Assembly: GCA_019244055.1 (NCBI GenBank)
Contig: JAFATG010000271.1
Location: forward strand, 1 to 64,000
Direction: 5' to 3'
From: Acidobacteriaceae bacterium
GTDB taxonomy: Bacteria; Acidobacteriota; Terriglobia; Bryobacterales; Bryobacteraceae
Length of the DNA stretch: 64,000 nucleotides
Part shown: piece by piece, positions 1-64,000 of the stretch
Layout of the letters: every line of letters begins with the position of its first letter
Numbering within the stretch: position 1 is the stretch's first letter
The notes under the pieces: model-generated
Told to the model about the DNA's origin: nothing
What the model saw: the letters and a program-made list of their open reading frames with translations, nothing else
Databases searched by the model: none
Program-made: the position numbers and the translations under genes

Positions 1-65
1 CGTGAGATATCCGGGCTAAGTGCGTAGAGCCTGTTGGCGGGATCGCTCAGCTGATGTCACCGAAT

Positions 66-152
66 TGGTGCGGATGAGAGGACTTGAACCTCCACGCCGT
101 TGCCGGCACTAGAACCTGAATCTAGCGCGTCTGCCAATTCCGCCACATCCGC
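66..152 (-). tRNA. tRNA-Leu (anticodon CAG)
   Basis: Read on the minus strand, the 7-bp acceptor stem GCGGATG pairs with CATCCGC, followed by discriminator A and an encoded CCA. The anticodon arm CTAGA/TCTAG encloses the loop TTCAGGT, giving anticodon CAG. A long variable arm is present, as expected of a class II leucine tRNA, and the T arm reads GTTCAAGTC. Length with CCA is 87 nt. The ORF-track reading frame that starts at 100 runs antisense through this tRNA, so that upstream start is not real. Confidence 0.97.
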
Positions 153-204
153 AAAGCTGGGAACGATTTCCAGTGTAATACAACATGCTACGATCGCGCC
201 CAAG

Positions 205-1227
205 ATGCTTCGAATCTCTGTTCTTGCCCTTCTAGGCCTATCTGGCCTTTTTCTCGCGCGCACGGAAGGCGCTGAACCTGTGCACCTGATCCTCGATACC
301 GATATCGGGAACGACGTCGATGACGCGCTCGCGCTTGCCATGATTCATGCGCTACAGAATCGCGCAGAAGTTCAACTACTCGCCGTCACAATCACCAAAG
401 ATAACCGTTATGCGGCGCCCTTCGTTGACCTGGTGAACACGTTTTACGGGCGACCCGACATTCCGATCGGCGTGGTGCGAGATGGAAAGACAAAGGACGA
501 TTCGGCCATGCTTCAAGTTCCCGCCGAGGAACGCGATGCAGCCGGGAAGCCGTTGTATTCTCACCGTCTGCGAGATGGGTCGGAGGCGGCGGAGGCCGTC
601 CAGTTGCTAACGAGCATCCTCTCGCGCCAACCCGATGAATCAGTTACGATCGCGCAGATTGGGTTCAGCACGAACCTCGCCCGCCTGCTGGATTCGCCTG
701 GAGGATCGGAATTGATAAAGCGCAAAGTGAAGGTCCTTTGCTTGATGGCAGGCAATTTCGAAAAGCCGCAGCCCGAGTACAACGTCTATACCGATCCGGA
801 ATCGGCGAAGATCCTGTTTGACAAATGGCCGACACCAATGATCTTCAGCGGCTTCGAGATCGGTCTTCAGGTTCCGTTCCCTTATGAGGCGGTCGCGTTG
901 GATTTCGGCTACGTAGCCCATCATCCGATTGCGGAGGCGTACCGGCTCTATGTCAAGAAGCCCGAGGATCATCCGAATTGGGATTCGACAGCAGTCCTCG
1001 AGGCGATTCTGCCCGACCGTGGGTATTTCGATTTATCCTCGCCTGGTCGCGTGGCCCTCGGCCCAACGAGTACAACCGTTTTTACTCCCGATGCGCATGG
1101 CAATTGCCGCTATTTGATCACCAAGCCCGATCAACTCGCGCGCGTCCGTCAATTGATTGCCGATTTGGTAACCGAGCCGCCGCAAGGAATCGCTAGCGCC
1201 GCGCTCGCTCGTCGGGTCGTGTTTTAG
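205..1227 (+). CDS. Secreted inosine-uridine preferring nucleoside hydrolase
   Basis: Hydrolyses the N-glycosidic bond of ribonucleosides, releasing base and ribose (family knowledge: IU_nuc_hydro). The signature DTDIGNDVDDALAL near the N-terminus carries the Asp cluster that binds the catalytic calcium and ribose. I place the start at the ATG at 205, not 100, because the longer version crosses tRNA-Leu; the shorter one begins with a hydrophobic signal-like stretch (LRISVLALLGLSGLF), which suggests export. Length is then 340 aa, normal for the family. Substrate preference cannot be read from sequence. The nearby small membrane-protein genes do not suggest a shared pathway. Confidence 0.9.
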   Translation: MLRISVLALLGLSGLFLARTEGAEPVHLILDTDIGNDVDDALALAMIHALQNRAEVQLLAVTITKDNRYAAPFVDLVNTFYGRPDIPIGVVRDGKTKDDSAMLQVPAEERDAAGKPLYSHRLRDGSEAAEAVQLLTSILSRQPDESVTIAQIGFSTNLARLLDSPGGSELIKRKVKVLCLMAGNFEKPQPEYNVYTDPESAKILFDKWPTPMIFSGFEIGLQVPFPYEAVALDFGYVAHHPIAEAYRLYVKKPEDHPNWDSTAVLEAILPDRGYFDLSSPGRVALGPTSTTVFTPDAHGNCRYLITKPDQLARVRQLIADLVTEPPQGIASAALARRVVF

Positions 1228-1272
1228 CGCGCGCGACGAGCGGGCGTTCGCTCGCCAGCTAAAATCAAAGAA

Positions 1273-1695
1273 ATGCCAACCTCTTCCACGGGCGCAAAAT
1301 CCGCCGTACCCGCTAGCCGTTCGCCTTGGCTTACGGCCGCCCTTGCCTGGTTTGTGCCGGGGTCGGGCCATTTCCTCTTAGGTCGCCGGGGCCGCGCGGT
1401 CATCGTGTTCGTGACTGTTCTCATCCCGTTCGTAATCGGGCTGCTGATGCGTGGAACCATGTTTCAGCCGACGGCCGCCGGGGACGTACTCTCTCGTCTC
1501 ATTCAATGGGGTGGCTTGATCGGCGATCTCGCCGTCGGACTGCCATACTTCCTCGCTGTCTGGTTGGGATATGCGCCGCCAGATACCGCCAGCCACAACA
1601 CCGACTATGGCTCGAAGCTGCTGGTCGCGGCTGGGCTTCTTAATATACTTGCGGCGGTGGATGTCTACGAAATAGCCACGAATCAGAAGGATTAG
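1273..1695 (+). CDS. Small multipass membrane protein (DUF6677-like)
   Basis: A 140-aa protein of unknown function. About three hydrophobic segments are visible, roughly residues 15-60, 80-105 and 115-135. The first contains PGSGHFLLGRRGRA, resembling the glycine-rich turn of TM2-type or DUF6677 proteins; that family assignment is from memory and tentative. It ends 3 nt before the next small membrane-protein gene, so the two are probably cotranslated. The ORF is intact, and the hydrophobic periodicity plus spacing support it as a real gene rather than a shadow. Confidence 0.75.
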   Translation: MPTSSTGAKSAVPASRSPWLTAALAWFVPGSGHFLLGRRGRAVIVFVTVLIPFVIGLLMRGTMFQPTAAGDVLSRLIQWGGLIGDLAVGLPYFLAVWLGYAPPDTASHNTDYGSKLLVAAGLLNILAAVDVYEIATNQKD

Positions 1696-1698
1696 CAG

Positions 1699-1881
1699 AT
1701 GAAGATTTCTCTTAACCATTTCCAAATTGCCATTCTGTTCGCGGCAGTTTCGAGCGTAATGCTCGGTCTGGTGACCAAACGAACGGATCGGGAGCGGTTA
1801 CGCTACGGCCTGTACTGCTTCGGCTGTTTCCTAGCTGCTCTGTTCGGAATCGGCTGGTTTATGCATTTCCTGCACGGCTAA
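1699..1881 (+). CDS. 60-aa membrane protein
   Basis: Unrecognised. Two hydrophobic helices (about residues 9-25 and 38-57) are joined by a basic loop (TKRTDRERLRYG). The ATG sits 3 nt after the stop of the preceding membrane-protein gene, indicating translational coupling, and the gene ends 25 nt before miaB in the same direction. It may be a partner subunit of the preceding protein, but no function can be assigned. Confidence 0.65.
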   Translation: MKISLNHFQIAILFAAVSSVMLGLVTKRTDRERLRYGLYCFGCFLAALFGIGWFMHFLHG

Positions 1882-1906
1882 AGAGCGCGAGTAATTTGAT
1901 CTCTGC

Positions 1907-3250
1907 ATGAAAACGTTCTACATCGAAACGTTCGGGTGCCAGATGAATGCACACGACTCCGAAAAGGTTGTGGGCACGCTGCTGGAGAAGGGCTACACGC
2001 AGGTCGAAGAACCCGGGCAAGCTCATCTGGTCCTCTACAACACGTGCAGCATTCGCGACAAGGCGGAGCAGAAGGTGTTTAGCCGGCTCCAACAATTCAA
2101 ACGCGAAGCGGGGAGAGGAAAGGTTTTTGGCGTGCTGGGATGTGTGGCCCAGCAGGAAGGCGAGCGAATCTTCGACCGTGCTCCCCACGTCAGCCTGGTT
2201 GCCGGCTCTGCAAGCTACACCCGGCTTCCTGACATGCTGGTGCAACTCGAGGCCGGCAATCGGCGGGTTACCGGCTTAGACTTGAACACCACCGAAACGT
2301 TCGACACCCCTTTCACTCGACGCGATAATCCGCACCGGGCTTACATTACGATTATTGAAGGATGCGACAAGGCCTGCGCCTACTGTGTAGTGCCGTTCAC
2401 GCGCGGGCCCGAGCGCAGCCGCACCAGCGAGAGTGTGATTCGCGAGGCGAGATCTCTCGCCGAACTGGGCTATACAGAGATTCAGCTCCTGGGCCAGAAT
2501 GTCAACAGCTACCGCGATCCATCTCATGCCGGTTGGGATTTCGCTCGTCTGCTAGCGGAAACCGGCAAGATTCCCGGAATCCGGCGCGTCCGGTTCACTA
2601 CGTCGCACCCGCGGGACTTTGTGCGGCCCATCGTACAGGCGATCGATGAGAACGAACTCCTCTGTGATCATGTTCACCTGCCCGTACAATCCGGTTCGTC
2701 CGAGGTGCTGTCGCGCATGCAGCGTCTTTATACGCGTGACGAATACATGCGTCGAATCGAATGGATAAAGAACGCCAGGCGTGACATCGCGATCACGACG
2801 GATATCATCGTAGGATTTCCTGGCGAGACCGAAGCCGAATTTGAAGCGACCCTACGATTGGCCGAAGAAGTCGAATATGATTCGATGTTCATCTTCAAGT
2901 ATTCCAAGCGGCCGAAAACATCTGCTCTACAATACGAGGATCACATCCCCGAGGAAGAAAAGACCCGACGTCTAATGGTGCTGCAAGAGCGGCAGCGGGC
3001 AACTCAGCTTCGCCGGAATGCAGCCTACATCGGAACGGTCCAGGAAGTCCACGTTGAAGGCTATAACCTTGCCACACGGCAGTGGATCGGGCGCACGACT
3101 CAGAATAAGACGCTGAATTTCTATGAGCCGGATTTACCGGTCCCGGCAGACGGCAAGACGTTAGTTGGCCAATATTTGGATGTGTTAGTGACCCGCTCCG
3201 GGCCGAACAGTCTGGCTGGCGAACGTGCCGCTTCGCCACCGGTGCAGTAG
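1907..3250 (+). CDS. miaB: tRNA-2-methylthio-N6-dimethylallyladenosine synthase MiaB
   Basis: Radical-SAM methylthiotransferase that adds the 2-methylthio group to i6A37 of tRNAs. Three features are visible: the N-terminal UPF0004 domain with conserved cysteines (TFGCQMN, YNTCSIRDKAEQK, VLGCVAQ) for the auxiliary cluster; the radical-SAM motif GCDKACAYCVVPFTRG; and a C-terminal TRAM-like region after about residue 375. Length 447 aa is typical. SIRDKAE rather than VRE.A distinguishes MiaB from RimO/MtaB only moderately; MtaB is the main alternative. Confidence 0.95.
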   Translation: MKTFYIETFGCQMNAHDSEKVVGTLLEKGYTQVEEPGQAHLVLYNTCSIRDKAEQKVFSRLQQFKREAGRGKVFGVLGCVAQQEGERIFDRAPHVSLVAGSASYTRLPDMLVQLEAGNRRVTGLDLNTTETFDTPFTRRDNPHRAYITIIEGCDKACAYCVVPFTRGPERSRTSESVIREARSLAELGYTEIQLLGQNVNSYRDPSHAGWDFARLLAETGKIPGIRRVRFTTSHPRDFVRPIVQAIDENELLCDHVHLPVQSGSSEVLSRMQRLYTRDEYMRRIEWIKNARRDIAITTDIIVGFPGETEAEFEATLRLAEEVEYDSMFIFKYSKRPKTSALQYEDHIPEEEKTRRLMVLQERQRATQLRRNAAYIGTVQEVHVEGYNLATRQWIGRTTQNKTLNFYEPDLPVPADGKTLVGQYLDVLVTRSGPNSLAGERAASPPVQ

Positions 3251-3314
3251 CGTGGTAATAGGAGCGTGGTCCGGAGCCACGCGAGCCGGGAGCGTAAGAG
3301 GATTGGAGGCGAAC

Positions 3315-3800
3315 GTGGAAGTAGAGATGAAGATTCGCGGTTTAATGATGGACCCGATGACAAACATGCCTATTGTGGTCCTGAAAGACCTCGCTGGTGA
3401 CGCGGTTCTGCCAATCTGGGTGGGAATTTACGAGGCGAACGCAATCGCGCTAGAAATCGAAAAAGTGACCACGGCTCGTCCGATGACGCATGACCTCATT
3501 AAGATCCTGCTGATGGGGCTGGACACCGCCGTAAAGAAAGTCGTTGTCAGTGAGCTGAAGGATGACACGTTCTATGCGTTGATCTGGCTCGAGAAAGATG
3601 GGCAGCTCATGAGTGTCGATTCCCGCCCAAGTGACGCTTTGGCCCTGGCGCTCCGCCATGATTGCCCGATCTACGTCGACGATCGTGTCTTACAGACCTC
3701 CAAGAACTCGGCCACAGTTTCGGAGAAGGTGAACAACGAAGAGCTCCGGAAATGGCTGGAAAACTTAAACGACGAGGACCTGGGCCGCTACAAGATGTGA
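3315..3800 (+). CDS. Bifunctional nuclease family protein (DUF151)
   Basis: A 162-aa protein of the BFN/DUF151 family (COG1259), some members of which show DNase and RNase activity. Conserved patterns visible are LPIWVGIYEANAIA, TARPMTHDLI and SRPSDALALALR. The C-terminal VNNEELRKWLENLNDEDLG resembles the short UvrB/C-like tail seen in many bacterial members. I prefer the GTG at 3315 because GGAGG lies 5 nt upstream; an internal ATG at 3327 (MKIRGLMMDP) is the alternative, and the ORF-track start at 3225 overlaps miaB without support. Confidence 0.88.
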   Translation: MEVEMKIRGLMMDPMTNMPIVVLKDLAGDAVLPIWVGIYEANAIALEIEKVTTARPMTHDLIKILLMGLDTAVKKVVVSELKDDTFYALIWLEKDGQLMSVDSRPSDALALALRHDCPIYVDDRVLQTSKNSATVSEKVNNEELRKWLENLNDEDLGRYKM

Positions 3801-3941
3801 CTTCGCCCCGCCGCGTCCCATTTGCGAACTATCTTTCCCGAAATTGAGCTGGGTTTTCCGATTCGGGCCGTTCCTCGCTAGTTTTGTCCGTTGTAGTGTT
3901 GGAACCAGAAGTGCTCGACGCCAACAGCGAAAGAGCTTACC

Positions 3942-4388
3942 GTGACACAGCGCAGCCGGGATTTGGTATCAGGCCAGATTACGCTTGACTATTTCATGAG
4001 GAAGGCCGCCGAGGGCTGGTCATTGGCGGCACTCGAATGGGTCCGAGAGATCGAACCGGGCGTCCATCCGCTCGAACCGCTGCAAGAGAGTACGGTCAAG
4101 GCAGATGTTCCCTATGGGCTTCAAGTCGCGGAAAACGGGTTGGAACTCGTTTCGAACCCACTCGAATCTACCGTCCTGCTTCTCATTTTGGAAAAGGTTG
4201 TAAAGGAGAAGCGAATCGGCGAAATCGCGAGCGAGCTCAACCGTAACGGACACCGCACTCGTGAAGGTACGCTTTGGACGGCTCCTGCCGTCTTCAACCT
4301 GCTCCCCCGCTTGATCGAAGCCGGTCCCGAACTTTTGAAGAGTCCTGCGTGGCAGGAACTCCGCGGAAGAACTAGACTTCCGAACTGA
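3942..4388 (+). CDS. Hypothetical protein with recombinase-like C-terminal helices
   Basis: A 148-aa protein starting with GTG. The C-terminal half, around IGEIASELNRNGHRTREGTLW followed by a helix, resembles the DNA-binding 'Recombinase' domain of large serine recombinases, in which a small helical unit precedes a zinc ribbon. No resolvase catalytic domain is present and the flanking genes are chromosomal, so it may be a domesticated DNA-binding module. Nothing is recognised in the N-terminal half (about 1-70). Function unknown. Confidence 0.6.
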   Translation: MTQRSRDLVSGQITLDYFMRKAAEGWSLAALEWVREIEPGVHPLEPLQESTVKADVPYGLQVAENGLELVSNPLESTVLLLILEKVVKEKRIGEIASELNRNGHRTREGTLWTAPAVFNLLPRLIEAGPELLKSPAWQELRGRTRLPN

Positions 4389-4407
4389 TCAGCGGGACTG
4401 CCAAGGA

Positions 4408-4947
4408 ATGGAACGATCGTACACGATCTCCCCTTCGAACGATTCCACAATTGCCGTTGAGATCTGGAGAACAGGTCTCACGAAGAAGAGGAAGCATGTG
4501 ATCTTCTTCGAGGATTTCTGTGGCGAACTCCGGCTCGCGTCTGAACAGGCCAGCGTATCGGCATTCGCACTCACAGTTAACGCGAGCAGCGCGATCTGCT
4601 GTGATAAATGGCTCTCGGGGAGACGCCGCAAGCGCGTGACTTCCTACGCGCGGGAGGTTGCTTTGGCGGCCCAGCAGTATCCCAAACTTCAGTTCGCATC
4701 TGAGCGAATCTCCACTAAGCAACTACGAGGCTTTGCCCTCGAAGGGCAGCTCAAAATCCGCGATGCGAGCCAGACCATCAAGGTTAACGCCGTTCTGACC
4801 CAGGTCAAGCGTGATTTTCAGATCGACGGTGACTCCACGTTCCGTTTGAGCCAGTTCGGGATAAGTCCGCCGCGCCGGTTTTTTGGCCTGGTCCGTGTAC
4901 AGGATGAAGTCATGGTGCGAATCCTGCTCTGGGCAAGGCAGCCCTGA
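4408..4947 (+). CDS. YceI-like domain protein
   Basis: A 179-aa protein with the sequence rhythm of YceI lipocalin-like proteins: a beta-rich central section, the ...LQFASERISTKQLRGFALEGQLKIRD segment, and a terminal FRLSQFGISPP region matching the usual 'SxFGI' end. YceI proteins bind isoprenoid-type lipids in a beta-barrel. It lacks a signal peptide, unlike typical periplasmic YceI. It starts 19 nt after the previous gene and converges on the permease-phosphatase gene, ending 18 nt from its stop. Assignment is by pattern only. Confidence 0.55.
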   Translation: MERSYTISPSNDSTIAVEIWRTGLTKKRKHVIFFEDFCGELRLASEQASVSAFALTVNASSAICCDKWLSGRRRKRVTSYAREVALAAQQYPKLQFASERISTKQLRGFALEGQLKIRDASQTIKVNAVLTQVKRDFQIDGDSTFRLSQFGISPPRRFFGLVRVQDEVMVRILLWARQP

Positions 4948-4965
4948 TTGGCCCTCGTTCTGCGT

Positions 4966-7900
4966 TCATTTCCCGGCCGGCTTGTCCTCATTTACTTTCA
5001 GAACGATGAATGTTATGTCGTCATGCTGCGGCGCGTCAGCGATCCAGGCACGCAGCTCCTTCGAAATGGCGGCGGTGATTTCCGGCATCGGCAGATGCGC
5101 GACTCGGACGAGCAACTCCTTAAGCCGCAGCTCGCCAAACTCCTCTTCGGCGGGGTTCAGGGCTTCCGTCACACCATCCGTGAATGCCATCAAGACATCG
5201 CCTGGATAGAGATCGATAACAGACTCCTGATAACTGGCCGAGGGAAACATCCCGATAATCATGCCGCCGGTGGCCAGCTCTTCGATTTCGGCGACCGAGC
5301 CCTTCGAACCGGTGCTTTTCAGGTGTCGGAGTAGGTAGGGAGGATTATGGCCAGCATTGACGTACCGAAGCTGGCGACTTTGCTCGTCGACTTGCGCATA
5401 GAAGAAAGTTGCATAGCTGGAAGCGCCCGTGGAGCGGTGAAGGAAATGGTTCATTCTGGCAGCCAGCTCGGGCAGCGAGATGTTGCCTTCAGCGGCGAGA
5501 ATGCGCAACGAAGCCTGGACCACGGCCATGATCAGAGCGGCTGCGATTCCTTTGCCGGCAATATCGGCCAGTGCGATCCCGAGGCGGCGGTCTCCTACTT
5601 GCAGGAAATCGTAGTAGTCGCCACCAACGCCACGTGCGGCCAGGGTGAACGCATCGAGTGAGCTCCCGACCGTATGCGGAGATGTTTCGGGAAGAAGGCG
5701 CTTCTGCACTTCCGTAGCGAGCGCAATATCGCGGCGCACCTTCTCCTGCTCGAGCACGCGCTCGTTGAGGCGGGCGTTCTCCAGGGTAAGCGCGAACTGT
5801 TCGGCACATGCGGCCAGGAGATTTTTTTCGGTAGTACGGTAAGACTGGCGGGCCACCGGTTCACCAAACAGGAGCAGGCCGATCAGATCGTGCTTTGTGC
5901 GGAGGGGAACGGCGAGCCGCAGGCCAGTGGTTTGGAGCAGCTCGAGCTCGGGCACATGGCCCGGCCTTTGCTCGCGCGCCCAGCGCAAAGAAGTGTCCAG
6001 GTCAGCGGAGCTAAAAGACAGGGGAGTGCTATAGAACCTGAGCCGGTTCAAGAGGAAACCCGTTTCGGGAATTCGGAAGGTGGCCGGCGCGCCTCCAGGC
6101 GATGCGGCCATGCAGCGGTATTCGTTAGGCGATAGTTTTTCGAGCAGGAACGCCGAAGCCGCGGAGAGCTTACGGCGGAGATCTTCGAGAGACGTGTGAA
6201 GCACTTCCGCGAAGGAATCGGCGCGGCGGCTGGCTTCGATGAATTCCGTGAGCAAAGTGGACTCGAGGGCCGGACCAGGCTCTTCGCCCGAAATTCGTTC
6301 CCGAACTCTTTCAAGAACGCGCCGCGCAGCGGTCCAGATCGAATCCGTTTCGTTGCGAATCGCAATCATGGGCGAAAGAAGGCTGGCGCGCCAGCCGGGA
6401 ACGAATGAGGCGATGATGCCGAGCACGATTACGGCAGCGGTAGAGAACAGATAGGGAACGGGGCTGAGCTGATGAACGCTGAAGTAGCGAACGACGGCCG
6501 CCGAAGCTCCCGCCACAGCGAGAGCGCCAACGAGCAGGCCGAAAACCGTTAGCCGCAGCCCATCAGTTATGACGAGGCGAAGCAGATCGCGGCCGGTTGC
6601 GCCGAGAGCCATGCGCGTTCCCAGTTCCGTGGTGCGCTGGCGGACCGAGTAGGAGGTCAGGCCATAAACACCGAGACAGGCTAGCAGCAAAGCAGCGAGC
6701 GCGAACACGGTGACCACGATCGATTCGATCCGCTGAAATGTCAGAGAGTCGCCCAATATGTCAGGCAGAGAGCGGATAGAGTACACAGGCTGGTTCGGAT
6801 CGACTTGACTGATGGCGCGGCGGACGGCGGATGCCAGAGCGGTCTGCGGCAGCGTGGAGCGCACGACGAAGTGCATCGGATTGATGGGGACGAGATCTTT
6901 CAGCAGGTACATCTCGGGCAGCGGGTCTTCACCCAGACCTTCATTCCGCACGGTACCGACCACTCCCACGATCTGCGCTCGGGAACCATCGGAGCTGCCG
7001 AGGCGGGCAAATTGGCCAACTGCGTTTCGGCGTGGCCAGAAGCGCCTCGCGGCCGCTTCGTCGAGGACGACCGAGATGAGGTTTTCGTTCGTATCGTGCT
7101 TGTTTAGGAAGCGACCGGCGAGCAGAGGAATGCGCAGAGTCTTGAAATAGCTGGCGTTGACTATCATCAGACTGACCTGTTGCCTGAATTCGCCGGGGCG
7201 GGAACGGTCTCCGGGAAACAGCGAGGTGACGAAGCAGCAACCATCTAGTGGTAACTGGTTCGTGAGAGCGGCGCCGCTGACGCCAGGGATGGCTTCCAGA
7301 GACATGAGCAGTTTATCGGCGTAGCTGGACGAAGCCGCGGCATTTACTGTCCCCTGACCGGATCGAGTCAGCTCAAAAGTGAGAGTGCCATCAGGATCAA
7401 AGCCGGGCCAAGTCCGGTTGAGCCGGTTGAGTTGCCACACCAGCACGGCGCCGACCGAAATGAGAGTGAACGCGAGCGCGATTTCGGCGATCACCAGTGC
7501 GTGCGAGAGTTTCCGGCTGCGAACTCCGGCAGACGCGCGAACACCATCACTGAGCACCTCATTTGGCTGCGTGCGTAGAGCCTGCCAGAGCGGTGCGAGC
7601 GAGGAGAGGGTAGCGGTCAGAAAAGCCAAAGCCAGAGCAAAGAGCGCGACCGGCCAGTTAGTCGAAATCTCGTCGGAACGAGGGATGTAATCGGCAGCCA
7701 ATGAAACGACCACGCGAACAAGCACAATACTGGCAACGATTCCGGCTGCCAGGGCGGCGAGAGAAACCAAGAGGCTTTCGGAAAAATATTGCAGAGCTAA
7801 TTGCCTCTGGCCGCCACCTAAAGCAATGCGAATGGCCGTTTCCCTCGCGCGGCCGACGGATCTGCTGACGAGAAGACCGGCCACGTTGGCGCAGGTAATG

Positions 7901-8745
7901 AAGAGCAGGAGGCCTGCGGCGCCCAGCAGCAACAGCAGGATGGGGCGGATAGACTTAACGACGGCATCCTGAAGACTGAACAGCGCCGCTGTGTAAGTAG
8001 GATCATCCGGGTGATTCTGCTTGCGGAGTTGTGAAGCGACTCGTTTGGCCTCCGCTCGTGCTTGCTCGACCGTAACACCGGGTTTGAGCCTGGCATAAGC
8101 GGTATAGAACGCGTAATGACGAAGGGCGTCTTGATTGCGGGGGGTGTTGATGGGAAGCCAAACGTCGTTCTGGGAATTCTGACTCTCCACGGTGACGAGG
8201 GGAAGGCGGAACCAGGCCGGCATCGCTCCAAGGACCGTATAGGAACGGCCGCTTAGTGTAATGGCCCGCCCGATAATACCGGGGCCGAACTGCTGAAACA
8301 GACGATGCGAAATCAGTGCTACGTTTGGTCCATCGGAGTCGGTAAAGAAGCGGCCCGCGGCGGGACGTGCTCCAAGATTCGCGATTAGCGAAGGTGAGAC
8401 CTCTATCCCGGAGATGTGCTTTGGTTGGCCGGGGAAGGTGAGATTGAAATCGCCACCAACCGGAAACCAGCCGAAGACATCAAAAGTGTGCGTTTGTTGC
8501 TCGTAGGCGAGAAGGTCGGCGAAGCTGAGCCCGGAATTACGATCGGGATCGGAGGTAGTGCCGGCGAAGAGTTGGATCCAACGCTCCCCGTGCGAGTAGG
8601 GCAGAGGTCTCAGGAGCACGGTGTCTACCACGGTGAAAATCGCGGTAGCGCAACCGATCCCGATCGCGAGCGCGAGGATGGCAAGGAAAGCCACGCCTTT
8701 GTCGCGCTCCCAGGATCTCCAAGTACGCGAGAACAACGGAAGCAT
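4966..8745 (-). CDS. MacB/FtsX (ADOP-type) duplicated permease fused to GAF and SpoIIE PP2C phosphatase
   Basis: A 1259-aa single ORF. Residues about 15-800 form a complete duplicated ABC permease without ATPase: MacB periplasmic core, an FtsX segment with KSIRPILLLLLGAAGLLLFITCANVAG, a second core, and an FtsX segment ending near SFVPGWRASLLSPMIAIRN. Residues about 840-985 look like a GAF domain. A short linker with LATEVQKRLLPE leads to a PP2C domain (about 1025-1255) with its metal-binding motifs intact: GGDYYDF, ADIAGKGIAAALIMA, NAGHNPPYL, AFTDGVTEA and DDITF. An FtsX-type sensor/transport module joined covalently to a serine phosphatase suggests transmembrane control of a partner-switching pathway; that is inference. 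No kinase or anti-anti-sigma gene is adjacent. Confidence 0.9.
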   Translation of the reverse strand: MLPLFSRTWRSWERDKGVAFLAILALAIGIGCATAIFTVVDTVLLRPLPYSHGERWIQLFAGTTSDPDRNSGLSFADLLAYEQQTHTFDVFGWFPVGGDFNLTFPGQPKHISGIEVSPSLIANLGARPAAGRFFTDSDGPNVALISHRLFQQFGPGIIGRAITLSGRSYTVLGAMPAWFRLPLVTVESQNSQNDVWLPINTPRNQDALRHYAFYTAYARLKPGVTVEQARAEAKRVASQLRKQNHPDDPTYTAALFSLQDAVVKSIRPILLLLLGAAGLLLFITCANVAGLLVSRSVGRARETAIRIALGGGQRQLALQYFSESLLVSLAALAAGIVASIVLVRVVVSLAADYIPRSDEISTNWPVALFALALAFLTATLSSLAPLWQALRTQPNEVLSDGVRASAGVRSRKLSHALVIAEIALAFTLISVGAVLVWQLNRLNRTWPGFDPDGTLTFELTRSGQGTVNAAASSSYADKLLMSLEAIPGVSGAALTNQLPLDGCCFVTSLFPGDRSRPGEFRQQVSLMIVNASYFKTLRIPLLAGRFLNKHDTNENLISVVLDEAAARRFWPRRNAVGQFARLGSSDGSRAQIVGVVGTVRNEGLGEDPLPEMYLLKDLVPINPMHFVVRSTLPQTALASAVRRAISQVDPNQPVYSIRSLPDILGDSLTFQRIESIVVTVFALAALLLACLGVYGLTSYSVRQRTTELGTRMALGATGRDLLRLVITDGLRLTVFGLLVGALAVAGASAAVVRYFSVHQLSPVPYLFSTAAVIVLGIIASFVPGWRASLLSPMIAIRNETDSIWTAARRVLERVRERISGEEPGPALESTLLTEFIEASRRADSFAEVLHTSLEDLRRKLSAASAFLLEKLSPNEYRCMAASPGGAPATFRIPETGFLLNRLRFYSTPLSFSSADLDTSLRWAREQRPGHVPELELLQTTGLRLAVPLRTKHDLIGLLLFGEPVARQSYRTTEKNLLAACAEQFALTLENARLNERVLEQEKVRRDIALATEVQKRLLPETSPHTVGSSLDAFTLAARGVGGDYYDFLQVGDRRLGIALADIAGKGIAAALIMAVVQASLRILAAEGNISLPELAARMNHFLHRSTGASSYATFFYAQVDEQSRQLRYVNAGHNPPYLLRHLKSTGSKGSVAEIEELATGGMIIGMFPSASYQESVIDLYPGDVLMAFTDGVTEALNPAEEEFGELRLKELLVRVAHLPMPEITAAISKELRAWIADAPQHDDITFIVLKVNEDKPAGK

Positions 8746-8928
8746 CTGTTAGGAATAATAGCTTCCGATTCTCGACGTCTTTAGCTTATATTGAATTTGG
8801 CGCGTCGGGCGCCGCCGTGTCCGCGGAAAGGGCTGAGCCCACCGGCGTCGGTTTTCCACAAGTTCTTAGACGAATCTTCTTTCCGCTCGTGACGCGGACG
8901 GCGGGCAACGACTTGAAAGGAGATCGTC

Positions 8929-10839
8929 ATGCCCAGAAATCTTACGATCCAGCACCCAACTCGCCGGCTGCCTCCACAACCGAATCTCGAGCAGCTCCGG
9001 AAACAGGCCAAGGATCTGCTGGAACAGTATTGCAGCGGCGAGCCGGCCGCAGTCAGGGAAGTAGAGCAGTTCGAGCGTGAGCCCGACCCTTCTGCCTTTG
9101 CCCTGAACGATGCGCAACGCGTACTCGCGCGGGCCTATGGTTTCGAGAGTTGGCCGAAGCTCAAGGCCTTCGTCGATGGAGTAAACGTCGCGACGCTCGC
9201 TGAGGCCGTCAACGGAGGCGACCTGGGGCGCGTGAGAGCTCTACTCCATGCCCGCCCCGATCTGATCGGCATGGATATGAGCGGCGGCGATGAACATCGC
9301 GCCTTGCACTACGCCGTGTTGCGCCGGGACGCAGCGATGGTTCGCCTGCTGATGGAAGCCGGTTCGGATGCGCGGAAAGGCATTTGGCCCCACCGCGATG
9401 CCACCTCGGCCTTGGCCATCGCCAGAGATCGCGAGTATCACGACATCATTGCTGCCATCGAGGAAGAGGAACGACTACGCCGCGAGGAGATGAGCTGTCC
9501 CAATGCGACGGTTTCGCCCGTACAGGATCAGATCGGCGCCGCAATCTCGCGCGGCGATGACGCAACCGCAATTCGGCTCCTGGAGGCGGACCGGTCTCTG
9601 ATTCAGGCTTGCGATCGCGACGGCGCGACCCCTCTACATCTTGCCGCGGAAGAAATGAACGAAGAGATGGTCGAGTGGCTGTTGAACCGGCGGGCGAGCG
9701 TAGGCAAACAGGATGCGCACGGGTGGACTGCTCTCGACCGGGCTGCACTCGCGGCTAATCCACGGGACGATTCAGCCAGACGATTTCCCGCCATTGCCAG
9801 GCTGTTGCTCGAACACGGCGCAGAGCTAACGATCTATGCGGCCGTCGCGCTGGGAAATGCTCGTCGTATTCGCGAGCTGGTGCTTGCCGATCCGGGCCTC
9901 CTGCGGACCACCGATTGGAGACGCGGTGGCTTGCTTACGCTTGCCGTAAATCACAAACGAATTGACATTGTCCGGCTACTACTCGATCTGGGGGCCGATG
10001 TTGATGAGCGCGTCCTGCTCGAGGAATTGGAAGAGCCTACCCTGAGCTGGGGCACGCCACTGTGGCACGCGGCGCTGACCGGGGATCGCGATATCACCGA
10101 GTTGCTGCTCGATCGCGGTGCAGACCCCAATGCCAATGTGTATGCGTCGGGTTGGCCGCTTCGGAATGCGTGGGGTCATAAGGACGATTCGGTCAAGCGG
10201 CTCTTGCTGGAGCGTGGCGCCAGGCCGCACCCCTACATGATCGCCGAGGCGCACGATGTCGACGGGGCCAGGCGTCTGCTCGGAACCGATACAACTGAGA
10301 ATCTGGCGTACGAGTTAACCTGGTCCGCTGCTGATCATGGGTGCCCGGCCATTGTCGAACTGGCGCTTCCGCGGCTTCAGTGGCCGGTTAGCGACCAAAA
10401 ATGGCATTGGATTCTGATCCAGCCGATCCGGGGTGCAATCGGTGATCACGGAAATAAGGACGGTCATTTCGCCGCCATGGCCGCTTTGCTGCAGCACGGA
10501 ATTGACCCAAACGTCTCGCGCTTTGGCCAAACCCCCCTGCATTTCGCAGCCGGATATCACGGCGGCGTGAGCGACGCGAATCGCGCGCGCTTTGCTTCCA
10601 TGCTGCTTGACTATGGAGCCAGGCTGGATCTCCGGGATGACATATTGAAATCGACACCTCTCGGCTGGGCTTGCCGCTGGGGAAGAAGCGAACTGGCCCA
10701 ATTGCTCATTGCGCGCGGCGCCCCAGCCGAGGAACCGGACGCCGAATCATGGGCAACACCCGAAGCGTGGGCTCGGAAAATGAAGCAGGATGCACTACTC
10801 CTGGTCTTGCGGGAAGCCAAGCAGAACAAGGGCTCGTGA
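8929..10839 (+). CDS. Ankyrin-repeat protein
   Basis: A 636-aa protein. The N-terminal segment (about residues 20-85, LEQLRKQAKDLL ... DAQRVLARAYGFESWPKLK) is a helical module often seen ahead of ankyrin repeats in acidobacterial and planctomycete proteins. It is followed by many ankyrin repeats, for example DGATPLHLAAEEMNEEMVEWLLN, HGWTALDRAAL and TPLWHAALTGDRDITELLLD. No signal peptide is seen, so it is probably a cytoplasmic protein-interaction scaffold. AAGGAG precedes the ATG. It stands alone and converges on the TPR-like gene. Partner unknown. Confidence 0.85.
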   Translation: MPRNLTIQHPTRRLPPQPNLEQLRKQAKDLLEQYCSGEPAAVREVEQFEREPDPSAFALNDAQRVLARAYGFESWPKLKAFVDGVNVATLAEAVNGGDLGRVRALLHARPDLIGMDMSGGDEHRALHYAVLRRDAAMVRLLMEAGSDARKGIWPHRDATSALAIARDREYHDIIAAIEEEERLRREEMSCPNATVSPVQDQIGAAISRGDDATAIRLLEADRSLIQACDRDGATPLHLAAEEMNEEMVEWLLNRRASVGKQDAHGWTALDRAALAANPRDDSARRFPAIARLLLEHGAELTIYAAVALGNARRIRELVLADPGLLRTTDWRRGGLLTLAVNHKRIDIVRLLLDLGADVDERVLLEELEEPTLSWGTPLWHAALTGDRDITELLLDRGADPNANVYASGWPLRNAWGHKDDSVKRLLLERGARPHPYMIAEAHDVDGARRLLGTDTTENLAYELTWSAADHGCPAIVELALPRLQWPVSDQKWHWILIQPIRGAIGDHGNKDGHFAAMAALLQHGIDPNVSRFGQTPLHFAAGYHGGVSDANRARFASMLLDYGARLDLRDDILKSTPLGWACRWGRSELAQLLIARGAPAEEPDAESWATPEAWARKMKQDALLLVLREAKQNKGS

Positions 10840-10866
10840 GAGTTCATTCTCACCAGCCTCCTGTTG

Positions 10867-12267
10867 TTATCTGTGGCGTGGGCGGTGCGTGCCGGTTCTG
10901 GGCGGCGCGGCGGTCTGCACGCCCGGGATGCTCGGATCCTTGAATGTCAGCATGTACGGGTTTGCCGTATAGCTGTCGGCGACGCCCGAGAAATCCAGCT
11001 TCTGTCCAACCTTGATCTTGTCCAGCGCTGAGGCGGGAAGCGGCTGCGAGAATGCCAGCGTGGCATCCGGTGTCGTCGGCGATTGCACGCCTAGAACCAC
11101 TTTGGTCGGTCGGTCTGGCGGATCGATCGAGATCACTGTTCCAGTGAAATTCTTCACGCCTTCCGCGCCGCCCGGAATTTCCGCATCTTTGACGTTGTTC
11201 GTGAAAAATTGGTCGCCGCCGCTGCCGGTCAAACCTTGCTGAATGGAGTACCAGAGTTTAAAGGCGGGATCGGAATTGATGCGGCTTTGCAAGTCGGCCG
11301 CTTCTTTGTTGGCGAGATCGACCTGGCTGGTAACGCTATAACCCGAAGGCGGCAGAGCGTTGGCCTTCGCCTGCGATAGCACTTGATCGGCGCCCTCCGG
11401 GTTGCCATGGAAGTCTTTGTACGCCTTGTTGAAAAAATCGGTTAGCTGCTGCCGAGTTGCAGCCGGGAGCGAAGGTCCCGGGCCGGCGTATTCAGCCGCA
11501 CGGGCGTATTCAAAAAGCGCATCCGGGAATTTCTTGTCATCGTAGAGAAGCTTTGCGTATAAGGCAGAGATGTTCCCCTGATCGGGATTCGCCTGCAAGC
11601 TGTCTTTGTATTGTTCCTCGGCTCCGGCTGTATCCTTCTTCGCGGAATCAACCCAGGCGAGCGCATTGTGAGCGACAGCTTGCGCCTGACCCTTGGCCTT
11701 GGTGAAATCAGCCTCGCTGACCGTAGCGGGCTTCTTGGACGGATCAAACGCTTTGTCAATGTTGCTCAAGACACCGTTCGCTGCCGTTTCCACCTGACCG
11801 CTAACGTCCGCTGAAGGGCTCGCCCCGCCGACCGCTGGACCCCACAGGGACGTGAAATACATGGCTTGAAAATTGTTCGGATCGATCTTTAGCAAATCTT
11901 GGCACTTTTGCAGGAGCTGCTGCCGGGCGGAGGGGTCGGTCGGAGCAAGCTGCGCCAGCGTATTTACGTAATAGACGAGACGCTCCTGGTTGTAATCGGT
12001 CTGTGGGTACTTATCCGACCAGGTGTTCAGTAGCTCCAAGCGAGCCTTGGGGTCCTGCGTCTGACTCATCTTGACGTATAGGTCGTATTCCGCACGATCT
12101 TTCCAATTTTTCTGCGTTGTGGCGCCCGGTTGTTGACCAGCGGCAGGTTGTTGCCCTCCAGCAGGCTGCTGCCCGGACGCGAATGGAATCAGGACCAACC
12201 CGGTCAAAACAGCAAGTATGCCCGCCGCGCTTTTCGGCCTGCCTGCTCGGAAAAAGCAAAAGTCCAC
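10867..12267 (-). CDS. Secreted TPR-like protein of unknown function
   Basis: About 466 aa from a GTG at 12267, chosen because GGGAGG lies 5 nt upstream and the frame then opens directly with a signal-like sequence (SAAGILAVLTGLVLIPFASGQQ). After it comes a Gln/Pro/Ala linker with short tandem GQQPA repeats, then helical repeats typical of tetratricopeptide proteins (for example NALAWVDSAKKDTAGAEEQYKDSLQANPDQGN). The C-terminal third is beta-rich and may form an OB-like fold (VSIDPPDRPTKVVLGVQSP). It is probably envelope-associated. The ORF-track start at 12348 has no comparable ribosome site. Confidence 0.75.
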   Translation of the reverse strand: MDFCFFRAGRPKSAAGILAVLTGLVLIPFASGQQPAGGQQPAAGQQPGATTQKNWKDRAEYDLYVKMSQTQDPKARLELLNTWSDKYPQTDYNQERLVYYVNTLAQLAPTDPSARQQLLQKCQDLLKIDPNNFQAMYFTSLWGPAVGGASPSADVSGQVETAANGVLSNIDKAFDPSKKPATVSEADFTKAKGQAQAVAHNALAWVDSAKKDTAGAEEQYKDSLQANPDQGNISALYAKLLYDDKKFPDALFEYARAAEYAGPGPSLPAATRQQLTDFFNKAYKDFHGNPEGADQVLSQAKANALPPSGYSVTSQVDLANKEAADLQSRINSDPAFKLWYSIQQGLTGSGGDQFFTNNVKDAEIPGGAEGVKNFTGTVISIDPPDRPTKVVLGVQSPTTPDATLAFSQPLPASALDKIKVGQKLDFSGVADSYTANPYMLTFKDPSIPGVQTAAPPRTGTHRPRHR

Positions 12268-12520
12268 GACAACCTCCCTCAGAGGAATTCTACGTCTTAA
12301 ATTCAAAGCGGATGCCTCCGCCCAGCCGCTGCGGAGAGCTGAACACATTCAATTATGCTGAATGCGCAAAGCCGGAGTATAACGAAATGCTCCCGTACCC
12401 GCAACCTTCCTTCCAAACTATAGATGCGGCGCTCCGAAAACTTGTTCCCAGCATGGGGTACACCAACCTCCAGTGGTTGGCTGCAACGTTTAAATATCGC
12501 ATGCTATCATCCACGTTTCC

Positions 12521-13984
12521 ATGCGCATTGCCGACTTAGGCGTAATCATCGCCTACCTGCTGTTTATTACCTGGTTTGGCGCGCGGTTCAAGGAAAAGCA
12601 GGCAACTCTCAAGGACTATTTCCTGGGCGGTAGAGGCGCGCCGTGGTGGGCAATCGCCTTCTCTATCGTTTCGGCTGAAACCAGCACTCTGACAGTGATC
12701 GGGACACCTGCCCTCTCTTTCAGCGGTAACTTCACCTTTCTGCAACTGATTCTGGGATATCTGCTGGGACGAATGATTATTGCCGTGCTCTTTCTGCCGC
12801 ATTATTTTCGGGGCGAGATGTTCACTGCCTACGAACTAATGCAGCGCCGTTTTGGCGAACCGGTGCGCCGGTTCACAGCAGGAACCTTCCTGGTATTGCG
12901 CGCTCTGGCCGAAGGCGTGCGGGTATTCGCGATTTCTATCGTAATCTCAATCGTGCTCGGGACGGGCGAAATTGCCTCTATTGCGGTGATTGTCTGTCTG
13001 ACGCTCTTCTACACTTTCGAAGGCGGCATGACCGCCGTGATCTGGACCGATGTCATCCAAATGTGTCTTTATGTAGGTGGGGCTCTCGCCAGCTTTTTCC
13101 TCATCCTGCATCTGGTTCCGGGAGGATGGCCGGAGGTGGTCGCTTTGGGGACCGCGGCCCACAAGTTTCAGCTTTTCGATTTCCGGTTCTCCTTTACCGC
13201 TGCTTTTTTTCAGCGCAACTACAGCTTTTGGGCCGGCATGCTCGGAGGATGTTTCCTCACCACCGCTAGCCATGGGACGGAGCAGTTGATGGTGCAAAGG
13301 CTTCTCGCCGCAAGGAATCAGCGCGAGAGCAGACTGGCCCTGCTTTCAAGCTGGGTCGTGGTGTTTTCGCAATTCACGCTATTTCTGCTGATCGGAGTAC
13401 TCTTGTACGTCTACTACAGAAGCGTGGGGAAACCGGCTCCGGCCATCGCGGAGCGAATCTATCCTGAATTCATTTGGAATCACCTGCCGCTGGGCGTTGC
13501 CGGACTGGTAATTGCGGCCATCCTCGCTGCTGCCATGTCTAATCTCAGCGCGGCGCTGAATGCACTCGCTTCCACTACCATCATGGATTTTGTGAAGCCC
13601 CTTCGGCCGCGTCATCCCGAGGGAGTATATTTGCGCCTGGCGCGCTGGTCAACGGTAGTCTGGGGCGGAGTTCTCTTTTCGGTCGGCTTGGCTGCCCGCC
13701 ATTGGGGAAGCGTGCTGGAGGCCGGGCTCTCCATTGCCTCAGTTCTTTACGGCGCGTTACTGGGGGTGTTTCTGCTCGGTGTGCTAACCCGGCGGCCGGG
13801 CGAATGGGCAGCCATTCTCGGCATGTGTGCAGGGCTGCTGGCCACGCTTCTCTTGCGGAAATACGTAGCGTACACGTGGTATGTGTTGATCGGTTCTTCT
13901 GCGACGTTCGCGACCGGTTATGTCGTGGGTCTATTTCTGCCACAGCAGGTCAAGACCGATGCTGTCCCACAGGTTGTCGCCTAA
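12521..13984 (+). CDS. Sodium:solute symporter (SSS family)
   Basis: A 487-aa inner-membrane protein with about 13 hydrophobic helices. Visible SSS features are the N-terminal YFLGGRGAPWWAIAFSIVSAETSTLT segment, which includes the residues lining the first sodium site, and the GGMTAVIWTDVIQ motif characteristic of the family. The solute cannot be deduced: SSS members carry sugars, proline, pantothenate or sialic acid. It ends 3 nt before an APC permease in the same direction, so the two transporters are likely cotranscribed, which hints at linked uptake of amino-acid-type solutes. Confidence 0.9.
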   Translation: MRIADLGVIIAYLLFITWFGARFKEKQATLKDYFLGGRGAPWWAIAFSIVSAETSTLTVIGTPALSFSGNFTFLQLILGYLLGRMIIAVLFLPHYFRGEMFTAYELMQRRFGEPVRRFTAGTFLVLRALAEGVRVFAISIVISIVLGTGEIASIAVIVCLTLFYTFEGGMTAVIWTDVIQMCLYVGGALASFFLILHLVPGGWPEVVALGTAAHKFQLFDFRFSFTAAFFQRNYSFWAGMLGGCFLTTASHGTEQLMVQRLLAARNQRESRLALLSSWVVVFSQFTLFLLIGVLLYVYYRSVGKPAPAIAERIYPEFIWNHLPLGVAGLVIAAILAAAMSNLSAALNALASTTIMDFVKPLRPRHPEGVYLRLARWSTVVWGGVLFSVGLAARHWGSVLEAGLSIASVLYGALLGVFLLGVLTRRPGEWAAILGMCAGLLATLLLRKYVAYTWYVLIGSSATFATGYVVGLFLPQQVKTDAVPQVVA

Positions 13985-13987
13985 CTT

Positions 13988-15415
13988 ATGCCGGTAAATC
14001 GTCCGTCGACCCAATCTCCAATTCCTGCCGCGGAGATCCCCGTGCAACCTCGGCCCAGTTTGCAGCGAGTCTTGGGCGTATGGAGCGCGGTAGCGATCGT
14101 CATCGGAACTGTGATCGGTAGCGGCGTCTTCCTAGTCCCCTCGACCATGATCCGCTTCGTGGGATCGGTAAAGCTTCTCTTCATCGTCTGGATCGTGGCT
14201 GGGCTTTTGAGCCTGTTTGGCGCGCTGACCTACGCCGAGCTGGCCGCCGCCATGCCCGAAGCCGGCGGGGAGTACGTCTACCTCAGCGCCGCCTATGGTC
14301 CGTTCTGGGGATACATTTACGGCTGGACACAATTCTGGGTCGCGAAGAGCGGTTCCATCGCTACGCTGGCGGCCGGATTCTATACGTATCTAACGGCCTT
14401 CGTTCCCGTTCTGGGCTCCTCAATTGTCGTTATCCCATTGCATATCGGCCCGGGCGGCAGTTTGCTGGAAATTCACTACGGGCAGCTTGTCGCGATTGGC
14501 CTGATCCTCATTTTGGCGGCTGTGAACTATGTGGGCGTGCGATCCGGCGGTAACGTGCAGCTCTTCGTCACCGTGATCAAGATGGCACTCATCGGAGGAG
14601 TGATTGCCTTCGGGTTGCTGTCCGGTAGAGGAGATTTCTCTCATTTTGGCGGAAAGATTACCGCTGCAGGGGGAATGGCGGGGTTCTTCGCTGCCATGGT
14701 CAGCGCGCTTTGGGCTTATGACGGTTGGAATAACGTCAGCATGGTTTCCTCCGAGATTCGCAACCCGCAACGCAATCTGCCTCGTTCCCTTATCGTCGGC
14801 ACTTCGGCGGTAATCGCGACCTATCTTCTAATTAATCTTGCCTACTTTTATGTGCTCAATCCCGCGCAAGTAGCCAGCAGCCACCGGGTCGCGGCCGATA
14901 TGATGTCCTACCTCCACGGAAACGCCGCGGCCGCAGCCGTCACTGTCGCCGTTTTGATTTCGATCTTTGCCGCGCTAAACGGGTCGATCCTTGCAGGCGC
15001 CCGTGTGCCGTACGCAATGGCCCGCGATGGCCTGTTCTTTCGGGCGGCTGCGGTTGTCCATCCGAAGTTCCACACACCCGGCAATTCCATGATCCTGCTG
15101 TGCCTTTGGGCGTCCGTGGTCGTTCTAAGCGGCTGGTTCGACGATCTGTATAATTTCGTGATTTTCGGTAGCTGGATTCTCTACTTAATGACCGCGGTTT
15201 CGGTATTTGTTTTGCGGAGGAAAAGGCGCGATTTATCTCGGCCGTACCGGGTGATCGGGTATCCCCTTGTGCCAGTACTATTCGTCTGCGTGGCTGCTTT
15301 GCTGCTCGTCAGCACGATCCAGACTCGTCCCCGTGAATCATTGATGGGATTAGGGCTTATGGCGGCGGGGATACCTTTCTACTTCTACTGGAAGAGCCGT
15401 GTCAAAAAGTACTAA
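13988..15415 (+). CDS. APC-family amino acid permease
   Basis: A 475-aa membrane protein with about 12 helices. Typical APC/LAT features are GTVIGSGVFLVPSTM in helix 1 (unwound substrate-binding segment), EAGGEYVYLSAAYGPFWGYIYGW in helices 2-3, and the amphipathic FFAAMVSALWAYDGWNNVSMVSSEI region. The ATG lies 3 nt after the symporter stop, which implies translational coupling. Substrate is unresolved; the LAT-like helix-6 sequence is consistent with neutral amino acids. Confidence 0.92.
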   Translation: MPVNRPSTQSPIPAAEIPVQPRPSLQRVLGVWSAVAIVIGTVIGSGVFLVPSTMIRFVGSVKLLFIVWIVAGLLSLFGALTYAELAAAMPEAGGEYVYLSAAYGPFWGYIYGWTQFWVAKSGSIATLAAGFYTYLTAFVPVLGSSIVVIPLHIGPGGSLLEIHYGQLVAIGLILILAAVNYVGVRSGGNVQLFVTVIKMALIGGVIAFGLLSGRGDFSHFGGKITAAGGMAGFFAAMVSALWAYDGWNNVSMVSSEIRNPQRNLPRSLIVGTSAVIATYLLINLAYFYVLNPAQVASSHRVAADMMSYLHGNAAAAAVTVAVLISIFAALNGSILAGARVPYAMARDGLFFRAAAVVHPKFHTPGNSMILLCLWASVVVLSGWFDDLYNFVIFGSWILYLMTAVSVFVLRRKRRDLSRPYRVIGYPLVPVLFVCVAALLLVSTIQTRPRESLMGLGLMAAGIPFYFYWKSRVKKY

Positions 15416-15424
15416 CAAGTGAAT

Positions 15425-15442
15425 TTCTGGATGGGGCCAGAA
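15425..15442. terminator. Weak hairpin after the transporter pair
   Basis: TTCTGG-N6-CCAGAA forms a 6-bp stem 9 nt after the permease stop, without a following T-run. It lies in an AT-richer 209-nt gap (15416-15624) that otherwise shows only the GGAGG ribosome site of the AT-hook gene. Confidence 0.3.
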
Positions 15443-15624
15443 TTTCCAGCGATTTCAACCAGTACTACTAGGACTGTTTTTGATTAGGCCCTCGAAAGTT
15501 ATATTGTATTTACCTTCAAACAACGATTAAACTTCGTCTAAATCATTGTGATCAGCGCGTTACAAATGAACAAATAAGCTGGCGTTGAGCGCTTTGGGCA
15601 GGTCAATTAAGGAGGCCCACAATT

Positions 15625-15876
15625 TTGGACGTAGATAAAATGCTCGCCGAGCTGCGGCTTGAGCGGGAGCAGATCGAAGAAGCCATTCTTACCTTAGAGC
15701 GCTTGGCGAGAGGCCGTGGCCGCAGGCGTGGTCGGCCTCCGGGATGGCTGAAAGAAGCCACGGCCGGGATGGAGGATTCGCTTTCCGACGAAGAGCCGGA
15801 AAGCACAGCCGAGCCGCGGAAGCGCGGCCGTCCGCCGGGAAGTAAGGCCAAGCAAAGCCTTGCAGCCGAAGCTTGA
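15625..15876 (+). CDS. Small AT-hook DNA-binding protein
   Basis: An 83-aa protein starting at TTG, supported by GGAGG 9 nt upstream and an in-frame beginning MDVDKML. Residues about 4-28 are a heptad-like helix (LAELRLEREQIEEAILTLERL), likely a dimerising coiled coil. Two AT-hooks follow, GRRRGRPPGW (about 33-42) and RKRGRPPGSK (about 71-80), each with the GRP core that inserts into the minor groove of A/T tracts. The acidic linker between them could set the spacing. Probably a nucleoid-associated or regulatory protein; targets unknown. It converges on the NamZ fusion gene 13 nt away. Confidence 0.8.
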   Translation: MDVDKMLAELRLEREQIEEAILTLERLARGRGRRRGRPPGWLKEATAGMEDSLSDEEPESTAEPRKRGRPPGSKAKQSLAAEA

Positions 15877-15889
15877 GAGCGAGGGCGTC

Positions 15890-18226
15890 TCAATACAGCA
15901 GGTACGGCTTGCGCCGAGTCACGAAGAGAGCTGCTTGCCTCTCGGCTTTAGCCCAGGTTTCGCCTACGTCTGCGCCGGTTTTCAAGTCGCGAACAACCTC
16001 CCGATCACCAATCAGCGGAAGGCACTTTTCAAAATCTATTTTGCCGGGATAAAGTTTCTGAAGCGCAGCGGCCAGCTCGATTCCAAGCCTGGTGCTGTCA
16101 AATGAGTCGCGGTTAGTGATCACGAATCGAACTCCCTCGATTTGCTTGCCGGCGAAATTGGAAGATGTGGGCGTGAAACGAGTTGGATACACTCGCACGC
16201 CAGGAATGAATCTGGAATTCAGCAGCTCGGCTAACTTGTCGCCTTCAATCCAGTCTGCGCCAATCTGTTCAAACGGAGCGTCCGTACCGCGGCCTACGGA
16301 ATAATTGCTTGCGTATTCCAGCATCGCAATGCCCGGATAAAGGAGCGCCGCGTTCAAGCTTCGCATATTCGGCGAGGGGTTCGTCCAGAGGAGCGAGGTG
16401 CTGTCGAACCAATCGCCGCGCTCCCAATTCTGAAGCTTGATGACGTGCAGGTCCGTGCCCCAATTCTGCTCGGAGTTGGCCATCGTGGCGAGTTCGCCGA
16501 AAGTCATGCCGTGCCGCAGCGGCATGTCATAGCAGCCGATAAAGGATTCGAGGCCGCTCTCGAGCGTTGGGCCCTCAACATAAATGCCGGTAATCGGATT
16601 CGGGCGATCCAGCAGGAAAAGCGGCTTCTTGGCTTTGCCGGCTTCTTCGAGTGCATACAGCATGGTGCAGGAGTAGGTATAGAAACGCGCGCCGACATCC
16701 TGAATGTCAAAAACGATCGCATCCAGATCCTGCATCTGGCGGGCCGTCAGACGGCGCTGATCCGGCTGATACAAGCTGATAACAGGAATCCCGGTCTTCT
16801 GGTCTTTGCCGTTCGCTACGTCGGAATCCGCCGTGCCTTCGAGTCCATGCTCGGGCGAGAAAAGCGTAACCACGTGAATGCCCGCTGCGAGCATCTCATC
16901 GACATTCCTGCGCCCCTTACGATCAAGACCGGTTTGATTTGTAATGAGGCCGATACGCTTGCCTCTGAGCGGCTCGAACCCTCGCTCTTCGAGAACGTCG
17001 AGACCAAGTAGCGTCTCGGCGTTCCTGTCAACGGCGCGATGGATCCCGGCGCCGGTTATGGTTTCGTTATAGCCGGTCAAAGACACCGTTTCAGGTGCTG
17101 CGATGTGGAACCCGGCAGCTATAGCGGTTGCAATTCGCGATCGCAACGAGCTCAGCGAATGGCCGCGATGGGGATGCACGGAGTTCGTCAAGAGAATGAC
17201 GAACGAGTCCGTGGTGGGATCCATCCACATGGAAGTGCCCGTGAAGCCTGTGTGGCCGTAAGAGCCGATCGGGTATAGTTCGCCGCGATTGCTCGAAAAC
17301 GGCGAATCCATATCCCAGCCGAGCGCACGAAGAATGGGCTGATCCGCCGGGCTGGCGGGTTCAGTGAACTTCTGAATGGTGATGGGCGAGAAAATGAGCT
17401 TACCGTTGTGCTCGCCTGAGGCCAGCATCATTTGGGCGTACTTAGCCAGATCGTCAGCGGTAGTAAAGAGGCCCGCATGCCCCGCAATTCCGCCCATGTA
17501 GCGCGATGTCGGATCATGAACAACGCCAAGGAAGGGAAGGCCTGTGTCTGCATCGATCTCGGTTGGCGCAATTCTGGAGCGTAGCGAGGCCGCAGGGAGG
17601 AACCCGGTCTCGTCCATATCAAGGGGCGCGAAGACCTGCTCCTGCGCAAACTGCGCCAACGTTTCCCCTGAGAGGCGATGCACGATTTCGCCCATGAGAA
17701 TGAAATTGATATCGCTGTAAATGAAACGGGCGCCGGGCGGAGCGATGGGCTTGGTGTTCAACGCGCGTTCGATGCCGGTCTCATAACCGCTCCAGCGCGG
17801 TATCAGCTCGAGATCCGGAGGCATTCCGGAGAAATGCGTCATTAGCAGCCGGACCGTGATCGGGCTCTTGCCGCCCTGGAATTCGGGAAGATACTGGGTG
17901 ACGGGATCATCGATCCGCAGCTTGCCCTCCTCGAAAAGCCGCATCACGGACGGAGTGGTGGCTACAACTTTTGTAAGGGAAGCGGCATCGAAGATTGTGT
18001 CGAGAGTCATGGGCAGGCGCCTTGGCACCAGAGAGCGCGAGCCGTACGCTTTCCGATAGATGATATTCCCGCCGCGCCCGACAACGAGCACGGCCCCGGG
18101 AATGAGACCGGTTTGGATCGCGTCATTAATGGTCGAATCGACTTCCGGGAATTGTTGCTCTGACTCGTTCTGCCGTGGCAAGGCGAGAGGCGCCAGCAGA
18201 AGCAGCGCAAGGGCGAAGTGTTTCAT
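15890..18226 (-). CDS. Serine beta-lactamase-like hydrolase fused to NamZ-type (DUF1343) exo-N-acetylmuramidase
   Basis: 778 aa with an N-terminal hydrophobic signal. Residues about 28-355 are a class C-type beta-lactamase/transpeptidase-like domain: S83-L-T-K86, YSD (GARFIYSDINF) and HTGFTG in place of KTG. Residues about 415-775 match DUF1343, whose founding member NamZ removes terminal MurNAc from peptidoglycan chains; FSPEHGLEG, DIQDVGARFYTY and LDRPNPITG are conserved there. In Bacillus the corresponding genes are separate neighbours, so this fusion joins two steps of cell-wall recovery in one exported enzyme. The exact role of the esterase/amidase-like half is inferred. It follows the pterin dehydratase gene by 9 nt. 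Confidence 0.88.
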   Translation of the reverse strand: MKHFALALLLLAPLALPRQNESEQQFPEVDSTINDAIQTGLIPGAVLVVGRGGNIIYRKAYGSRSLVPRRLPMTLDTIFDAASLTKVVATTPSVMRLFEEGKLRIDDPVTQYLPEFQGGKSPITVRLLMTHFSGMPPDLELIPRWSGYETGIERALNTKPIAPPGARFIYSDINFILMGEIVHRLSGETLAQFAQEQVFAPLDMDETGFLPAASLRSRIAPTEIDADTGLPFLGVVHDPTSRYMGGIAGHAGLFTTADDLAKYAQMMLASGEHNGKLIFSPITIQKFTEPASPADQPILRALGWDMDSPFSSNRGELYPIGSYGHTGFTGTSMWMDPTTDSFVILLTNSVHPHRGHSLSSLRSRIATAIAAGFHIAAPETVSLTGYNETITGAGIHRAVDRNAETLLGLDVLEERGFEPLRGKRIGLITNQTGLDRKGRRNVDEMLAAGIHVVTLFSPEHGLEGTADSDVANGKDQKTGIPVISLYQPDQRRLTARQMQDLDAIVFDIQDVGARFYTYSCTMLYALEEAGKAKKPLFLLDRPNPITGIYVEGPTLESGLESFIGCYDMPLRHGMTFGELATMANSEQNWGTDLHVIKLQNWERGDWFDSTSLLWTNPSPNMRSLNAALLYPGIAMLEYASNYSVGRGTDAPFEQIGADWIEGDKLAELLNSRFIPGVRVYPTRFTPTSSNFAGKQIEGVRFVITNRDSFDSTRLGIELAAALQKLYPGKIDFEKCLPLIGDREVVRDLKTGADVGETWAKAERQAALFVTRRKPYLLY

Positions 18227-18235
18227 GACCGGTCT

Positions 18236-18532
18236 TCAGGCTAGCTTCCCTGCGATTGCCTCTAATCGGCGGGCCAGCTCGACGTCGTTTTGGGTAATGC
18301 CGTTCACGTCGTGAGTGGATAGATCGATGCTGACGCGGTTGTACACGTTCGACCAGTCGGGGTGATGATTCATTTTCTCTATGAAGACGGAACAGGTCGC
18401 CATAAACCCAAAGGCATGTGCGAAATCGGGGAAACGATACTCGCGATGGAGTTTTCCGCCTTGAACCGTCCAGCCGGGAAGAAGTTGGAGAGCGGTCTGC
18501 AGTTCGTTTTCGCTAAGCGGGATACGGTTCAT
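18236..18532 (-). CDS. phhB: Pterin-4-alpha-carbinolamine dehydratase
   Basis: A 98-aa protein that dehydrates 4a-hydroxytetrahydrobiopterin, regenerating pterin cofactor after aromatic amino acid hydroxylation; related proteins also act in molybdopterin or folate-related metabolism. The active-site pattern EKMNHHPDWSNVYNRVSIDLSTHD is intact, with the paired histidines and the Asp-Trp. Length is normal. It lies 9 nt upstream of the NamZ fusion on the same strand, although no metabolic link is obvious. No hydroxylase gene is in the window. Confidence 0.92.
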   Translation of the reverse strand: MNRIPLSENELQTALQLLPGWTVQGGKLHREYRFPDFAHAFGFMATCSVFIEKMNHHPDWSNVYNRVSIDLSTHDVNGITQNDVELARRLEAIAGKLA

Positions 18533-18631
18533 TCCGCCATTTTGTCAGACGTGTGGTTTTCGCATGATAAAACTACGGAGCTTGTCGATTTCGCGGCATC
18601 TGTTCCGACTTTCAGTCGAAGGAGAAACGCA

Positions 18632-19117
18632 ATGCCCAAGAATACGCAAAAGATTACCCCTTTCCTATGGTTTGATCATCAGGCGGAAGAAGCAGTCGCC
18701 TTTTACACGTCGATCTTCGAAAACTCACGCGTGAAAGCAGTCACTCGCTATAGCGAAGCAGGACCGGGTCCCAAAGGTTCTGTCATGACGATCGCGTTTG
18801 AACTGGCCGGACGGGATTTCGTCGCCTTGAACGGCGGCCCTCATTTTAAGTTCACCGAGGCAATATCCTTCGTCGTTAATTGTGAGACCCAGGAAGAGAT
18901 AGATGCATTTTGGGAGAAGCTATCGGAAGGCGGCGAAGAGATACAGTGCGGATGGTTGAAGGACAAATACGGGCTGTCGTGGCAAATCGTTCCGACGCGC
19001 CTGCCCGAGCTGCTGCAAGGCAACGATCCGGAGCGGTCGGGAAGGGTAATGAAAGCTCTTTTTCAGATGAAGAAACTTGATCTTGCCGTTTTGGAACGCG
19101 CATACTGCGGGGAATAG
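18632..19117 (+). CDS. PhnB-like VOC (glyoxalase-fold) protein
   Basis: A 161-aa protein of the 3-demethylubiquinone-9 methyltransferase-like/PhnB VOC family. Motifs are ITPFLWFDHQAEEAVAFYTSIF, FVALNGGPHFKFTEAISFVVNC and the closing KDKYGLSWQIVPTRL. These proteins carry paired beta-alpha-beta-beta-beta units, and many have no proven reaction. The ATG at 18632 is preceded by AAGGAG; the ORF-track extension back to 18362 runs antisense through the pterin dehydratase gene and is rejected. Divergent from that gene by 99 nt. Confidence 0.85.
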   Translation: MPKNTQKITPFLWFDHQAEEAVAFYTSIFENSRVKAVTRYSEAGPGPKGSVMTIAFELAGRDFVALNGGPHFKFTEAISFVVNCETQEEIDAFWEKLSEGGEEIQCGWLKDKYGLSWQIVPTRLPELLQGNDPERSGRVMKALFQMKKLDLAVLERAYCGE

Positions 19118-19269
19118 TAGGGGAAACAGTAACGGAGTACCAAATCGCTTGCAAACTTACCAAGCAAAGTGAGAGTACCTAGTTCGACTTTCGACTAAGG
19201 TTCTTGGCTCTGACTGTTTCTAGTCAGTTAGCCGGTTCCAAAAAGATACAGGCAGATTGGGGGAAGGGG

Positions 19270-20028
19270 ATGGGTAAGCGACTTGTGTGGTTACCGGCGT
19301 TGTGTCTGCTGGCTGGGAGCATGGCTTGGGCCCAGTCAGGCAGCGCAGAGAAGCCGGCAATGTATACCTATGTTTCTACTTGGGCGGTGCCACGCGCCAT
19401 GTGGGCCGACTATCAAAAAATGGAGAGCAGCGACGACGAGTTGCTGGGCAGGGCGGTATCTGATGGGACACTCATTGCCTTCGGCAGCTACTCGGTCTTG
19501 AACCACCAGGAAGGTCAGGCAACACATGGTTCATGGTTCTCGGCGAGTTCGATGGCGAATCTGATGAAGGTACTCGAAGGACTCCGGTCGGCTCCGGATG
19601 CGACAGGTCCCGTTCTGGCGGCCTCGAAACATTGGGATTACATTCTGACGAGCCACGATTACAACGCTCATTCGGGCACATGCAAGAACGGCTATCTGCG
19701 AGTGGGCGAGTGGAGTTACAAAAAAGGCGCGAGCGATCCGGGCGGCAAAGTCATGAGGGCGGCAATGGTCGCTGTACTCCAAAAGTTATTCAGCGAAGGC
19801 GCGCTGTGTGCCTACCAGATTGACCAAGAAACCGTGCACTCTTCCGACCCGAACTCGTTCAACGTCGCCATCGTCGCTAACGGCGCGGAAGGAATCGACA
19901 AGTTCGATGCCGCTATCGACGATCTGCAGAAGAATAATCCGGCAACCGGCGCTGCATTGGATTCTCTTCTTGAACCCCACGGCCACAGGGACTTTTTGGC
20001 GCACGTGGACGCGATGGCCCACAAGTAG
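19270..20028 (+). CDS. Secreted hypothetical protein
   Basis: 252 aa from the ATG at 19270, chosen because it opens with a clean signal peptide (KRLVWLPALCLLAGSMAWAQS, cleavage near AWA/QS) and has a GGGAAGGGG stretch just upstream. The mature part contains two similar-looking alpha/beta halves (YTYVSTWAVPRAMWADYQKME and YLRVGEWSYKKGASD), suggesting a duplicated dimeric alpha-beta barrel type of fold; this is a guess from the repeated YxxVxxW rhythm. Family not recognised. Converges on a zinc metallopeptidase gene across a hairpin. Confidence 0.7.
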   Translation: MGKRLVWLPALCLLAGSMAWAQSGSAEKPAMYTYVSTWAVPRAMWADYQKMESSDDELLGRAVSDGTLIAFGSYSVLNHQEGQATHGSWFSASSMANLMKVLEGLRSAPDATGPVLAASKHWDYILTSHDYNAHSGTCKNGYLRVGEWSYKKGASDPGGKVMRAAMVAVLQKLFSEGALCAYQIDQETVHSSDPNSFNVAIVANGAEGIDKFDAAIDDLQKNNPATGAALDSLLEPHGHRDFLAHVDAMAHK

Positions 20029-20042
20029 GTCTGCACCTTCAG

Positions 20043-20063
20043 GGGATCACCGCAGGTGATCCC
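20043..20063. terminator. Bidirectional hairpin between convergent genes
   Basis: GGGATCACC-GCA-GGTGATCCC is a perfect 9-bp stem with a 3-nt loop, placed between the stops of two convergent genes (20028 and 20115). There is no long T-tract, so the efficiency of intrinsic termination is uncertain. Confidence 0.6.
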
Positions 20064-20114
20064 TGCCTTTGCAATCCGCTCAGAATCGCAACTTTTAGCG
20101 AGTTGCTTCCTGCA

Positions 20115-20984
20115 TCACTGCCGCGCGGCTCGAAACGTGTTGCAGGCTGAAGTTTGCCCCGTCTCCAATCCTTCCCGGAACCACTGAACGCGCTGTCGCG
20201 AGCTGCCGTGCGTGAAGTTTTCCGGGCTAACGCGGCCGGTCGCCATACGTTGCAATCGATCATCGCCGACCGCCGCAGCTGCGTTCAGTGCCGATTCCAC
20301 GTCTTCTTCATGGATCATCTGCCGCTGTTGAGTTGTGTTGGCCCAAACGCCGGCAAGACAATCGGCCTGCAACTCCAGCCGAACCGACAAGGGATTTGCC
20401 TCCTGTGGATTCTCTTCGCGCAGGCGCTGCACTCTCGACTCGATACCTAGAATCTTTTGAACGTGATGCCCGAGCTCATGGGCGATCACATAGGCCTCTG
20501 CAAACTGCCCAGGCGCCCCGAACCGCTGACTCAGCTCCTGAAAAAAGCCAAGATCCAGGTAGACCTTTTCATCCGCCGGGCAGTAGAACGGACCTGTTGC
20601 CGTCTCGGCCATGCCACATGCCGACGGGTATTGATCCCGATAAAGCACCAGCTTCGCGTGGCGGTACTGCCGGTCGGTCTGCTCCGGCAAAATAGTTGTC
20701 CAGTTCTTTTGGACATCGTCGAGAACAAATGAAATGAACTCGACTTGCGGCCGCTCGCGAATGTCCTGCGCGCGGTTGGTCTCCGGCTGCGTCACAGGCG
20801 CGCTCTGATCCGACGGCGACAACAGCGTGAACAAATTGCGATGAAACAGCAGGCTGAGCACCCCCAGGAGGATCAGGCCACCGCAACCGATATGAACAGG
20901 GCCGAATCCAAATCCCCCGCCACCGCCGCTGCTGTCGCGCCGGTCCTCGATGTCGCTGCTGATTCCGCCTGGGGTCCATTCCAT
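20115..20984 (-). CDS. YpfJ-type neutral zinc metallopeptidase
   Basis: 289 aa from the ATG at 20984. The N-terminus is short, charged and glycine-rich (DRRDSSGGGGGFGFG), followed by one membrane helix (CGGLILLGVLSLLF) and an extracytoplasmic domain of the putative neutral zinc metallopeptidase family (YpfJ/KPN_02809). The zinc motif HELGHH is present (AYVIAHELGHHVQ), as are the conserved LELQADCLAGVWA with the third-ligand region and FTHGSSRQRVQWF near the C-terminus. Substrate unknown. The longer ORF-track start at 21116 adds an unlikely 44-residue lead. Confidence 0.9.
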   Translation of the reverse strand: MEWTPGGISSDIEDRRDSSGGGGGFGFGPVHIGCGGLILLGVLSLLFHRNLFTLLSPSDQSAPVTQPETNRAQDIRERPQVEFISFVLDDVQKNWTTILPEQTDRQYRHAKLVLYRDQYPSACGMAETATGPFYCPADEKVYLDLGFFQELSQRFGAPGQFAEAYVIAHELGHHVQKILGIESRVQRLREENPQEANPLSVRLELQADCLAGVWANTTQQRQMIHEEDVESALNAAAAVGDDRLQRMATGRVSPENFTHGSSRQRVQWFREGLETGQTSACNTFRAARQ

Positions 20985-21097
20985 GAAGACTAGACTCCAA
21001 ATACCACGAAACGATTCCAGCCCCCTCACCCGCGCAGAAAAGCGGCTATTATCATACAGTGACGAAATCACTATGCTGTCGATGCGGAGGTCAGGCA

Positions 21098-21442
21098 ATG
21101 CGCAGATTGATTGCACTCACGATGCTGACGATGGTCGCCCTAAACGCAGTAGCAGGCGCCAAGGATTCCGGAACCACTACGCTCAAAGACGTCCAGCCTG
21201 TAGGCGTAACCGACAAAAAGCACAAACATCAGCAATATGACCTGTCTTTCATATCCTCGACGGGCAAGGATTACACCTGCCGAACTGGCGAAAAGACATC
21301 AGTGAAAGCGACCGACCTTGTTGTCGGTAGCAATGTAAATTATCAAGTCGACGGCAATAAGGGGAAAATGAAAACCTCGGCCGGAAAACAGTTCAGTTGC
21401 ACCATTGTGCGCGTTGCAATTGCCCCCGCCTCTCCTCAGTAG
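21098..21442 (+). CDS. Small exported hypothetical protein
   Basis: 114 aa from the ATG at 21098, with GGAGG upstream. It begins with a signal peptide (RRLIALTMLTMVALNAVAGA). The mature part (about 95 aa) is lysine-rich and probably beta-structured (QYDLSFISSTGKDYTCRTGEK ... KQFSCTIVRVAI), with two cysteines that could form a disulfide. Family not recognised. It is divergent from the zinc metallopeptidase gene (113 nt apart) and followed by the padR promoter region. Confidence 0.65.
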   Translation: MRRLIALTMLTMVALNAVAGAKDSGTTTLKDVQPVGVTDKKHKHQQYDLSFISSTGKDYTCRTGEKTSVKATDLVVGSNVNYQVDGNKGKMKTSAGKQFSCTIVRVAIAPASPQ

Positions 21443-21501
21443 GCCGCGGCGTGATTCACCCACATGCGCCATCGCTTTGTGACTGGCCGTCGGGTCTTTC
21501 C

Positions 21502-21550
21502 CCTTGACAGCTTAGGAAAGTCCCACTATACTCCTGATTAGCTTAGGAGT
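21502..21550 (+). promoter_or_regulatory. padR-permease promoter with palindromic operator
   Basis: TTGACA at 21504-21509 and TATACT at 21527-21532 are separated by exactly 17 bp, a near-consensus sigma-70 promoter. A 21-bp palindrome (ACTCCT-N9-AGGAGT, 21530-21550) overlaps the -10 box and contains the ribosome site AGGAG 5 nt before the padR ATG. It is well placed for autorepression by PadR. The same block recurs at 25228-25276 with 48 of 49 bases identical. Confidence 0.85.
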
Positions 21551-21554
21551 GTAA

Positions 21555-21896
21555 ATGTCCGGCCAAGCCCAACTCCTCCCAGGAACGCTCGACCTGCTTA
21601 TTCTGAAAGCCGTGTCTCTCGGCCCCCTTCATGGCTACGGCATCCTCTTGCGTATCGGGCAAATCTCTGAGCAAGCACTGCTGATCGAGCAGGGCGCGCT
21701 CTATCCCGCTTTGTTCCGTCTGGTGCGTCAGGGTCTTCTCAAAGCAAGCTGGGGTACATCGGAAAACAATCGCCGCGCCAAGTTCTACGAGCTCACCTCT
21801 CTCGGGCGCAAGCGTCTGCGCGAGGAAACCGATGGGTGGAACCGCCTTGCTACAGCAATTGCTTCTGCCCTTGCCGCTCAGCCCGAGGAAATATGA
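21555..21896 (+). CDS. PadR-family transcriptional regulator
   Basis: A 113-aa winged-helix repressor. The PadR N-terminal domain is complete: LLPGTLDLLILKAVSLGPLHGYGILLRI, then the recognition helix region QGALYPALFRLVRQGLLKASWG and the wing RRAKFYELTSLGRKRL. There is no long C-terminal effector helix, so it is the short PadR type that usually dimerises through its last helix. The TGA overlaps the ATG of the permease gene (ATGA), implying translational coupling. Likely represses its own operon through the palindrome over its promoter, and perhaps the second copy at 25.2 kb. Confidence 0.93.
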   Translation: MSGQAQLLPGTLDLLILKAVSLGPLHGYGILLRIGQISEQALLIEQGALYPALFRLVRQGLLKASWGTSENNRRAKFYELTSLGRKRLREETDGWNRLATAIASALAAQPEEI

Positions 21897-24547
21897 AGCT
21901 CTTGGCCTATTTTCGTTCTGTTGCGGCTAAGTTTTTCCGGCCGTCCGAGATCGAAGGCGACATGGAGGAGGAGCTTCGCTCGCACATTCAGCACCGCGCA
22001 GATGATCTCGAACGCTCCGGGCTAGATCGTGCCGAAGCGGAACGCCGCGCGCGCATCGAGTTCGGCGGCCATGCGCGCTTCAAGGAGGAATCTCGCGAAG
22101 CGCTCGGCGGCAATTTTATCGAGACTCTTAGCCAGGATGTTCGCCTCGCCGTCCGCATGCTGCGCAAATCCCCCAGCTTCACCGTCGCTGCCGTTTTGAC
22201 GCTGGCCCTAGCGATCGGCGCAAACGCCGTGGTGTTTGGGGTCTTGAATGGGCTGATCCTGCGCCCGCTGAATGTGCCTCAGCCCGAAAGCCTCTGGGGA
22301 ATCGAGCGCGGGAGCGGTAAAGCCGTGAATCAGTCCTATCCCGACTATCTCGATTTGCGCGATCGCAACCGCAGCTTTGATGGTCTGGCAGCTTATAACG
22401 TAACTTCGGTGGGGCTGGACACGGGCAATAACCCATCCGGCTCGTGGATTCTGGAAACGACGGGGAACTACTTCGACGTGCTCAGGATTCAGCCATATCT
22501 TGGCCGCTTCTTTCACGCTTCCGATGAGCATGGCCCGAACAGCGCTCCCTATATCGTGCTCACCTACGCTTATTGGCAGGCGCATTTTCAGGATGATCGC
22601 GGTGTTGTGGGCCGTGTTGTCCGGTTGAACAAGCATCCTTTTACCATCCTCGGTGTGGCGCCGCCTGAGTTCCGAGGGAGTCTGTTGTTTGCGGTTCCCG
22701 ATTTCTGGGTGCCAATAGTGAACCAGGAGCAGGTGGAGGGATCGTATGTGCTGAACGCGCGCGGAAATCGCGGCATTTTGATGGTATTAGGGCATCTGAA
22801 GGCGGGAGTTACTCCGGCACAGGCTATTTCCGATCTGAACTCAATTGGCGCCTATTTGGAAAGGAACTACCCCAAAGACGATGGTCAAATGACGTTTTCC
22901 TTAGCGCGTCCAGGTCTTTCCGGCGACTGGTTAGGAGCTCCGATACGGGCATTCCTTACGGGATTGATGCTGCTGGCGGGGTTAATTCTCGTGGCGGCAT
23001 GTGCCAATCTCGGTAGCCTGTTTGCGGCACGCGCCGCCGACCGTTCCCGCGAAGTTGCTCTGCGCCTCGCGCTGGGATCGGGCCGCGTCCGCATTCTCCG
23101 GGGACTCTTTAGCGAAGCCGTGCTGATTTCACTCGCCGGAGGCGCTGCCGGGCTATGGGGCAGCGTAGCGCTATTGCACGGGCTGAGCGTGTGGCGGCCG
23201 CTTCCAACAGCCCCTCTCAACGTGGCGGTGAACCCAGACGCAAAGGTCTATGGAGTCGCTTTGCTGTTAAGTTTAGCGAGTGGATTCCTCTTCGGCGCAG
23301 TCCCAGTGAGACAGGTGCTTCACACGGATCCATATGAGATCGTCAAGTCGGGATCAAGAACTACCGGCGGCCGGCGGATTACAGCCCGAGACCTATTGCT
23401 TGTAGTGCAAATTGCGATCTGTGCGGTACTAGTCACTTCTTCGATGGTTGCGGTGCGTGGACTGGCACGCTCGCTCGATAGCAAATTCGGTTTTGAACCG
23501 CGGAATGCAACGCTCGTAGAAACAGCTCTGAACATGGCCGGTTACAGCGGAGACAGCGTGCCCGCAATGCAAAAGCGTATGATCGAGGCTTTGGGAAAAA
23601 TTCCCGGTGTAAAGTCTGTGGGATCAGTTGATAGGCCACCGCTGTATTACGGTGCGAACGGCTCGAATGTCTTTACCGACAACACAGCAGATCTGAGGCC
23701 CTCGAATGCCGCTGCGGAAGCGATGACCTACAACATATCTCCCGAATACCTCGAGGCGGCGGGCACAGCCTTGCTCGCTGGAAGGGCCTTCACCTGGCAT
23801 GACGATAAGAATGCGCCGCGGGTGGCAGTAATCAACCAGGAGTTTGCACGCAAAATCTTTGGCTCTGCAACCAACGCCGTGGGCAAATATTACAAGATGC
23901 CGGATGGAACGCGCATCCAAGTCGTGGGCATTGCGGAAGACGGAAAATATGAGCACCTCGCCGAAGATCCAGAGCCGGCGATGTTTCTACCGATACAGCA
24001 GTCGCCGTCGACTCAGACAGTCCTTGTATTACGCTCGGAGGGTGATCCGGAGCGACTGACGGCAGCGATCCACCGCACAATGCGGGACTTGGACGCGGGA
24101 CTGCCCTTTGATATCAGAACGTGGAGCCAAGAACTGGACTCAGCTCTACTTGGTCCGCGCATGGCGACGATTTCACTGGGGGTGCTGGGCGCGATGGGCG
24201 CGATGCTGTCCATCACAGGCATCTTTGGAATGGCGGCCTATTCGGTTAGCAAGCGCCTCAAGGAGTTGGGAATTCGGATGGCGCTCGGCGCGCAGCGGAA
24301 GGAAGTGCTACAGGCCGCGTTGGGCCGGGCATTGAAACTGCTGGCTTTTGGTTCGGCGGCGGGATTGATTCTCGGGATTCTGGCGAGCCGCGTGCTCGCT
24401 TTCATCGTGTATCAGGCAACCCCCCGCGATCCGCTGGTCTTGACCGGTGTCGTTCTGGCGATGGCATGCTTCGGACTGCTCGCTACCTGGATTCCTGCGC
24501 AACGCGCGCTGTCGCTTGAACCTTCAACATTGCTGCGAGAAGAGTGA
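21893..24547 (+). CDS. ADOP-type duplicated FtsX/MacB permease, copy 1
   Basis: 884 aa from the ATG at 21893 that overlaps the padR stop. The N-terminal cytoplasmic helical segment (EGDMEEELRSHIQHRADDLERSGLDRAEAERRARIEFGG) is the hallmark of acidobacterial ADOP permeases. Then come a MacB periplasmic core, an FtsX unit (GLMLLAGLILVAACANLGSLFAARAADRSREVALRLALGSG), a second core and a second FtsX unit near the C-terminus (GAMGAMLSITGIFGMAAYSVSKR). No ATPase gene is adjacent. Probable role: efflux or mechanotransduction with an ATPase encoded elsewhere; substrate unknown. Closely related to copy 2 (25312-28017). Confidence 0.92.
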   Translation: MKLLAYFRSVAAKFFRPSEIEGDMEEELRSHIQHRADDLERSGLDRAEAERRARIEFGGHARFKEESREALGGNFIETLSQDVRLAVRMLRKSPSFTVAAVLTLALAIGANAVVFGVLNGLILRPLNVPQPESLWGIERGSGKAVNQSYPDYLDLRDRNRSFDGLAAYNVTSVGLDTGNNPSGSWILETTGNYFDVLRIQPYLGRFFHASDEHGPNSAPYIVLTYAYWQAHFQDDRGVVGRVVRLNKHPFTILGVAPPEFRGSLLFAVPDFWVPIVNQEQVEGSYVLNARGNRGILMVLGHLKAGVTPAQAISDLNSIGAYLERNYPKDDGQMTFSLARPGLSGDWLGAPIRAFLTGLMLLAGLILVAACANLGSLFAARAADRSREVALRLALGSGRVRILRGLFSEAVLISLAGGAAGLWGSVALLHGLSVWRPLPTAPLNVAVNPDAKVYGVALLLSLASGFLFGAVPVRQVLHTDPYEIVKSGSRTTGGRRITARDLLLVVQIAICAVLVTSSMVAVRGLARSLDSKFGFEPRNATLVETALNMAGYSGDSVPAMQKRMIEALGKIPGVKSVGSVDRPPLYYGANGSNVFTDNTADLRPSNAAAEAMTYNISPEYLEAAGTALLAGRAFTWHDDKNAPRVAVINQEFARKIFGSATNAVGKYYKMPDGTRIQVVGIAEDGKYEHLAEDPEPAMFLPIQQSPSTQTVLVLRSEGDPERLTAAIHRTMRDLDAGLPFDIRTWSQELDSALLGPRMATISLGVLGAMGAMLSITGIFGMAAYSVSKRLKELGIRMALGAQRKEVLQAALGRALKLLAFGSAAGLILGILASRVLAFIVYQATPRDPLVLTGVVLAMACFGLLATWIPAQRALSLEPSTLLREE

Positions 24548-24628
24548 ATTGGGCTCCCTCGATCGAGATTTTGCCATCGACAGCATTTCGCTCGGGTGTG
24601 GTGTGATGACGAATGAGATTCCTGCGCT

Positions 24629-24778
24629 GTGGGCAAAACTATTCGGCTCTTGCTATTGTTTGAGGGCATCGCCTTCATCGCCGCGAGCCTGACCCACTTC
24701 GGCGTGCTGATGCATGGATATGAGCACCGGCCGGCCGGGATGGCGGAGAGCATTATTGGGGTCATCCTTCTGATCGGT
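24629..24778 (+). pseudogene. 5' fragment of a small membrane-protein gene
   Basis: From a GTG at 24629 the frame reads a convincing two-helix membrane segment (RLLLLFEGIAFIAASLTHFG, then a GYEHRPAGMAESIIGVILLIG helix). After about 24778 the frame runs antisense into the SpoIIE remnant and the protein character is lost. The intact family, known to me only as small DoxX-like or hypothetical membrane proteins, is longer. I read this as a truncated gene fused end to end with another remnant. Confidence 0.55.
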
Positions 24779-25205
24779 TTCCAAATTCCAGGCCATCCGG
24801 ACTGGTTGCCTCCACCAGCCCATCGGTGTAGATAAGAGACGGTCGCCGGCTTCGAGCGAAGACTCCCCTTCGGGATAGGCCTGATTCGACTGCACACCAA
24901 GAAGGAGACCACCCTCACAGGATGGCAATAACCGTTGCGTTGCTTTCCGCCAGAGTACTGGCAGTGGGTGGCCTGCGGCGGAGTAACGCACTACTCGGCT
25001 TGCGTCGTCAAGATACGCGTAGACCGCTGTTGCGTACTGCTCCTTTGTTTGGCCACGAAGGATGGAATTTAAGGCCGCAATCACTTTGTTTGGCTGGTCC
25101 AGGTTGCTGCTATTGGAAGAGATTGCCACTTTCAGCATCGATGCGACAAGCGCTGAAGGCACACCATACCCAGTGACGTCAGCGATGCACTTCCGGTTGG
25201 TGGGA
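24775..25205 (-). pseudogene. Truncated, frameshifted SpoIIE-type PP2C phosphatase
   Basis: On the minus strand the sequence begins abruptly at about 25205 with IADVTGYGVPSALVASML (metal-binding motif III region) and continues through RYSAAGHPLPVLW and LEAGDRLL. It then needs a frame change to continue as IYTDGLVEATSPDGLEFG. All of the domain upstream of motif III (including the GGDYYD-type motif) and the C-terminal DD(I/L)T motif are missing. It cannot encode an active phosphatase. It sits between the two ADOP permease copies. Confidence 0.8.
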
Positions 25206-25227
25206 TTCGACCGAAAATGAATTCTCT

Positions 25228-25276
25228 CCTTGACAGCTTAGGAAAGTCGCACTATACTCCTGATTAGCTTAGGAGT
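25228..25276 (+). promoter_or_regulatory. Duplicated promoter and PadR-type operator before permease copy 2
   Basis: TTGACA 25230-25235, 17-bp spacer, TATACT 25253-25258, and the same 21-bp palindrome (25256-25276) as upstream of padR. Only one base in 49 differs between the two sites. Homology stops just upstream of TTGACA, so the duplicated block starts at the promoter. Confidence 0.85.
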
Positions 25277-25279
25277 CCA

Positions 25280-25315
25280 ATGTCCGGGCAAATCGAGCAA
25301 CCGGAGGAATTATGA
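25280..25315 (+). pseudogene. Collapsed padR (11-codon leader)
   Basis: Directly after the duplicated operator, ATG opens a frame reading MSGQIEQPEEL and stop. The first four residues equal the start of PadR (MSGQ) and the last ones match its end (PEE), and the TGA overlaps the permease ATG just as in the intact copy. An internal deletion of about 300 nt therefore removed the regulator but kept its translation start, stop and coupling. It may work as a leader peptide that keeps the GGAGG ribosome site translated through. Confidence 0.8.
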
Positions 25316-28017
25316 AGCTCCCGGCCTATTTTCGTTCTCTTGCTAGTAAGTTTCTCCACGCTTCCGATCTCGATCACGATATGGAGGAGGAGCTTTGCTC
25401 CCATATCCAGCACCGCGCCGACGATCTCGAACGCTCCGGCCTGGACCGTGGAGAGGCACAACGCCGTGCGCGCATCGAATTCGGGGGCCATGTGCGCTTC
25501 AAAGAGGAATCCCGCGAAGCGCTCGGCGGCCACTTTATAGAAACTCTGATGCAGGATATGCGTTTCAGCGTGCGGGTGCTGCGCAAATCGCCCGGATTCA
25601 CAACCACGGCGGTGATTACGTTGACACTGGCAATCGGGGCAAATGCAGTCGTTTTCGGTGTATTGAACGGGCTGATCCTCCGCCCATTGAACCTGCCTCA
25701 CCCCGAGAGCTTGTACGGGATCGAGCGCTCGGACGACGACGATCCAGTGCAATCGTATCCGGATTACCTCGATCTTCGCGATCGAAATCGCAGCTTCGAG
25801 AGTCTGGCAGCGTATCGAATCATCGAAGCTGGGCTGGATGCGGGCAACAACGCCTCGAGGGTCTTCGGCTATGAAGTGAGCGGCAACTACTTCGATACAC
25901 TGGGCGTTCAGCCGTATCTTGGCCGCTTTTTCCACGCCTCGGATGAACATGGCCCGAACAGCGCTCCCTACATCGTGCTCTCGCATGCGTATTGGCACGC
26001 CCATTTTCAGGATGACCGTGGAGTTGTGGGCCGAGTTGTTCTGCTCAATAGGCATCCGTTCACGATCGTAGGCGTCGCCCCGGCTGGATTCCATGGAACT
26101 TTATTGTTTGCCTTTCCCGACTTCTTCTTGCCAATGGTGAACGAGGAGCAGGTGGAGGGAACAAACGTCCTGAACGCGCGCGGAATTAAGTGGATTTATC
26201 TGGCGTTGGGACATCTCAAAGCGGGCGTCACCCCCGCGCAGGCCACTGCCGATCTGAACTCGATTGCGTCCTACTTTCAGAAGACCTATCCGAAAGAGCA
26301 TGGAAAAATGAGCTACTCGTTGTCCCGCCCCAGCCTGTATGGCGATTTCCTTGGCCGTCGCGTACAGATGTTTCTTGCGGGATTGATGTTGCTCGCGGGA
26401 TTGATTCTGCTGGCGGCGTGCGCCAACCTAGGCAGCCTGTTTGCCGCGCGCGCGTCTGATCGAACGCGCGAAGTTGCTTTGCGGCTCGCGCTCGGAGCGA
26501 AACGCTCGCGCATTCTGCGTACGCTATTCACCGAAGCTGCGCTGATCTCCCTGGCTGGAGGCGCCCTCGGGTTATGGGGCAGCGTAGCGCTGTTGCGCGG
26601 CTTGAGTTTTTGGCAGCCGCTACCTCGATATCCGATATCTGTGCCCGTGAACCCGGACGCAAACGTGTATGGCGCGGCTTTGATATTGGCCCTGGTGAGT
26701 GGAATCCTATTCGGGATGGTTCCAGTTCGTCAGGTGCTCAGGACCGATCCATACGAGGTCGTCAAAGCGGGATCGACGGCGACGGTGAGCCGGCGGATTA
26801 CGGTGCGCGACCTGTTGCTGGTGGTCCAAATTGCGATCTGTGGAGTGCTGGTTACGTCATCGATGGTTGCGGTGCGAGGTCTGGTCCGTTCGCTGCACAG
26901 CAATTTGGGTTTCGATCCACGGAACGTGATGATCGTCAACACCGATCTCAGCATGGCGGGCTATAGCGGAGAAAGAGTACAGCAAATGCAAAAGCGAATG
27001 CTGGATGCGATGCGGAGAATTCCTGGTGTAGAATCCGTCGGATTGATCGACTGGCCACCACTTATTAGCGGCGCTTACGACCAATCTGAGGTCTTTACAG
27101 ACCAGGCCATCGGTCTAAGCCCAGCCGATGCCGCGGCTTCACCCTTCTCGTTTCGAATCTCACCGGAATACTTCCAGGCGGCGGGCACAGCGTTGCTAGC
27201 CGGCAGGACGTTCTCGTGGCATGACGACAAGAATGCGCCGCGCGTGGCCGTTGTAAATCGGGAATTTGCAATGAAAGTGTTCGGGTCGGCGGCAAGCGCG
27301 CTGGGTCATTTCTACAAGCTGCACGATGGAACGCGCATCCAGGTGGTGGGCATCGTGGAAAGCGGCAAATATAAGGGACTCACCGACGATGCAGCGCCGG
27401 CGATGTTTCTTCCCATTCTGCAATCGCCAACGCTGGCGACAAATCTGGTAGTCCGCTACTTTACTGAACCGCGCACAATGGCCGCCAGTCGGCCTGCGCG
27501 CTTCAATCGCGATCCCCGGCAACTGGCGGGAGCCATAAAGAATACATTGCGGGATCTCGATCGCGGGCTCCCTTCTTACATCCAAACGTGGAGCCAACAA
27601 CTGGACGACTTCGCGTTGTTTCCTTCGCATGTAGCGACGGTATCGCTGGGTGTGCTGGGCATGATGGGCGCTATGCTCTCGATCACCGGCATCTTCGGAA
27701 TGGCGGCGTACTCAGTGAGCAGGCGGTTGAAGGAGTTGGGAATTCGTATAGCCCTCGGCGCGCAGCATAAGGAAGTGTTACAGGCAGCGTTGGGGCGGGC
27801 TTTGAAATTGCTCGCTTTTGGTTCTGCGGCTGGTTTGATTCTAGGAATTCTGGCGAGTCGGGTGCTCGCTCATATCGTGTATCAGGCTACGCCACGCGAT
27901 CCGTTGGTATTGGCGGGAGTTGTTGTCGCTATGGCCTCTCTGGGGCTGGTCGCGACTTGGATTCCAGCGCAACGCGCGCTCTCGCTTGATGCTTCCACAC
28001 TGCTGCGCCAGGAGTGA
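25312..28017 (+). CDS. ADOP-type duplicated FtsX/MacB permease, copy 2
   Basis: A 901-aa paralogue of the 21893-24547 gene, with the same N-terminal DMEEELCSHIQHRADDLERSGLDRGEAQRRARIEFGG helix, two MacB cores and two FtsX units. Differences concentrate in the periplasmic cores, and the second core carries an extra segment near RYFTEPRTMAASRPARFN. The ATG overlaps the stop of the collapsed padR. It probably shares regulation with copy 1 through the duplicated operator. Diverged substrate recognition is plausible given the core differences; no ATPase is encoded nearby. Confidence 0.92.
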   Translation: MKLPAYFRSLASKFLHASDLDHDMEEELCSHIQHRADDLERSGLDRGEAQRRARIEFGGHVRFKEESREALGGHFIETLMQDMRFSVRVLRKSPGFTTTAVITLTLAIGANAVVFGVLNGLILRPLNLPHPESLYGIERSDDDDPVQSYPDYLDLRDRNRSFESLAAYRIIEAGLDAGNNASRVFGYEVSGNYFDTLGVQPYLGRFFHASDEHGPNSAPYIVLSHAYWHAHFQDDRGVVGRVVLLNRHPFTIVGVAPAGFHGTLLFAFPDFFLPMVNEEQVEGTNVLNARGIKWIYLALGHLKAGVTPAQATADLNSIASYFQKTYPKEHGKMSYSLSRPSLYGDFLGRRVQMFLAGLMLLAGLILLAACANLGSLFAARASDRTREVALRLALGAKRSRILRTLFTEAALISLAGGALGLWGSVALLRGLSFWQPLPRYPISVPVNPDANVYGAALILALVSGILFGMVPVRQVLRTDPYEVVKAGSTATVSRRITVRDLLLVVQIAICGVLVTSSMVAVRGLVRSLHSNLGFDPRNVMIVNTDLSMAGYSGERVQQMQKRMLDAMRRIPGVESVGLIDWPPLISGAYDQSEVFTDQAIGLSPADAAASPFSFRISPEYFQAAGTALLAGRTFSWHDDKNAPRVAVVNREFAMKVFGSAASALGHFYKLHDGTRIQVVGIVESGKYKGLTDDAAPAMFLPILQSPTLATNLVVRYFTEPRTMAASRPARFNRDPRQLAGAIKNTLRDLDRGLPSYIQTWSQQLDDFALFPSHVATVSLGVLGMMGAMLSITGIFGMAAYSVSRRLKELGIRIALGAQHKEVLQAALGRALKLLAFGSAAGLILGILASRVLAHIVYQATPRDPLVLAGVVVAMASLGLVATWIPAQRALSLDASTLLRQE

Positions 28018-28040
28018 GCTGGCTCCAGACGGCGCGATTC

Positions 28041-31000
28041 TCATTGTTTCCCGAGCACTCTTACCGTCAATACTTCGAATGGCTTGAACGTGAGGTGTAC
28101 GGCATTGTTTTCTACCGGCAAACTTCGTAGATTCTCTTCTACTCCGGAACAAAGCCGAGCCGAAGATATGTTCGATCGCGTGATCTTGATGCGGGTTTTT
28201 CCCGGTTTGCCGGCGATCTCCTGCAACCGGAGGATCGTACCGTTGCCGTCCTCTGCTTCTTTCCACGTGATCAGCGCAATGTTGTCGCTTGTGCTCTCGA
28301 GAAAATTCACGCCCTCTGCTGGCAGCGGCCGAGGCGGATTTCCGGGCTTATCCTGACTCACCACGTAATCCAACTCCGCCGCTCGCATCTCTTCTAATCC
28401 GAGCTTTGTCAAAGCCCCACCATTCAGTTGTGGTGCACTCGTCAGCGCATAGCGGAATGTAAACTCCCCTCCTTGGCCCGCGCGATAGTTCGTGTGCCAG
28501 TAGTTATTCATCGCATAAGAGAAAATAGTCCCGCTTTTGGGGGTGAACGTGCCGGGCCAGGTGCCGCGATTGATGTCCCCGAAACTCGCAAGCGATGCGT
28601 CCAGCGGAACAATGCCGACCGCCAGGTTTGCATCTCGCACGGCCATCCATTGCTGCACATTGAACCACTCCAGGCTGCCACCCTTCATGATGTTCTCAGC
28701 GGGGTCTAGCCACTGCTGCTGGGTTGCGTACATGAAGTGCGGCTGCGCCACCGCAACCGGAAATGCAAAGTAAACGCCCTCCTTCCGTGTTGTGTAGTCC
28801 TTCTGCACGCGGTAACGGAACTCTATTTTCTTCTGGTCCTCAAACAGGAGGATCTCCGTATCAATGTGCGGCGTATTCGTGGTGGAGCTCGTCAGTCGAA
28901 TCGACTGTCCCCACGGCATTTTCTCGACGCCAAGGTACCTGCCGTCCGCCGCAGAGTGGACCCTCAATTGCCCCGGGGGTAATGCCGGGAACGGATTGAT
29001 CATCTGCGTGTCGCCATCGCCGCCTGTCGCGTATAGGTATTGGCCAAATTTGTATGGACTGCTCGCGTCAACTATTTCGCGCTGCAGTTGCTTATCGTAT
29101 ATGCTGTCCAGAGACCCGCTCGCCTGGTCCACTTTGATCCGGTAATACGTGTTTTCGACGGTTTCTTCAGTACTTCGCTGCGGTTCCGGGGGGCCACCCT
29201 CTTTGCTGTATTCAATGCTGAAACATTTGTAGCCAACCGCAGGTACGCCTTTCGCAACGAAGCGGATATGCAAGAATTTTTCTTTGTTCGAAAGCACTTC
29301 GAGCGGTACTTCCTCGTGCGTGCTTAAATCGACAACCTTCGGATGCTCAAACAAGTCTGTTTCTACGACGAGGTCGCGCTTCCAGTTCAGGGAATTGAAG
29401 ATGACCAGCGCGTTGGCCGGCGTATGAATATCGTTCGCGAGCTGGCTCATGGAGCGGTTCATCACATCGTTGATCTCGAGGGCCGCCCGGTCTGCCCGGT
29501 CGTCCTTGACTCTTAGTTGCTTGATCGTTTCGTCATGATCGGGCTGCGTGATCGAGTTGTAGGATGCCCATGTGTGCTCGGCAAACAGAATTATGTTTTC
29601 CCAGATGTCGGCGAGCAGTCCTTGCGGCGGATTCAGGTTCGCATCAACCGTATGCGTTGCTGTTGATAGAATTTCGGCCGACAACGCTCTGGTCTGGTTC
29701 TCGCGATCCTTCTGTTCGTAGTAGGCATCGCTTCCGATCCCGTCTTCCCAATATCCGCCGCCATCGCCCTTGAAAGTCTCTAATTGCCCGGCATAGTGTG
29801 CTTCGAGGTAATGGAAAAAATCGGGGAACGTCGAATAAATCAGCTTGGGGTAAACGTGCAGCTTGTTCCAGTCATCTGCAAATGTGGCTGTCGAAGGAAA
29901 CAGATCTGTGTTCTCGACTTGTGTTCCATAAATCAGGGCTACATCCGGCTTGTAGCTCGGCTGTGAGTACGCCTGTAAATAAATCGGAAGCGACTCGCGT
30001 ATCGCGTTGAGCTGCGGCGGCAATCCAAACAGAGTTTGCACCTGCATGTAATGCCGTGAGTACCAGAACAGCACCTTTTTCCCGTCCGGGCCGACCCACC
30101 AGAACGGCGAGTTCTCGTTCCAACGATCGTAGAAGAAGATCGGGGCCCGGTCGTTGTTCGCCGCCGCGACCCAGTACTTCACGCCGCTGCTCGCCAGTAC
30201 CGAAGGATAGCTTCCCGAATACGTCGGAACGTCGGTGATGTTCGCAAATTCGAACGGCAACCCATAACGCGTTGCCAATTCTTTCGAGGCATAAAGTGAT
30301 CGATACAGGGTTTCGAGCGATGCATAGGCGGTCAGCAGATTGCAATTCTGTGCGGGCATCGCCATCTTGCCGGTGCGGATCAGGTTCAGTATTTCCTCCT
30401 GTTTCGTTTTTGGGCGCGTGTCCAAGAGCTGCTGTAAATTCCAAGATCCGTCCATTGAGAAACGAAAATCGGGATGCTCAGTTATGAGTGCGGCGGCCTG
30501 AGTAAGAACTCTTGCTTGCGTCTCGGCAACTTTCCCCTGGTAGTCCGTAAAGCCTACATCGAGGTGTGTATGTGGAACAACATAGATGGTCCACTTGCGC
30601 TTGGCGGTCAAACTCACTTCTACGTGATGCTTCAGCTCGGGAACCACTTGCATCTTTCCTTGAATGGTCCCGTTCCACTCGGGGATGTCGAACGAGAGCC
30701 GCTCTTCCCCAAAGTCTCCCCGTGGGAACTCAGCCGTGTAGCGCTGGCCGTTTACCTCGAGAACCGCATGTCCCGCCGTCCAGGGCTGCGGAAAACGTAC
30801 AAACGCATCCACGATCTCGGTTAGCCCGCCGGGCGTCTCGCGGTAGAAAATTGTGGGTTCCACCTGCACTGTGGCCTCGCTCCTCCGCGGCGTGCGTGCG
30901 GTCTCCCGTTCCAGACTCAAACCGTCGTAACTGATGCCGCCGATTTCCTCCTCGGTGCTTGCCGTTGCCGGCTCATCCACACAGGTGATAGTGATGGCAT

Positions 31001-31448
31001 TCTGCCCTCGCTTCAAAAGGGAAGGGGGTACATCAATATCCAATGTGCTCTGCGATTCATGTGGATCAAATGCATATGAAAAATCACTGCGCGAATAACT
31101 AAGGTTCGGGTGCAGAAAAAATATCCCCGAGTGCTCGTTCACTTCAATCTGCAGCGCAGGAACTCGCGGCCTGTCAATTAGCGTCGCAACTCTCAGCGTG
31201 TAGCTGCCTTCAGTGGAATCGAGATGAAAGACAATCCGGTACGGGTGGCCTGTTCTCTGCTGTCCCGGCCAATCCGTGCCGGCGTTGCTCTTGCCAACTT
31301 CGAACGTGACGTTGTCCTTTTCAGCGCGAGAGAACTCGACGGGCGACTCATCAAATTTCCCGATTTGCCATACCATCGTCGCCTGGCCTGCAGCGCTGAT
31401 AACCGGCAAAAGAGCCAGCGCCAGTGGCCACCACTGAGTTAGCCTCAT
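28041..31448 (-). CDS. Secreted GH38-type alpha-mannosidase-like glycosidase with N-terminal lyase-like domain
   Basis: 1135 aa from the ATG at 31448, giving a signal peptide (RLTQWWPLALALLPVISAAGQA). Residues about 22-185 resemble the C-terminal CBM-like domain of family 4 rhamnogalacturonan lyases (YRIVFHLDS, LKRGQNAITITC). From about 290 the GH38 catalytic domain starts with VVPHTHLDVGFTDYQ, supplying His and Asp zinc ligands, and ANITDVPTYSG probably holds the nucleophile Asp. The remainder is beta-sandwich as in GH38. Probably removes alpha-mannosyl or related residues from plant or microbial polysaccharide outside the cytoplasm. Divergent from the sugar-uptake and mannonate genes. Confidence 0.85.
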   Translation of the reverse strand: MRLTQWWPLALALLPVISAAGQATMVWQIGKFDESPVEFSRAEKDNVTFEVGKSNAGTDWPGQQRTGHPYRIVFHLDSTEGSYTLRVATLIDRPRVPALQIEVNEHSGIFFLHPNLSYSRSDFSYAFDPHESQSTLDIDVPPSLLKRGQNAITITCVDEPATASTEEEIGGISYDGLSLERETARTPRRSEATVQVEPTIFYRETPGGLTEIVDAFVRFPQPWTAGHAVLEVNGQRYTAEFPRGDFGEERLSFDIPEWNGTIQGKMQVVPELKHHVEVSLTAKRKWTIYVVPHTHLDVGFTDYQGKVAETQARVLTQAAALITEHPDFRFSMDGSWNLQQLLDTRPKTKQEEILNLIRTGKMAMPAQNCNLLTAYASLETLYRSLYASKELATRYGLPFEFANITDVPTYSGSYPSVLASSGVKYWVAAANNDRAPIFFYDRWNENSPFWWVGPDGKKVLFWYSRHYMQVQTLFGLPPQLNAIRESLPIYLQAYSQPSYKPDVALIYGTQVENTDLFPSTATFADDWNKLHVYPKLIYSTFPDFFHYLEAHYAGQLETFKGDGGGYWEDGIGSDAYYEQKDRENQTRALSAEILSTATHTVDANLNPPQGLLADIWENIILFAEHTWASYNSITQPDHDETIKQLRVKDDRADRAALEINDVMNRSMSQLANDIHTPANALVIFNSLNWKRDLVVETDLFEHPKVVDLSTHEEVPLEVLSNKEKFLHIRFVAKGVPAVGYKCFSIEYSKEGGPPEPQRSTEETVENTYYRIKVDQASGSLDSIYDKQLQREIVDASSPYKFGQYLYATGGDGDTQMINPFPALPPGQLRVHSAADGRYLGVEKMPWGQSIRLTSSTTNTPHIDTEILLFEDQKKIEFRYRVQKDYTTRKEGVYFAFPVAVAQPHFMYATQQQWLDPAENIMKGGSLEWFNVQQWMAVRDANLAVGIVPLDASLASFGDINRGTWPGTFTPKSGTIFSYAMNNYWHTNYRAGQGGEFTFRYALTSAPQLNGGALTKLGLEEMRAAELDYVVSQDKPGNPPRPLPAEGVNFLESTSDNIALITWKEAEDGNGTILRLQEIAGKPGKTRIKITRSNISSARLCSGVEENLRSLPVENNAVHLTFKPFEVLTVRVLGKQ

Positions 31449-31535
31449 CGGATATCTTTTCCTCGCGTGGATGGTGTTGCCTGCTATTGCCATCGATGAT
31501 TACGATACATTGTCTCTTTCTCTCCGGCGCGGGTT

Positions 31536-32963
31536 ATGAGCCAACGCGGCACTGTATCAATTGAACAAACACGCCTTGTCAGCGCCCGTCGATTTACGTT
31601 AGTCATTGCGACCACCGTCTCTTCTCTCGGTGGCTTCCTGTTCGGATACGACAACATTGTCATAAGCGGCGCGATCGGCCATCTATCCAGATATTTCCAG
31701 CTAAAGCCGGCCTCGATCGGATGGGCAGCGGGGTGCGCTCTCATCGGATGTCTCTTGGGCTCCGCGACGGCTGGCAGCATCGCGGACCGGTTCGGTCTAA
31801 AGCGCGGCCTTTACGGATGCGCCGCGTGTTTTGCTCTCTCTTCCGCGGGCGTGTGGATTTCGGTAAATTTTTCTCAGTACGTGGCTTGGCGCATCGTCGG
31901 CGGAATCGGAATCGGAGCCGCATCCATCGTTGCTCCCATGTACATCGCAGAGATCGCGCCCGCCAAGGTGCGCGGCCGCCTGGTGGTCCTGTATCAGTTT
32001 GGGATCGTTGCCGGCATTCTCTGCGCCGTCTACGTGAACATGCTAATCGAGCGCTCTGGCACCGTAACGTGGCAGATCGCACACGGCTGGCGATGGATGT
32101 TCGCCGCCGCGGCCATACCGGCGCTCCTGTTTGCTTTTGCCATTGGCTTATCTGAAGAAAGTCCCCGATGGCTCATGAAAGTGGGGCGGCGTGAGGAGGC
32201 GCAACATGTTCTCGCGGTGATCAATGGCGAAGCCGCGGCCAAGTCGGAAAGTGAGTCAATCAAGAGCTCTCTTGCGGAAGAGCAAGGCGGTCTGAAGGAA
32301 CTATTTAGAGGGCCATTTCGCCGCGCTCTCGCCATCGGCTTCCTGCTCGCGGCTTTCTCGCAGACGAGTGGCATCACCTGTCTGCTCTCGTTCCTCCCAG
32401 AAGTATTCAAAAGTGCCGGTCAGAAAGCTTCAGACGCATTTTTCCAATCCGTCTTAGTAGGGATTGTGAACCTCGCTTTCACTATTTTGGCAATCTGGCT
32501 CGTGGACAAAGCCGGTCGTAAAACTCTTGTCCTCTTCGGAACGTGTTTACAGGCGCTGTCTCTCGCCCTTGTCGGCTGTCTTTACATGCTCGCGAGCGCC
32601 GGCGACGGAATCCTCGGCGGCATCATGGCTTTTGTCGCCGGTCACGCAGTTGGCAATGGCGCCGTATGCTGGGTGATCATATCGGAGATCTTCCCGACCA
32701 AAGTTCGGGGCACCGCCATGTCAATCGCTACCACCGCGCTCTGGATCTTCGCGTACTTGGCCGACCAGTTTTTCCCGCTGATGCAGAGCCATCTCGGCAG
32801 CCACGGAGCATTTTTCGTTTTCTCCTCCATGGCTGCGGTCAACTTCGTGTTTGTCCTGCTCTTCGTTCCTGAGACGAAGGGCTATTCCCTCGAAGAGATC
32901 AGTCACATGTGGCTTCCGCGCTCGATCACCGGCGCGCATCCCGTTAAGGCAACGAAACGGTAA
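31536..32963 (+). CDS. MFS sugar porter (SP family)
   Basis: A 475-aa, 12-helix major facilitator. Sugar-porter signatures are visible: GGFLFGYDNIVISGAIGHL in helix 1, DRFGLKRGLYG in loop 2-3, YIAEIAPAKVRGRLVVLYQ, DKAGRKTLVLFG, and the closing FVPETKGYSLEEI. It likely imports a hexose, hexuronate or related acid by proton symport. It heads a plus-strand cluster with mannonate dehydratase, an SDR and an RraA-like protein, which suggests a uronate or aldonate substrate. The 87-nt divergent gap to the GH38 gene would carry both promoters. Confidence 0.92.
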   Translation: MSQRGTVSIEQTRLVSARRFTLVIATTVSSLGGFLFGYDNIVISGAIGHLSRYFQLKPASIGWAAGCALIGCLLGSATAGSIADRFGLKRGLYGCAACFALSSAGVWISVNFSQYVAWRIVGGIGIGAASIVAPMYIAEIAPAKVRGRLVVLYQFGIVAGILCAVYVNMLIERSGTVTWQIAHGWRWMFAAAAIPALLFAFAIGLSEESPRWLMKVGRREEAQHVLAVINGEAAAKSESESIKSSLAEEQGGLKELFRGPFRRALAIGFLLAAFSQTSGITCLLSFLPEVFKSAGQKASDAFFQSVLVGIVNLAFTILAIWLVDKAGRKTLVLFGTCLQALSLALVGCLYMLASAGDGILGGIMAFVAGHAVGNGAVCWVIISEIFPTKVRGTAMSIATTALWIFAYLADQFFPLMQSHLGSHGAFFVFSSMAAVNFVFVLLFVPETKGYSLEEISHMWLPRSITGAHPVKATKR

Positions 32964-32976
32964 TGAGGTCTCGCTT

Positions 32977-34047
32977 ATGAAATTGGGCTTCGGTCTATAC
33001 AGGCACATGTTGAATCCGGCTCATCTTGGGTTTGCGCGGCAGGTCGGAGCAACACACGTCGTTGTCCATTTCGTCGATTACTTCAACAAAGGCGGTCCCG
33101 CCAATCCGCGCCAGGATCAGCCAGTGGGTGAACTCGCCGGTTGGGGTTACGCAGGAGATCCGCAGCAACTCTGGACCGTCCAGGAAATGCTCGAGATCAA
33201 GAAGCAGATTGAGGACGCCGGTCTGGTCTGGGAAGCGATAGAGAACTTTGACCCGGCTCACTGGTACGATGTGCTGCTCGATGGACCGCGAAAAAGAGAA
33301 CAATTGGAAGGGCTGAAAACGATCATCCGCCGAGTCGGCGAAGCCGGCATTCCAATCATCGGATATAACTTCAGCATCGCGGGCGTGGCAGGGCGCGTTT
33401 CGGGCCCGTTCGCGCGTGGCGGAGCTATAAGCGTGGGGATGAACGGCCCGCTGGACGCTCCCATCCCAAAGGGCATGGTATGGAATATGATCTACGATCC
33501 AGCGGCTTCCAAAGGGAACGTGCCCCCGGCCACTCACGAGCAACTTTGGCAGCGCCTTACGGATTTCCTGAATGAATGCCTGCCGGTCGCGGAAGAAGCT
33601 GGTGTCCGCTTAGCCGCCCACCCTGACGATCCGCCCTTGCCGACTCTGCGTGGGCAGCCGCGCCTCGTCTACCGTCCTGATCTGTACCAAAAGCTCATCG
33701 ACATTAACGAGAGTGTTTCCAATCAGCTTGAATGTTGCGTGGGAACCTTGGCCGAAATGCGCGATAGCGATGTTTACGACACCGTCGATCGATACAGCGC
33801 GCAGCAGCGCATCGCCTACATTCATATGCGAAATGTTCGTGGAAAAGCGCCGGAGTACAAGGAAACGCATATCGATGAAGGTGACGTGGACGTGCTTCGT
33901 GTTTTTCGGATTCTGAAGAAGAACAATTTCAAAGGCATGATCATCCCGGATCATGCTCCGCAACTCACCTGTGATGCGCCTTGGCATTCAGGCATGGCGT
34001 TCGCTATGGGATACCTTCGTGCGTGTTTCAACGCCGTTGCGGCCTAG
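32977..34047 (+). CDS. uxuA: Mannonate dehydratase (UxuA family)
   Basis: 356 aa. It dehydrates D-mannonate to 2-keto-3-deoxygluconate, a step of glucuronate breakdown. Family features are the short N-terminus KLGFGLYRHML, AIENFDPAHWYDVLLDGPRKREQL, PIIGYNFSIAGVAGR, AHPDDPPLP with metal ligands, and RNVRGKAPEYKETHIDEGD. The ATG at 32977 is 14 nt after the porter gene; the ORF-track start inside the porter is rejected. Some UxuA-like proteins in acidobacterial genomes are distant paralogues, so activity on another aldonate is possible. Confidence 0.88.
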   Translation: MKLGFGLYRHMLNPAHLGFARQVGATHVVVHFVDYFNKGGPANPRQDQPVGELAGWGYAGDPQQLWTVQEMLEIKKQIEDAGLVWEAIENFDPAHWYDVLLDGPRKREQLEGLKTIIRRVGEAGIPIIGYNFSIAGVAGRVSGPFARGGAISVGMNGPLDAPIPKGMVWNMIYDPAASKGNVPPATHEQLWQRLTDFLNECLPVAEEAGVRLAAHPDDPPLPTLRGQPRLVYRPDLYQKLIDINESVSNQLECCVGTLAEMRDSDVYDTVDRYSAQQRIAYIHMRNVRGKAPEYKETHIDEGDVDVLRVFRILKKNNFKGMIIPDHAPQLTCDAPWHSGMAFAMGYLRACFNAVAA

Positions 34048-34052
34048 CGCTC

Positions 34053-34835
34053 ATGACCGACTTTGCTGAGAAGACAGCGATTGTTACCGGAACCACCGGT
34101 ATCGGCAGGGCAATTGCGATCCGTCTCGCGCGCGGCGGAGCTCGAGTCTTAGGATGCGGCATCGATGCCCGTGCCAACGCCGTCCTTCGGAACGACGCTG
34201 CTTCGAATAGTCTCACGATAGAAGTTCAACAATGTGATGTCTCGTCTGCCGATGACGCGAAAGCCGCCGTCGAAAAGGCCGTGCTCCTGTTCGGCGGCGT
34301 CAACATCCTGATCAATGCAGCAGCAATCCATCCTTATGGCACGGTGACCGAGACGGATCTCGAGACGTGGAACCGCTGCCTCACCGTGAATGTGACGGGC
34401 ATTTTTCTTTTTGTGCGCTTCTGCGTACCGGAAATGAAGAAGCGAGGTGGTGGCGCCATTGTCAACATTGCGTCCGTCCAGGGCCACGCCTGCCAACACG
34501 GAGTCGCTGCCTATGTGACGTCAAAGGGAGCCATCCTCAGTCTGACCCGTGCGCTCGCGCTCGATTACGCGTCCGACGGAATTCGCGTGAACTCAATTAG
34601 TCCTGGCTCAATCGCTACCCCCATGCTGGAGCTCGCTGCCCGAACCTTTTCGCCGGAATTGCCCGTCGAGGACGTATTCAAACGTTTTGGAGAGGCGCAC
34701 CCGCTGGGACGTGTGGGCTCGCCGGAAGAAGTTGCCGAGTTGGCGGCCTTTCTCGCATCATCGAAAGCCGCATTCTGTACGGGTGGCGACTACTTGATCG
34801 ACGGCGGTCTGACCGCAGGGCTGGCGGTCAAATAA
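34053..34835 (+). CDS. SDR-family oxidoreductase in uronate cluster
   Basis: 260 aa. NAD(P)-binding TGTTGIGRA, structural INAAAIHP (a variant of NNAG), catalytic Ser in NIASVQGH and YVTSK with the Tyr-Lys pair. It starts 5 nt after uxuA, so the two are probably cotranslated. By context it could be the reductase or dehydrogenase interconverting a keto-uronate such as fructuronate and mannonate, or a sugar dehydrogenase feeding uxuA; this is inference. The ORF-track start at 33981 overlaps uxuA and has no support. Confidence 0.88.
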   Translation: MTDFAEKTAIVTGTTGIGRAIAIRLARGGARVLGCGIDARANAVLRNDAASNSLTIEVQQCDVSSADDAKAAVEKAVLLFGGVNILINAAAIHPYGTVTETDLETWNRCLTVNVTGIFLFVRFCVPEMKKRGGGAIVNIASVQGHACQHGVAAYVTSKGAILSLTRALALDYASDGIRVNSISPGSIATPMLELAARTFSPELPVEDVFKRFGEAHPLGRVGSPEEVAELAAFLASSKAAFCTGGDYLIDGGLTAGLAVK

Positions 34836-34872
34836 ACCGCGAACCTGTACGGAAAAGGAGATCAACAACAGC

Positions 34873-35565
34873 ATGCCGCTTTGGGAAAACGATGATGAAG
34901 CGTTCGCGATCGCTGGAAGCGAGCTTTTCAGCTCAGTAGTGGGCGATGTGATGGACAAACTTGGCCTCGTTCACCAATTTCTCCCACCGGCCATCAAACC
35001 GCTCCGTCCTGACATGATCGTCGTCGGCCGCAGCATGCCCGTTCTTTCCGTCGATGTTTTTGGCGAACGAATTGTTGGGACCGCGAATAAGTTAATGGAG
35101 AAGCCGTTTGGCCTTATGCTCGAAGCTCTCGACGATCTCAAGCGCAACGAAGTCTATCTGAACACAGGTTCCTCACCTCGCAATGCGCTCTGGGGTGAGA
35201 TGATGAGCACGCGCGCCCTCAAGCTCGGAGCCGTTGGAGCTGTGCTGAACGGCTACAGCCGGGATACCAGAGCCGTTCTGAACATGAACTTTCCCACCTT
35301 CTCTTGGGGCAGCTATGGTCAGGATGCCGGGCCGCGCTACAAAGTCGTCGATTTTCGCATTCCCGTTGAGATCGGGGGCGTTCTGGTGAAACCCGGGGAT
35401 ACCTTGTTCGGCGACATCGACGGTGTTTGTTGCATTCCCAGAGAGGCGGAAACGGAGGTCCTTACCAAGGCGCTCGAGAAGGCGCGCGGCGAAAAGTTAG
35501 TCCGTAAAGCGCTCGAGGCGGGTAGCAGCGCTGTTGCAGCTTTCAAGGCATTTGGAATGATGTAG
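34873..35565 (+). CDS. RraA-like aldolase family protein
   Basis: 230 aa of the RraA/HMG aldolase fold. Visible are FSSVVGDVMDKLG near the N-terminus, the AVLNGYSRDTRAVLNMNFPTF core (usual pattern GxxxDGxxRD, here NGYSRD) and GDTLFGDIDGVCCIPRE, which provides the metal site. Related enzymes cleave 4-carboxy-4-hydroxy-2-oxoadipate or HMG, and some RraA-like enzymes in sugar-acid clusters process keto acids. AAAGGAG is 10 nt upstream. By position it may handle a keto-acid product of this cluster. True RraA (RNase E inhibitor) is unlikely given the length and context. Confidence 0.82.
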   Translation: MPLWENDDEAFAIAGSELFSSVVGDVMDKLGLVHQFLPPAIKPLRPDMIVVGRSMPVLSVDVFGERIVGTANKLMEKPFGLMLEALDDLKRNEVYLNTGSSPRNALWGEMMSTRALKLGAVGAVLNGYSRDTRAVLNMNFPTFSWGSYGQDAGPRYKVVDFRIPVEIGGVLVKPGDTLFGDIDGVCCIPREAETEVLTKALEKARGEKLVRKALEAGSSAVAAFKAFGMM

Positions 35566-35614
35566 AAGTAGTATTGTTCCAGCCCTCGCATCCGAGTCCC
35601 ATCTAGCGCAAACT

Positions 35615-36850
35615 TCACGCCTGCAGATCGCCATCATCGACTGTGTCGTCCACATTCACAAGCTTGCCGGGATTCGTGCGATTGTCGGGGTCAAGTGCCT
35701 TCTTAATTGTCCTCATCACGTCTACGGCGGGGCCGTGCTCTTCGGCGAGATACTTCATCTTTCCGATTCCGATGCCATGCTCGCCGGTGCAGGTACCGGA
35801 CATCCCAAGGGCTCGCTCTACAGTTTGCTCGGAGAATCGGCGGGCCTCCTCCATTTCCAGCGGGTTATTGGGGTCGATGACACAGTGGACATCAAAATTT
35901 CCGTCTCCCACGTGACCAACGATTGTGGCGGGAAACGAAAATGCGCGAGGTCTTCCCTGGTTAAGGCAATACACTCAGCGAGCCTGGCGATCGGTACGCA
36001 CACGTCCGTAGTGAGCACCTCGGCTCCGGGACGCAGAGCGCGCGATGCAAAATAGGCGTTGTGACGCCCGCTCCACAGTTGTTCTCTATCTTCTAGACTA
36101 GTTCTCCATTCGAAGCTGCGAGCGCCGTGCTCTACAGCAATGGATTGCAGCAGTTCGGCCCGATTTTCGACGTCGCGCTTGTCCATACCATGAAACTCAA
36201 AAAACACCGTGGGGAGTATGGGCAAATCAATCCTGGAATATCGGTTTATGGCCTCCACTTGCTTGGCATCCAAAAGTTCGACCCGCGCGGGGCGGCTCCT
36301 AAGTGAAGGCCCTCGACAACGGTTTCGACGGCATCCCGCACCGTTGCAAACGAGCAGACGGCGACCGACACGGCCTCCGGCATGGATGTAGGCGAAGCGT
36401 CACTTCGGTCAGGATGCCCAGCCTTCCCTCAGAGCCGACGAAAAGATGTGTCAGATCGTATCCGGCAGAGGATTTCCGCGCGCGGCTGCCCGTGTGAATC
36501 ACGCGCCCGTCAGCGAGTACCACCGTTCTCACGCATCGTTCCGTAACGCACTGCGGTAGTGCCGGAAGCGCGTGCTTGCTATACCTCCGATGGTGGCGTC
36601 GGCTCCCGGATCCACAAAGAACGTTAAACCCGGTGTCCTTCAAAGCTTTCACAAGTTGGACACGCGTGAGGCCCGCCTCAACAGTCGCGTCGCAGTCTTC
36701 TACGCTGATCCGGAGGATTTTGTTTAACTCGCGGAGGTCTATCGCAATACCGCCGCGTATAGCGTTGACATGACCTTCCACTGAGGTGCCCGCCCCGCTG
36801 AACTGAAACAGGTGGCATGTCGCTATGCTACGGAACTGGAAAGCTGGAAT
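35615..36850 (-). pseudogene. Decayed FAD-linked oxidase (GlcD/D-lactate dehydrogenase type)
   Basis: On the minus strand the protein is readable only by switching frames several times. [13 protein letters not shown] and CDATVEAGL lie in one frame, [17 protein letters not shown] in a second, [14 protein letters not shown] in a third. [35 protein letters not shown] returns to the first, then LLDAKQVEAIN-type sequence, and finally TIVGHVGDGNFDVH and CTGEHGIGIGKMKYL. These are the FAD loops and C-terminal His/Glu motifs of D-2-hydroxyacid dehydrogenases. About 90 N-terminal residues before GAGTS are also missing. It probably once served the neighbouring sugar-acid cluster. Confidence 0.88.
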
Positions 36851-36945
36851 CGATTCCGGAAACTTGGACCCGATTCGGTACACCCCAAGTCCGCTGTGGA
36901 ACGCAATTCAGGATCGTCAACAAACCGAGTATAGAGTAGAAGACT

Positions 36946-38640
36946 ATGAACAACGAAAATCTGGCATCGCGGCGTGATTTGCTGAAAGGAGCGGCGATGC
37001 TGACATCAATCGCGGGCGCGCCGCACGTCCTCGGGGCCCAATCCGGCGCATCGGTGAACGCGAGCGGAGATAAAATCGTCGCCGCCGATTCGCGGAATGT
37101 CGTTGAAACGACAGCGGGCAAAGTGCGTGGATATTCACATAACGGCATTCATATCTTCAAGGGCATTCCGTACGGTGCCTCGACCGCCGGAAAGAACCGC
37201 TTTATGCCGCCAGAGAAGCCCCAACCGTGGACGGGTATTCGCAGCGCACTCTGGTTTGGCGAAGTGGCGCCATATGGGCCGCGTGCTGGATGGCATTCGG
37301 ACGAGAACGCGTTCATGTTCCAGTGGAATGACGGCCAGCCGGGCGAAGATTGCCTGCGGATCAATCTGTGGACACCGGCCACCAACGATCACCGAAAGCG
37401 GCCTGTGATGGTATGGCTGCATGGTGGCGGGTACTCAGCCGGTTCGGGACAGGAATTGCTGTCCTATGATGGCGAGAACCTGGCTCGCAGGGGCGACGTT
37501 ATCCTGGTGTCGCTTAATCATCGTCTAAACACGTTTGGCTATCTCGATCTCTCGACGTTTGGTGGCGAGAAGTACGCGACTTCGGGGAACCTGGGGATGC
37601 TCGATATCGTCGCGGCGCTGGAGTGGGTACGGGACAACATTCCCGCTTTCGGAGGCGATCCGAATACTGTGATGATTTTCGGCCAGTCGGGTGGTGGGGG
37701 GAAAGTTAACACATTAATGGCGATGCCGTCGGCGCAAGGTCTGTACCACCGTGCCTGTGTGCAGAGCGGCTCGATTCTGCAAGTCAACAATCCTGAGGAT
37801 TCCGCGAAACTCGCTGCAGCCGTGTTGGCGGAGCTGAACATCTCGAAGAACAACATCGACCAGATCCAGATGATTCCGATGGAGCGATTGCTCGAAGGGG
37901 CGTTCGCGGCCCAGCGAATCATCACGCCACAGCGTTCGGGACCGCCGAGTTTCCGGCGCATAGGCCGCCAGCTCGGTTGGGCCCCGGTCGTCGATGGCAA
38001 GGTGATTCCCGTGGAGACTTGGGATCCAAAAGCTCCCGATATGTCGGCGGGCGTTCCGCTCATGGTCGGAACGGTACTGAACGAGTTTGTCAACGGCATC
38101 GGCAATCCCGATGCCTTCTCGATGACCAATGAGCAGCTCTCGGAACGATTGAAGCCGGTTTGTAGGGGACGGGAGCAGCAAGCAATCGATTTAGCGCGGC
38201 AATTGTTCCCGAAGAGCAAACCGTTTCAGCTTTACTCGATCATTCTGACGTCTTCGGTACGCGGCAGCGCGGTAAAGCAGGCGAGTCTCAAAGCCGATCT
38301 GGCAAAAGCGCCGGCCTACAATTACTGGTTCCAGTGGCAGACGCCCATACTGGATGGGCGTCCGATGGCGTTCCATTGCTCCGAACTGAGCTTCTGTTTC
38401 GATAACACAGACCGCTGCGAAACGATGACAGGAGGCGGCGAGCGGGCGCGCTCTCTCGCCGCCGCGGTGAGCGAGGCCTGGATTCGTTTCGCGCGGACTG
38501 GCGATCCGAGTCACGAAGGCTTGCCCGAGTGGCCTGCATTCACGGCTGACAAGGCGCCGACGATGATTTTCGACGACCGCTGCAAGATCGAAAACAATCC
38601 TGACGGCGCGCTGCGAGCACTGATGGACTCGGTGTCCTAG
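36946..38640 (+). CDS. Tat-exported type B carboxylesterase
   Basis: 564 aa. The N-terminus has a twin-arginine signal (SRRDLLKGAAML) with AQ cleavage near residue 28. The alpha/beta-hydrolase domain shows the oxyanion segment WLHGGGYSAGSG, the nucleophile elbow MIFGQSGGGGK (GQSGG replacing GESAGG), TVLNEF near the acidic residue and HCSELSFCFDN with the catalytic His. Likely hydrolyses esters outside the cytoplasmic membrane, for example acetyl groups on polysaccharides, which would suit the neighbouring glycosidase cluster; this is inference. Confidence 0.9.
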   Translation: MNNENLASRRDLLKGAAMLTSIAGAPHVLGAQSGASVNASGDKIVAADSRNVVETTAGKVRGYSHNGIHIFKGIPYGASTAGKNRFMPPEKPQPWTGIRSALWFGEVAPYGPRAGWHSDENAFMFQWNDGQPGEDCLRINLWTPATNDHRKRPVMVWLHGGGYSAGSGQELLSYDGENLARRGDVILVSLNHRLNTFGYLDLSTFGGEKYATSGNLGMLDIVAALEWVRDNIPAFGGDPNTVMIFGQSGGGGKVNTLMAMPSAQGLYHRACVQSGSILQVNNPEDSAKLAAAVLAELNISKNNIDQIQMIPMERLLEGAFAAQRIITPQRSGPPSFRRIGRQLGWAPVVDGKVIPVETWDPKAPDMSAGVPLMVGTVLNEFVNGIGNPDAFSMTNEQLSERLKPVCRGREQQAIDLARQLFPKSKPFQLYSIILTSSVRGSAVKQASLKADLAKAPAYNYWFQWQTPILDGRPMAFHCSELSFCFDNTDRCETMTGGGERARSLAAAVSEAWIRFARTGDPSHEGLPEWPAFTADKAPTMIFDDRCKIENNPDGALRALMDSVS

Positions 38641-38701
38641 CTACGCACGTTGCCGCCGCAGATTAATGCGCTTTCAATTCCTCCTTCGGACTGCCGGGGT
38701 A

Positions 38702-38993
38702 CTACTGACCACTCGTGATAGCCGGATCGGGCCAATACATTCGCATAAACAACATGAACTCGCATTATTATTCTCGTTTGTTGGCTGAGCCGCCCCTAGC
38801 CAGTTGTAGAATTGCTTCGGATCGGAGGGCAGTGTTGCTTGTACATAAATTTTCAACGAATGGTCAGGGTTCAGACAGGCCTCGTGCCCTTGTGCTGTGC
38901 TCAGCGTATTGTAGGTCACGTGTACGTTGTCAACCAGTGTCCATCGTGATGGACCAGAACCCGTTAACGTCTATGGGCGGGGCGGTTGCTGTC
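38702..38993 (-). pseudogene. DUF1214 C-terminal remnant
   Basis: Minus-strand pieces in different frames line up with the C-terminus of DUF1254/DUF1214 proteins: PPIDVNGFWSITMDTG followed by a stop, then NPDHSLKIYVQATLPSDP ... FYNWLGA, then after another frame change EFMLFMRMYWPDPAI. The usual order FWS.TMY - DGSL.IYIQ - NWLPAP - LRLYWP is preserved. Most of the protein is missing upstream, where the mobile-element debris begins. Function lost. Confidence 0.7.
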
Positions 38994-39063
38994 TGATGTT
39001 CCTGGGCCATCGAACGCCATGACCATAGGCCGCTGTCAACAGCGAAGGCAGACATTCCCCCCT

Positions 39064-39193
39064 CTGCCATTCCCTCCTGTAAGGAATGATTTTCCAATCG
39101 CGGTCTGGTCCGTCAAGGTTGCGCGAAGCGCGCCGAAGGGAAACGTTGAGGGGTGATCGCGATTCGGTAGGTTTGAGTGGGAGGGAATGGCAG
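39064..39193. repeat. 130-bp element bounded by 14-bp inverted repeats
   Basis: CTGCCATTCCCTCC at 39064-39077 is the exact reverse complement of the 14 bases at 39180-39193, enclosing 102 bp with no ORF of note. This has the form of a MITE or of transposon-end debris. It lies between the DUF1214 remnant and the IS110 remnant. No clear target-site duplication was identified. The flanks 38994-39063 and 39194-39429 show nothing else recognisable. Confidence 0.5.
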
Positions 39194-39429
39194 GTGTCCT
39201 CGCTATTGTGCATCATGATTCCTTGCTCTTGCTCCAGCTTCCATCCGCGCTCTGGTCGGCTGCTTCGCCGCACGCACATTGGGATCGGATCTGATCGAGT
39301 CGGCGCTGCTTACTGGATCGCGGTCTTGTTTTCCAACCCGTTTTCGTGTCGCAGTCGCCGAGGAAAATGCATTGCACAGCCAGGAGAGAGGACGAAGTTG
39401 CGTGCCCACCTGTAGTTCAAGCCACTGCT

Positions 39430-40073
39430 GGTTCTGGTTGTGGGCATCGGGTAGAACGGTCGGTATTGCCGCTGCGAAACCCACAATCGATGTAGCAGTA
39501 TTGCGAGTTTACGCGCAACCGCCTTGCGTTTAGATCCTTTCCCGCCGCGTTGGGACAAGTCCAATCGCCAGCAACGATATCCTAGCGGCTTCGCAATCCC
39601 CCTCGCTGTGTTGATCAGCAGCGTCCGAGCTCGGAGGAGTGCCGCCCGTGCTCGAATAAGGCTCAGGTCGCGCCGCGATTCAGCGGAACGGTGTCGAATT
39701 GGACAAAGAATAGATAGATCAACGCGAGCATATCGCGCCAACTTGAGAGCATGTTCTTGTCGCTCTTCTTCGTGCTGCCCGTAATGGCCGCCAATTCGCG
39801 GACATTAGCCATTATCACGTCATGGGTGAGTTCGGTCAGCAAGGCGCTCACCCAGAGAGAATGCGTGCCGGCTTCGAGTGCAACACGCGCACATTGCAGG
39901 CCATCGAAGCGCGCTACAAGCGCTTGCTGCGTAAGTTTAACGCGGTCTTCATGGATGATCTCACCATCCTTATCCAAGATGCAGACTTGAGCCCATCGAT
40001 CACCCAGGTCCAATCCAATCGTGAACTTACCGTGCTCGGCGTTGCGCGCCCGAGGTTCCGGCTGTTTCCGCAT
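39430..40073 (-). pseudogene. IS110-family transposase, frameshifted and internally deleted
   Basis: The N-terminal DEDD-type domain is readable from 40073 (FTIGLDLGDRWAQVCILDKDGE, RVALEAGTHSLWVS, KKSDKN). A single missing base near 39750 then shifts the frame to KLARYARVDLSILCPIRHRS and RARTLLINTARGIAKPLG. The sequence then jumps directly to the terminal RGGKGSKRKAVARKLAILLHRLW, so the whole serine-containing C-terminal domain is gone. The element cannot transpose by itself. Ends of the insertion were not defined. Confidence 0.85.
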
Positions 40074-40597
40074 TACCTGATCTCCTTTTCGGCGGAATTT
40101 ACCAGGTCGTATTCACTGCGACCTGCTCATCCCATCTGGATTGAAGCCATCCAATACCTCAATATGGAACCGCTGCGCGAACACAAGAAGGAAGCACTCC
40201 GAAAGCTGGGAGACGCAGCGTGAAGGTCTCTACAGGACTGACCAGCGCCAGGCGCTCCCAAGCCGCCCTTGCCCTGGACCCCATCCCGGCTCACACCAAC
40301 GCCGAAATGCCTCACATCCAATTTGCAGAACTTGATAAGCACGCTCGAGAAAGGCCAGACGCAGAAACGCTGCCGCCGCTTGGGGAACCGTCTGCTGAGG
40401 GAACATCTCCGCGCTCCGTTGTTGCGGGTTCGCGCCACTGGACAACTCGGCAATACATTACATTCCTAGCGCGGGGAGATCGCCTGCATGTGGCGCTTCA
40501 CCCGCAACGGCATCACTGCGCGTTAAGGTAATGTGTCCTTGAGATCAGTCCGAGGCGACTCTGCCCCATTAAGTGTGTAGAGCCGACAGATAGCCTT
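40074..40597. other. Gene-free stretch between IS110 remnant and tRNA-Ala
   Basis: No convincing gene in either orientation. The plus frame ending YLNMEPLREHKKEALRKLGDAA at 40223 has a protein-like tail but no plausible start outside the transposase remnant. The overlapping short ORFs have proline/arginine-rich shadow composition. Probably degraded insertion debris. Confidence 0.5.
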
Positions 40598-40673
40598 TGG
40601 TGGACGGCATGGGATTCGAACCCACGACCCCCACGTTGCGAACGTGGTGCTCTCCCAGCTGAGCTAGCCGCCC
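40598..40673 (-). tRNA. tRNA-Ala (anticodon CGC)
   Basis: On the minus strand the acceptor stem GGGCGGC pairs with GCCGTCC (one G-U pair), followed by A and an encoded CCA. The D arm carries GCTCAGCTGGGAGAGC, the anticodon stem CCACG/CGTGG encloses TTCGCAA (anticodon CGC), and the T arm reads GTGGGTTCGAATCCCAT. Length with CCA is 76 nt. Confidence 0.97.
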
Positions 40674-40786
40674 ACTCTCAAAGAAGCGCATCGAAACCCT
40701 TACCGCTCGTGCACTGCGGCATCGCCGCGACCCTCTCAATATACCAGCCTCCCCATGCTAGGATGGCTGTTCACTGTCCTCGCTCT

Positions 40787-41362
40787 ATGGTCCTCTCCGA
40801 CGTCGATGTTCGCCGCTACATTGAACGCGGTAAGATACGCATCTCTCCGGAACTTCCACCCGAGCAGTTCGGAAGCTGCTCGGTCGATTTCCGCTTAGGC
40901 CCCGAGTTCAGCGTGTTCGAGCACAGCCGCCATCCCTACATCGACGTGCGCGAGAAGAGCGCCATCCAGGACATTATGCGTACGGTCCAAGTAAAACCGG
41001 GCGAGCCGTTCATCCTCCAACCGCGCGAATTCGCTCTTGCTATCACGGAAGAAAGTTTGGAGTTGGACGATGACGTGCTCGGGCGTCTGGAAGGCCGCTC
41101 CAGTCTCGGCCGCATCGGTATCATCGTTCATGGAACGGCCGGCCTGTTCGATCCGGGCTGGCGCGGCAAAGCCACTCTGGAATTGAGCAATCTGGGCATT
41201 ATGCCGGTCGCGCTGTATCCGGGCATGCGCATCTGCTCGTTCACCTTTGAGCAGTTGTCGTCACCTGCGTCTGTGCCGTACTACAAGAAAGCCGGCAATA
41301 AGTACGCCGGGCAAACTCAGCCGCTCGCCAGCCGCCTCACTGCGGAAGTGAGCAAACCCTAA
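40787..41362 (+). CDS. dcd: dCTP deaminase
   Basis: A 191-aa trimeric-fold enzyme converting dCTP to dUTP. The start at 40787 gives the usual [18 protein letters not shown] beginning. Key motifs are [47 protein letters not shown] (active site with the catalytic Glu/Arg region) and [12 protein letters not shown] at the C-terminus. A monofunctional enzyme requires a separate dUTPase, and dut lies immediately downstream in convergent orientation, with the stop codons overlapping by 4 nt. Together with the ThyX-like gene this forms a dTMP-supply cluster. Confidence 0.94.
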
Positions 41363-41790
41363 CGCCCGGACGACCCGAATCCCCCGATTCCACGCACTGA
41401 TTCCGCCAGCTCCGTCTCCTGCCACTCGATCGCCTCGTATTTCGCAACCACCATCTGCGCGATCCGGTCACCCGCATGGATCTCATACGGCTCCTTGCCG
41501 AGATTGAGCAGGATCACCTTTAGTTCGCCTCTATAGCCGGGATCGATTGTGGCGGGTGCATTTGGCAAAGTGATCGCATGCTTCAGAGCCAAGCCACTGC
41601 GCGGTCGCACCTGCACCTCATAACCGCTAGGTATCTCGAGCGCAAGCCCGGTCGGAACAGCTTGCGGTATACCTGGCTCCAGAACCGTGCCGGTCACGCA
41701 GCGAATATCCATCCCGGCATCCTCAAGGGGTCCATGCGCGTATGCGGGTAAACAGGCATTCTTATTAAGTTTCTTAATTCGGATCAACAT
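41359..41790 (-). CDS. dut: Deoxyuridine 5'-triphosphate nucleotidohydrolase
   Basis: A 143-aa trimeric dUTPase producing dUMP and pyrophosphate. All five motifs are present: EDAGMDIRC (I), VRPRSGLA (II), [16 protein letters not shown] (III), GDRIAQMVV (IV) and [11 protein letters not shown] (V). I use the ATG at 41790, which gives the common MLIRIKKL start; the ATG at 41811 is the alternative. It is divergent from the ThyX-like gene (29 nt between starts), so both promoters must be very compact or overlap. Confidence 0.95.
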
Positions 41791-41819
41791 GCGGGACGAA
41801 TCCGTTATCATAGCGGTTC

Positions 41820-43271
41820 ATGTCCGGAACGAGTACTGGTCCACGCTCCGAACACGGCCGCGTATTGACCATTGCGCCACTGCCGCCCGAGAAGCTTGCC
41901 TACGCTCTCGCCCGGTATAGCCGTTCTCCCGATTCCATCCGAGATTCAATCGAGTGGGTGCGCACCCATGACTCGGCCAAGTTTCTGGAAAGTTTTTATT
42001 TCCAGTACGGCCATGCCTCGATCCCCGATCTCGGCCACGTGACCGTATGCTTCGAAGGTGTTTCCGAACTCGCCGCCACGGAGATCGAAGACGAGCAGCT
42101 CTGGGACGGACAAGCTCGCAGCTCGCGATTCCAGGACTTCTCCAAAACGCGCGTGATCGTTCCACCTGAGTTAAGTGCGGACGAAACCGCCATTTATGAG
42201 ACGGCTGTCGCCCGGCTCCTCGATGCCTACAGAACTGTGCAGCGCGGCGTCGCCGAATATTTCGCCGGGCAGCTTCCGAAGCCACCGGACATGCGCGAGG
42301 ACGCATACCGACGTAATCTGGATGCGCGCGCCTTCGATGTGGCCCGTTACCTGTTGCCATTCGGCGTTCCTACCGGTGTCGGGCAGGTCACGAGTATCCG
42401 CACTCTGGAGAAGCAAGTCGGCCGCCTCAAAGCTTCCGAATTTCAGGAATTGCGCGACATCGGGGTTGAGCTCTCGCGCGCCTGCGCCGCATCGCCAGCC
42501 TGTATCTGGGACGGCAATACGGCCGAACCCGTCGCCCCTACCTTGGCTCGTCATGCTGAGGCGGACGAGTACGCCGTGCGCTTGCGCGCGGACTTAAGCG
42601 AATGGGCTGCCCATCATCTGCCTAAAAGTGAGAACATCTCTGGGCCTGCAGTTGATTTGATCGAGCCCTCTGATCACGTCGCCGATATCTGCGCCACGTT
42701 GCTGTACGCCGTTACGGACTGCCCCTATCGTGAGCTCTATAAAGCGGCCTGCGCTTGGCCAGCAGCGAGGCGTCAGGAAGTTCTACAAGTTGCGCTCGGC
42801 AAGCGGGGCCGCAGGGACGAATTGCCTCGCCAGTTCCGTTCGGCTCCTTATGTTTTTGACTTGATAATGGACATCGGCGCCTATCGCGATCTTCACCGGC
42901 ACCGTCGTTGCCAGCAGACACGTCAGCATTACACCAATCAACTTGGCTACGAATCTCCTGACGTATTGGCAAAGTGCGGTTTGGAGCAAGTCTATTCGGC
43001 TGCGCTCCAGACGGCGGATGAAACGATCCGTCGCCTGCCCCAGCCAGCCGCGCAGTACTTGCTCCCCTTAGCCGCGCGTTCGCGATTCCTGTTCAAGATG
43101 GATTTCGCCGAGCTGGAATACGTGTCGCGTTTACGCAGCGGAGTAAAAGGCCACTTCTCGTATCGGAGAGTGGCTTGGGAGATGAAGCAGGCGCTTGCGG
43201 CCCTCGATCCAGTGCTCGGTGGCTTGGTGCAGGCTACGCCGCCCTGGATCGAAGATCCCCTCAAGAGATGA
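41820..43271 (+). CDS. Two-domain ThyX-like (FAD-dependent thymidylate synthase family) protein
   Basis: 483 aa, about twice the length of classical ThyX, with two ThyX-like halves. In half one, FQYGHASIPDLGHVTVCFEG fits the fold, but the signature region reads GQARSSRFQDFS without RHR. In half two the signature is DLHRHRRCQQTRQHY, which keeps RHR but lacks the Ser spacing of canonical RHRxxSxxxxSxR. This long form exists in several phyla and is usually annotated as ThyX; whether it makes dTMP is not certain. Position beside dcd and dut supports a role in dUMP-to-dTMP conversion. Confidence 0.82.
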   Translation: MSGTSTGPRSEHGRVLTIAPLPPEKLAYALARYSRSPDSIRDSIEWVRTHDSAKFLESFYFQYGHASIPDLGHVTVCFEGVSELAATEIEDEQLWDGQARSSRFQDFSKTRVIVPPELSADETAIYETAVARLLDAYRTVQRGVAEYFAGQLPKPPDMREDAYRRNLDARAFDVARYLLPFGVPTGVGQVTSIRTLEKQVGRLKASEFQELRDIGVELSRACAASPACIWDGNTAEPVAPTLARHAEADEYAVRLRADLSEWAAHHLPKSENISGPAVDLIEPSDHVADICATLLYAVTDCPYRELYKAACAWPAARRQEVLQVALGKRGRRDELPRQFRSAPYVFDLIMDIGAYRDLHRHRRCQQTRQHYTNQLGYESPDVLAKCGLEQVYSAALQTADETIRRLPQPAAQYLLPLAARSRFLFKMDFAELEYVSRLRSGVKGHFSYRRVAWEMKQALAALDPVLGGLVQATPPWIEDPLKR

Positions 43272-43294
43272 GGGAAGATCCGCTGAAGAGATGA
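43251..43294 (+). repeat. Tandem duplication of the ThyX-like gene's last codons
   Basis: Two 21-bp units, 2 bp apart, each read GAA GAT CCx CTx AAG AGA TGA and so encode EDPLKR-stop. They differ only at two third-codon positions. The second unit lies beyond the first stop, and its end is 1 nt from the stop of nuoB on the other strand. Confidence 0.75.
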
Positions 43295-43295
43295 A

Positions 43296-43847
43296 CTAAT
43301 CGAGATTCAACGTCTTCCTAACGGTGCCCCGCTCGCTCTGAATTTTCTCCTGCAGCAGCATGATCGAATAAATCAATTGTTCCGGCCGAGGCGGGCAACC
43401 CGGCACGTACACATCTACGGGGATCACCTGGTTCACGGGAATTAAGGCGTAATTGCTGAACACGCCGGTTGACGTTGCACATGCTCCCATAGAGATGACC
43501 CACTTGGGTTCGGGCATCTGTCGATAGAGCTGCCGGATAACGGGCGCCATCTTAGTCGAAACTCTTCCGGCAATAATCATGAGGTCCGACTGCCGCGGTG
43601 ATCCACGAAAAACCTCTGCCCCGAAGCGGGCTGCATCGTATCGCGAGGCCATCATCGACATCATTTCGATCGCGCAACACGCTAACCCGAAAGTCATTGG
43701 CCAGAGCGAGTTCTTCCGAGCCCAATTGAGCGCGTTGTCCAGAGTGGTGGTGATCACGCTGTCACGAACCAATGCTGAGTCGTCCTGATCGGCCCGCGCG
43801 AACAACTCAGGCGGTTGGCTAAGTACGAAAGCTTCTGAGTCGCCCAC
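43296..43847 (-). CDS. nuoB: NADH-quinone oxidoreductase subunit B
   Basis: A 183-aa NuoB/20-kDa subunit that carries the N2 iron-sulfur cluster of complex I. The cysteine ligands are present in [20 protein letters not shown] and [11 protein letters not shown]. The family signature [13 protein letters not shown] is intact. Complex I genes usually lie in a nuoA-N operon; here nuoB stands alone between the ThyX-like gene and malQ, so it is a dispersed or extra copy, or belongs to a genome with scattered nuo genes. About 100 nt separate it from divergent malQ. Confidence 0.95.
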
Positions 43848-43943
43848 GGCTCAAGTATCCCATGTGCAAAACTCGCTCTGCAGCTTCCTGGCTGAACGAA
43901 TCGGGTATCTCGGCGACTCGCCGCCTAAAATCAGAAGTTACTA

Positions 43944-46181
43944 ATGCGTGTCTCCGAAATCCGATTTCTGCCTGCGGGCAGCCGTACTGAGTCCCTCGTC
44001 CGCGCTGCCGAGGAATGCGGCATTGCCCGAGAATATTGGGATATCTTCCATAAACGCCATGAGGTCTCTCTCGAAGCGCAGGAACGGATTCTTGCCGCCT
44101 TGGGTTGGGACGTCTCGAGCTATGAATCGATGGAAGCCGAGCGCCAGCGCCATTTTCGCCAGAGCTTTACTTGCCCGCTTGGGAAAACGTCTGTAGTCAG
44201 TGAAAGCGATAAGGCCGTTCTCATTACAGTTAGCGGGGCTGATAACGCTTCTCTGTGTTATGAAGTCGATCTCGAGGGTGGACAAGCGGTCGCCGGTTCC
44301 ATCGACCTGGCGCAGCTTCCTCTCGCCCGCCGCGTTGGTATCGAGGATCAGGTCTGGAGCGCATATAAGCTTTCACTACCCGCTGAGGTACCGCTCGGGT
44401 ATCACCGGCTGAAAGCTGCACTGAACGGGCACTCAATTGGCGAGACTCACGTCATCGTTTGTCCCGACGAAGCCCACCTTCCGGAGAATCTGCGCAGTTC
44501 CGGTAAAACGGCGGGCTTCAATGTCTCCCTGTACGGACTGCGTTCTGATCGCAATTGGGGATGCGGCGACTTCACTGACCTTCGACCGCTGATTGATTGG
44601 GCGAGGCATGAGGTCGGATTCAGCTTCATCGGTTTGAATCCTCTGCATGCGTTGCACAACCGCGCACCATACAACACCAGTCCGTATCTACCTCTTTCGA
44701 TCTATTACAAGAATCTGATCTATATCGATATTGAGAGCGTGCCTGAGTTCAAGATCTCCCGCTCAGCGCAGTGCCTTGCTAGTTCACCGAAGATGCAACA
44801 AAAGATTCGCGGTCTACGAGAGGCCGAGCTCGTTTGCTACGAGGAAGTGGACCGGCTCAAGCGCTGTTTCTTGAAGCTTCTATATCGTGAGTTTCGGCGC
44901 GAACGCGCGCGTGGCTCGGAACGATCTCTCGCCTTTTTGCGGTACTCGCATACTGAAGGAGACTTGCTTGACAAGTTTGCCCTTTACTGCGCTCTCGATG
45001 AAGCCCTCCACAAGGAAAATCGAAATCTCTGGACCTGGCGCGATTGGGCTCCTGAATATCAAGCCTCGGAATCAAAAGCAGTGGAGCTGTTTTCCCGTCA
45101 GCACGCCCGCTCGGTCGAGTTTTACAAATACATCCAATTCATCGCCGACGAACAGCTTCAGGCCGCACAGAGGTTCGCCAGGGAAAGCGGTATGTCGATC
45201 GGGCTCTACCACGATCTGGCCGTTGCCACCGATAGCTGTGGCTCGGATCTTTGGGGCTATCGAAACTTCTACGCGAACGGTTGCCGTGTGGGCGCGCCTC
45301 CTGACGATTTCTCACCACAGGGTCAGGATTGGGGTTTCCCGCCGCCTTCCGCCGAGGCCCACCGCGAAAACGGCTATTGTCTCTTCCGCGACACTATTCG
45401 GAAAATCGTTGCGTATGGCGGCGCTTTGCGTATCGATCACGTGATGCGGCTCTTTCGATTGTTTTGGATTCCTGAAGGCATGGAAGCGCGCCACGGCGCG
45501 TACGTGCGCGACCATGCTGTCGATCTGATGCGCATTCTCGCGCTGGAGAGCGTTCGCAGCAAGAACGTCATCATCGGCGAAGATCTCGGCACCGTAACCG
45601 ATGAAATTCGCGAGATGCTTGCGGGCTTCGGAATTCTTAGCTATCGCCTTTTTTATTTCGAAAAGGATCAGACAGGTGCGGCGTTCAAGCCGAGTCGCGA
45701 ATATTCAAGGCAGGCGCTTGTCTCGTCTACTACCCACGATTTACCGACGCTCGCCGGTTTCTGGAAGAGCCGTGACATTGAAGCCCGCCGGGCAGCCGGC
45801 TTGATCGACGAAGCTGGTTACTTGGCTCAGATGAACCAACGCAAACGTGAGAAGCAGCTCATGCTTGACCGGCTTCATTCGGAGAACTTGCTTCCTGAGT
45901 ACTACACGCGCAGGGCCGAGCAGGTCTTTGAGCTCGACGGCGATCTTCACAACGCTGTTATGGGTTTTCTCGCTCAGGTGCCTTCGATGATTCTTCTGTT
46001 GAATCAGGAAGATTTCACGAAGGAAGCGGACCAGCAGAATCTTCCGGGCAGTACCGCCCAATATCCCAATTGGCAACGCAAAATGCGGGCTAAAGTTGAA
46101 GATCTACGCTCACCCCAGTGGGCCGGGTATACAGCTATGTTGCGCAATCAGCTCGCCCGCACCGGCCGGAGTAGCCGCTAG
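43944..46181 (+). CDS. malQ: 4-alpha-glucanotransferase (amylomaltase)
   Basis: A 745-aa GH77 enzyme that transfers maltodextrin segments between glucan chains in glycogen/maltose metabolism. It has an extra N-terminal beta-sandwich region (about 1-190) as in the longer MalQ subclass. In the catalytic barrel NWGCGDFTDLRP, LRIDHVMRLFRLFW (nucleophile Asp), IIGEDLGTV (acid/base Glu) and STTHDLPTLAGFW (third carboxylate) are all present. No other glycogen genes are in the window. Its 3' end overlaps the convergent DUF2007 pseudogene by about 47 nt. Confidence 0.95.
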   Translation: MRVSEIRFLPAGSRTESLVRAAEECGIAREYWDIFHKRHEVSLEAQERILAALGWDVSSYESMEAERQRHFRQSFTCPLGKTSVVSESDKAVLITVSGADNASLCYEVDLEGGQAVAGSIDLAQLPLARRVGIEDQVWSAYKLSLPAEVPLGYHRLKAALNGHSIGETHVIVCPDEAHLPENLRSSGKTAGFNVSLYGLRSDRNWGCGDFTDLRPLIDWARHEVGFSFIGLNPLHALHNRAPYNTSPYLPLSIYYKNLIYIDIESVPEFKISRSAQCLASSPKMQQKIRGLREAELVCYEEVDRLKRCFLKLLYREFRRERARGSERSLAFLRYSHTEGDLLDKFALYCALDEALHKENRNLWTWRDWAPEYQASESKAVELFSRQHARSVEFYKYIQFIADEQLQAAQRFARESGMSIGLYHDLAVATDSCGSDLWGYRNFYANGCRVGAPPDDFSPQGQDWGFPPPSAEAHRENGYCLFRDTIRKIVAYGGALRIDHVMRLFRLFWIPEGMEARHGAYVRDHAVDLMRILALESVRSKNVIIGEDLGTVTDEIREMLAGFGILSYRLFYFEKDQTGAAFKPSREYSRQALVSSTTHDLPTLAGFWKSRDIEARRAAGLIDEAGYLAQMNQRKREKQLMLDRLHSENLLPEYYTRRAEQVFELDGDLHNAVMGFLAQVPSMILLLNQEDFTKEADQQNLPGSTAQYPNWQRKMRAKVEDLRSPQWAGYTAMLRNQLARTGRSSR

Positions 46182-46456
46182 TGCTGATTTGTCTCCTCGG
46201 CCCTTCCCCGGATATTTGTGGCTGCAGCAGAGGCGCTAGCACCTCGCGTGCCTCGACCTCACGGTCGCGGCCAACCTGAATCTGTATCCGCTTCCGCAGG
46301 AACGGGTCCGCCGTTTCGATTAGCGTGCTGATCTGGTCTAAAGCAAGGAATGGAATCCCCCGCTTGCTCCAGCGATCCCTTCGCCAATGCAATCGCCACA
46401 GGATCGTCCGTGTCCAGAACGACCGCGAGTCGCAACTCCGGATCAAACGAGCTCAT
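46135..46456 (-). pseudogene. DUF2007-type putative signal-transducing protein with one-base frameshift
   Basis: From the ATG at 46456 the frame reads LRLAVVLDTDDPVAIALAKGSLEQAG. Sense then continues only in the next frame as IPFLALDQISTLIETADPFLRKRIQIQV and VEAREVLAPL. Together these make a complete DUF2007-like protein. The break falls exactly in a run of five C on the plus strand (46357-46361); removing one base restores one ORF. It is either a recent inactivation, a slippage site or a sequencing error. Confidence 0.72.
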
Positions 46457-46613
46457 AACTTATTTACATAATGACGTGAAACGTGTGGTGTTCGAAGCCC
46501 TTGCACCGTTATTCACCCCAAGTGCTCAGTTTCGCCTTGACAATGCCGTGCAGAGTCTTGATACTTCTATGTGTTCGCTAGCAATACCACTTACACGAAC
46601 CAGGGAGTTGTGT

Positions 46614-47162
46614 ATGAAAAAGCTTTTGTTTGCATTCGGCCTCGCAGGCGTCCAGGTTTTTGCTCAATCAAGTTCCTCCACGCCCGCCGCCCCCAATCCG
46701 AATCCGCTGAGCGCCGCGACCAAGTACATGTATGGCATGAGCAAGGGTGACGTGTTGAAATCAGCCGAAGAAATGCCGGAAGAGAACTATTCTTTCAAGC
46801 CCGTATCCACCGTCCGAAGCTTTGGCCAACTGGTTGGCCATGTTGCCGATGCCCAATACGAGTTTTGCTCTGCGGTTGTCGGAGACGGCAAGCAGCCTCC
46901 CGGAATCGAGAAGAGCAAGACTAGCAAGGCCGACCTTATCCAGGGTTTGAAAGATGCCTTCGCATACTGCGACCAAGCCTACTCCAGTATGACTGATGCC
47001 CAAGCTCCGGTAGTCGTCAAGTTCTTCAACCACGATGCGCCGAAGCTCAGTATTCTCAATTTCAACGTCGTTCACAACATGGAGCACTACGGCAATATGG
47101 TCACTTACTTGCGCATCAAAGGCTTGGTGCCCCCCTCTAGCCAGCAGCAATCCATGCAGTGA
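46614..47162 (+). CDS. Exported DinB-family protein
   Basis: 182 aa from the ATG at 46614 (GGGAG upstream), opening with a short signal peptide (KKLLFAFGLAGVQVFAQSS). The mature part is a four-helix DinB/DUF664-like bundle: ATKYMYGMSKGDVLKSAEEMPEENYSFKP, then SFGQLVGHVADAQY with the first His ligand and NVVHNMEHYGNMVTYLRIKG with the usual HxxxH pair. Such proteins bind a divalent metal, and some act as thiol transferases. An exported version is common in acidobacteria. The ORF-track start at 46350 runs antisense over the DUF2007 pseudogene. Confidence 0.88.
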   Translation: MKKLLFAFGLAGVQVFAQSSSSTPAAPNPNPLSAATKYMYGMSKGDVLKSAEEMPEENYSFKPVSTVRSFGQLVGHVADAQYEFCSAVVGDGKQPPGIEKSKTSKADLIQGLKDAFAYCDQAYSSMTDAQAPVVVKFFNHDAPKLSILNFNVVHNMEHYGNMVTYLRIKGLVPPSSQQQSMQ

Positions 47163-47326
47163 GCCAAATGTTTCGTCTGGCGAACTGAAAACGCGGTTCA
47201 GCGCGCTTCGTTGATCATTGCGGGTGCCTTGTATTCGGCCGTACAAACCATCGCAGATTTCCCGCTACAAATGGCCCAAGGTTGCCGTCCAGCAAGTGTG
47301 GTCGCATGACCTAGGAAGGTGAATAA

Positions 47327-48463
47327 ATGGCAACTACAAACCAATCGACTGTGGTCGCAGTCTTTCGAAACAGATCTGAAGCGGAGAGCGCCGCGGCGGA
47401 TCTGAAGGCAAACGGAATTCCTGAAAAGAATGTCTATATAGGCTCCTATTCGGATACTGGCGACTCCAGTAGTAATACCCGTACCTGGCAGGAAACTCAT
47501 CAGCATGAAGGCGGAATAAAGGGCTGGTTCAAGTCTCTCTTCGGACAGGATGACGCGGAGGCCTCAGACTCGGTTTACTACGAGAATGCAGCCAATCGCG
47601 GTGAAGTGCTCCTGAGTCTAGACGTGGATGATCAGAACGTCGATCGTGTAACCAGCATCCTGCAGAATCACAATCCAATTGACGTTGGCGAGGAGACAAC
47701 GAAAATCGGGCAGCAGACGACGGCAAGAGCGGCCGCTTCCGCTTCTCCGGCTCCAACAAGTTCCACAAAAACCAAGAGCAAAGATGCCGACCTCCCCAAG
47801 TCCATCCCAGTGGTCGAGGAAGATCTTCAGGTCGGCAAACGCCAGATTCTCCGAGGCGGCGTTCGTGTTTACTCGCGCGTCCGTGAACAGCCGGTTGAAG
47901 AGACCGTACGTCTTCGCGAGGAGCATGTGCGGGTTGAGCGCCAGCCCGCCAATCGAAGCGTTGAGGCCGGTGATTTGCAAGCCGGTCGTGACGAGGTCAT
48001 TGAAGTCCAGGAATTCGCTGAAGAGCCGGTCGTTCAGAAGCAGGCCCGGGTAGTCGAAGAGGTACGCGTTAGCAAGGATGCATCGGAACGCACAGAAACC
48101 GTGCGCGACACTGTTCGTCGCAGAGAGGTGAATGTCGAGAATTTGGGCAAGGGCGATACCGCTACGGCTGCTTCTACTACCAAGGCAAGCGGCATAGACG
48201 ACGATTTCCGAAGAGATTTCCAAACACGCTATGCGAGTTCCGGAGCCTCCTATGAAGACTACGGGCCGGCATATGAATACGGGTACCAAGCTGCCAGTGA
48301 TCCTCGCTATCAGGGCCGCAGTTGGGATGAAGTAGAATCCGATCTGCGTAGCGACTACGGCCTTCGCTATCCGAATAGTGCCTGGGAGCGCATGAAGGCT
48401 TCCGTTCGCTACGGGTGGGACAAAATCACAGGCCGTGCGCGTGGGGCGACGTCGACACGCTAG
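47327..48463 (+). CDS. Stress protein with GSP17M-like and DUF2382 domains
   Basis: 378 aa. Residues about 8-45 (VVAVFRNRSEAESAAADLKANGI) match the general stress protein 17M/YflT start. Residues about 160-280 are DUF2382 (IPVVEEDLQVGKRQILRGGVRVYSRV and the charged REEHVRVERQPANR repeats). The C-terminus has a tyrosine-rich tail (YEDYGPAYEYGYQAASD) found with such proteins. Probably a cytoplasmic desiccation/oxidative stress protein; biochemical role unknown. AGGAAGGTG precedes the ATG. It is followed after 12 nt by a second DUF2382 gene, forming an operon. Confidence 0.88.
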   Translation: MATTNQSTVVAVFRNRSEAESAAADLKANGIPEKNVYIGSYSDTGDSSSNTRTWQETHQHEGGIKGWFKSLFGQDDAEASDSVYYENAANRGEVLLSLDVDDQNVDRVTSILQNHNPIDVGEETTKIGQQTTARAAASASPAPTSSTKTKSKDADLPKSIPVVEEDLQVGKRQILRGGVRVYSRVREQPVEETVRLREEHVRVERQPANRSVEAGDLQAGRDEVIEVQEFAEEPVVQKQARVVEEVRVSKDASERTETVRDTVRRREVNVENLGKGDTATAASTTKASGIDDDFRRDFQTRYASSGASYEDYGPAYEYGYQAASDPRYQGRSWDEVESDLRSDYGLRYPNSAWERMKASVRYGWDKITGRARGATSTR

Positions 48464-48475
48464 CGGGGACTTCCG

Positions 48476-49078
48476 ATGTCTATCGCCCCAGACGAGTCTG
48501 ACCTGGTCATTCCTGTCGTCCAGGAAGAAGTGAACGTAGACGCCGCTCCGGTTCTTACCGGCGGCGTCCGCGTTACCAAACACGTTCACACTCAGGACGA
48601 GGTTCTCGAGCAGGAGCTCCGCACCTCACATGCTGATGTGAAGCGTGTGAAAACAAACCGCGTGGTCGATGGCCCGCGCCAGCCGCCTCACCGCGAGGGA
48701 AACACGCTTATCATTCCTGTGGTTTCCGAAATCTTGCGGATCGAAAAGCAGTGGGTGGTCACCGAAGAGATCCATATCACGGAGCACAAAGAGACGGAAA
48801 CCGTGCAGCAGACGGTGCCTGTCCGGTACGAACAGGCCCACATCGAGCGTCTGGACGATGCCGGAAATGCTGTTGGCTCTCTCGATACACCCGCTGAATC
48901 GGTACAGACTCGCACCGCCTCTCAACCATCTCTTGTTCGGCGTGCGGCCGCCGGAGCGGAGGGCAGCAATCGTCGACTCCTGTCAGACACCCCGAGCCTG
49001 ATCTCCGATCAGAACGTCCGCCCGCGGCGCACACGGCAACCTCGTTCGCAACCAGAGGCAAAACGCCGTCAAGAGTAA
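48476..49078 (+). CDS. DUF2382 (YsnF/AvaK) domain protein
   Basis: 200 aa. Two DUF2382-like halves: LVIPVVQEEVNVDAAPVLTGGVRVTKHV and LIIPVVSEILRIEKQWVVTEEIHITEH with VPVRYEQAHIERL. The last 40 residues are Arg/Pro/Ser-rich and low complexity. They overlap the 3' end of the convergent glycosyltransferase gene by 96 nt, so the tail may be a readthrough extension rather than a conserved part. Cotranscribed with the upstream DUF2382 gene. Confidence 0.85.
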   Translation: MSIAPDESDLVIPVVQEEVNVDAAPVLTGGVRVTKHVHTQDEVLEQELRTSHADVKRVKTNRVVDGPRQPPHREGNTLIIPVVSEILRIEKQWVVTEEIHITEHKETETVQQTVPVRYEQAHIERLDDAGNAVGSLDTPAESVQTRTASQPSLVRRAAAGAEGSNRRLLSDTPSLISDQNVRPRRTRQPRSQPEAKRRQE

Positions 49079-50329
49079 TACTTCACCCCAAAAATCCAGG
49101 CCAAAGCTCAGGAGGTATTGCTGCCAGGGTTTGTACTGTAGAATTGCCTGCGCAAACGAGAGGGAGCAGGCGGCAATAAACAAAGCATTCGCTCTCGCAA
49201 TGGCTTGCCGCTCGCTCACAGCCAACTCTGAGTTCCATGGACCCCGGTCAATGCCCTGAGTGAAGAGACAGCTAGCAATCAAAACTGCCGGAGCCAGCGA
49301 AATGAGTCCGCTTTTCACCGCGTACGGCTCTAGCAGGGAATACAGAACGAACGCCAGCCCATCCCATGCCCACAGTTTGCGCTCATCCGCGCGCAGGACC
49401 TGAACTGCAAAGAAGATGTAGACCGCGAGAGCAATGATCACCCACGCGATAACTGCTGTATGTGGCGAAAGCGACAGGATGTTGATGTGCGGGAACCTTT
49501 TCAGGGGCGGTTCTATGGGAGTCAAGTACCGTAGCAGCAACCCGCGTAAGGATTGGCCGGGGAAGTAATAGAACTCTGAGTAGGTGGTTCCTACGCGCCC
49601 CACAGCTTCGTACCACTGGTGAAGAAGCGCCCAATAACCCGTTGCGCCAAATGCCGTAACGGGGGCTAGCCAGAGAAGAGCTAATCCAAGAGCGAATGAA
49701 ACCGCCGCCCGGATTCTGGTTCGCCGAAGAAGCCACGGCAGAAACAGAATCGGCCAGATCTTAAACGTGACTGCCAGCGCCATCAGTATCCCGGACCAGA
49801 GCGGTTGCGTTTCGGAAAGAACGAGCGCTAGAAAAATCCAGGCGATGACGAATGGCTGCACGTTCCCATACCGAACTGCCAGCACGAGATAAGCCAGCAG
49901 AAAGGTGCAGCACGCAGCAACGGAGCGGGACGTGAACCGCAGTCCGCGAATTCGGATGGCGAGCGTCACCGCTAGGGTTCCGTTGATCCATGCGGCCAGC
50001 ATCCACCAGAAGCCAGCCACCCGAAAGCTCAGGTACTTAAGAGGGAATAGAAGCAGATACGTTACGGGCGGGTAACGATACTCCATCGGGAATCCGATAC
50101 CGCTTGCCGGCCCATATGCCGGCCGCGTTCCGCTGAAAAATCCGTTCACGGCGTACCAATAGACTGCGAGATCGACGCTCTTTGTCAAGAAAAGCGAAGA
50201 GGCAATGGCCAGGATTGCGATCGAGCCGTAGATGAGGATTCTCGGTCGCTGGTTTGCGTCCTTCTGAGGAATTTCCTGGAGCCGCTGCTCCTTCGTCACG
50301 GGTGTGCCCAACTTTATTTTTCCTTCCAC
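48983..50329 (-). CDS. GT87-family (DUF2029) membrane glycosyltransferase
   Basis: 448 aa with about 10-11 hydrophobic segments. The Asp after the first helix (TKSVDLAVYWYAVNGFFSG) and MEYRYPPVTYLLLFPL are typical of DUF2029/GT87 polyprenol-phosphate mannosyltransferase-like proteins of the GT-C fold. Such enzymes transfer mannose from a lipid carrier on the outer face of the membrane. Acceptor unknown. Divergent from the 93-aa gene across 191 nt. Confidence 0.85.
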   Translation of the reverse strand: MEGKIKLGTPVTKEQRLQEIPQKDANQRPRILIYGSIAILAIASSLFLTKSVDLAVYWYAVNGFFSGTRPAYGPASGIGFPMEYRYPPVTYLLLFPLKYLSFRVAGFWWMLAAWINGTLAVTLAIRIRGLRFTSRSVAACCTFLLAYLVLAVRYGNVQPFVIAWIFLALVLSETQPLWSGILMALAVTFKIWPILFLPWLLRRTRIRAAVSFALGLALLWLAPVTAFGATGYWALLHQWYEAVGRVGTTYSEFYYFPGQSLRGLLLRYLTPIEPPLKRFPHINILSLSPHTAVIAWVIIALAVYIFFAVQVLRADERKLWAWDGLAFVLYSLLEPYAVKSGLISLAPAVLIASCLFTQGIDRGPWNSELAVSERQAIARANALFIAACSLSFAQAILQYKPWQQYLLSFGLDFWGEVLLLTAFCLWLRTRLPCAPRADVLIGDQARGV

Positions 50330-50520
50330 TCCAAAAACTTACCGGCCATTTTCAGGATCAACGGTTCGTTTTTCCAAGCTTCGCATGCTATCGTCGGGCA
50401 GGCTCGCGGTGCGCGGAAGCGTATCGCGAGTCATTCGTTTTAGGAGATGTAGTTACCCCTCCGATTCATTCGCTGTGCTGAAAGAATAAGCCCGACTGGA
50501 CGCCTAAAAAAGGAGCAAAT

Positions 50521-50802
50521 GTGCGAAAAATTCTCGTGATCTTGGCAATGCAACTCGCGAACCCGATGTGGACAAGCACCCGCCATACAATCAATGAACT
50601 GCATCAGCCGACGACGGTCAATCAGACCTCGTTCGTTTTGAACTGGGTGCCGGTGAGCGGGTCGGTCTCGATATATCAGAACGGCATCCGTCTGGTACCG
50701 GGCCTGGACTTTACGGTGAACGGCGGCAACCTGACCCTGCTGGTGCCGCACCTGGGGCAGCCCGGAGATTATTTCCTCGTAGATTACGACCACCAGCAAT
50801 AG
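50521..50802 (+). CDS. Small hypothetical beta-strand protein
   Basis: 93 aa, GTG start with AAGGAG upstream. The pattern SVSIYQNGIRLVPGLDFTVNGGNLTLL ... PGDYFLVDY is a recurring all-beta motif (YxNGxRLxxGxDYTxxG) seen in tail-fibre-like and surface proteins, where it forms a small sandwich. The N-terminus could be a weak signal peptide (RKILVILAMQLANP). It lies between the glycosyltransferase and the XRE operon. Function unknown; no phage genes are nearby. Confidence 0.6.
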   Translation: MRKILVILAMQLANPMWTSTRHTINELHQPTTVNQTSFVLNWVPVSGSVSIYQNGIRLVPGLDFTVNGGNLTLLVPHLGQPGDYFLVDYDHQQ

Positions 50803-50945
50803 ATCGCGAAGTTTAGACCTGCGGGCGGCCGCGAGTGTCCTCCGTCCGCCCTAAATCGCTGGACACCTAACGCACTAACTGGCGAGTCCGCGCGCCCGAT
50901 TTACCTGGTTTTCTAGCGTTTGCGAAGCTTAATGCCGCATCTCTC

Positions 50946-50981
50946 TTGACTGATATTGCAATTAGCGATAAGATAATTGCA
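50946..50981 (+). promoter_or_regulatory. Promoter with overlapping palindrome upstream of the XRE operon
   Basis: TTGACT at 50946-50951 and TAAGAT at 50969-50974 have a 17-bp spacer. A perfect inverted repeat TGCAATTA-N9-TAATTGCA (50957-50964 and 50974-50981) spans the spacer, the -10 and the probable transcription start, an ideal site for autoregulation by the XRE protein. The TTG used as a start in the ORF track is the -35 box. Confidence 0.75.
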
Positions 50982-50990
50982 GATCGCTAT

Positions 50991-51473
50991 ATGAAGGTCG
51001 CCGAGAAAATCCGTTACCTCCGAGTCGTCGAAGGACACCTCCGCGGCCTGAATCGCGAGATGACTCAAAAGGAAGTGGTCGCCGCCGTCCGCAAGGAGCT
51101 GAAAAAATCTATCAGTCAGCCCTATCTTTCGCAGCTAGAAAACGGCAGCCGCCGCCACCTGACCAACACTACCCGTCTATTGCTCTCGAAATTTTTTCGA
51201 GTGCATCCGGGTTACCTGGTCGATGATCCCGAAGGTTTCCAAACGGAGCTGATTTCCGATCTTCGCGATCAGGAAGACAAGCTGGACCTCTGGCTCATTC
51301 AGGGCGCCGAGCGCTTCCGTCGCGATGCTCCGCTTTCGGAGGCACTGCTGAAGCTTGCCCGGCACGAAGACACTCGCAAGTGTGTCCTGCTGCTTGGAGA
51401 GGTCCTCGAAACACCGGACCTGTTGGATCGTCTGTGGGAAGTTCTCGAACCAAGAGAGGAGGTCGTCTCATGA
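50991..51473 (+). CDS. XRE-family transcriptional regulator
   Basis: 160 aa from the ATG at 50991. The helix-turn-helix spans about residues 5-70: KIRYLRVVEG, MTQKEVVAAV, ISQPYLSQLENGSRRHL and TNTTRLLLSKFFRVHPGYL. The C-terminal half (about 75-160) is helical and charged and may sense a signal or dimerise. The start is chosen because the longer TTG version would begin inside the promoter. The TGA overlaps the ATG of the NfeD-like gene, so it heads a four-gene operon that it probably controls. Confidence 0.88.
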   Translation: MKVAEKIRYLRVVEGHLRGLNREMTQKEVVAAVRKELKKSISQPYLSQLENGSRRHLTNTTRLLLSKFFRVHPGYLVDDPEGFQTELISDLRDQEDKLDLWLIQGAERFRRDAPLSEALLKLARHEDTRKCVLLLGEVLETPDLLDRLWEVLEPREEVVS

Positions 51474-52135
51474 GCTGGTCTGACATATACCTGCTTTGTT
51501 TCGCCGTCGGAGCCCTCTGGGCTTTGGCGTCACTGTTACTCGGCGGATTTCATCTGGGGCACAGCGGCCACGGGCATTTCCATGCCGGTCACGGCGCTCA
51601 CGCACCGGTCCATGGACATGGCGCGGTAAAGGGAGCGTCGCCGAGAGGAACGACGTCCAGTTGGGCCGGGGCGATGGTCAACCCCAGTTCCGCCGCTGTT
51701 TATCTCGCCTGGTTCGGAGGAGTCGGTTATCTGTTAACACGGCACTCGGGTCTGGGTTTCTGGATTGACCTCGCGATTGCGATCGTAGTCGGCCTCGTGG
51801 GCGCGTGGTGTCTCGCAGCGTTTCTCCGTTTCCTCCAATCGCGCGAGCAGCCGATGGACCCAGCAGACTACGAGATGGTCGGCGTTCTCGGACGCGTCGC
51901 GAGTCCCATTCGACCGAATGGCGTCGGTGAAGTGATCTACGTGCGCGATGGTGCTCGGCGGCCTCTCAACGCACGCAGTGAAGATGCGCGGGAGATTGCC
52001 CGCGGCGCGGAAGTTGTGGTCACTCGCTATGAAAAAGGAATTGCTTATGTACGTACCTGGGAGGCAATGACCCAGTCGGGTATGACATTCGGCCCGGAAT
52101 CGTCGCCAAAGGAGCAGACAAATGATATCACGTGA
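51470..52135 (+). CDS. NfeD/YqiJ-like membrane protein with His-rich segment
   Basis: 221 aa. A first membrane helix (about 6-27) is followed by a segment with nine histidines between residues 28 and 50 (HLGHSGHGHFHAGHGAHA), then two further helices (about 75-125). A C-terminal OB-like domain follows (MVGVLGRVASPIRPNGVGEVIYV ... GAEVVVTRYEKGIAYV), the part by which NfeD proteins pair with flotillins. The His-rich stretch probably binds Zn, Ni or Cu. The ATG overlaps the XRE stop and the 3' end overlaps the flotillin gene by 14 nt. A role in flotillin assembly at the membrane is inferred from YqiJ/YqiK and YuaF/YuaG. Confidence 0.85.
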   Translation: MSWSDIYLLCFAVGALWALASLLLGGFHLGHSGHGHFHAGHGAHAPVHGHGAVKGASPRGTTSSWAGAMVNPSSAAVYLAWFGGVGYLLTRHSGLGFWIDLAIAIVVGLVGAWCLAAFLRFLQSREQPMDPADYEMVGVLGRVASPIRPNGVGEVIYVRDGARRPLNARSEDAREIARGAEVVVTRYEKGIAYVRTWEAMTQSGMTFGPESSPKEQTNDIT

Positions 52136-53561
52136 AGTTGTATTCATCGCAGCGCTGGCTGTTCTCACACTGCTGGTGCTGATGATGGTCATGGCTACGC
52201 TGTACCGCAAGGCCGGACCGCATGAGGCCTTGATCGTGTACGGGCTTCGAGGGACGCGCATTGTCAAAGGCCGTGGGACGGTGATTTTCCCCATGGTCGA
52301 GAATTTTCGCCAGCTCTCGCTGCAGCTCATGTCGTTCGACGTGGCCCCGGTACAAGATCTGTACACGAAGCAGGGCGTCGCTGTTACCGTTGAGGCCGTT
52401 TCTCAAATCAAAGTGAAGAGCGATCCCGAATCCATTCAGACCGCCGCTGAGCAGTTTCTCACCAAGACGGATCAGGCCCGCGAAGGACTCATTCGGTTGG
52501 TCATGGAAGGGCATCTACGCGGCATCATCGGTCAGCTCTCGGTCGAGCAGATCGTGAAAGAGCCCGAGATGGTCGGCGACCGCATGCGCGCGACGTGCGC
52601 GGATGACATGGGCAAAATGGGCCTCGAGGTCATCTCGTTCACGATTAAGGAAGTGCGTGACAAAAACGAGTACATCAGCAACATGGGCCGGCCCGATATT
52701 GCGCGCATCAAGCGCGATGCCGACGTCGCCGCGGCTGAAGCCGATCGCGATACCGCTATTCGTCGCGCCGAGGCGATGCGAGCCGCTGCGGTTGCCAGAG
52801 CCCAGGCTGACCAAGAGCGTGTCCTTGCGGAAGCGTTATCGCTGGCCGCCCAGGCCCAGGCGCAGCGCGATCTCGAGATTAAGAAAGCCCAGTACGTCGA
52901 GAGCGTGAAGCGGCAGCAGGCGCAGGCCGACAAGGCCTACGAAATTCAGGCCAACGTGATGCAACAGCAAGTAACGACGGAGGCCGTTAAGATTCGCCAG
53001 ATCGAGAAGGAACAGGAGATCAAGGTACAGGAAGCGGAAATCCTTCGGCACGAAAAGGAACTCATCGCCAATGTACTGAAGAACGCTGAAATTGAGCGCC
53101 AGCGAATCGAAATGCTGGCCGAGGCCGCGCGCCGCAAAATGACCATTGAAGCCGAAGGTAGTGCGTCCGCGACCCGCCTCCAAGGTGAAGCCGATGCCGA
53201 CATCATCTTGAAGAAGGGCGAAGCGGAAGCGCGCGCCATGAATGTCAAGGCCGAGGCCTACCAGGAATGGAATCAGGCCGCCGTGGTAGACAAGCTTATC
53301 ACCGGTTTGCCCGAAGTGGTCAGAGCGTTGGCTTCGCCGCTTGCAAACATCGACAAAATCACGATCGTCTCGACCGGAGATGGCGCGTCGGGGATGAACA
53401 AGATTACGGGCGACATGACTAAGATTGCCGCTCAGATACCGGCTCTCTTCGAGACTTTATCCGGTATGCAGATGTCTGAGTTACTCGGAAAAGTTCGCAG
53501 CATTACTGATCGTTCCGCCGACTCAGGCAAAACCAACGGAAGCACAGGTACGCAGTCGTAA
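52122..53561 (+). CDS. Flotillin (SPFH/YqiK-type)
   Basis: 479 aa. N-terminal membrane helix (about 5-28), SPFH/PHB domain (about 30-190; PHEALIVYGLRGTRIVKGRGTVIFPMVE, AVTVEAVSQIKVKSDPESI), a long alanine/glutamate-rich coiled coil (about 195-400; AEADRDTAIRRAEAMRAAAVARAQAD) and a hydrophobic glycine-bearing tail (ITGLPEVVRALASPLANIDKITIVSTGDG). Flotillins organise membrane microdomains and affect fluidity and secretion. It lies between NfeD-like and PspA genes in one operon. Confidence 0.95.
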   Translation: MISREVVFIAALAVLTLLVLMMVMATLYRKAGPHEALIVYGLRGTRIVKGRGTVIFPMVENFRQLSLQLMSFDVAPVQDLYTKQGVAVTVEAVSQIKVKSDPESIQTAAEQFLTKTDQAREGLIRLVMEGHLRGIIGQLSVEQIVKEPEMVGDRMRATCADDMGKMGLEVISFTIKEVRDKNEYISNMGRPDIARIKRDADVAAAEADRDTAIRRAEAMRAAAVARAQADQERVLAEALSLAAQAQAQRDLEIKKAQYVESVKRQQAQADKAYEIQANVMQQQVTTEAVKIRQIEKEQEIKVQEAEILRHEKELIANVLKNAEIERQRIEMLAEAARRKMTIEAEGSASATRLQGEADADIILKKGEAEARAMNVKAEAYQEWNQAAVVDKLITGLPEVVRALASPLANIDKITIVSTGDGASGMNKITGDMTKIAAQIPALFETLSGMQMSELLGKVRSITDRSADSGKTNGSTGTQS

Positions 53562-53572
53562 AGGAGTAAGCA

Positions 53573-54226
53573 ATGCCGCTACTAGATAGAGTGATGACCC
53601 TAGTCAAAGCGAATATCAATGATTTGATTGACAAAGCGGAAGACCCGGAGAAACTGCTGAAGCAGTTGCTCCTGGACATGCAGAACCAATTCATGCAGGT
53701 GAAGACACAGGTGGCGATTGCCATTGCCGGTCAGCACTTGCTCGAAAAGAAACATCAGGAGAACATGAACCAGCAAAACGAATGGCTTCGCAAAGCCGAA
53801 TTGGCGATTCAGAAGAACGAAGATGGGCTCGCGCGGGTGGCGGTGGAGCGGGCTGTCACGTACGAAAACGCCTCGAAGAATTTCGCGCAGCAGATTGAGG
53901 AACAGGCTGATCAGGTCCGGATTCTGCGTGATGCCTTGCACCGCCTGGAGCAGAAAATGACCGAAACACGAACCAGGACGGAGCTGCTAATTGCCCAACA
54001 TCGCCGCGCGAAATTAGGTCTGCGCACCGGCCTCTCCGACTCTCAAGAGTTCCGGCGTGAGCTGGCGCTCGATCGCATGCAAGGCAAAGTAATCGAGGCC
54101 GAAGCGCTCCAGCAGGGAACTCTCGAAGGCGCCAAACCGGACAAGTTCGCCATGCTCGAGAAATCAGACCAGGTGGATCGTCTACTGGCGGACCTAAGGG
54201 CGCGAGCCACTCGGGCTCTAACTTGA
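53573..54226 (+). CDS. pspA: PspA/IM30 family phage-shock protein
   Basis: A 217-aa ESCRT-III-like coiled-coil protein that binds stressed inner membrane. The N-terminal amphipathic helix (PLLDRVMTLVKANINDLIDKAEDPEKLL) is canonical, followed by long helices (QVAIAIAGQHLLEKKHQ, NASKNFAQQIEEQADQVRILRDALHRLEQKM). Length matches PspA/LiaH. It starts 12 nt after flotillin with AAGGAG. Together with flotillin and the NfeD-like protein it forms an envelope-maintenance module. PspF and PspBC are absent; the XRE regulator probably replaces them. Confidence 0.93.
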   Translation: MPLLDRVMTLVKANINDLIDKAEDPEKLLKQLLLDMQNQFMQVKTQVAIAIAGQHLLEKKHQENMNQQNEWLRKAELAIQKNEDGLARVAVERAVTYENASKNFAQQIEEQADQVRILRDALHRLEQKMTETRTRTELLIAQHRRAKLGLRTGLSDSQEFRRELALDRMQGKVIEAEALQQGTLEGAKPDKFAMLEKSDQVDRLLADLRARATRALT

Positions 54227-54246
54227 TTCGTTAAGATTCCAGTGTG

Positions 54247-55305
54247 ATGAAGGCGCTCTTGCTTTCCGAATACGGAAGATTGGAAACCGTCGAGGTCCCT
54301 ATGCCGCGTCCCGGGCCGGAAGACATTCTGGTCCGCGTCGCGGCTTGCGGTATTTGCGGCAGCGACGTACACGGCTATGATGGCTCATCTGGCCGCCGGA
54401 TTCCTCCCATCATCATGGGGCATGAGGCATCCGGTACCGTGGCCGCTGTCGGAGAACGTGTTTCAGGCCTCAGTGTCGGCGAGCATGTCACGTTTGATTC
54501 CACTGTTTACTGCGGTCACTGCGAATATTGCCGCAAAGGTCAGGTGAATCTCTGCTCGAACAGACAGGTGTTAGGCGTTTCCACTCCCGAGTACCGCCGC
54601 CAAGGAGCGTTCGCCGACTACGTTGCAGTGCCCGCGAGAATCGTCCACGTCCTTCCGGAGAGTCTGAGCTTGGAGGAAGCCGCGATGGTGGAACCGCTCG
54701 CGGTCGCTGTCCATGCGGTATCCCTTGCTCAGCTCGCCCCCAAAGGTACCGCACTCCTGATCGGAGCCGGAATGATCGGTCTGCTGGTTCTGCAAGCATT
54801 GCGCGAAGCTGGCTGCTCGCGGGTGATCGTCGCGGACATTGACGATACGCGCCTCGGGCTGGCGAAATCGCTTGGAGCCGCGGAAACCATTAATTCCAAA
54901 ACAGCCGATCTTCTCAGCGAGGTTCAGCGGATCACCTTGGGCTCAGGCGCGGATGTCGCGCTCGAGGCTGTCGGCAGCACGCCAACCATCAAAGCCGCTA
55001 TCGAAGGTGTGAAGAAGGGTGGAACGGTGGTGCTCATTGGCAACATCGCGCCGTCCGTCGAGATTCCGTTACAGACCGTAGTGAGCCGTGAGATCCGTTT
55101 GCAAGGGTCGGCCGCTTCTTCTGGTGAGTATCCGCGCTGCATCGAAATGCTGGCTCGCGGCTCCGTGCGAGTGAAACCTCTTATTAGCATCGTCGCGCCG
55201 ATCGAAGAAGGGTCGCAGTGGTTCGAGCGTCTACGCGAACGTCAGCCGAATCTCATGAAAGTGATCCTCACGCCCGGCAAAGCGGCGGAGCGCGATCGTG
55301 GATAA
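54247..55305 (+). CDS. Zinc-dependent medium-chain alcohol/polyol dehydrogenase
   Basis: 352 aa from the ATG at 54247 (a GTG at 54244 is possible). The catalytic zinc region is CGICGSDVHGYDG with GHEASGTV; the structural zinc cysteines are in YCGHCEYCRKGQVNLC; the nucleotide-binding glycines are in GAGMIGLL. It resembles galactitol-1-phosphate or L-idonate/sorbitol-type dehydrogenases. It overlaps the following SDR gene by 8 nt, suggesting two consecutive oxidations or reductions of a sugar alcohol or acid; substrate not determinable. Confidence 0.9.
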   Translation: MKALLLSEYGRLETVEVPMPRPGPEDILVRVAACGICGSDVHGYDGSSGRRIPPIIMGHEASGTVAAVGERVSGLSVGEHVTFDSTVYCGHCEYCRKGQVNLCSNRQVLGVSTPEYRRQGAFADYVAVPARIVHVLPESLSLEEAAMVEPLAVAVHAVSLAQLAPKGTALLIGAGMIGLLVLQALREAGCSRVIVADIDDTRLGLAKSLGAAETINSKTADLLSEVQRITLGSGADVALEAVGSTPTIKAAIEGVKKGGTVVLIGNIAPSVEIPLQTVVSREIRLQGSAASSGEYPRCIEMLARGSVRVKPLISIVAPIEEGSQWFERLRERQPNLMKVILTPGKAAERDRG

Positions 55306-56086
55306 GATCTTTGATCTAACCGGCCGCGTGGCAATTGTGACCGGTACCAGCCGCGGGCTCGGTCAGCAGTTCGCGCGCGCATTAGCCAGAGCGGGCGCTG
55401 ATCTTGTGCTCACTAGCCGCAATCGCGATCATCTCCGAAATTTCGAATCGGAGGTCATAAGCATGGGCCGCCGCGCCGTTGCGCTGGAATTGGACGTTCG
55501 CGATCAGGGCAGTATCGAAGCAATGGCCGCCTCCGCGGAGCAGGCGTACGGCAAAGTCGACATTCTGGTCAATAACGCCGGCATGAATATCCGCAAACCG
55601 GCCATCGAAGTCACTTGGGACGATTGGAATCAGATCCTGGACACCAACCTGCGCGGCAGCTTCTTCGTAGCCCAGGCGGTCGCGCGGCGTATGATCCCGG
55701 GCGGTTACGGGCGCATCATTAACATCGGCTCTGTTACCAGTGTTGCCGGATACGCCGGTCTCGCTCCGTACGGCGCCAGCCGAGGCGGTATTCGTCAATT
55801 AACCATGAGTCTTGCAGATGACTGGGGTAAACACGGCATTACGGTGAATTGCCTCGCGCCGGGCTGGTTCCGCACTGAGCAGAACAAGGTGATGTACGAA
55901 GACAAGGAATGGGTGGAGTATCTGAGCGATCGCATTCCCATTAAGCGCCCCGGTCAACCGGGCGATCTGGATTCCGCCGTGGTGTTTCTTGCCGCTGAAT
56001 CGAGCCGTTACGTGACGGGCCAAACGCTTCTGATTGACGGCGGTATCTCGACCGGTGCTGTCCGTGCGCTGCCTAGGAAGAAATAG
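55298..56086 (+). CDS. SDR oxidoreductase (gluconate 5-dehydrogenase-like)
   Basis: 262 aa, GTG start within the end of the dehydrogenase gene. TGTSRGLGQQFA binds NAD(P); NNAGMNIRKP, NIGSVTSVAGYAGLAPYGASRGG gives the Ser-Tyr-x3-Arg variant (YGASRGG: Arg rather than Lys after Tyr). The overall sequence is close to gluconate 5-dehydrogenase/2-deoxy-D-gluconate 3-dehydrogenase. The Lys-to-Arg change in YxxxK is unusual and could lower activity. The 3' end overlaps the convergent MFS gene by 14 nt. Confidence 0.86.
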   Translation: MDKIFDLTGRVAIVTGTSRGLGQQFARALARAGADLVLTSRNRDHLRNFESEVISMGRRAVALELDVRDQGSIEAMAASAEQAYGKVDILVNNAGMNIRKPAIEVTWDDWNQILDTNLRGSFFVAQAVARRMIPGGYGRIINIGSVTSVAGYAGLAPYGASRGGIRQLTMSLADDWGKHGITVNCLAPGWFRTEQNKVMYEDKEWVEYLSDRIPIKRPGQPGDLDSAVVFLAAESSRYVTGQTLLIDGGISTGAVRALPRKK

Positions 56087-57350
56087 CCGCAGGCTCGGGC
56101 ACATGCTCGATCCTGCCCAGCAGAAAAATATATCCCGCGATCCCGCCCAGCAGAATGACCGCCGCGGCTCCGAACGCTCGCGAAAAAGAATTGGTCGGTC
56201 CGGCGAAGTAGCCGGTCGCGATCGGCGCCACAATGCCGGAAATCTGGTTCCCGAAGTTTACAATCCCACCGATCTTTCCTACGCTATCGCGTGGCGCGAT
56301 CAACGATGGAATGGACCACGCGACCGGCGCCGCCGCCGATAATCCCCCAAGCGACAGGCTGATCCACAGAGCTGCCATGTAGGGATTCCGTGTAAACGCC
56401 GCTCCGCCCACCGCTAAACCAAGAACCATTCCCCCCACCAGAATGCTTTGCCGGACGATCGTCTCTCTATGGCCGCGCCGCACCAGCACGTCCACTAACC
56501 AGCCTCCAATTAACAAATCGGTAATAGTTCCGAAGAGCCACGGCACGCTGGTAAAAAGAATTGAGTGCTGCAGATTCATGTGCAACGCTGAAAAGTACGC
56601 CGGTAGCCAAGTAAGGAACAGATAGAAGCAATAGTTGTACGCTGCGAAGCCGATCGCCAGGCCCAGGACTTTTCGCTGACGAAGTAAATACACGAGCGGA
56701 GCGCCTTTGGTCTGCTTGGTTCTGGCATCTGGATTCGCGCCTCCCGCCTTAATGAACTCCCACTCTTCCGGTGTCAATCCACGATCGTCCTTCGGATCGC
56801 GATAGACGATGTAGAACGCCAGAAAGTAAAGAAAGCTGACCAGACCTGTGGCGGCGAAGCTTAGCCGCCACCCGAAATGAATGAGAACGATTCCGATCAG
56901 CGGAACGCCGATGCCGGAAGCGAATTTGGCCGCCGCATCGAAGAACGACGTGGCGAAGCTCCGCTCCTGCCTCGGAAACCAGTAGCCGGTCGCTTTGGCG
57001 TTTGCCGGAAAAGTCGGAGCTTCGCCGACCCCCAGCAGCAGCCGCGCGCCAACGAAGCTGCTCACGCCCGGTGCCACGGCGGCCGCAAACGACGCAAGGC
57101 TCCAGAGAAATGCGCTGATCCTGCCAATTGCCTCCACCCCGAAGCGGTCGAGCAGAACTCCCATTGGCAGTTGGAGGGCCGCGTACGTCCAGTTATAGGC
57201 ACTGACGATGTACCCGAAGGCTACATTAGAGACGCCAAATTCGTTGTGAAGCGCATCGTGAGCCACCGAGACGTTCACTCGGTCGAAATAGTTGATCAAA
57301 ACTCCGATTCCGAGCAGAACAGCGATCCGCCAGCGTCTGCGCGGGATCAT
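56073..57350 (-). CDS. MFS transporter, ACS (hexuronate/aldonate) type
   Basis: 425 aa, 12 helices. The N-terminal RIAVLLGIGVLINYFDRVNVSVAHDAL and QLPMGVLLDRFG are typical of the anion:cation symporter subfamily (ExuT, GudP, DgoT). Likely imports a sugar acid. It is last in a minus-strand run after a GyrI-like gene (10 nt gap) and an SDR, and faces the dehydrogenase/SDR pair, which may metabolise the imported compound. Confidence 0.9.
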   Translation of the reverse strand: MIPRRRWRIAVLLGIGVLINYFDRVNVSVAHDALHNEFGVSNVAFGYIVSAYNWTYAALQLPMGVLLDRFGVEAIGRISAFLWSLASFAAAVAPGVSSFVGARLLLGVGEAPTFPANAKATGYWFPRQERSFATSFFDAAAKFASGIGVPLIGIVLIHFGWRLSFAATGLVSFLYFLAFYIVYRDPKDDRGLTPEEWEFIKAGGANPDARTKQTKGAPLVYLLRQRKVLGLAIGFAAYNYCFYLFLTWLPAYFSALHMNLQHSILFTSVPWLFGTITDLLIGGWLVDVLVRRGHRETIVRQSILVGGMVLGLAVGGAAFTRNPYMAALWISLSLGGLSAAAPVAWSIPSLIAPRDSVGKIGGIVNFGNQISGIVAPIATGYFAGPTNSFSRAFGAAAVILLGGIAGYIFLLGRIEHVPEPAAISS

Positions 57351-57360
57351 GCGTCCGAAG

Positions 57361-57918
57361 CTACTTACCCAGCCCTACGTAAACATTCACATGTTCGGCT
57401 GCGGGACTTTTTTTCAGATCTTCGTAGTAGACGTCGAAATCGGTCTTATAAGCGCGATGTAGTTCGTGCGCATCTTCGAGCGACCAAGCCCGTTGCCAAA
57501 GGCCTAAGACGATCGGCCCCGCCGCTTGGCCCTGTGACTCGAGCACCGCATAATTACCCGCTTCCACCCTCTGCACAACCATCCCCGCTGGGACGTCTTT
57601 TGTCGAGGTCACCTTCGCACCCAGCGTGTAAGTGTACATTCCGTTCCTGTCAGATTGGTAATCGCTATATACCGCAATGACTCGATCGTCCGCGCGGTTC
57701 GCTATACGTACCAGAACGTCGTCATTACGAAAGCGCTTCCAGAGCTGCGCGATTTCACCGTTGCCAGAGGCCTCCATAGCATTCGAAGTTCGCGTGGAGA
57801 TGCCAATGACATTGAAGGAATCGACATGCAGCTTGACAACATTGATTTGTTCAGCCATTGCCGTAAGTCCTACGAAAAGAGCGAGGACGCTCGTGGACAG
57901 GACAACGCCGCGCTTCAT
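57361..57918 (-). CDS. Exported GyrI-like effector-binding protein
   Basis: 185 aa from the ATG at 57918 with a signal peptide (KRGVVLSTSVLALFVGLTAMAEQ). The mature part has the GyrI/AraC effector-binding rhythm: FNVIGISTRTSNA, VIAVYSDYQSDRNGMYTYTLGAKV, VPAGMVVQRVEAGNYAVLES and a closing FDVYY ... VNVYVGL. This fold binds small hydrophobic ligands, and exported stand-alone copies are uncommon. No DNA-binding domain is attached. Located between an SDR and an MFS gene on the same strand. Confidence 0.78.
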   Translation of the reverse strand: MKRGVVLSTSVLALFVGLTAMAEQINVVKLHVDSFNVIGISTRTSNAMEASGNGEIAQLWKRFRNDDVLVRIANRADDRVIAVYSDYQSDRNGMYTYTLGAKVTSTKDVPAGMVVQRVEAGNYAVLESQGQAAGPIVLGLWQRAWSLEDAHELHRAYKTDFDVYYEDLKKSPAAEHVNVYVGLGK

Positions 57919-57956
57919 AGAACAGCAGCATATCAAGTCGATCCCGTTCCCTTCAA

Positions 57957-58802
57957 TTACTCTGTCTCCGAGCCGTCCAACTTCTTCGGTACTGTTGCCG
58001 CAGCTGAAAGGGTGTTTGCCAATCTTGCCCGGCCGGTAATTCCCTCAAATGCTAGGCGCGCACGAGTCGGCAGCTTCGAAAAGATCGCAGTCAGCACGCG
58101 ATACCGCCAACCGGGCACGACGAACGGTTTCCGCTGCCGCATTCCGTCGAGCGACGCTTCCACTACCTGATCCGCCGTCATCCAGAATCCTGATTTGGCA
58201 AGCCGGCCCCGCTCAAATCCCATGGCATCGTGAAACTCCGAATACGTGAAACCGGGGCAGAGCGCCTGAATCACAACGTTCGATTTCATTCCCTTTAACT
58301 CGAGATATAGCCCTTCAGTAAACGCCGTCATCCAGGTCTTTGTCGCAGAATAGCTAGTCGTTCCTGGGCTACGCACAAAGGCCGATACGGAAGAAACGTT
58401 GATAATGCCGCCGTAATCACGCGCCACCATGTTCCGTAGTCCGGCATGTGTCAGGCGCACCGTTGCCATGATATGAAGCCTGTGCATTCGTTCCTGCACT
58501 TCGAGCGGAGATTCCCAGAACCTCCCTGTGGTGCCGAAACCGGCATTGTTGATGAGGAGGGCCAGCCTTTGTTCGTTGCTGATGTATTCAGCGGCCTTCG
58601 CCAGGTCTTCCTCTCGGCTGAGATCGGCCTCCACAATCTTAGATTGGGTGTCATATAGCCTTGAGAACTCCGAGGCAAGCTCTTCTAGCCGGTCCTTGCG
58701 CCGAGCAATCAGAATCAGATCGTGTCCGGGCGCAAGTTTGCGCGCGAACGTAGCCCCGATTCCGCTCGACGCCCCGGTGATTGCGATTACATTCCTAGAC
58801 AA
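57957..58802 (-). CDS. SDR oxidoreductase (YdfG/classical)
   Basis: 281 aa. TGASSGIGATFA binds the cofactor; Asp in EADLSREEDL; NNAGFGTTG; catalytic Ser in NVSSVSAFV and YSATK with Tyr-Lys. The C-terminal 40 residues are longer than minimal SDRs, as in acyl-chain or sterol-like SDRs (VPGWRYRVLTAIFSKLP). Heads the minus-strand run with the GyrI-like and MFS genes and is divergent from the sigma-factor gene. Substrate unknown. Confidence 0.88.
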   Translation of the reverse strand: MSRNVIAITGASSGIGATFARKLAPGHDLILIARRKDRLEELASEFSRLYDTQSKIVEADLSREEDLAKAAEYISNEQRLALLINNAGFGTTGRFWESPLEVQERMHRLHIMATVRLTHAGLRNMVARDYGGIINVSSVSAFVRSPGTTSYSATKTWMTAFTEGLYLELKGMKSNVVIQALCPGFTYSEFHDAMGFERGRLAKSGFWMTADQVVEASLDGMRQRKPFVVPGWRYRVLTAIFSKLPTRARLAFEGITGRARLANTLSAAATVPKKLDGSETE

Positions 58803-58945
58803 AATTTACTCCGGCTGTAACGAATCGGAAGACGGAATCACAAGGGAGCGAAGCCCCCGCCATGATATTGGCCTCCCGTTCGTGTTCTGCACGCACAAGT
58901 TCCTATCGTTCCTTTACTCCTTCGTTATACGATCGAGTCTACCGG

Positions 58946-59545
58946 GTGAGCGTAAATTTGGATCGTCATACTTTTGATCGAGGTTATATCGAGCGCCTGA
59001 TTCAAGGTGATGCCGAAGCAGAACGGCATTTCGCGCGCTATTTTGGCGATCTTCTCGTCATAAAGTTGCGTGCGCGCCTCCGTTCGCCTCAACTAATTGA
59101 AGATGCGCGGCAAGAGACCTTTGTTCGGGTCTTGCATGTCCTCCGAAACAAAGGCGGCCTGGAGTATCCGGAGCGGCTGGGCGCATTCGTTAACGCAGTC
59201 TGCGAAAACGTTCTCCTCGAAACATTTCGATCCGGTTCGCGACTGCAGCAGCTTCCAGAAGACGCGCCCGAACCGGTCGATCAAGGCGCGAGCGCCGAAT
59301 CCGAATTTGTAACAAGGGAGCGCAAAGCTCTCGTACGCAATCTCTTAAGCAAGTTGTCGGATACCGACCGCGAGATCCTTCGGCAGCTCTTCTTGGAAGA
59401 ACGCGATAAGGATGAGATTTGCCGCGAATTTCGCATTGACCGTGATTATCTTCGCGTCCGAGTGCATCGGGCTCTGGCGCGCTGCCGGGTAGTACTGGAC
59501 AAGGGAGAACAAACTGCCGCTCTGACAAATGCAGCGGGACAGTGA
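58946..59545 (+). CDS. ECF-like RNA polymerase sigma factor
   Basis: About 199 aa if the GTG at 58946 is used; an ATG at 58862 would add 28 residues of non-coding character. Region 2 (YIERLIQGDAEAERHFARYF ... DARQETFVRVLHVLR) and region 4 (LSDTDREILRQLFLEERDKDEICREFRIDRDYLRVRVHRALARCR) are recognisable. This type is common in acidobacteria beside zinc-finger anti-sigma and CHAT genes. It is followed after 52 nt by the anti-sigma gene; regulation by that protein is likely. Confidence 0.88.
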   Translation: MSVNLDRHTFDRGYIERLIQGDAEAERHFARYFGDLLVIKLRARLRSPQLIEDARQETFVRVLHVLRNKGGLEYPERLGAFVNAVCENVLLETFRSGSRLQQLPEDAPEPVDQGASAESEFVTRERKALVRNLLSKLSDTDREILRQLFLEERDKDEICREFRIDRDYLRVRVHRALARCRVVLDKGEQTAALTNAAGQ

Positions 59546-59597
59546 TACGGATGGGCAGCTTATGTCACAAGACCCATAAAAGAGACCTATAAAGGCC

Positions 59598-60272
59598 ATG
59601 GATCACAAAACGGCAGAGCAGAATAGCGCGGTAGAGAAGTATCTTCTGAATGAGTTCACGACCGGCGAGCGGCAGGAATTTGAGGCACATTTCTTCGACT
59701 GCCCCATTTGCGCCGACTTGGTACGGCAGGGTGCAATTTCAATCGACAACATAAAGGGCGTTTTCCGGGAGACCCCGGCAAGAGGAGCGGTCGCCGGCAG
59801 GACGGCACGACCGGGTTCACGATGGTTTTCCTGGGTGCGTGCCCCAGTTCTTGTTCCTTCGTTGGCCGCCCTTGTTCTGGCGGCCGTGGTCAGTTACCAG
59901 AATCTGGTTTCGATCCCGCGGCTTGAACGTCCCCTAGTACTTTCCAGTGCCGTGCTGAGTTCAGTATCGCGAGGAGTTGCGCCTGTAATTAGAGTGGATC
60001 GGAAGCAGGCTCTGTTCAACTTGAATTTCGAGGTCGATTCGCCGCAAGCATATCCCTCTTATCAGTGTGAATTTCGAAATCAGGTCAATAATATTGTCCT
60101 GAGTGTTAATTCCGGCGAAAAGAAAGTGGCGAGCTTCACTCTGAATCTGCTCCTGCCCGCGAAGTTGTTCCCGCCGGGCGCATATGAGATGGTGCTTCGG
60201 CCTGATTCCAGTCCAAATCTGGAGCTGCGCCGGTATGATTTCGTTATCCAAAACCAAGGAGAGGATCACTGA
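59598..60272 (+). CDS. Zinc-finger membrane anti-sigma factor
   Basis: 224 aa. The N-terminal anti-sigma zinc finger has the H-x3-C-x2-C motif (AHFFDCPICADLV, about residues 33-45). One membrane helix (about 88-106, VLVPSLAALVLAAVVSYQNL) separates it from an extracytoplasmic beta-rich domain (about 120-224) that probably senses the signal. The stop overlaps the start of the next gene. It most likely holds the upstream sigma factor inactive at the membrane. Confidence 0.86.
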   Translation: MDHKTAEQNSAVEKYLLNEFTTGERQEFEAHFFDCPICADLVRQGAISIDNIKGVFRETPARGAVAGRTARPGSRWFSWVRAPVLVPSLAALVLAAVVSYQNLVSIPRLERPLVLSSAVLSSVSRGVAPVIRVDRKQALFNLNFEVDSPQAYPSYQCEFRNQVNNIVLSVNSGEKKVASFTLNLLLPAKLFPPGAYEMVLRPDSSPNLELRRYDFVIQNQGEDH

Positions 60273-61192
60273 TGCCCGCCGAAATAGCAAGACCTGTAGA
60301 AAGGCGCTTCTTTTTCCACGCAAATGCCGTGGCTCTTGCAGCCCACATCCGCCGCCCGGAGGATTTCTTTGTTCCTGCTGTGGCGAGCAGTTGCCTTCCG
60401 GTTACTGGCGGTCTGGCCCAAGCCGACGCTCCCGGCCAAAGCTTCAATGGCCTGATTTCGTTCGGTTCAGCCTCGACTCACGCAAAAGGTGATTTCGTCG
60501 ACCAGCGAACCGCAGCCGAATATACGCGCGGCAATCATGGCGATAACAACTTGCCGACCAGTACGATCGTTGAAAGCTCGATGAAAAGCTTGAAGATCAA
60601 CACGCCTGCGGACCCGGCGGGTGGAGCGGGCCGTGTCTTCTCGATTGACAATTTGGTTGTTCGCATGGAGAACACGTCCGATCGGCGGAGTCCGACTTCA
60701 TTCCGTTCTCTCTATGTGACGATTGATGGTGTTTCGGTAGATGGTCATCTGCTACTGGTCAAAACCAATCCGGAGATTTTCACGGAGAACGACACCAAAA
60801 AGAAACTGGAAGAAAGATTCGAGGATGACAGCGATTTCCGTAAGCAGTTCGGTCAGCAGTTCTTCTATCCGGGCGAGCCGCCGGAGCATGGCGCTTTAGA
60901 GAAATTATTTTCAAAGCACAAGATTCCTGAAGCAGATGACCTCATCTACGGAACCATTGTCACCAGCATGACTTGGGCATCTACGGCGCCTGATGGAGCC
61001 GGAATTGCGGGAAACGAGCTGAAGATTCCCGGTCTAGGTTCCATTTATTTCGGTGAAATCATTATTGAAGAAGATTTTCGGCGCATTACACTGATACGCT
61101 TTCAGCTAGGCTCTCCTAATGGCGGCGACGGTGCGGTATGCGAAGCGCAGTCCAACGGCGGCACTTGGCCGCCGCAACGCGGGGGCCTGTAA
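60272..61192 (+). CDS. Unrecognised protein of the sigma/CHAT locus
   Basis: 306 aa. The ATG overlaps the anti-sigma stop, and the 3' end overlaps the CHAT gene by 74 nt, so it is firmly embedded in the operon. No known domain is seen. The first 50 residues are mixed, followed by a Gly/Asp/Ser-rich stretch, a beta-rich middle (FSIDNLVVRMENTS, FRSLYVTIDGVSVDG), a charged helix (ENDTKKKLEERFEDDSDFRKQFGQQF) and a C-terminal beta region (IPGLGSIYFGEIIIEED). It could be a cleavage substrate or partner of the CHAT protein; this is inference from position only. Confidence 0.75.
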   Translation: MPAEIARPVERRFFFHANAVALAAHIRRPEDFFVPAVASSCLPVTGGLAQADAPGQSFNGLISFGSASTHAKGDFVDQRTAAEYTRGNHGDNNLPTSTIVESSMKSLKINTPADPAGGAGRVFSIDNLVVRMENTSDRRSPTSFRSLYVTIDGVSVDGHLLLVKTNPEIFTENDTKKKLEERFEDDSDFRKQFGQQFFYPGEPPEHGALEKLFSKHKIPEADDLIYGTIVTSMTWASTAPDGAGIAGNELKIPGLGSIYFGEIIIEEDFRRITLIRFQLGSPNGGDGAVCEAQSNGGTWPPQRGGL

Positions 61193-63644
61193 GGAAATCG
61201 CCACCGCCTCTGTACTGTTAATCATCTCGGCGTGCTCATCTCTGACGATACCCTCCGACCCTGAAACCTCATTCGCGCTGGCCAAGGCACAGTATCAACA
61301 CGGGCGATTTTCCGAAGCCACACATACGGCGGAAACGGGATATCGCTTATTCCAAAACCAACCGCTAAATGTATGGCATTGGAAATACAAATTCCTGCTT
61401 ACGGAACTGCTCCTTTGGAACGCGGAGACCCAGCGTGCGGAGTCACTGCTAACCGCCTCACCTCCAGAGCACTTCGCGACTCTGCAGCCTAGATACCAGA
61501 GTCTACGGGCCTATGTCGCTTTTCGCCTGAAGAGAGAAAATGAAGCAGAGGCGCTTTCAAAACAGGCCCTCGCCGGATGCCGTGCGATCGGAGATTATGA
61601 AACCGAGGCGGATCTTGACCTGCTGCTCGCTTCCTTTCTTCTCGACCCACAGCGGGCTGAGACGGCAGCTAGGGATGCGCTGACTGTAGCAACACACCAT
61701 GGCCTTTTATTCCAACGCGCCGCCGCGTTCCTCGATCTCGGGATGGTGGAAGTTGGGCGCGCACACTACGGAGATGCCATTTCCGATTTCGAAGAGTCTA
61801 GCCGCGCCGCAGCCACCATTCATGCTGATTACCTGAATTCCGTAGCAACCGGCAATCTGGCAACATGCCGCTACAACGTCGGGGAGTTTCAGCAGGCATC
61901 GGAAACCTTGCAGGGGATTTTGCCAATCCAAAGACGATGTGGCCTCGCCCCTGGATTGCGAGATAGCTATTTGGAAATTGGCAACATCTATCTTTTGCAG
62001 GGTGATCCGCAAAAGGCAATTCAGAATTACCGTACGGCGATGACGTATGTCCGTAAAGAAGATTCCCCGCGTCGATTCGCCATGATCTCTTCCGGAATCG
62101 CCCAAGCCCTGATCGCGGCCGGTTCCCTGAACGAGGCCGAGCAGTACAACAAGCAGGCGCTTGACGCTGCCGATCCAAACGATCACGCCCAGCTTGCCGA
62201 GATACATCTCAATGAGGCCGATCTCTATGCCAAGCGATCCAAGCATACAAGTGCCATCGATGCTTACAACCAGGCGCTTCAACTGGGTGCTGACACGCCT
62301 TCCGTACTCTGGAGAGCTCACGCGGGGGCAGGTTTGGAATACGCGGATGTTGGAAGCATCCAAGAGGCGACCAGAAGCTTCGATGTCGCTTTGTCGGTTA
62401 TCGAGCGCAACCGGTCAGAGCAATTGCGCAAGGATTACCAGATTACCTTTCTCTCGGAATTGATTCGTTTCTATCAGGAATACGTGGCTTTCTTGATAGA
62501 TCATGGACAGACGAGCCGGGCACTTGATATCGCAGACTCGAGCCGTGCCGCCGTGTTACGAGAGTCTCTGAACGGCGCCCCGCAAGCTCCTGTCAAGAAG
62601 ATTGAGGCCCGGATAAAGACGATTGCCAGCCGAACGTCGTGCGTGTTTCTGTTCTACTGGCTTGCTCCGAAGCGATCCTTCCTGTGGGTCATTGGGCCCA
62701 AAGGCGGCCAGGTGTTTTCTCTTCCGCCGGCGCAGGAGATTCGGAAGGATGTCGAATCGTACAGCTATCTAATTGAACAGGAGAAAATCGATCCGCGAAC
62801 CAGCGCGAATGGGGCAGGGAAGCGGTTGTTCGATACTCTGATTGCACCTGCGTGCATTCCGAAAGACAGCCGTGTCGTTATCGTCCCGGACGGACCGCTA
62901 CACAGTCTAAATTTCGAAACGCTCCCGGTTTCTGCGCCTGCTCCGCACTATTGGCTGGAGGATGTGACCGTTTCTATCGCTCCGTCCTTGAGCGTTCTAA
63001 GCGCTGCGACAGCGCCTGAGGCCTCTGAGAAGGCGTTGTTACTGATCGGGAACACCGTAACTGCCGGAACGGGATTTCCTGATCTGCCGCAATCGGCGAG
63101 GGAAATTCGTTGGATAAAGGATCACTTTCCAACGGCCCCCGCGGTGGTGTACACGGGACAGGGCGCTACGGCTGAAGCGTACACGGAGGCTCGCCCCGAC
63201 CGGTTTCGCTACATTCACTTCGCCACCCACGCGGATGCAAACGAACAGAGCCCGCTGGATTCCGCGATCGTACTTTCACCTCGGCAGAACGCCTGGAAGC
63301 TGTACGCTCGAGACGTCGCGGAAATTCCTCTCAAAGCCGATTTAGTGACAATCTCCGCATGCCGGAGTGCGGGAGCCCGCACGCTGGCCGGTGAAGGGCT
63401 TGTCGGCTTCGCATGGGCCTTCTTTCATGCTGGCGCTCAAAACGTAGTCACCAGCTTGTGGGATGTTAATGATCAATCGACAGTCGGCCTCATGGAGAAG
63501 TTTTACGCCCAGGTCGCGTCAGGGAAACCTTATGCCACAGCTCTCCGGGATGCAAAACTCGCATTGTTAAGCGAGGGATATCAGAAGCCCTACTACTGGG
63601 GCCCATTTCAGTTATCGAGCCGGTTTCTTGCTGGGCGGCCTTAG
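61119..63644 (+). CDS. TPR-CHAT lipoprotein (caspase-like protease family)
   Basis: 841 aa. The N-terminus is basic, then ATASVLLIISAC, a plausible lipobox (ISAC near residue 38), suggesting membrane anchoring. Residues about 50-450 are TPR helices (YLEIGNIYLLQGDPQKAIQNYRTAM, AEIHLNEADLYAKRSKHTSAIDAYNQAL). The CHAT domain (about 500-841) keeps the His of YIHFATHA (His704) and the Cys of TISACRSAG (Cys748), the caspase-like dyad. CHAT proteases cleave specific partners on activation. It is the last gene of the sigma/anti-sigma operon and converges on a LuxR-type regulator with 4-nt overlap of stops. Confidence 0.9.
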   Translation: MAATVRYAKRSPTAALGRRNAGACKEIATASVLLIISACSSLTIPSDPETSFALAKAQYQHGRFSEATHTAETGYRLFQNQPLNVWHWKYKFLLTELLLWNAETQRAESLLTASPPEHFATLQPRYQSLRAYVAFRLKRENEAEALSKQALAGCRAIGDYETEADLDLLLASFLLDPQRAETAARDALTVATHHGLLFQRAAAFLDLGMVEVGRAHYGDAISDFEESSRAAATIHADYLNSVATGNLATCRYNVGEFQQASETLQGILPIQRRCGLAPGLRDSYLEIGNIYLLQGDPQKAIQNYRTAMTYVRKEDSPRRFAMISSGIAQALIAAGSLNEAEQYNKQALDAADPNDHAQLAEIHLNEADLYAKRSKHTSAIDAYNQALQLGADTPSVLWRAHAGAGLEYADVGSIQEATRSFDVALSVIERNRSEQLRKDYQITFLSELIRFYQEYVAFLIDHGQTSRALDIADSSRAAVLRESLNGAPQAPVKKIEARIKTIASRTSCVFLFYWLAPKRSFLWVIGPKGGQVFSLPPAQEIRKDVESYSYLIEQEKIDPRTSANGAGKRLFDTLIAPACIPKDSRVVIVPDGPLHSLNFETLPVSAPAPHYWLEDVTVSIAPSLSVLSAATAPEASEKALLLIGNTVTAGTGFPDLPQSAREIRWIKDHFPTAPAVVYTGQGATAEAYTEARPDRFRYIHFATHADANEQSPLDSAIVLSPRQNAWKLYARDVAEIPLKADLVTISACRSAGARTLAGEGLVGFAWAFFHAGAQNVVTSLWDVNDQSTVGLMEKFYAQVASGKPYATALRDAKLALLSEGYQKPYYWGPFQLSSRFLAGRP

Positions 63645-64000
63645 CTGATAATGCCCTTGCGCACTGCGTACAGGATCAATTCAGGGATGCTATGAAGGTT
63701 CAGTTTCTGCATGAGATTTCCGCGATGCGTATCGACTGTATGCGGGCTTAGGTTTAACAAGTCCGCAATCTCCTTTGTCGACTTGAGCTCGCCGATGAGT
63801 TGCAGTAACTCGCGTTCGCGAGGGGTTAGTAGATCGTAAGGATCTTCGACGCCCTGCTGCACAACCTGACGCACATAATCATCCGCTAGCACCTTGCTTA
63901 CGGCGGGACTGAAGTATGCTTTGCCCGCTGCCACAGCGCGAACCGCCTGGATCAGATCCGCTTCCGCCGAGTCTTTTAGGAGATAGCCGCGTGCTCCGGC
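63641..64000 (-). CDS. LuxR/NarL-type response regulator (partial)
   Basis: The 5' part lies outside the window. Visible are the last receiver residues (GARGYLLKDSAEADLIQAVRAVAAG), a linker, and a complete LuxR helix-turn-helix (LTPRERELLQLIGELKSTKEIADLLNLSPHTVDTHRGNLMQKLNLHSIPELILYAVRKG). The reading frame continues past the ORF-track start (63934) to the window edge without a stop, so 63934 is not the real start. The partner kinase should lie further downstream in plus coordinates. Confidence 0.93.
   Translation of the reverse strand, partial: AGARGYLLKDSAEADLIQAVRAVAAGKAYFSPAVSKVLADDYVRQVVQQGVEDPYDLLTPRERELLQLIGELKSTKEIADLLNLSPHTVDTHRGNLMQKLNLHSIPELILYAVRKGIIS

Follow-up and report, generated by a model that had tools for sequence, protein, structure and literature searches.

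Organisation of the locus

The window, by which we mean the whole 64,000-nt stretch of DNA analysed here, contains two related modules on one strand, 3.4 kb from each other (Table 1). The first comprises padR and ADOP permease copy 1, and the second comprises permease copy 2 behind a mini-ORF of only 11 codons. PadR reaches 134 bits against TIGR03433 (padR_acidobact; curated cut-off 101.8) and the permeases 765 and 742 bits against TIGR03434 (cut-off 622); in each permease PF12704 and PF02687 both match twice, corresponding to two MacB_PCD/FtsX halves. On the opposite strand, the frame of a SpoIIE-type phosphatase remnant breaks off next to the copy 2 operator, on its upstream side, which suggests a rearrangement junction.

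Table 1. Features of the two modules and their surroundings (window coordinates).
Feature	Start	End	Strand	Description
padR promoter/operator block	21499	21550	+	O1 21499-21519; -35 TTGACA 21504-21509; -10 TATACT 21527-21532; O2 21530-21550
padR	21555	21896	+	113 aa; acidobacterial regulator of the PadR family (TIGR03433); orthologues in relatives, 86-96% identical, follow the same operator
Permease copy 1	21893	24547	+	ADOP family duplicated permease (TIGR03434); ATGA overlap with padR
SpoIIE-type phosphatase remnant	24653	25220	-	PF07228, E 2e-26
Orphan promoter/operator block, copy 2	25225	25276	+	O1 25225-25245; -35 25230-25235; -10 25253-25258; O2 25256-25276; 50/52 identical to padR block
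Mini-ORF MSGQIEQPEEL	25280	25315	+	padR remnant, first 4 and last ~5 codons; GGAGGA 25303-25308
Permease copy 2	25312	28017	+	ADOP family (TIGR03434); intact, 901 aa

Both modules start with a near-consensus sigma-70 promoter (TTGACA-17-TATACT, 11/12 hexamer positions), and in both copies, including the regulator's own promoter, it is wholly overlapped by two palindromes of the same type. Alignment with relatives showed that O1 (TCTCCT-N9-AGGA(G/A)A) covers the -35 and O2 (ACTCCT-N9-AGGAGT) the -10 element at a distance of 31 nt, or about three helical turns; AGGAG in the right arm of O2 is at the same time a fitting Shine-Dalgarno sequence for padR. A first-pass annotation had described a 49-bp promoter-palindrome block before copy 2 that matches the padR promoter at 48 positions, and our base-by-base alignment of both loci returned the same identity (25228-25276 versus 21502-21550). 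Its range, 25228-25315, was also correct, but the functional block reaches 3 nt further upstream to take in TCTCCT, the left arm of a second palindrome, so that each block holds two palindromes rather than one. Identity falls off at both edges of the extended block: the sequence 5′ of O1 is unrelated between the copies, and the spacer from O2 to the ATG contains an indel (4-nt GTAA for padR, CCA for copy 2).

The mini-ORF (ATGTCCGGGCAAATCGAGCAACCGGAGGAATTATGA, 11 codons and a stop) begins with the MSGQ of the padR start, and its 3′ end CAACCGGAGGAATTATGA matches the sequence with which intact padR genes of relatives end (in G094, for example, CAACCGGAGGAAGTATGA); it therefore represents padR minus 102 codons, removed in frame. 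This bears out the earlier proposal of a collapsed padR that keeps its start, its stop and the ATGA overlap with the permease start (25312-25315). The GGAGGA within the retained padR 3′ end resembles a Shine-Dalgarno sequence and is likely the ribosome-binding site of the copy 2 permease.

Divergence of the permeases and conservation of the operator block

The two permeases share 73% identity at both the nucleotide and the protein level, and their fourfold-degenerate sites differ at 53%, compared with 2 of 52 positions in the operator block. The clear divergence of the permeases noted before thus holds, and a very recent duplication with equally conserved flanks, which would have undermined the earlier reading, is ruled out by the fourfold sites; flanks and permeases alike are deeply diverged. 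At overall permease identity the probability of 50 matches in 52 positions is below 1e-3 (3e-4 at 78%, 9e-4 at 80%), and it is far lower still at the identity of the fourfold sites. In the permease tree, copy 1 groups with the padR-linked orthologue of G166 (support 100/99), and a topology with copies 1 and 2 as sisters was rejected (p-AU 0.0019). The tree does not fix the position of copy 2 itself, which may have been transferred between lineages. The copy 2 operator is closest to the padR operator of its own genome (96%), followed by those of G157 (92%) and G166 (87%). Together, these comparisons suggest that the permeases are old and that their operators have been held together.

A recent short-tract gene conversion could instead have transferred the padR promoter block to copy 2, in which case the near-identity would not reflect long selection, although copy 2 might still bind PadR. 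The location of the copies on one strand at short distance fits such an event, as do the nearly identical operators of two permeases that, by the tree, separated earlier than the split from G166. Moreover, the 9-bp inter-operator spacer is variable among relatives, yet 8/9 identical between the two blocks, which conversion would explain and selection on the palindromes does not. However, the identical tract stops at the operator edges, with the indel before the ATG and nothing in common 5′ of O1, and orphan operators in other lineages are conserved while lacking so close a match to a donor. We regard conversion as an unlikely substitute for constraint on the operator, but it may have contributed to operator identity, particularly in the spacer.

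That copy 2 is a decaying pseudo-module with its operator as a passive relic appears extremely improbable. Its position next to the truncated SpoIIE-domain gene and the existence of a decaying operator-padR relic in G094 would agree with this idea, but the 901-aa permease is intact, the 73% identity of the proteins when fourfold sites are almost saturated indicates purifying selection, and its operator is nearer to the family consensus than that of padR itself.

Operator sites in the genome

The genome to which the window belongs (G000), that of a soil acidobacterium, encodes about 50 padR_acidobact-like genes and yields more than 130 ADOP-like matches. We scanned its 6.2 Mb with a model (R2) whose training set consisted solely of 16 operators linked to padR in other genomes and obtained four sites at E values up to 10, three of them strong: copy 2 (57.9 bits, E 6e-15), padR (54.3) and a site on contig C329 (39.7), followed by the promoter of a padR on C320 (19.0). 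The C329 site (G000:C329:3912-3962, L126) lies directly 5′ of a third, padR-less ADOP permease. Its regulator is ambiguous, since the site resembles the C320 padR operator about equally well. A paralogue designated C4 (63% protein identity) was rejected as a regulon member, as it has neither the prefix domain nor the operator.

The promoters of 29 other padR genes examined in this genome carry different sequences at the same position and lack the palindrome, which marks the operator as specific to this PadR class. These data also bear on the idea that the block is simply a strong promoter without PadR specificity, kept in both copies for constitutive expression. The match of 11 of 12 hexamer positions to the sigma-70 consensus would agree with this idea, but conservation includes the palindrome arms beyond the hexamers, strong matches in G000 occur only in front of padR or permease genes, and the other padR promoters have the position in common and not the palindrome; we consider this explanation highly improbable.

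Another padR-less ADOP permease, L046 (G000:C225), is preceded by a sequence like the operator of a different padR class, L016 (G000:C299; 23 nt, 87%, E 0.001). Shuffled sequences averaged 0.1 such matches, compared with 3 observed in all.

Orphan operators in related genomes

Operator scans of 237 genomes of the family and 257 of the order, most of them metagenome-assembled, were followed by reading the loci in full. In relatives the operator mostly precedes padR plus an ADOP permease. In at least eight other lineages, it lies directly 5′ of a padR-less permease (G061, G245, G237 (twice), G145/G156/G100, G152, G101, G085 and G075). As operator and permease adjoin without interruption, the missing padR does not reflect a gap in the assembly, and all of these genomes except G075 carry a padR with a related operator elsewhere. 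The orphan permease of G101 is 61% identical to a permease of G208 that still has its padR, and G237 (palsa_139) contains two orphans, one of which retains a 3′ remnant of padR. Orphan operators resemble the resident padR operator above permuted assignments (P 0.002-0.005; 0.014 without G000), in a small permutation set with some phylogenetically related rows; for C329 and the second G237 orphan, the closest operator is not that of the padR in the same genome.

Mini-ORFs similar in layout to that of copy 2 were found in G061 (34 codons, MSSSILIELQGEAAYWSQLAES..., with a PadR-like C-terminal helix) and, in another family, in G245 (17 codons, MPKPADRSPQAPNPGEA); both keep the reading frame and run up to the permease start. 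Together with the intact start, frame and ATGA junction at copy 2, they could speak for a selected regulatory leader peptide acting by attenuation or as a translational switch, with the promoter match being secondary. Against this, their lengths and sequences differ among lineages, no mini-ORF was seen in the loci of C329, G152, G145/G156/G100 and G075, and G237 keeps the 3′ end only. Attenuation was rejected, as there is no terminator-like structure or site between the mini-ORF and the permease, which overlap by ATGA. Furthermore, retention of frame and ribosome-binding site is expected of any deletion that leaves the permease translated, and we judge a selected leader peptide very unlikely. 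Since several orphan permeases have no mini-ORF, it is not essential; it looks like a relic or a coupling device, and in-frame versions probably persist since a deletion that shifted the frame or took away the ribosome-binding site would impair translation of the permease. The first-pass suggestion of selection is supported for the operator, which is kept in every orphan; retention of start, stop and ATGA overlap need not be selected as such, because other orphans lack any mini-ORF.

PadR proteins of this class are 86-96% identical across relatives (L130, L132, L133, L197-L199 and others), compared with only about 60-79% for the linked permeases, which looks as if several targets hold the regulator. 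The operator also precedes secreted-protein genes in two genera (L138, L142, L144 and L147 in g55; L162 and L166 in g5), so the predicted regulon is not limited to permeases; these proteins share N-terminal repeats, and the single protein tested contains a Soli_cterm domain (TIGR03437). In L172 (G094:C4), the operator is followed by only the first ~20 padR codons and no permease, which represents a decayed module.

Discussion

Our analysis makes it probable that the PadR of the window represses copy 2 in trans through a complete promoter with two predicted operators, and that this operator has been kept by constraint. Trans-regulation of copy 2 by the PadR of copy 1 had been proposed before, and the diverged flanks and the orphan operators in relatives support it at the level of sequence. 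PadR dimers on O1, over the -35, and on O2, over the -10 element, would exclude RNA polymerase, and PadR would repress its own operon and copy 2 until some ligand releases it. Copy 2 would represent an old paralogue of the padR-permease module in which padR was lost when an internal stretch was deleted in frame, leaving the first padR codons and the 3′ end bearing the permease ribosome-binding site, and the constraint to remain under the resident PadR would have kept its operator matched.

The TIGR03433/TIGR03434 pair is recognisable here by scores above both cut-offs and by the padR-permease ATGA operon; in addition, one PadR has predicted sites at padR-less permeases. Our search of the literature on PadR/ADOP regulation in Acidobacteria revealed neither an operator nor a trans target of this pair. 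As in a PadR autorepressor regulon, a palindromic operator overlaps the regulator's own promoter, and the same operator is found at unlinked genes (copy 2 and C329 in G000, and in further genomes). The cdPadR1 protein of Clostridioides difficile contacts its own promoter at two inverted repeats, and its predicted motif is also found elsewhere in the genome (PMC5050560). The two repeats are analogous to O1 and O2, whereas the half-sites here are CTCCT/AGGAG with N9, overlap the -35, the -10 and a Shine-Dalgarno sequence, and lie at ADOP permeases; nor do they correspond to the classical PadR box ATGT-N8-ACAT (half-sites as in PMC5050560). LmrR of Lactococcus, also of the PadR family, represses itself and an efflux transporter (PMC4534193), but it controls the ABC transporter LmrCD instead of ADOP permeases, and the additional targets predicted here include paralogues outside the padR operon.

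Loss of padR with retention of the operator as a recurrent route to a small regulon is the best reading of the loci compared, and the distribution of sites suggests that several permeases at dispersed loci answer to a single repressor. We give an even chance to the broader proposal that padR-ADOP modules repeatedly lose padR and keep the operator, turning an autoregulated duplicate into a trans-regulated paralogue whose operator co-evolves with the resident PadR, and that this is a general and reconstructible route of regulon growth. Several intermediate stages between a duplicated regulator-target module and a trans-regulated target are visible here, a process which is usually only inferred. 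Moreover, the operator offers a testable rule for how the roughly 50 padR genes of this genome are wired to its more than one hundred ADOP permeases. At one locus, L201 (G212:C32), two related ADOP permeases lie in tandem, 33 nt apart and with no promoter block between them, which would be another way of adding a second permease.
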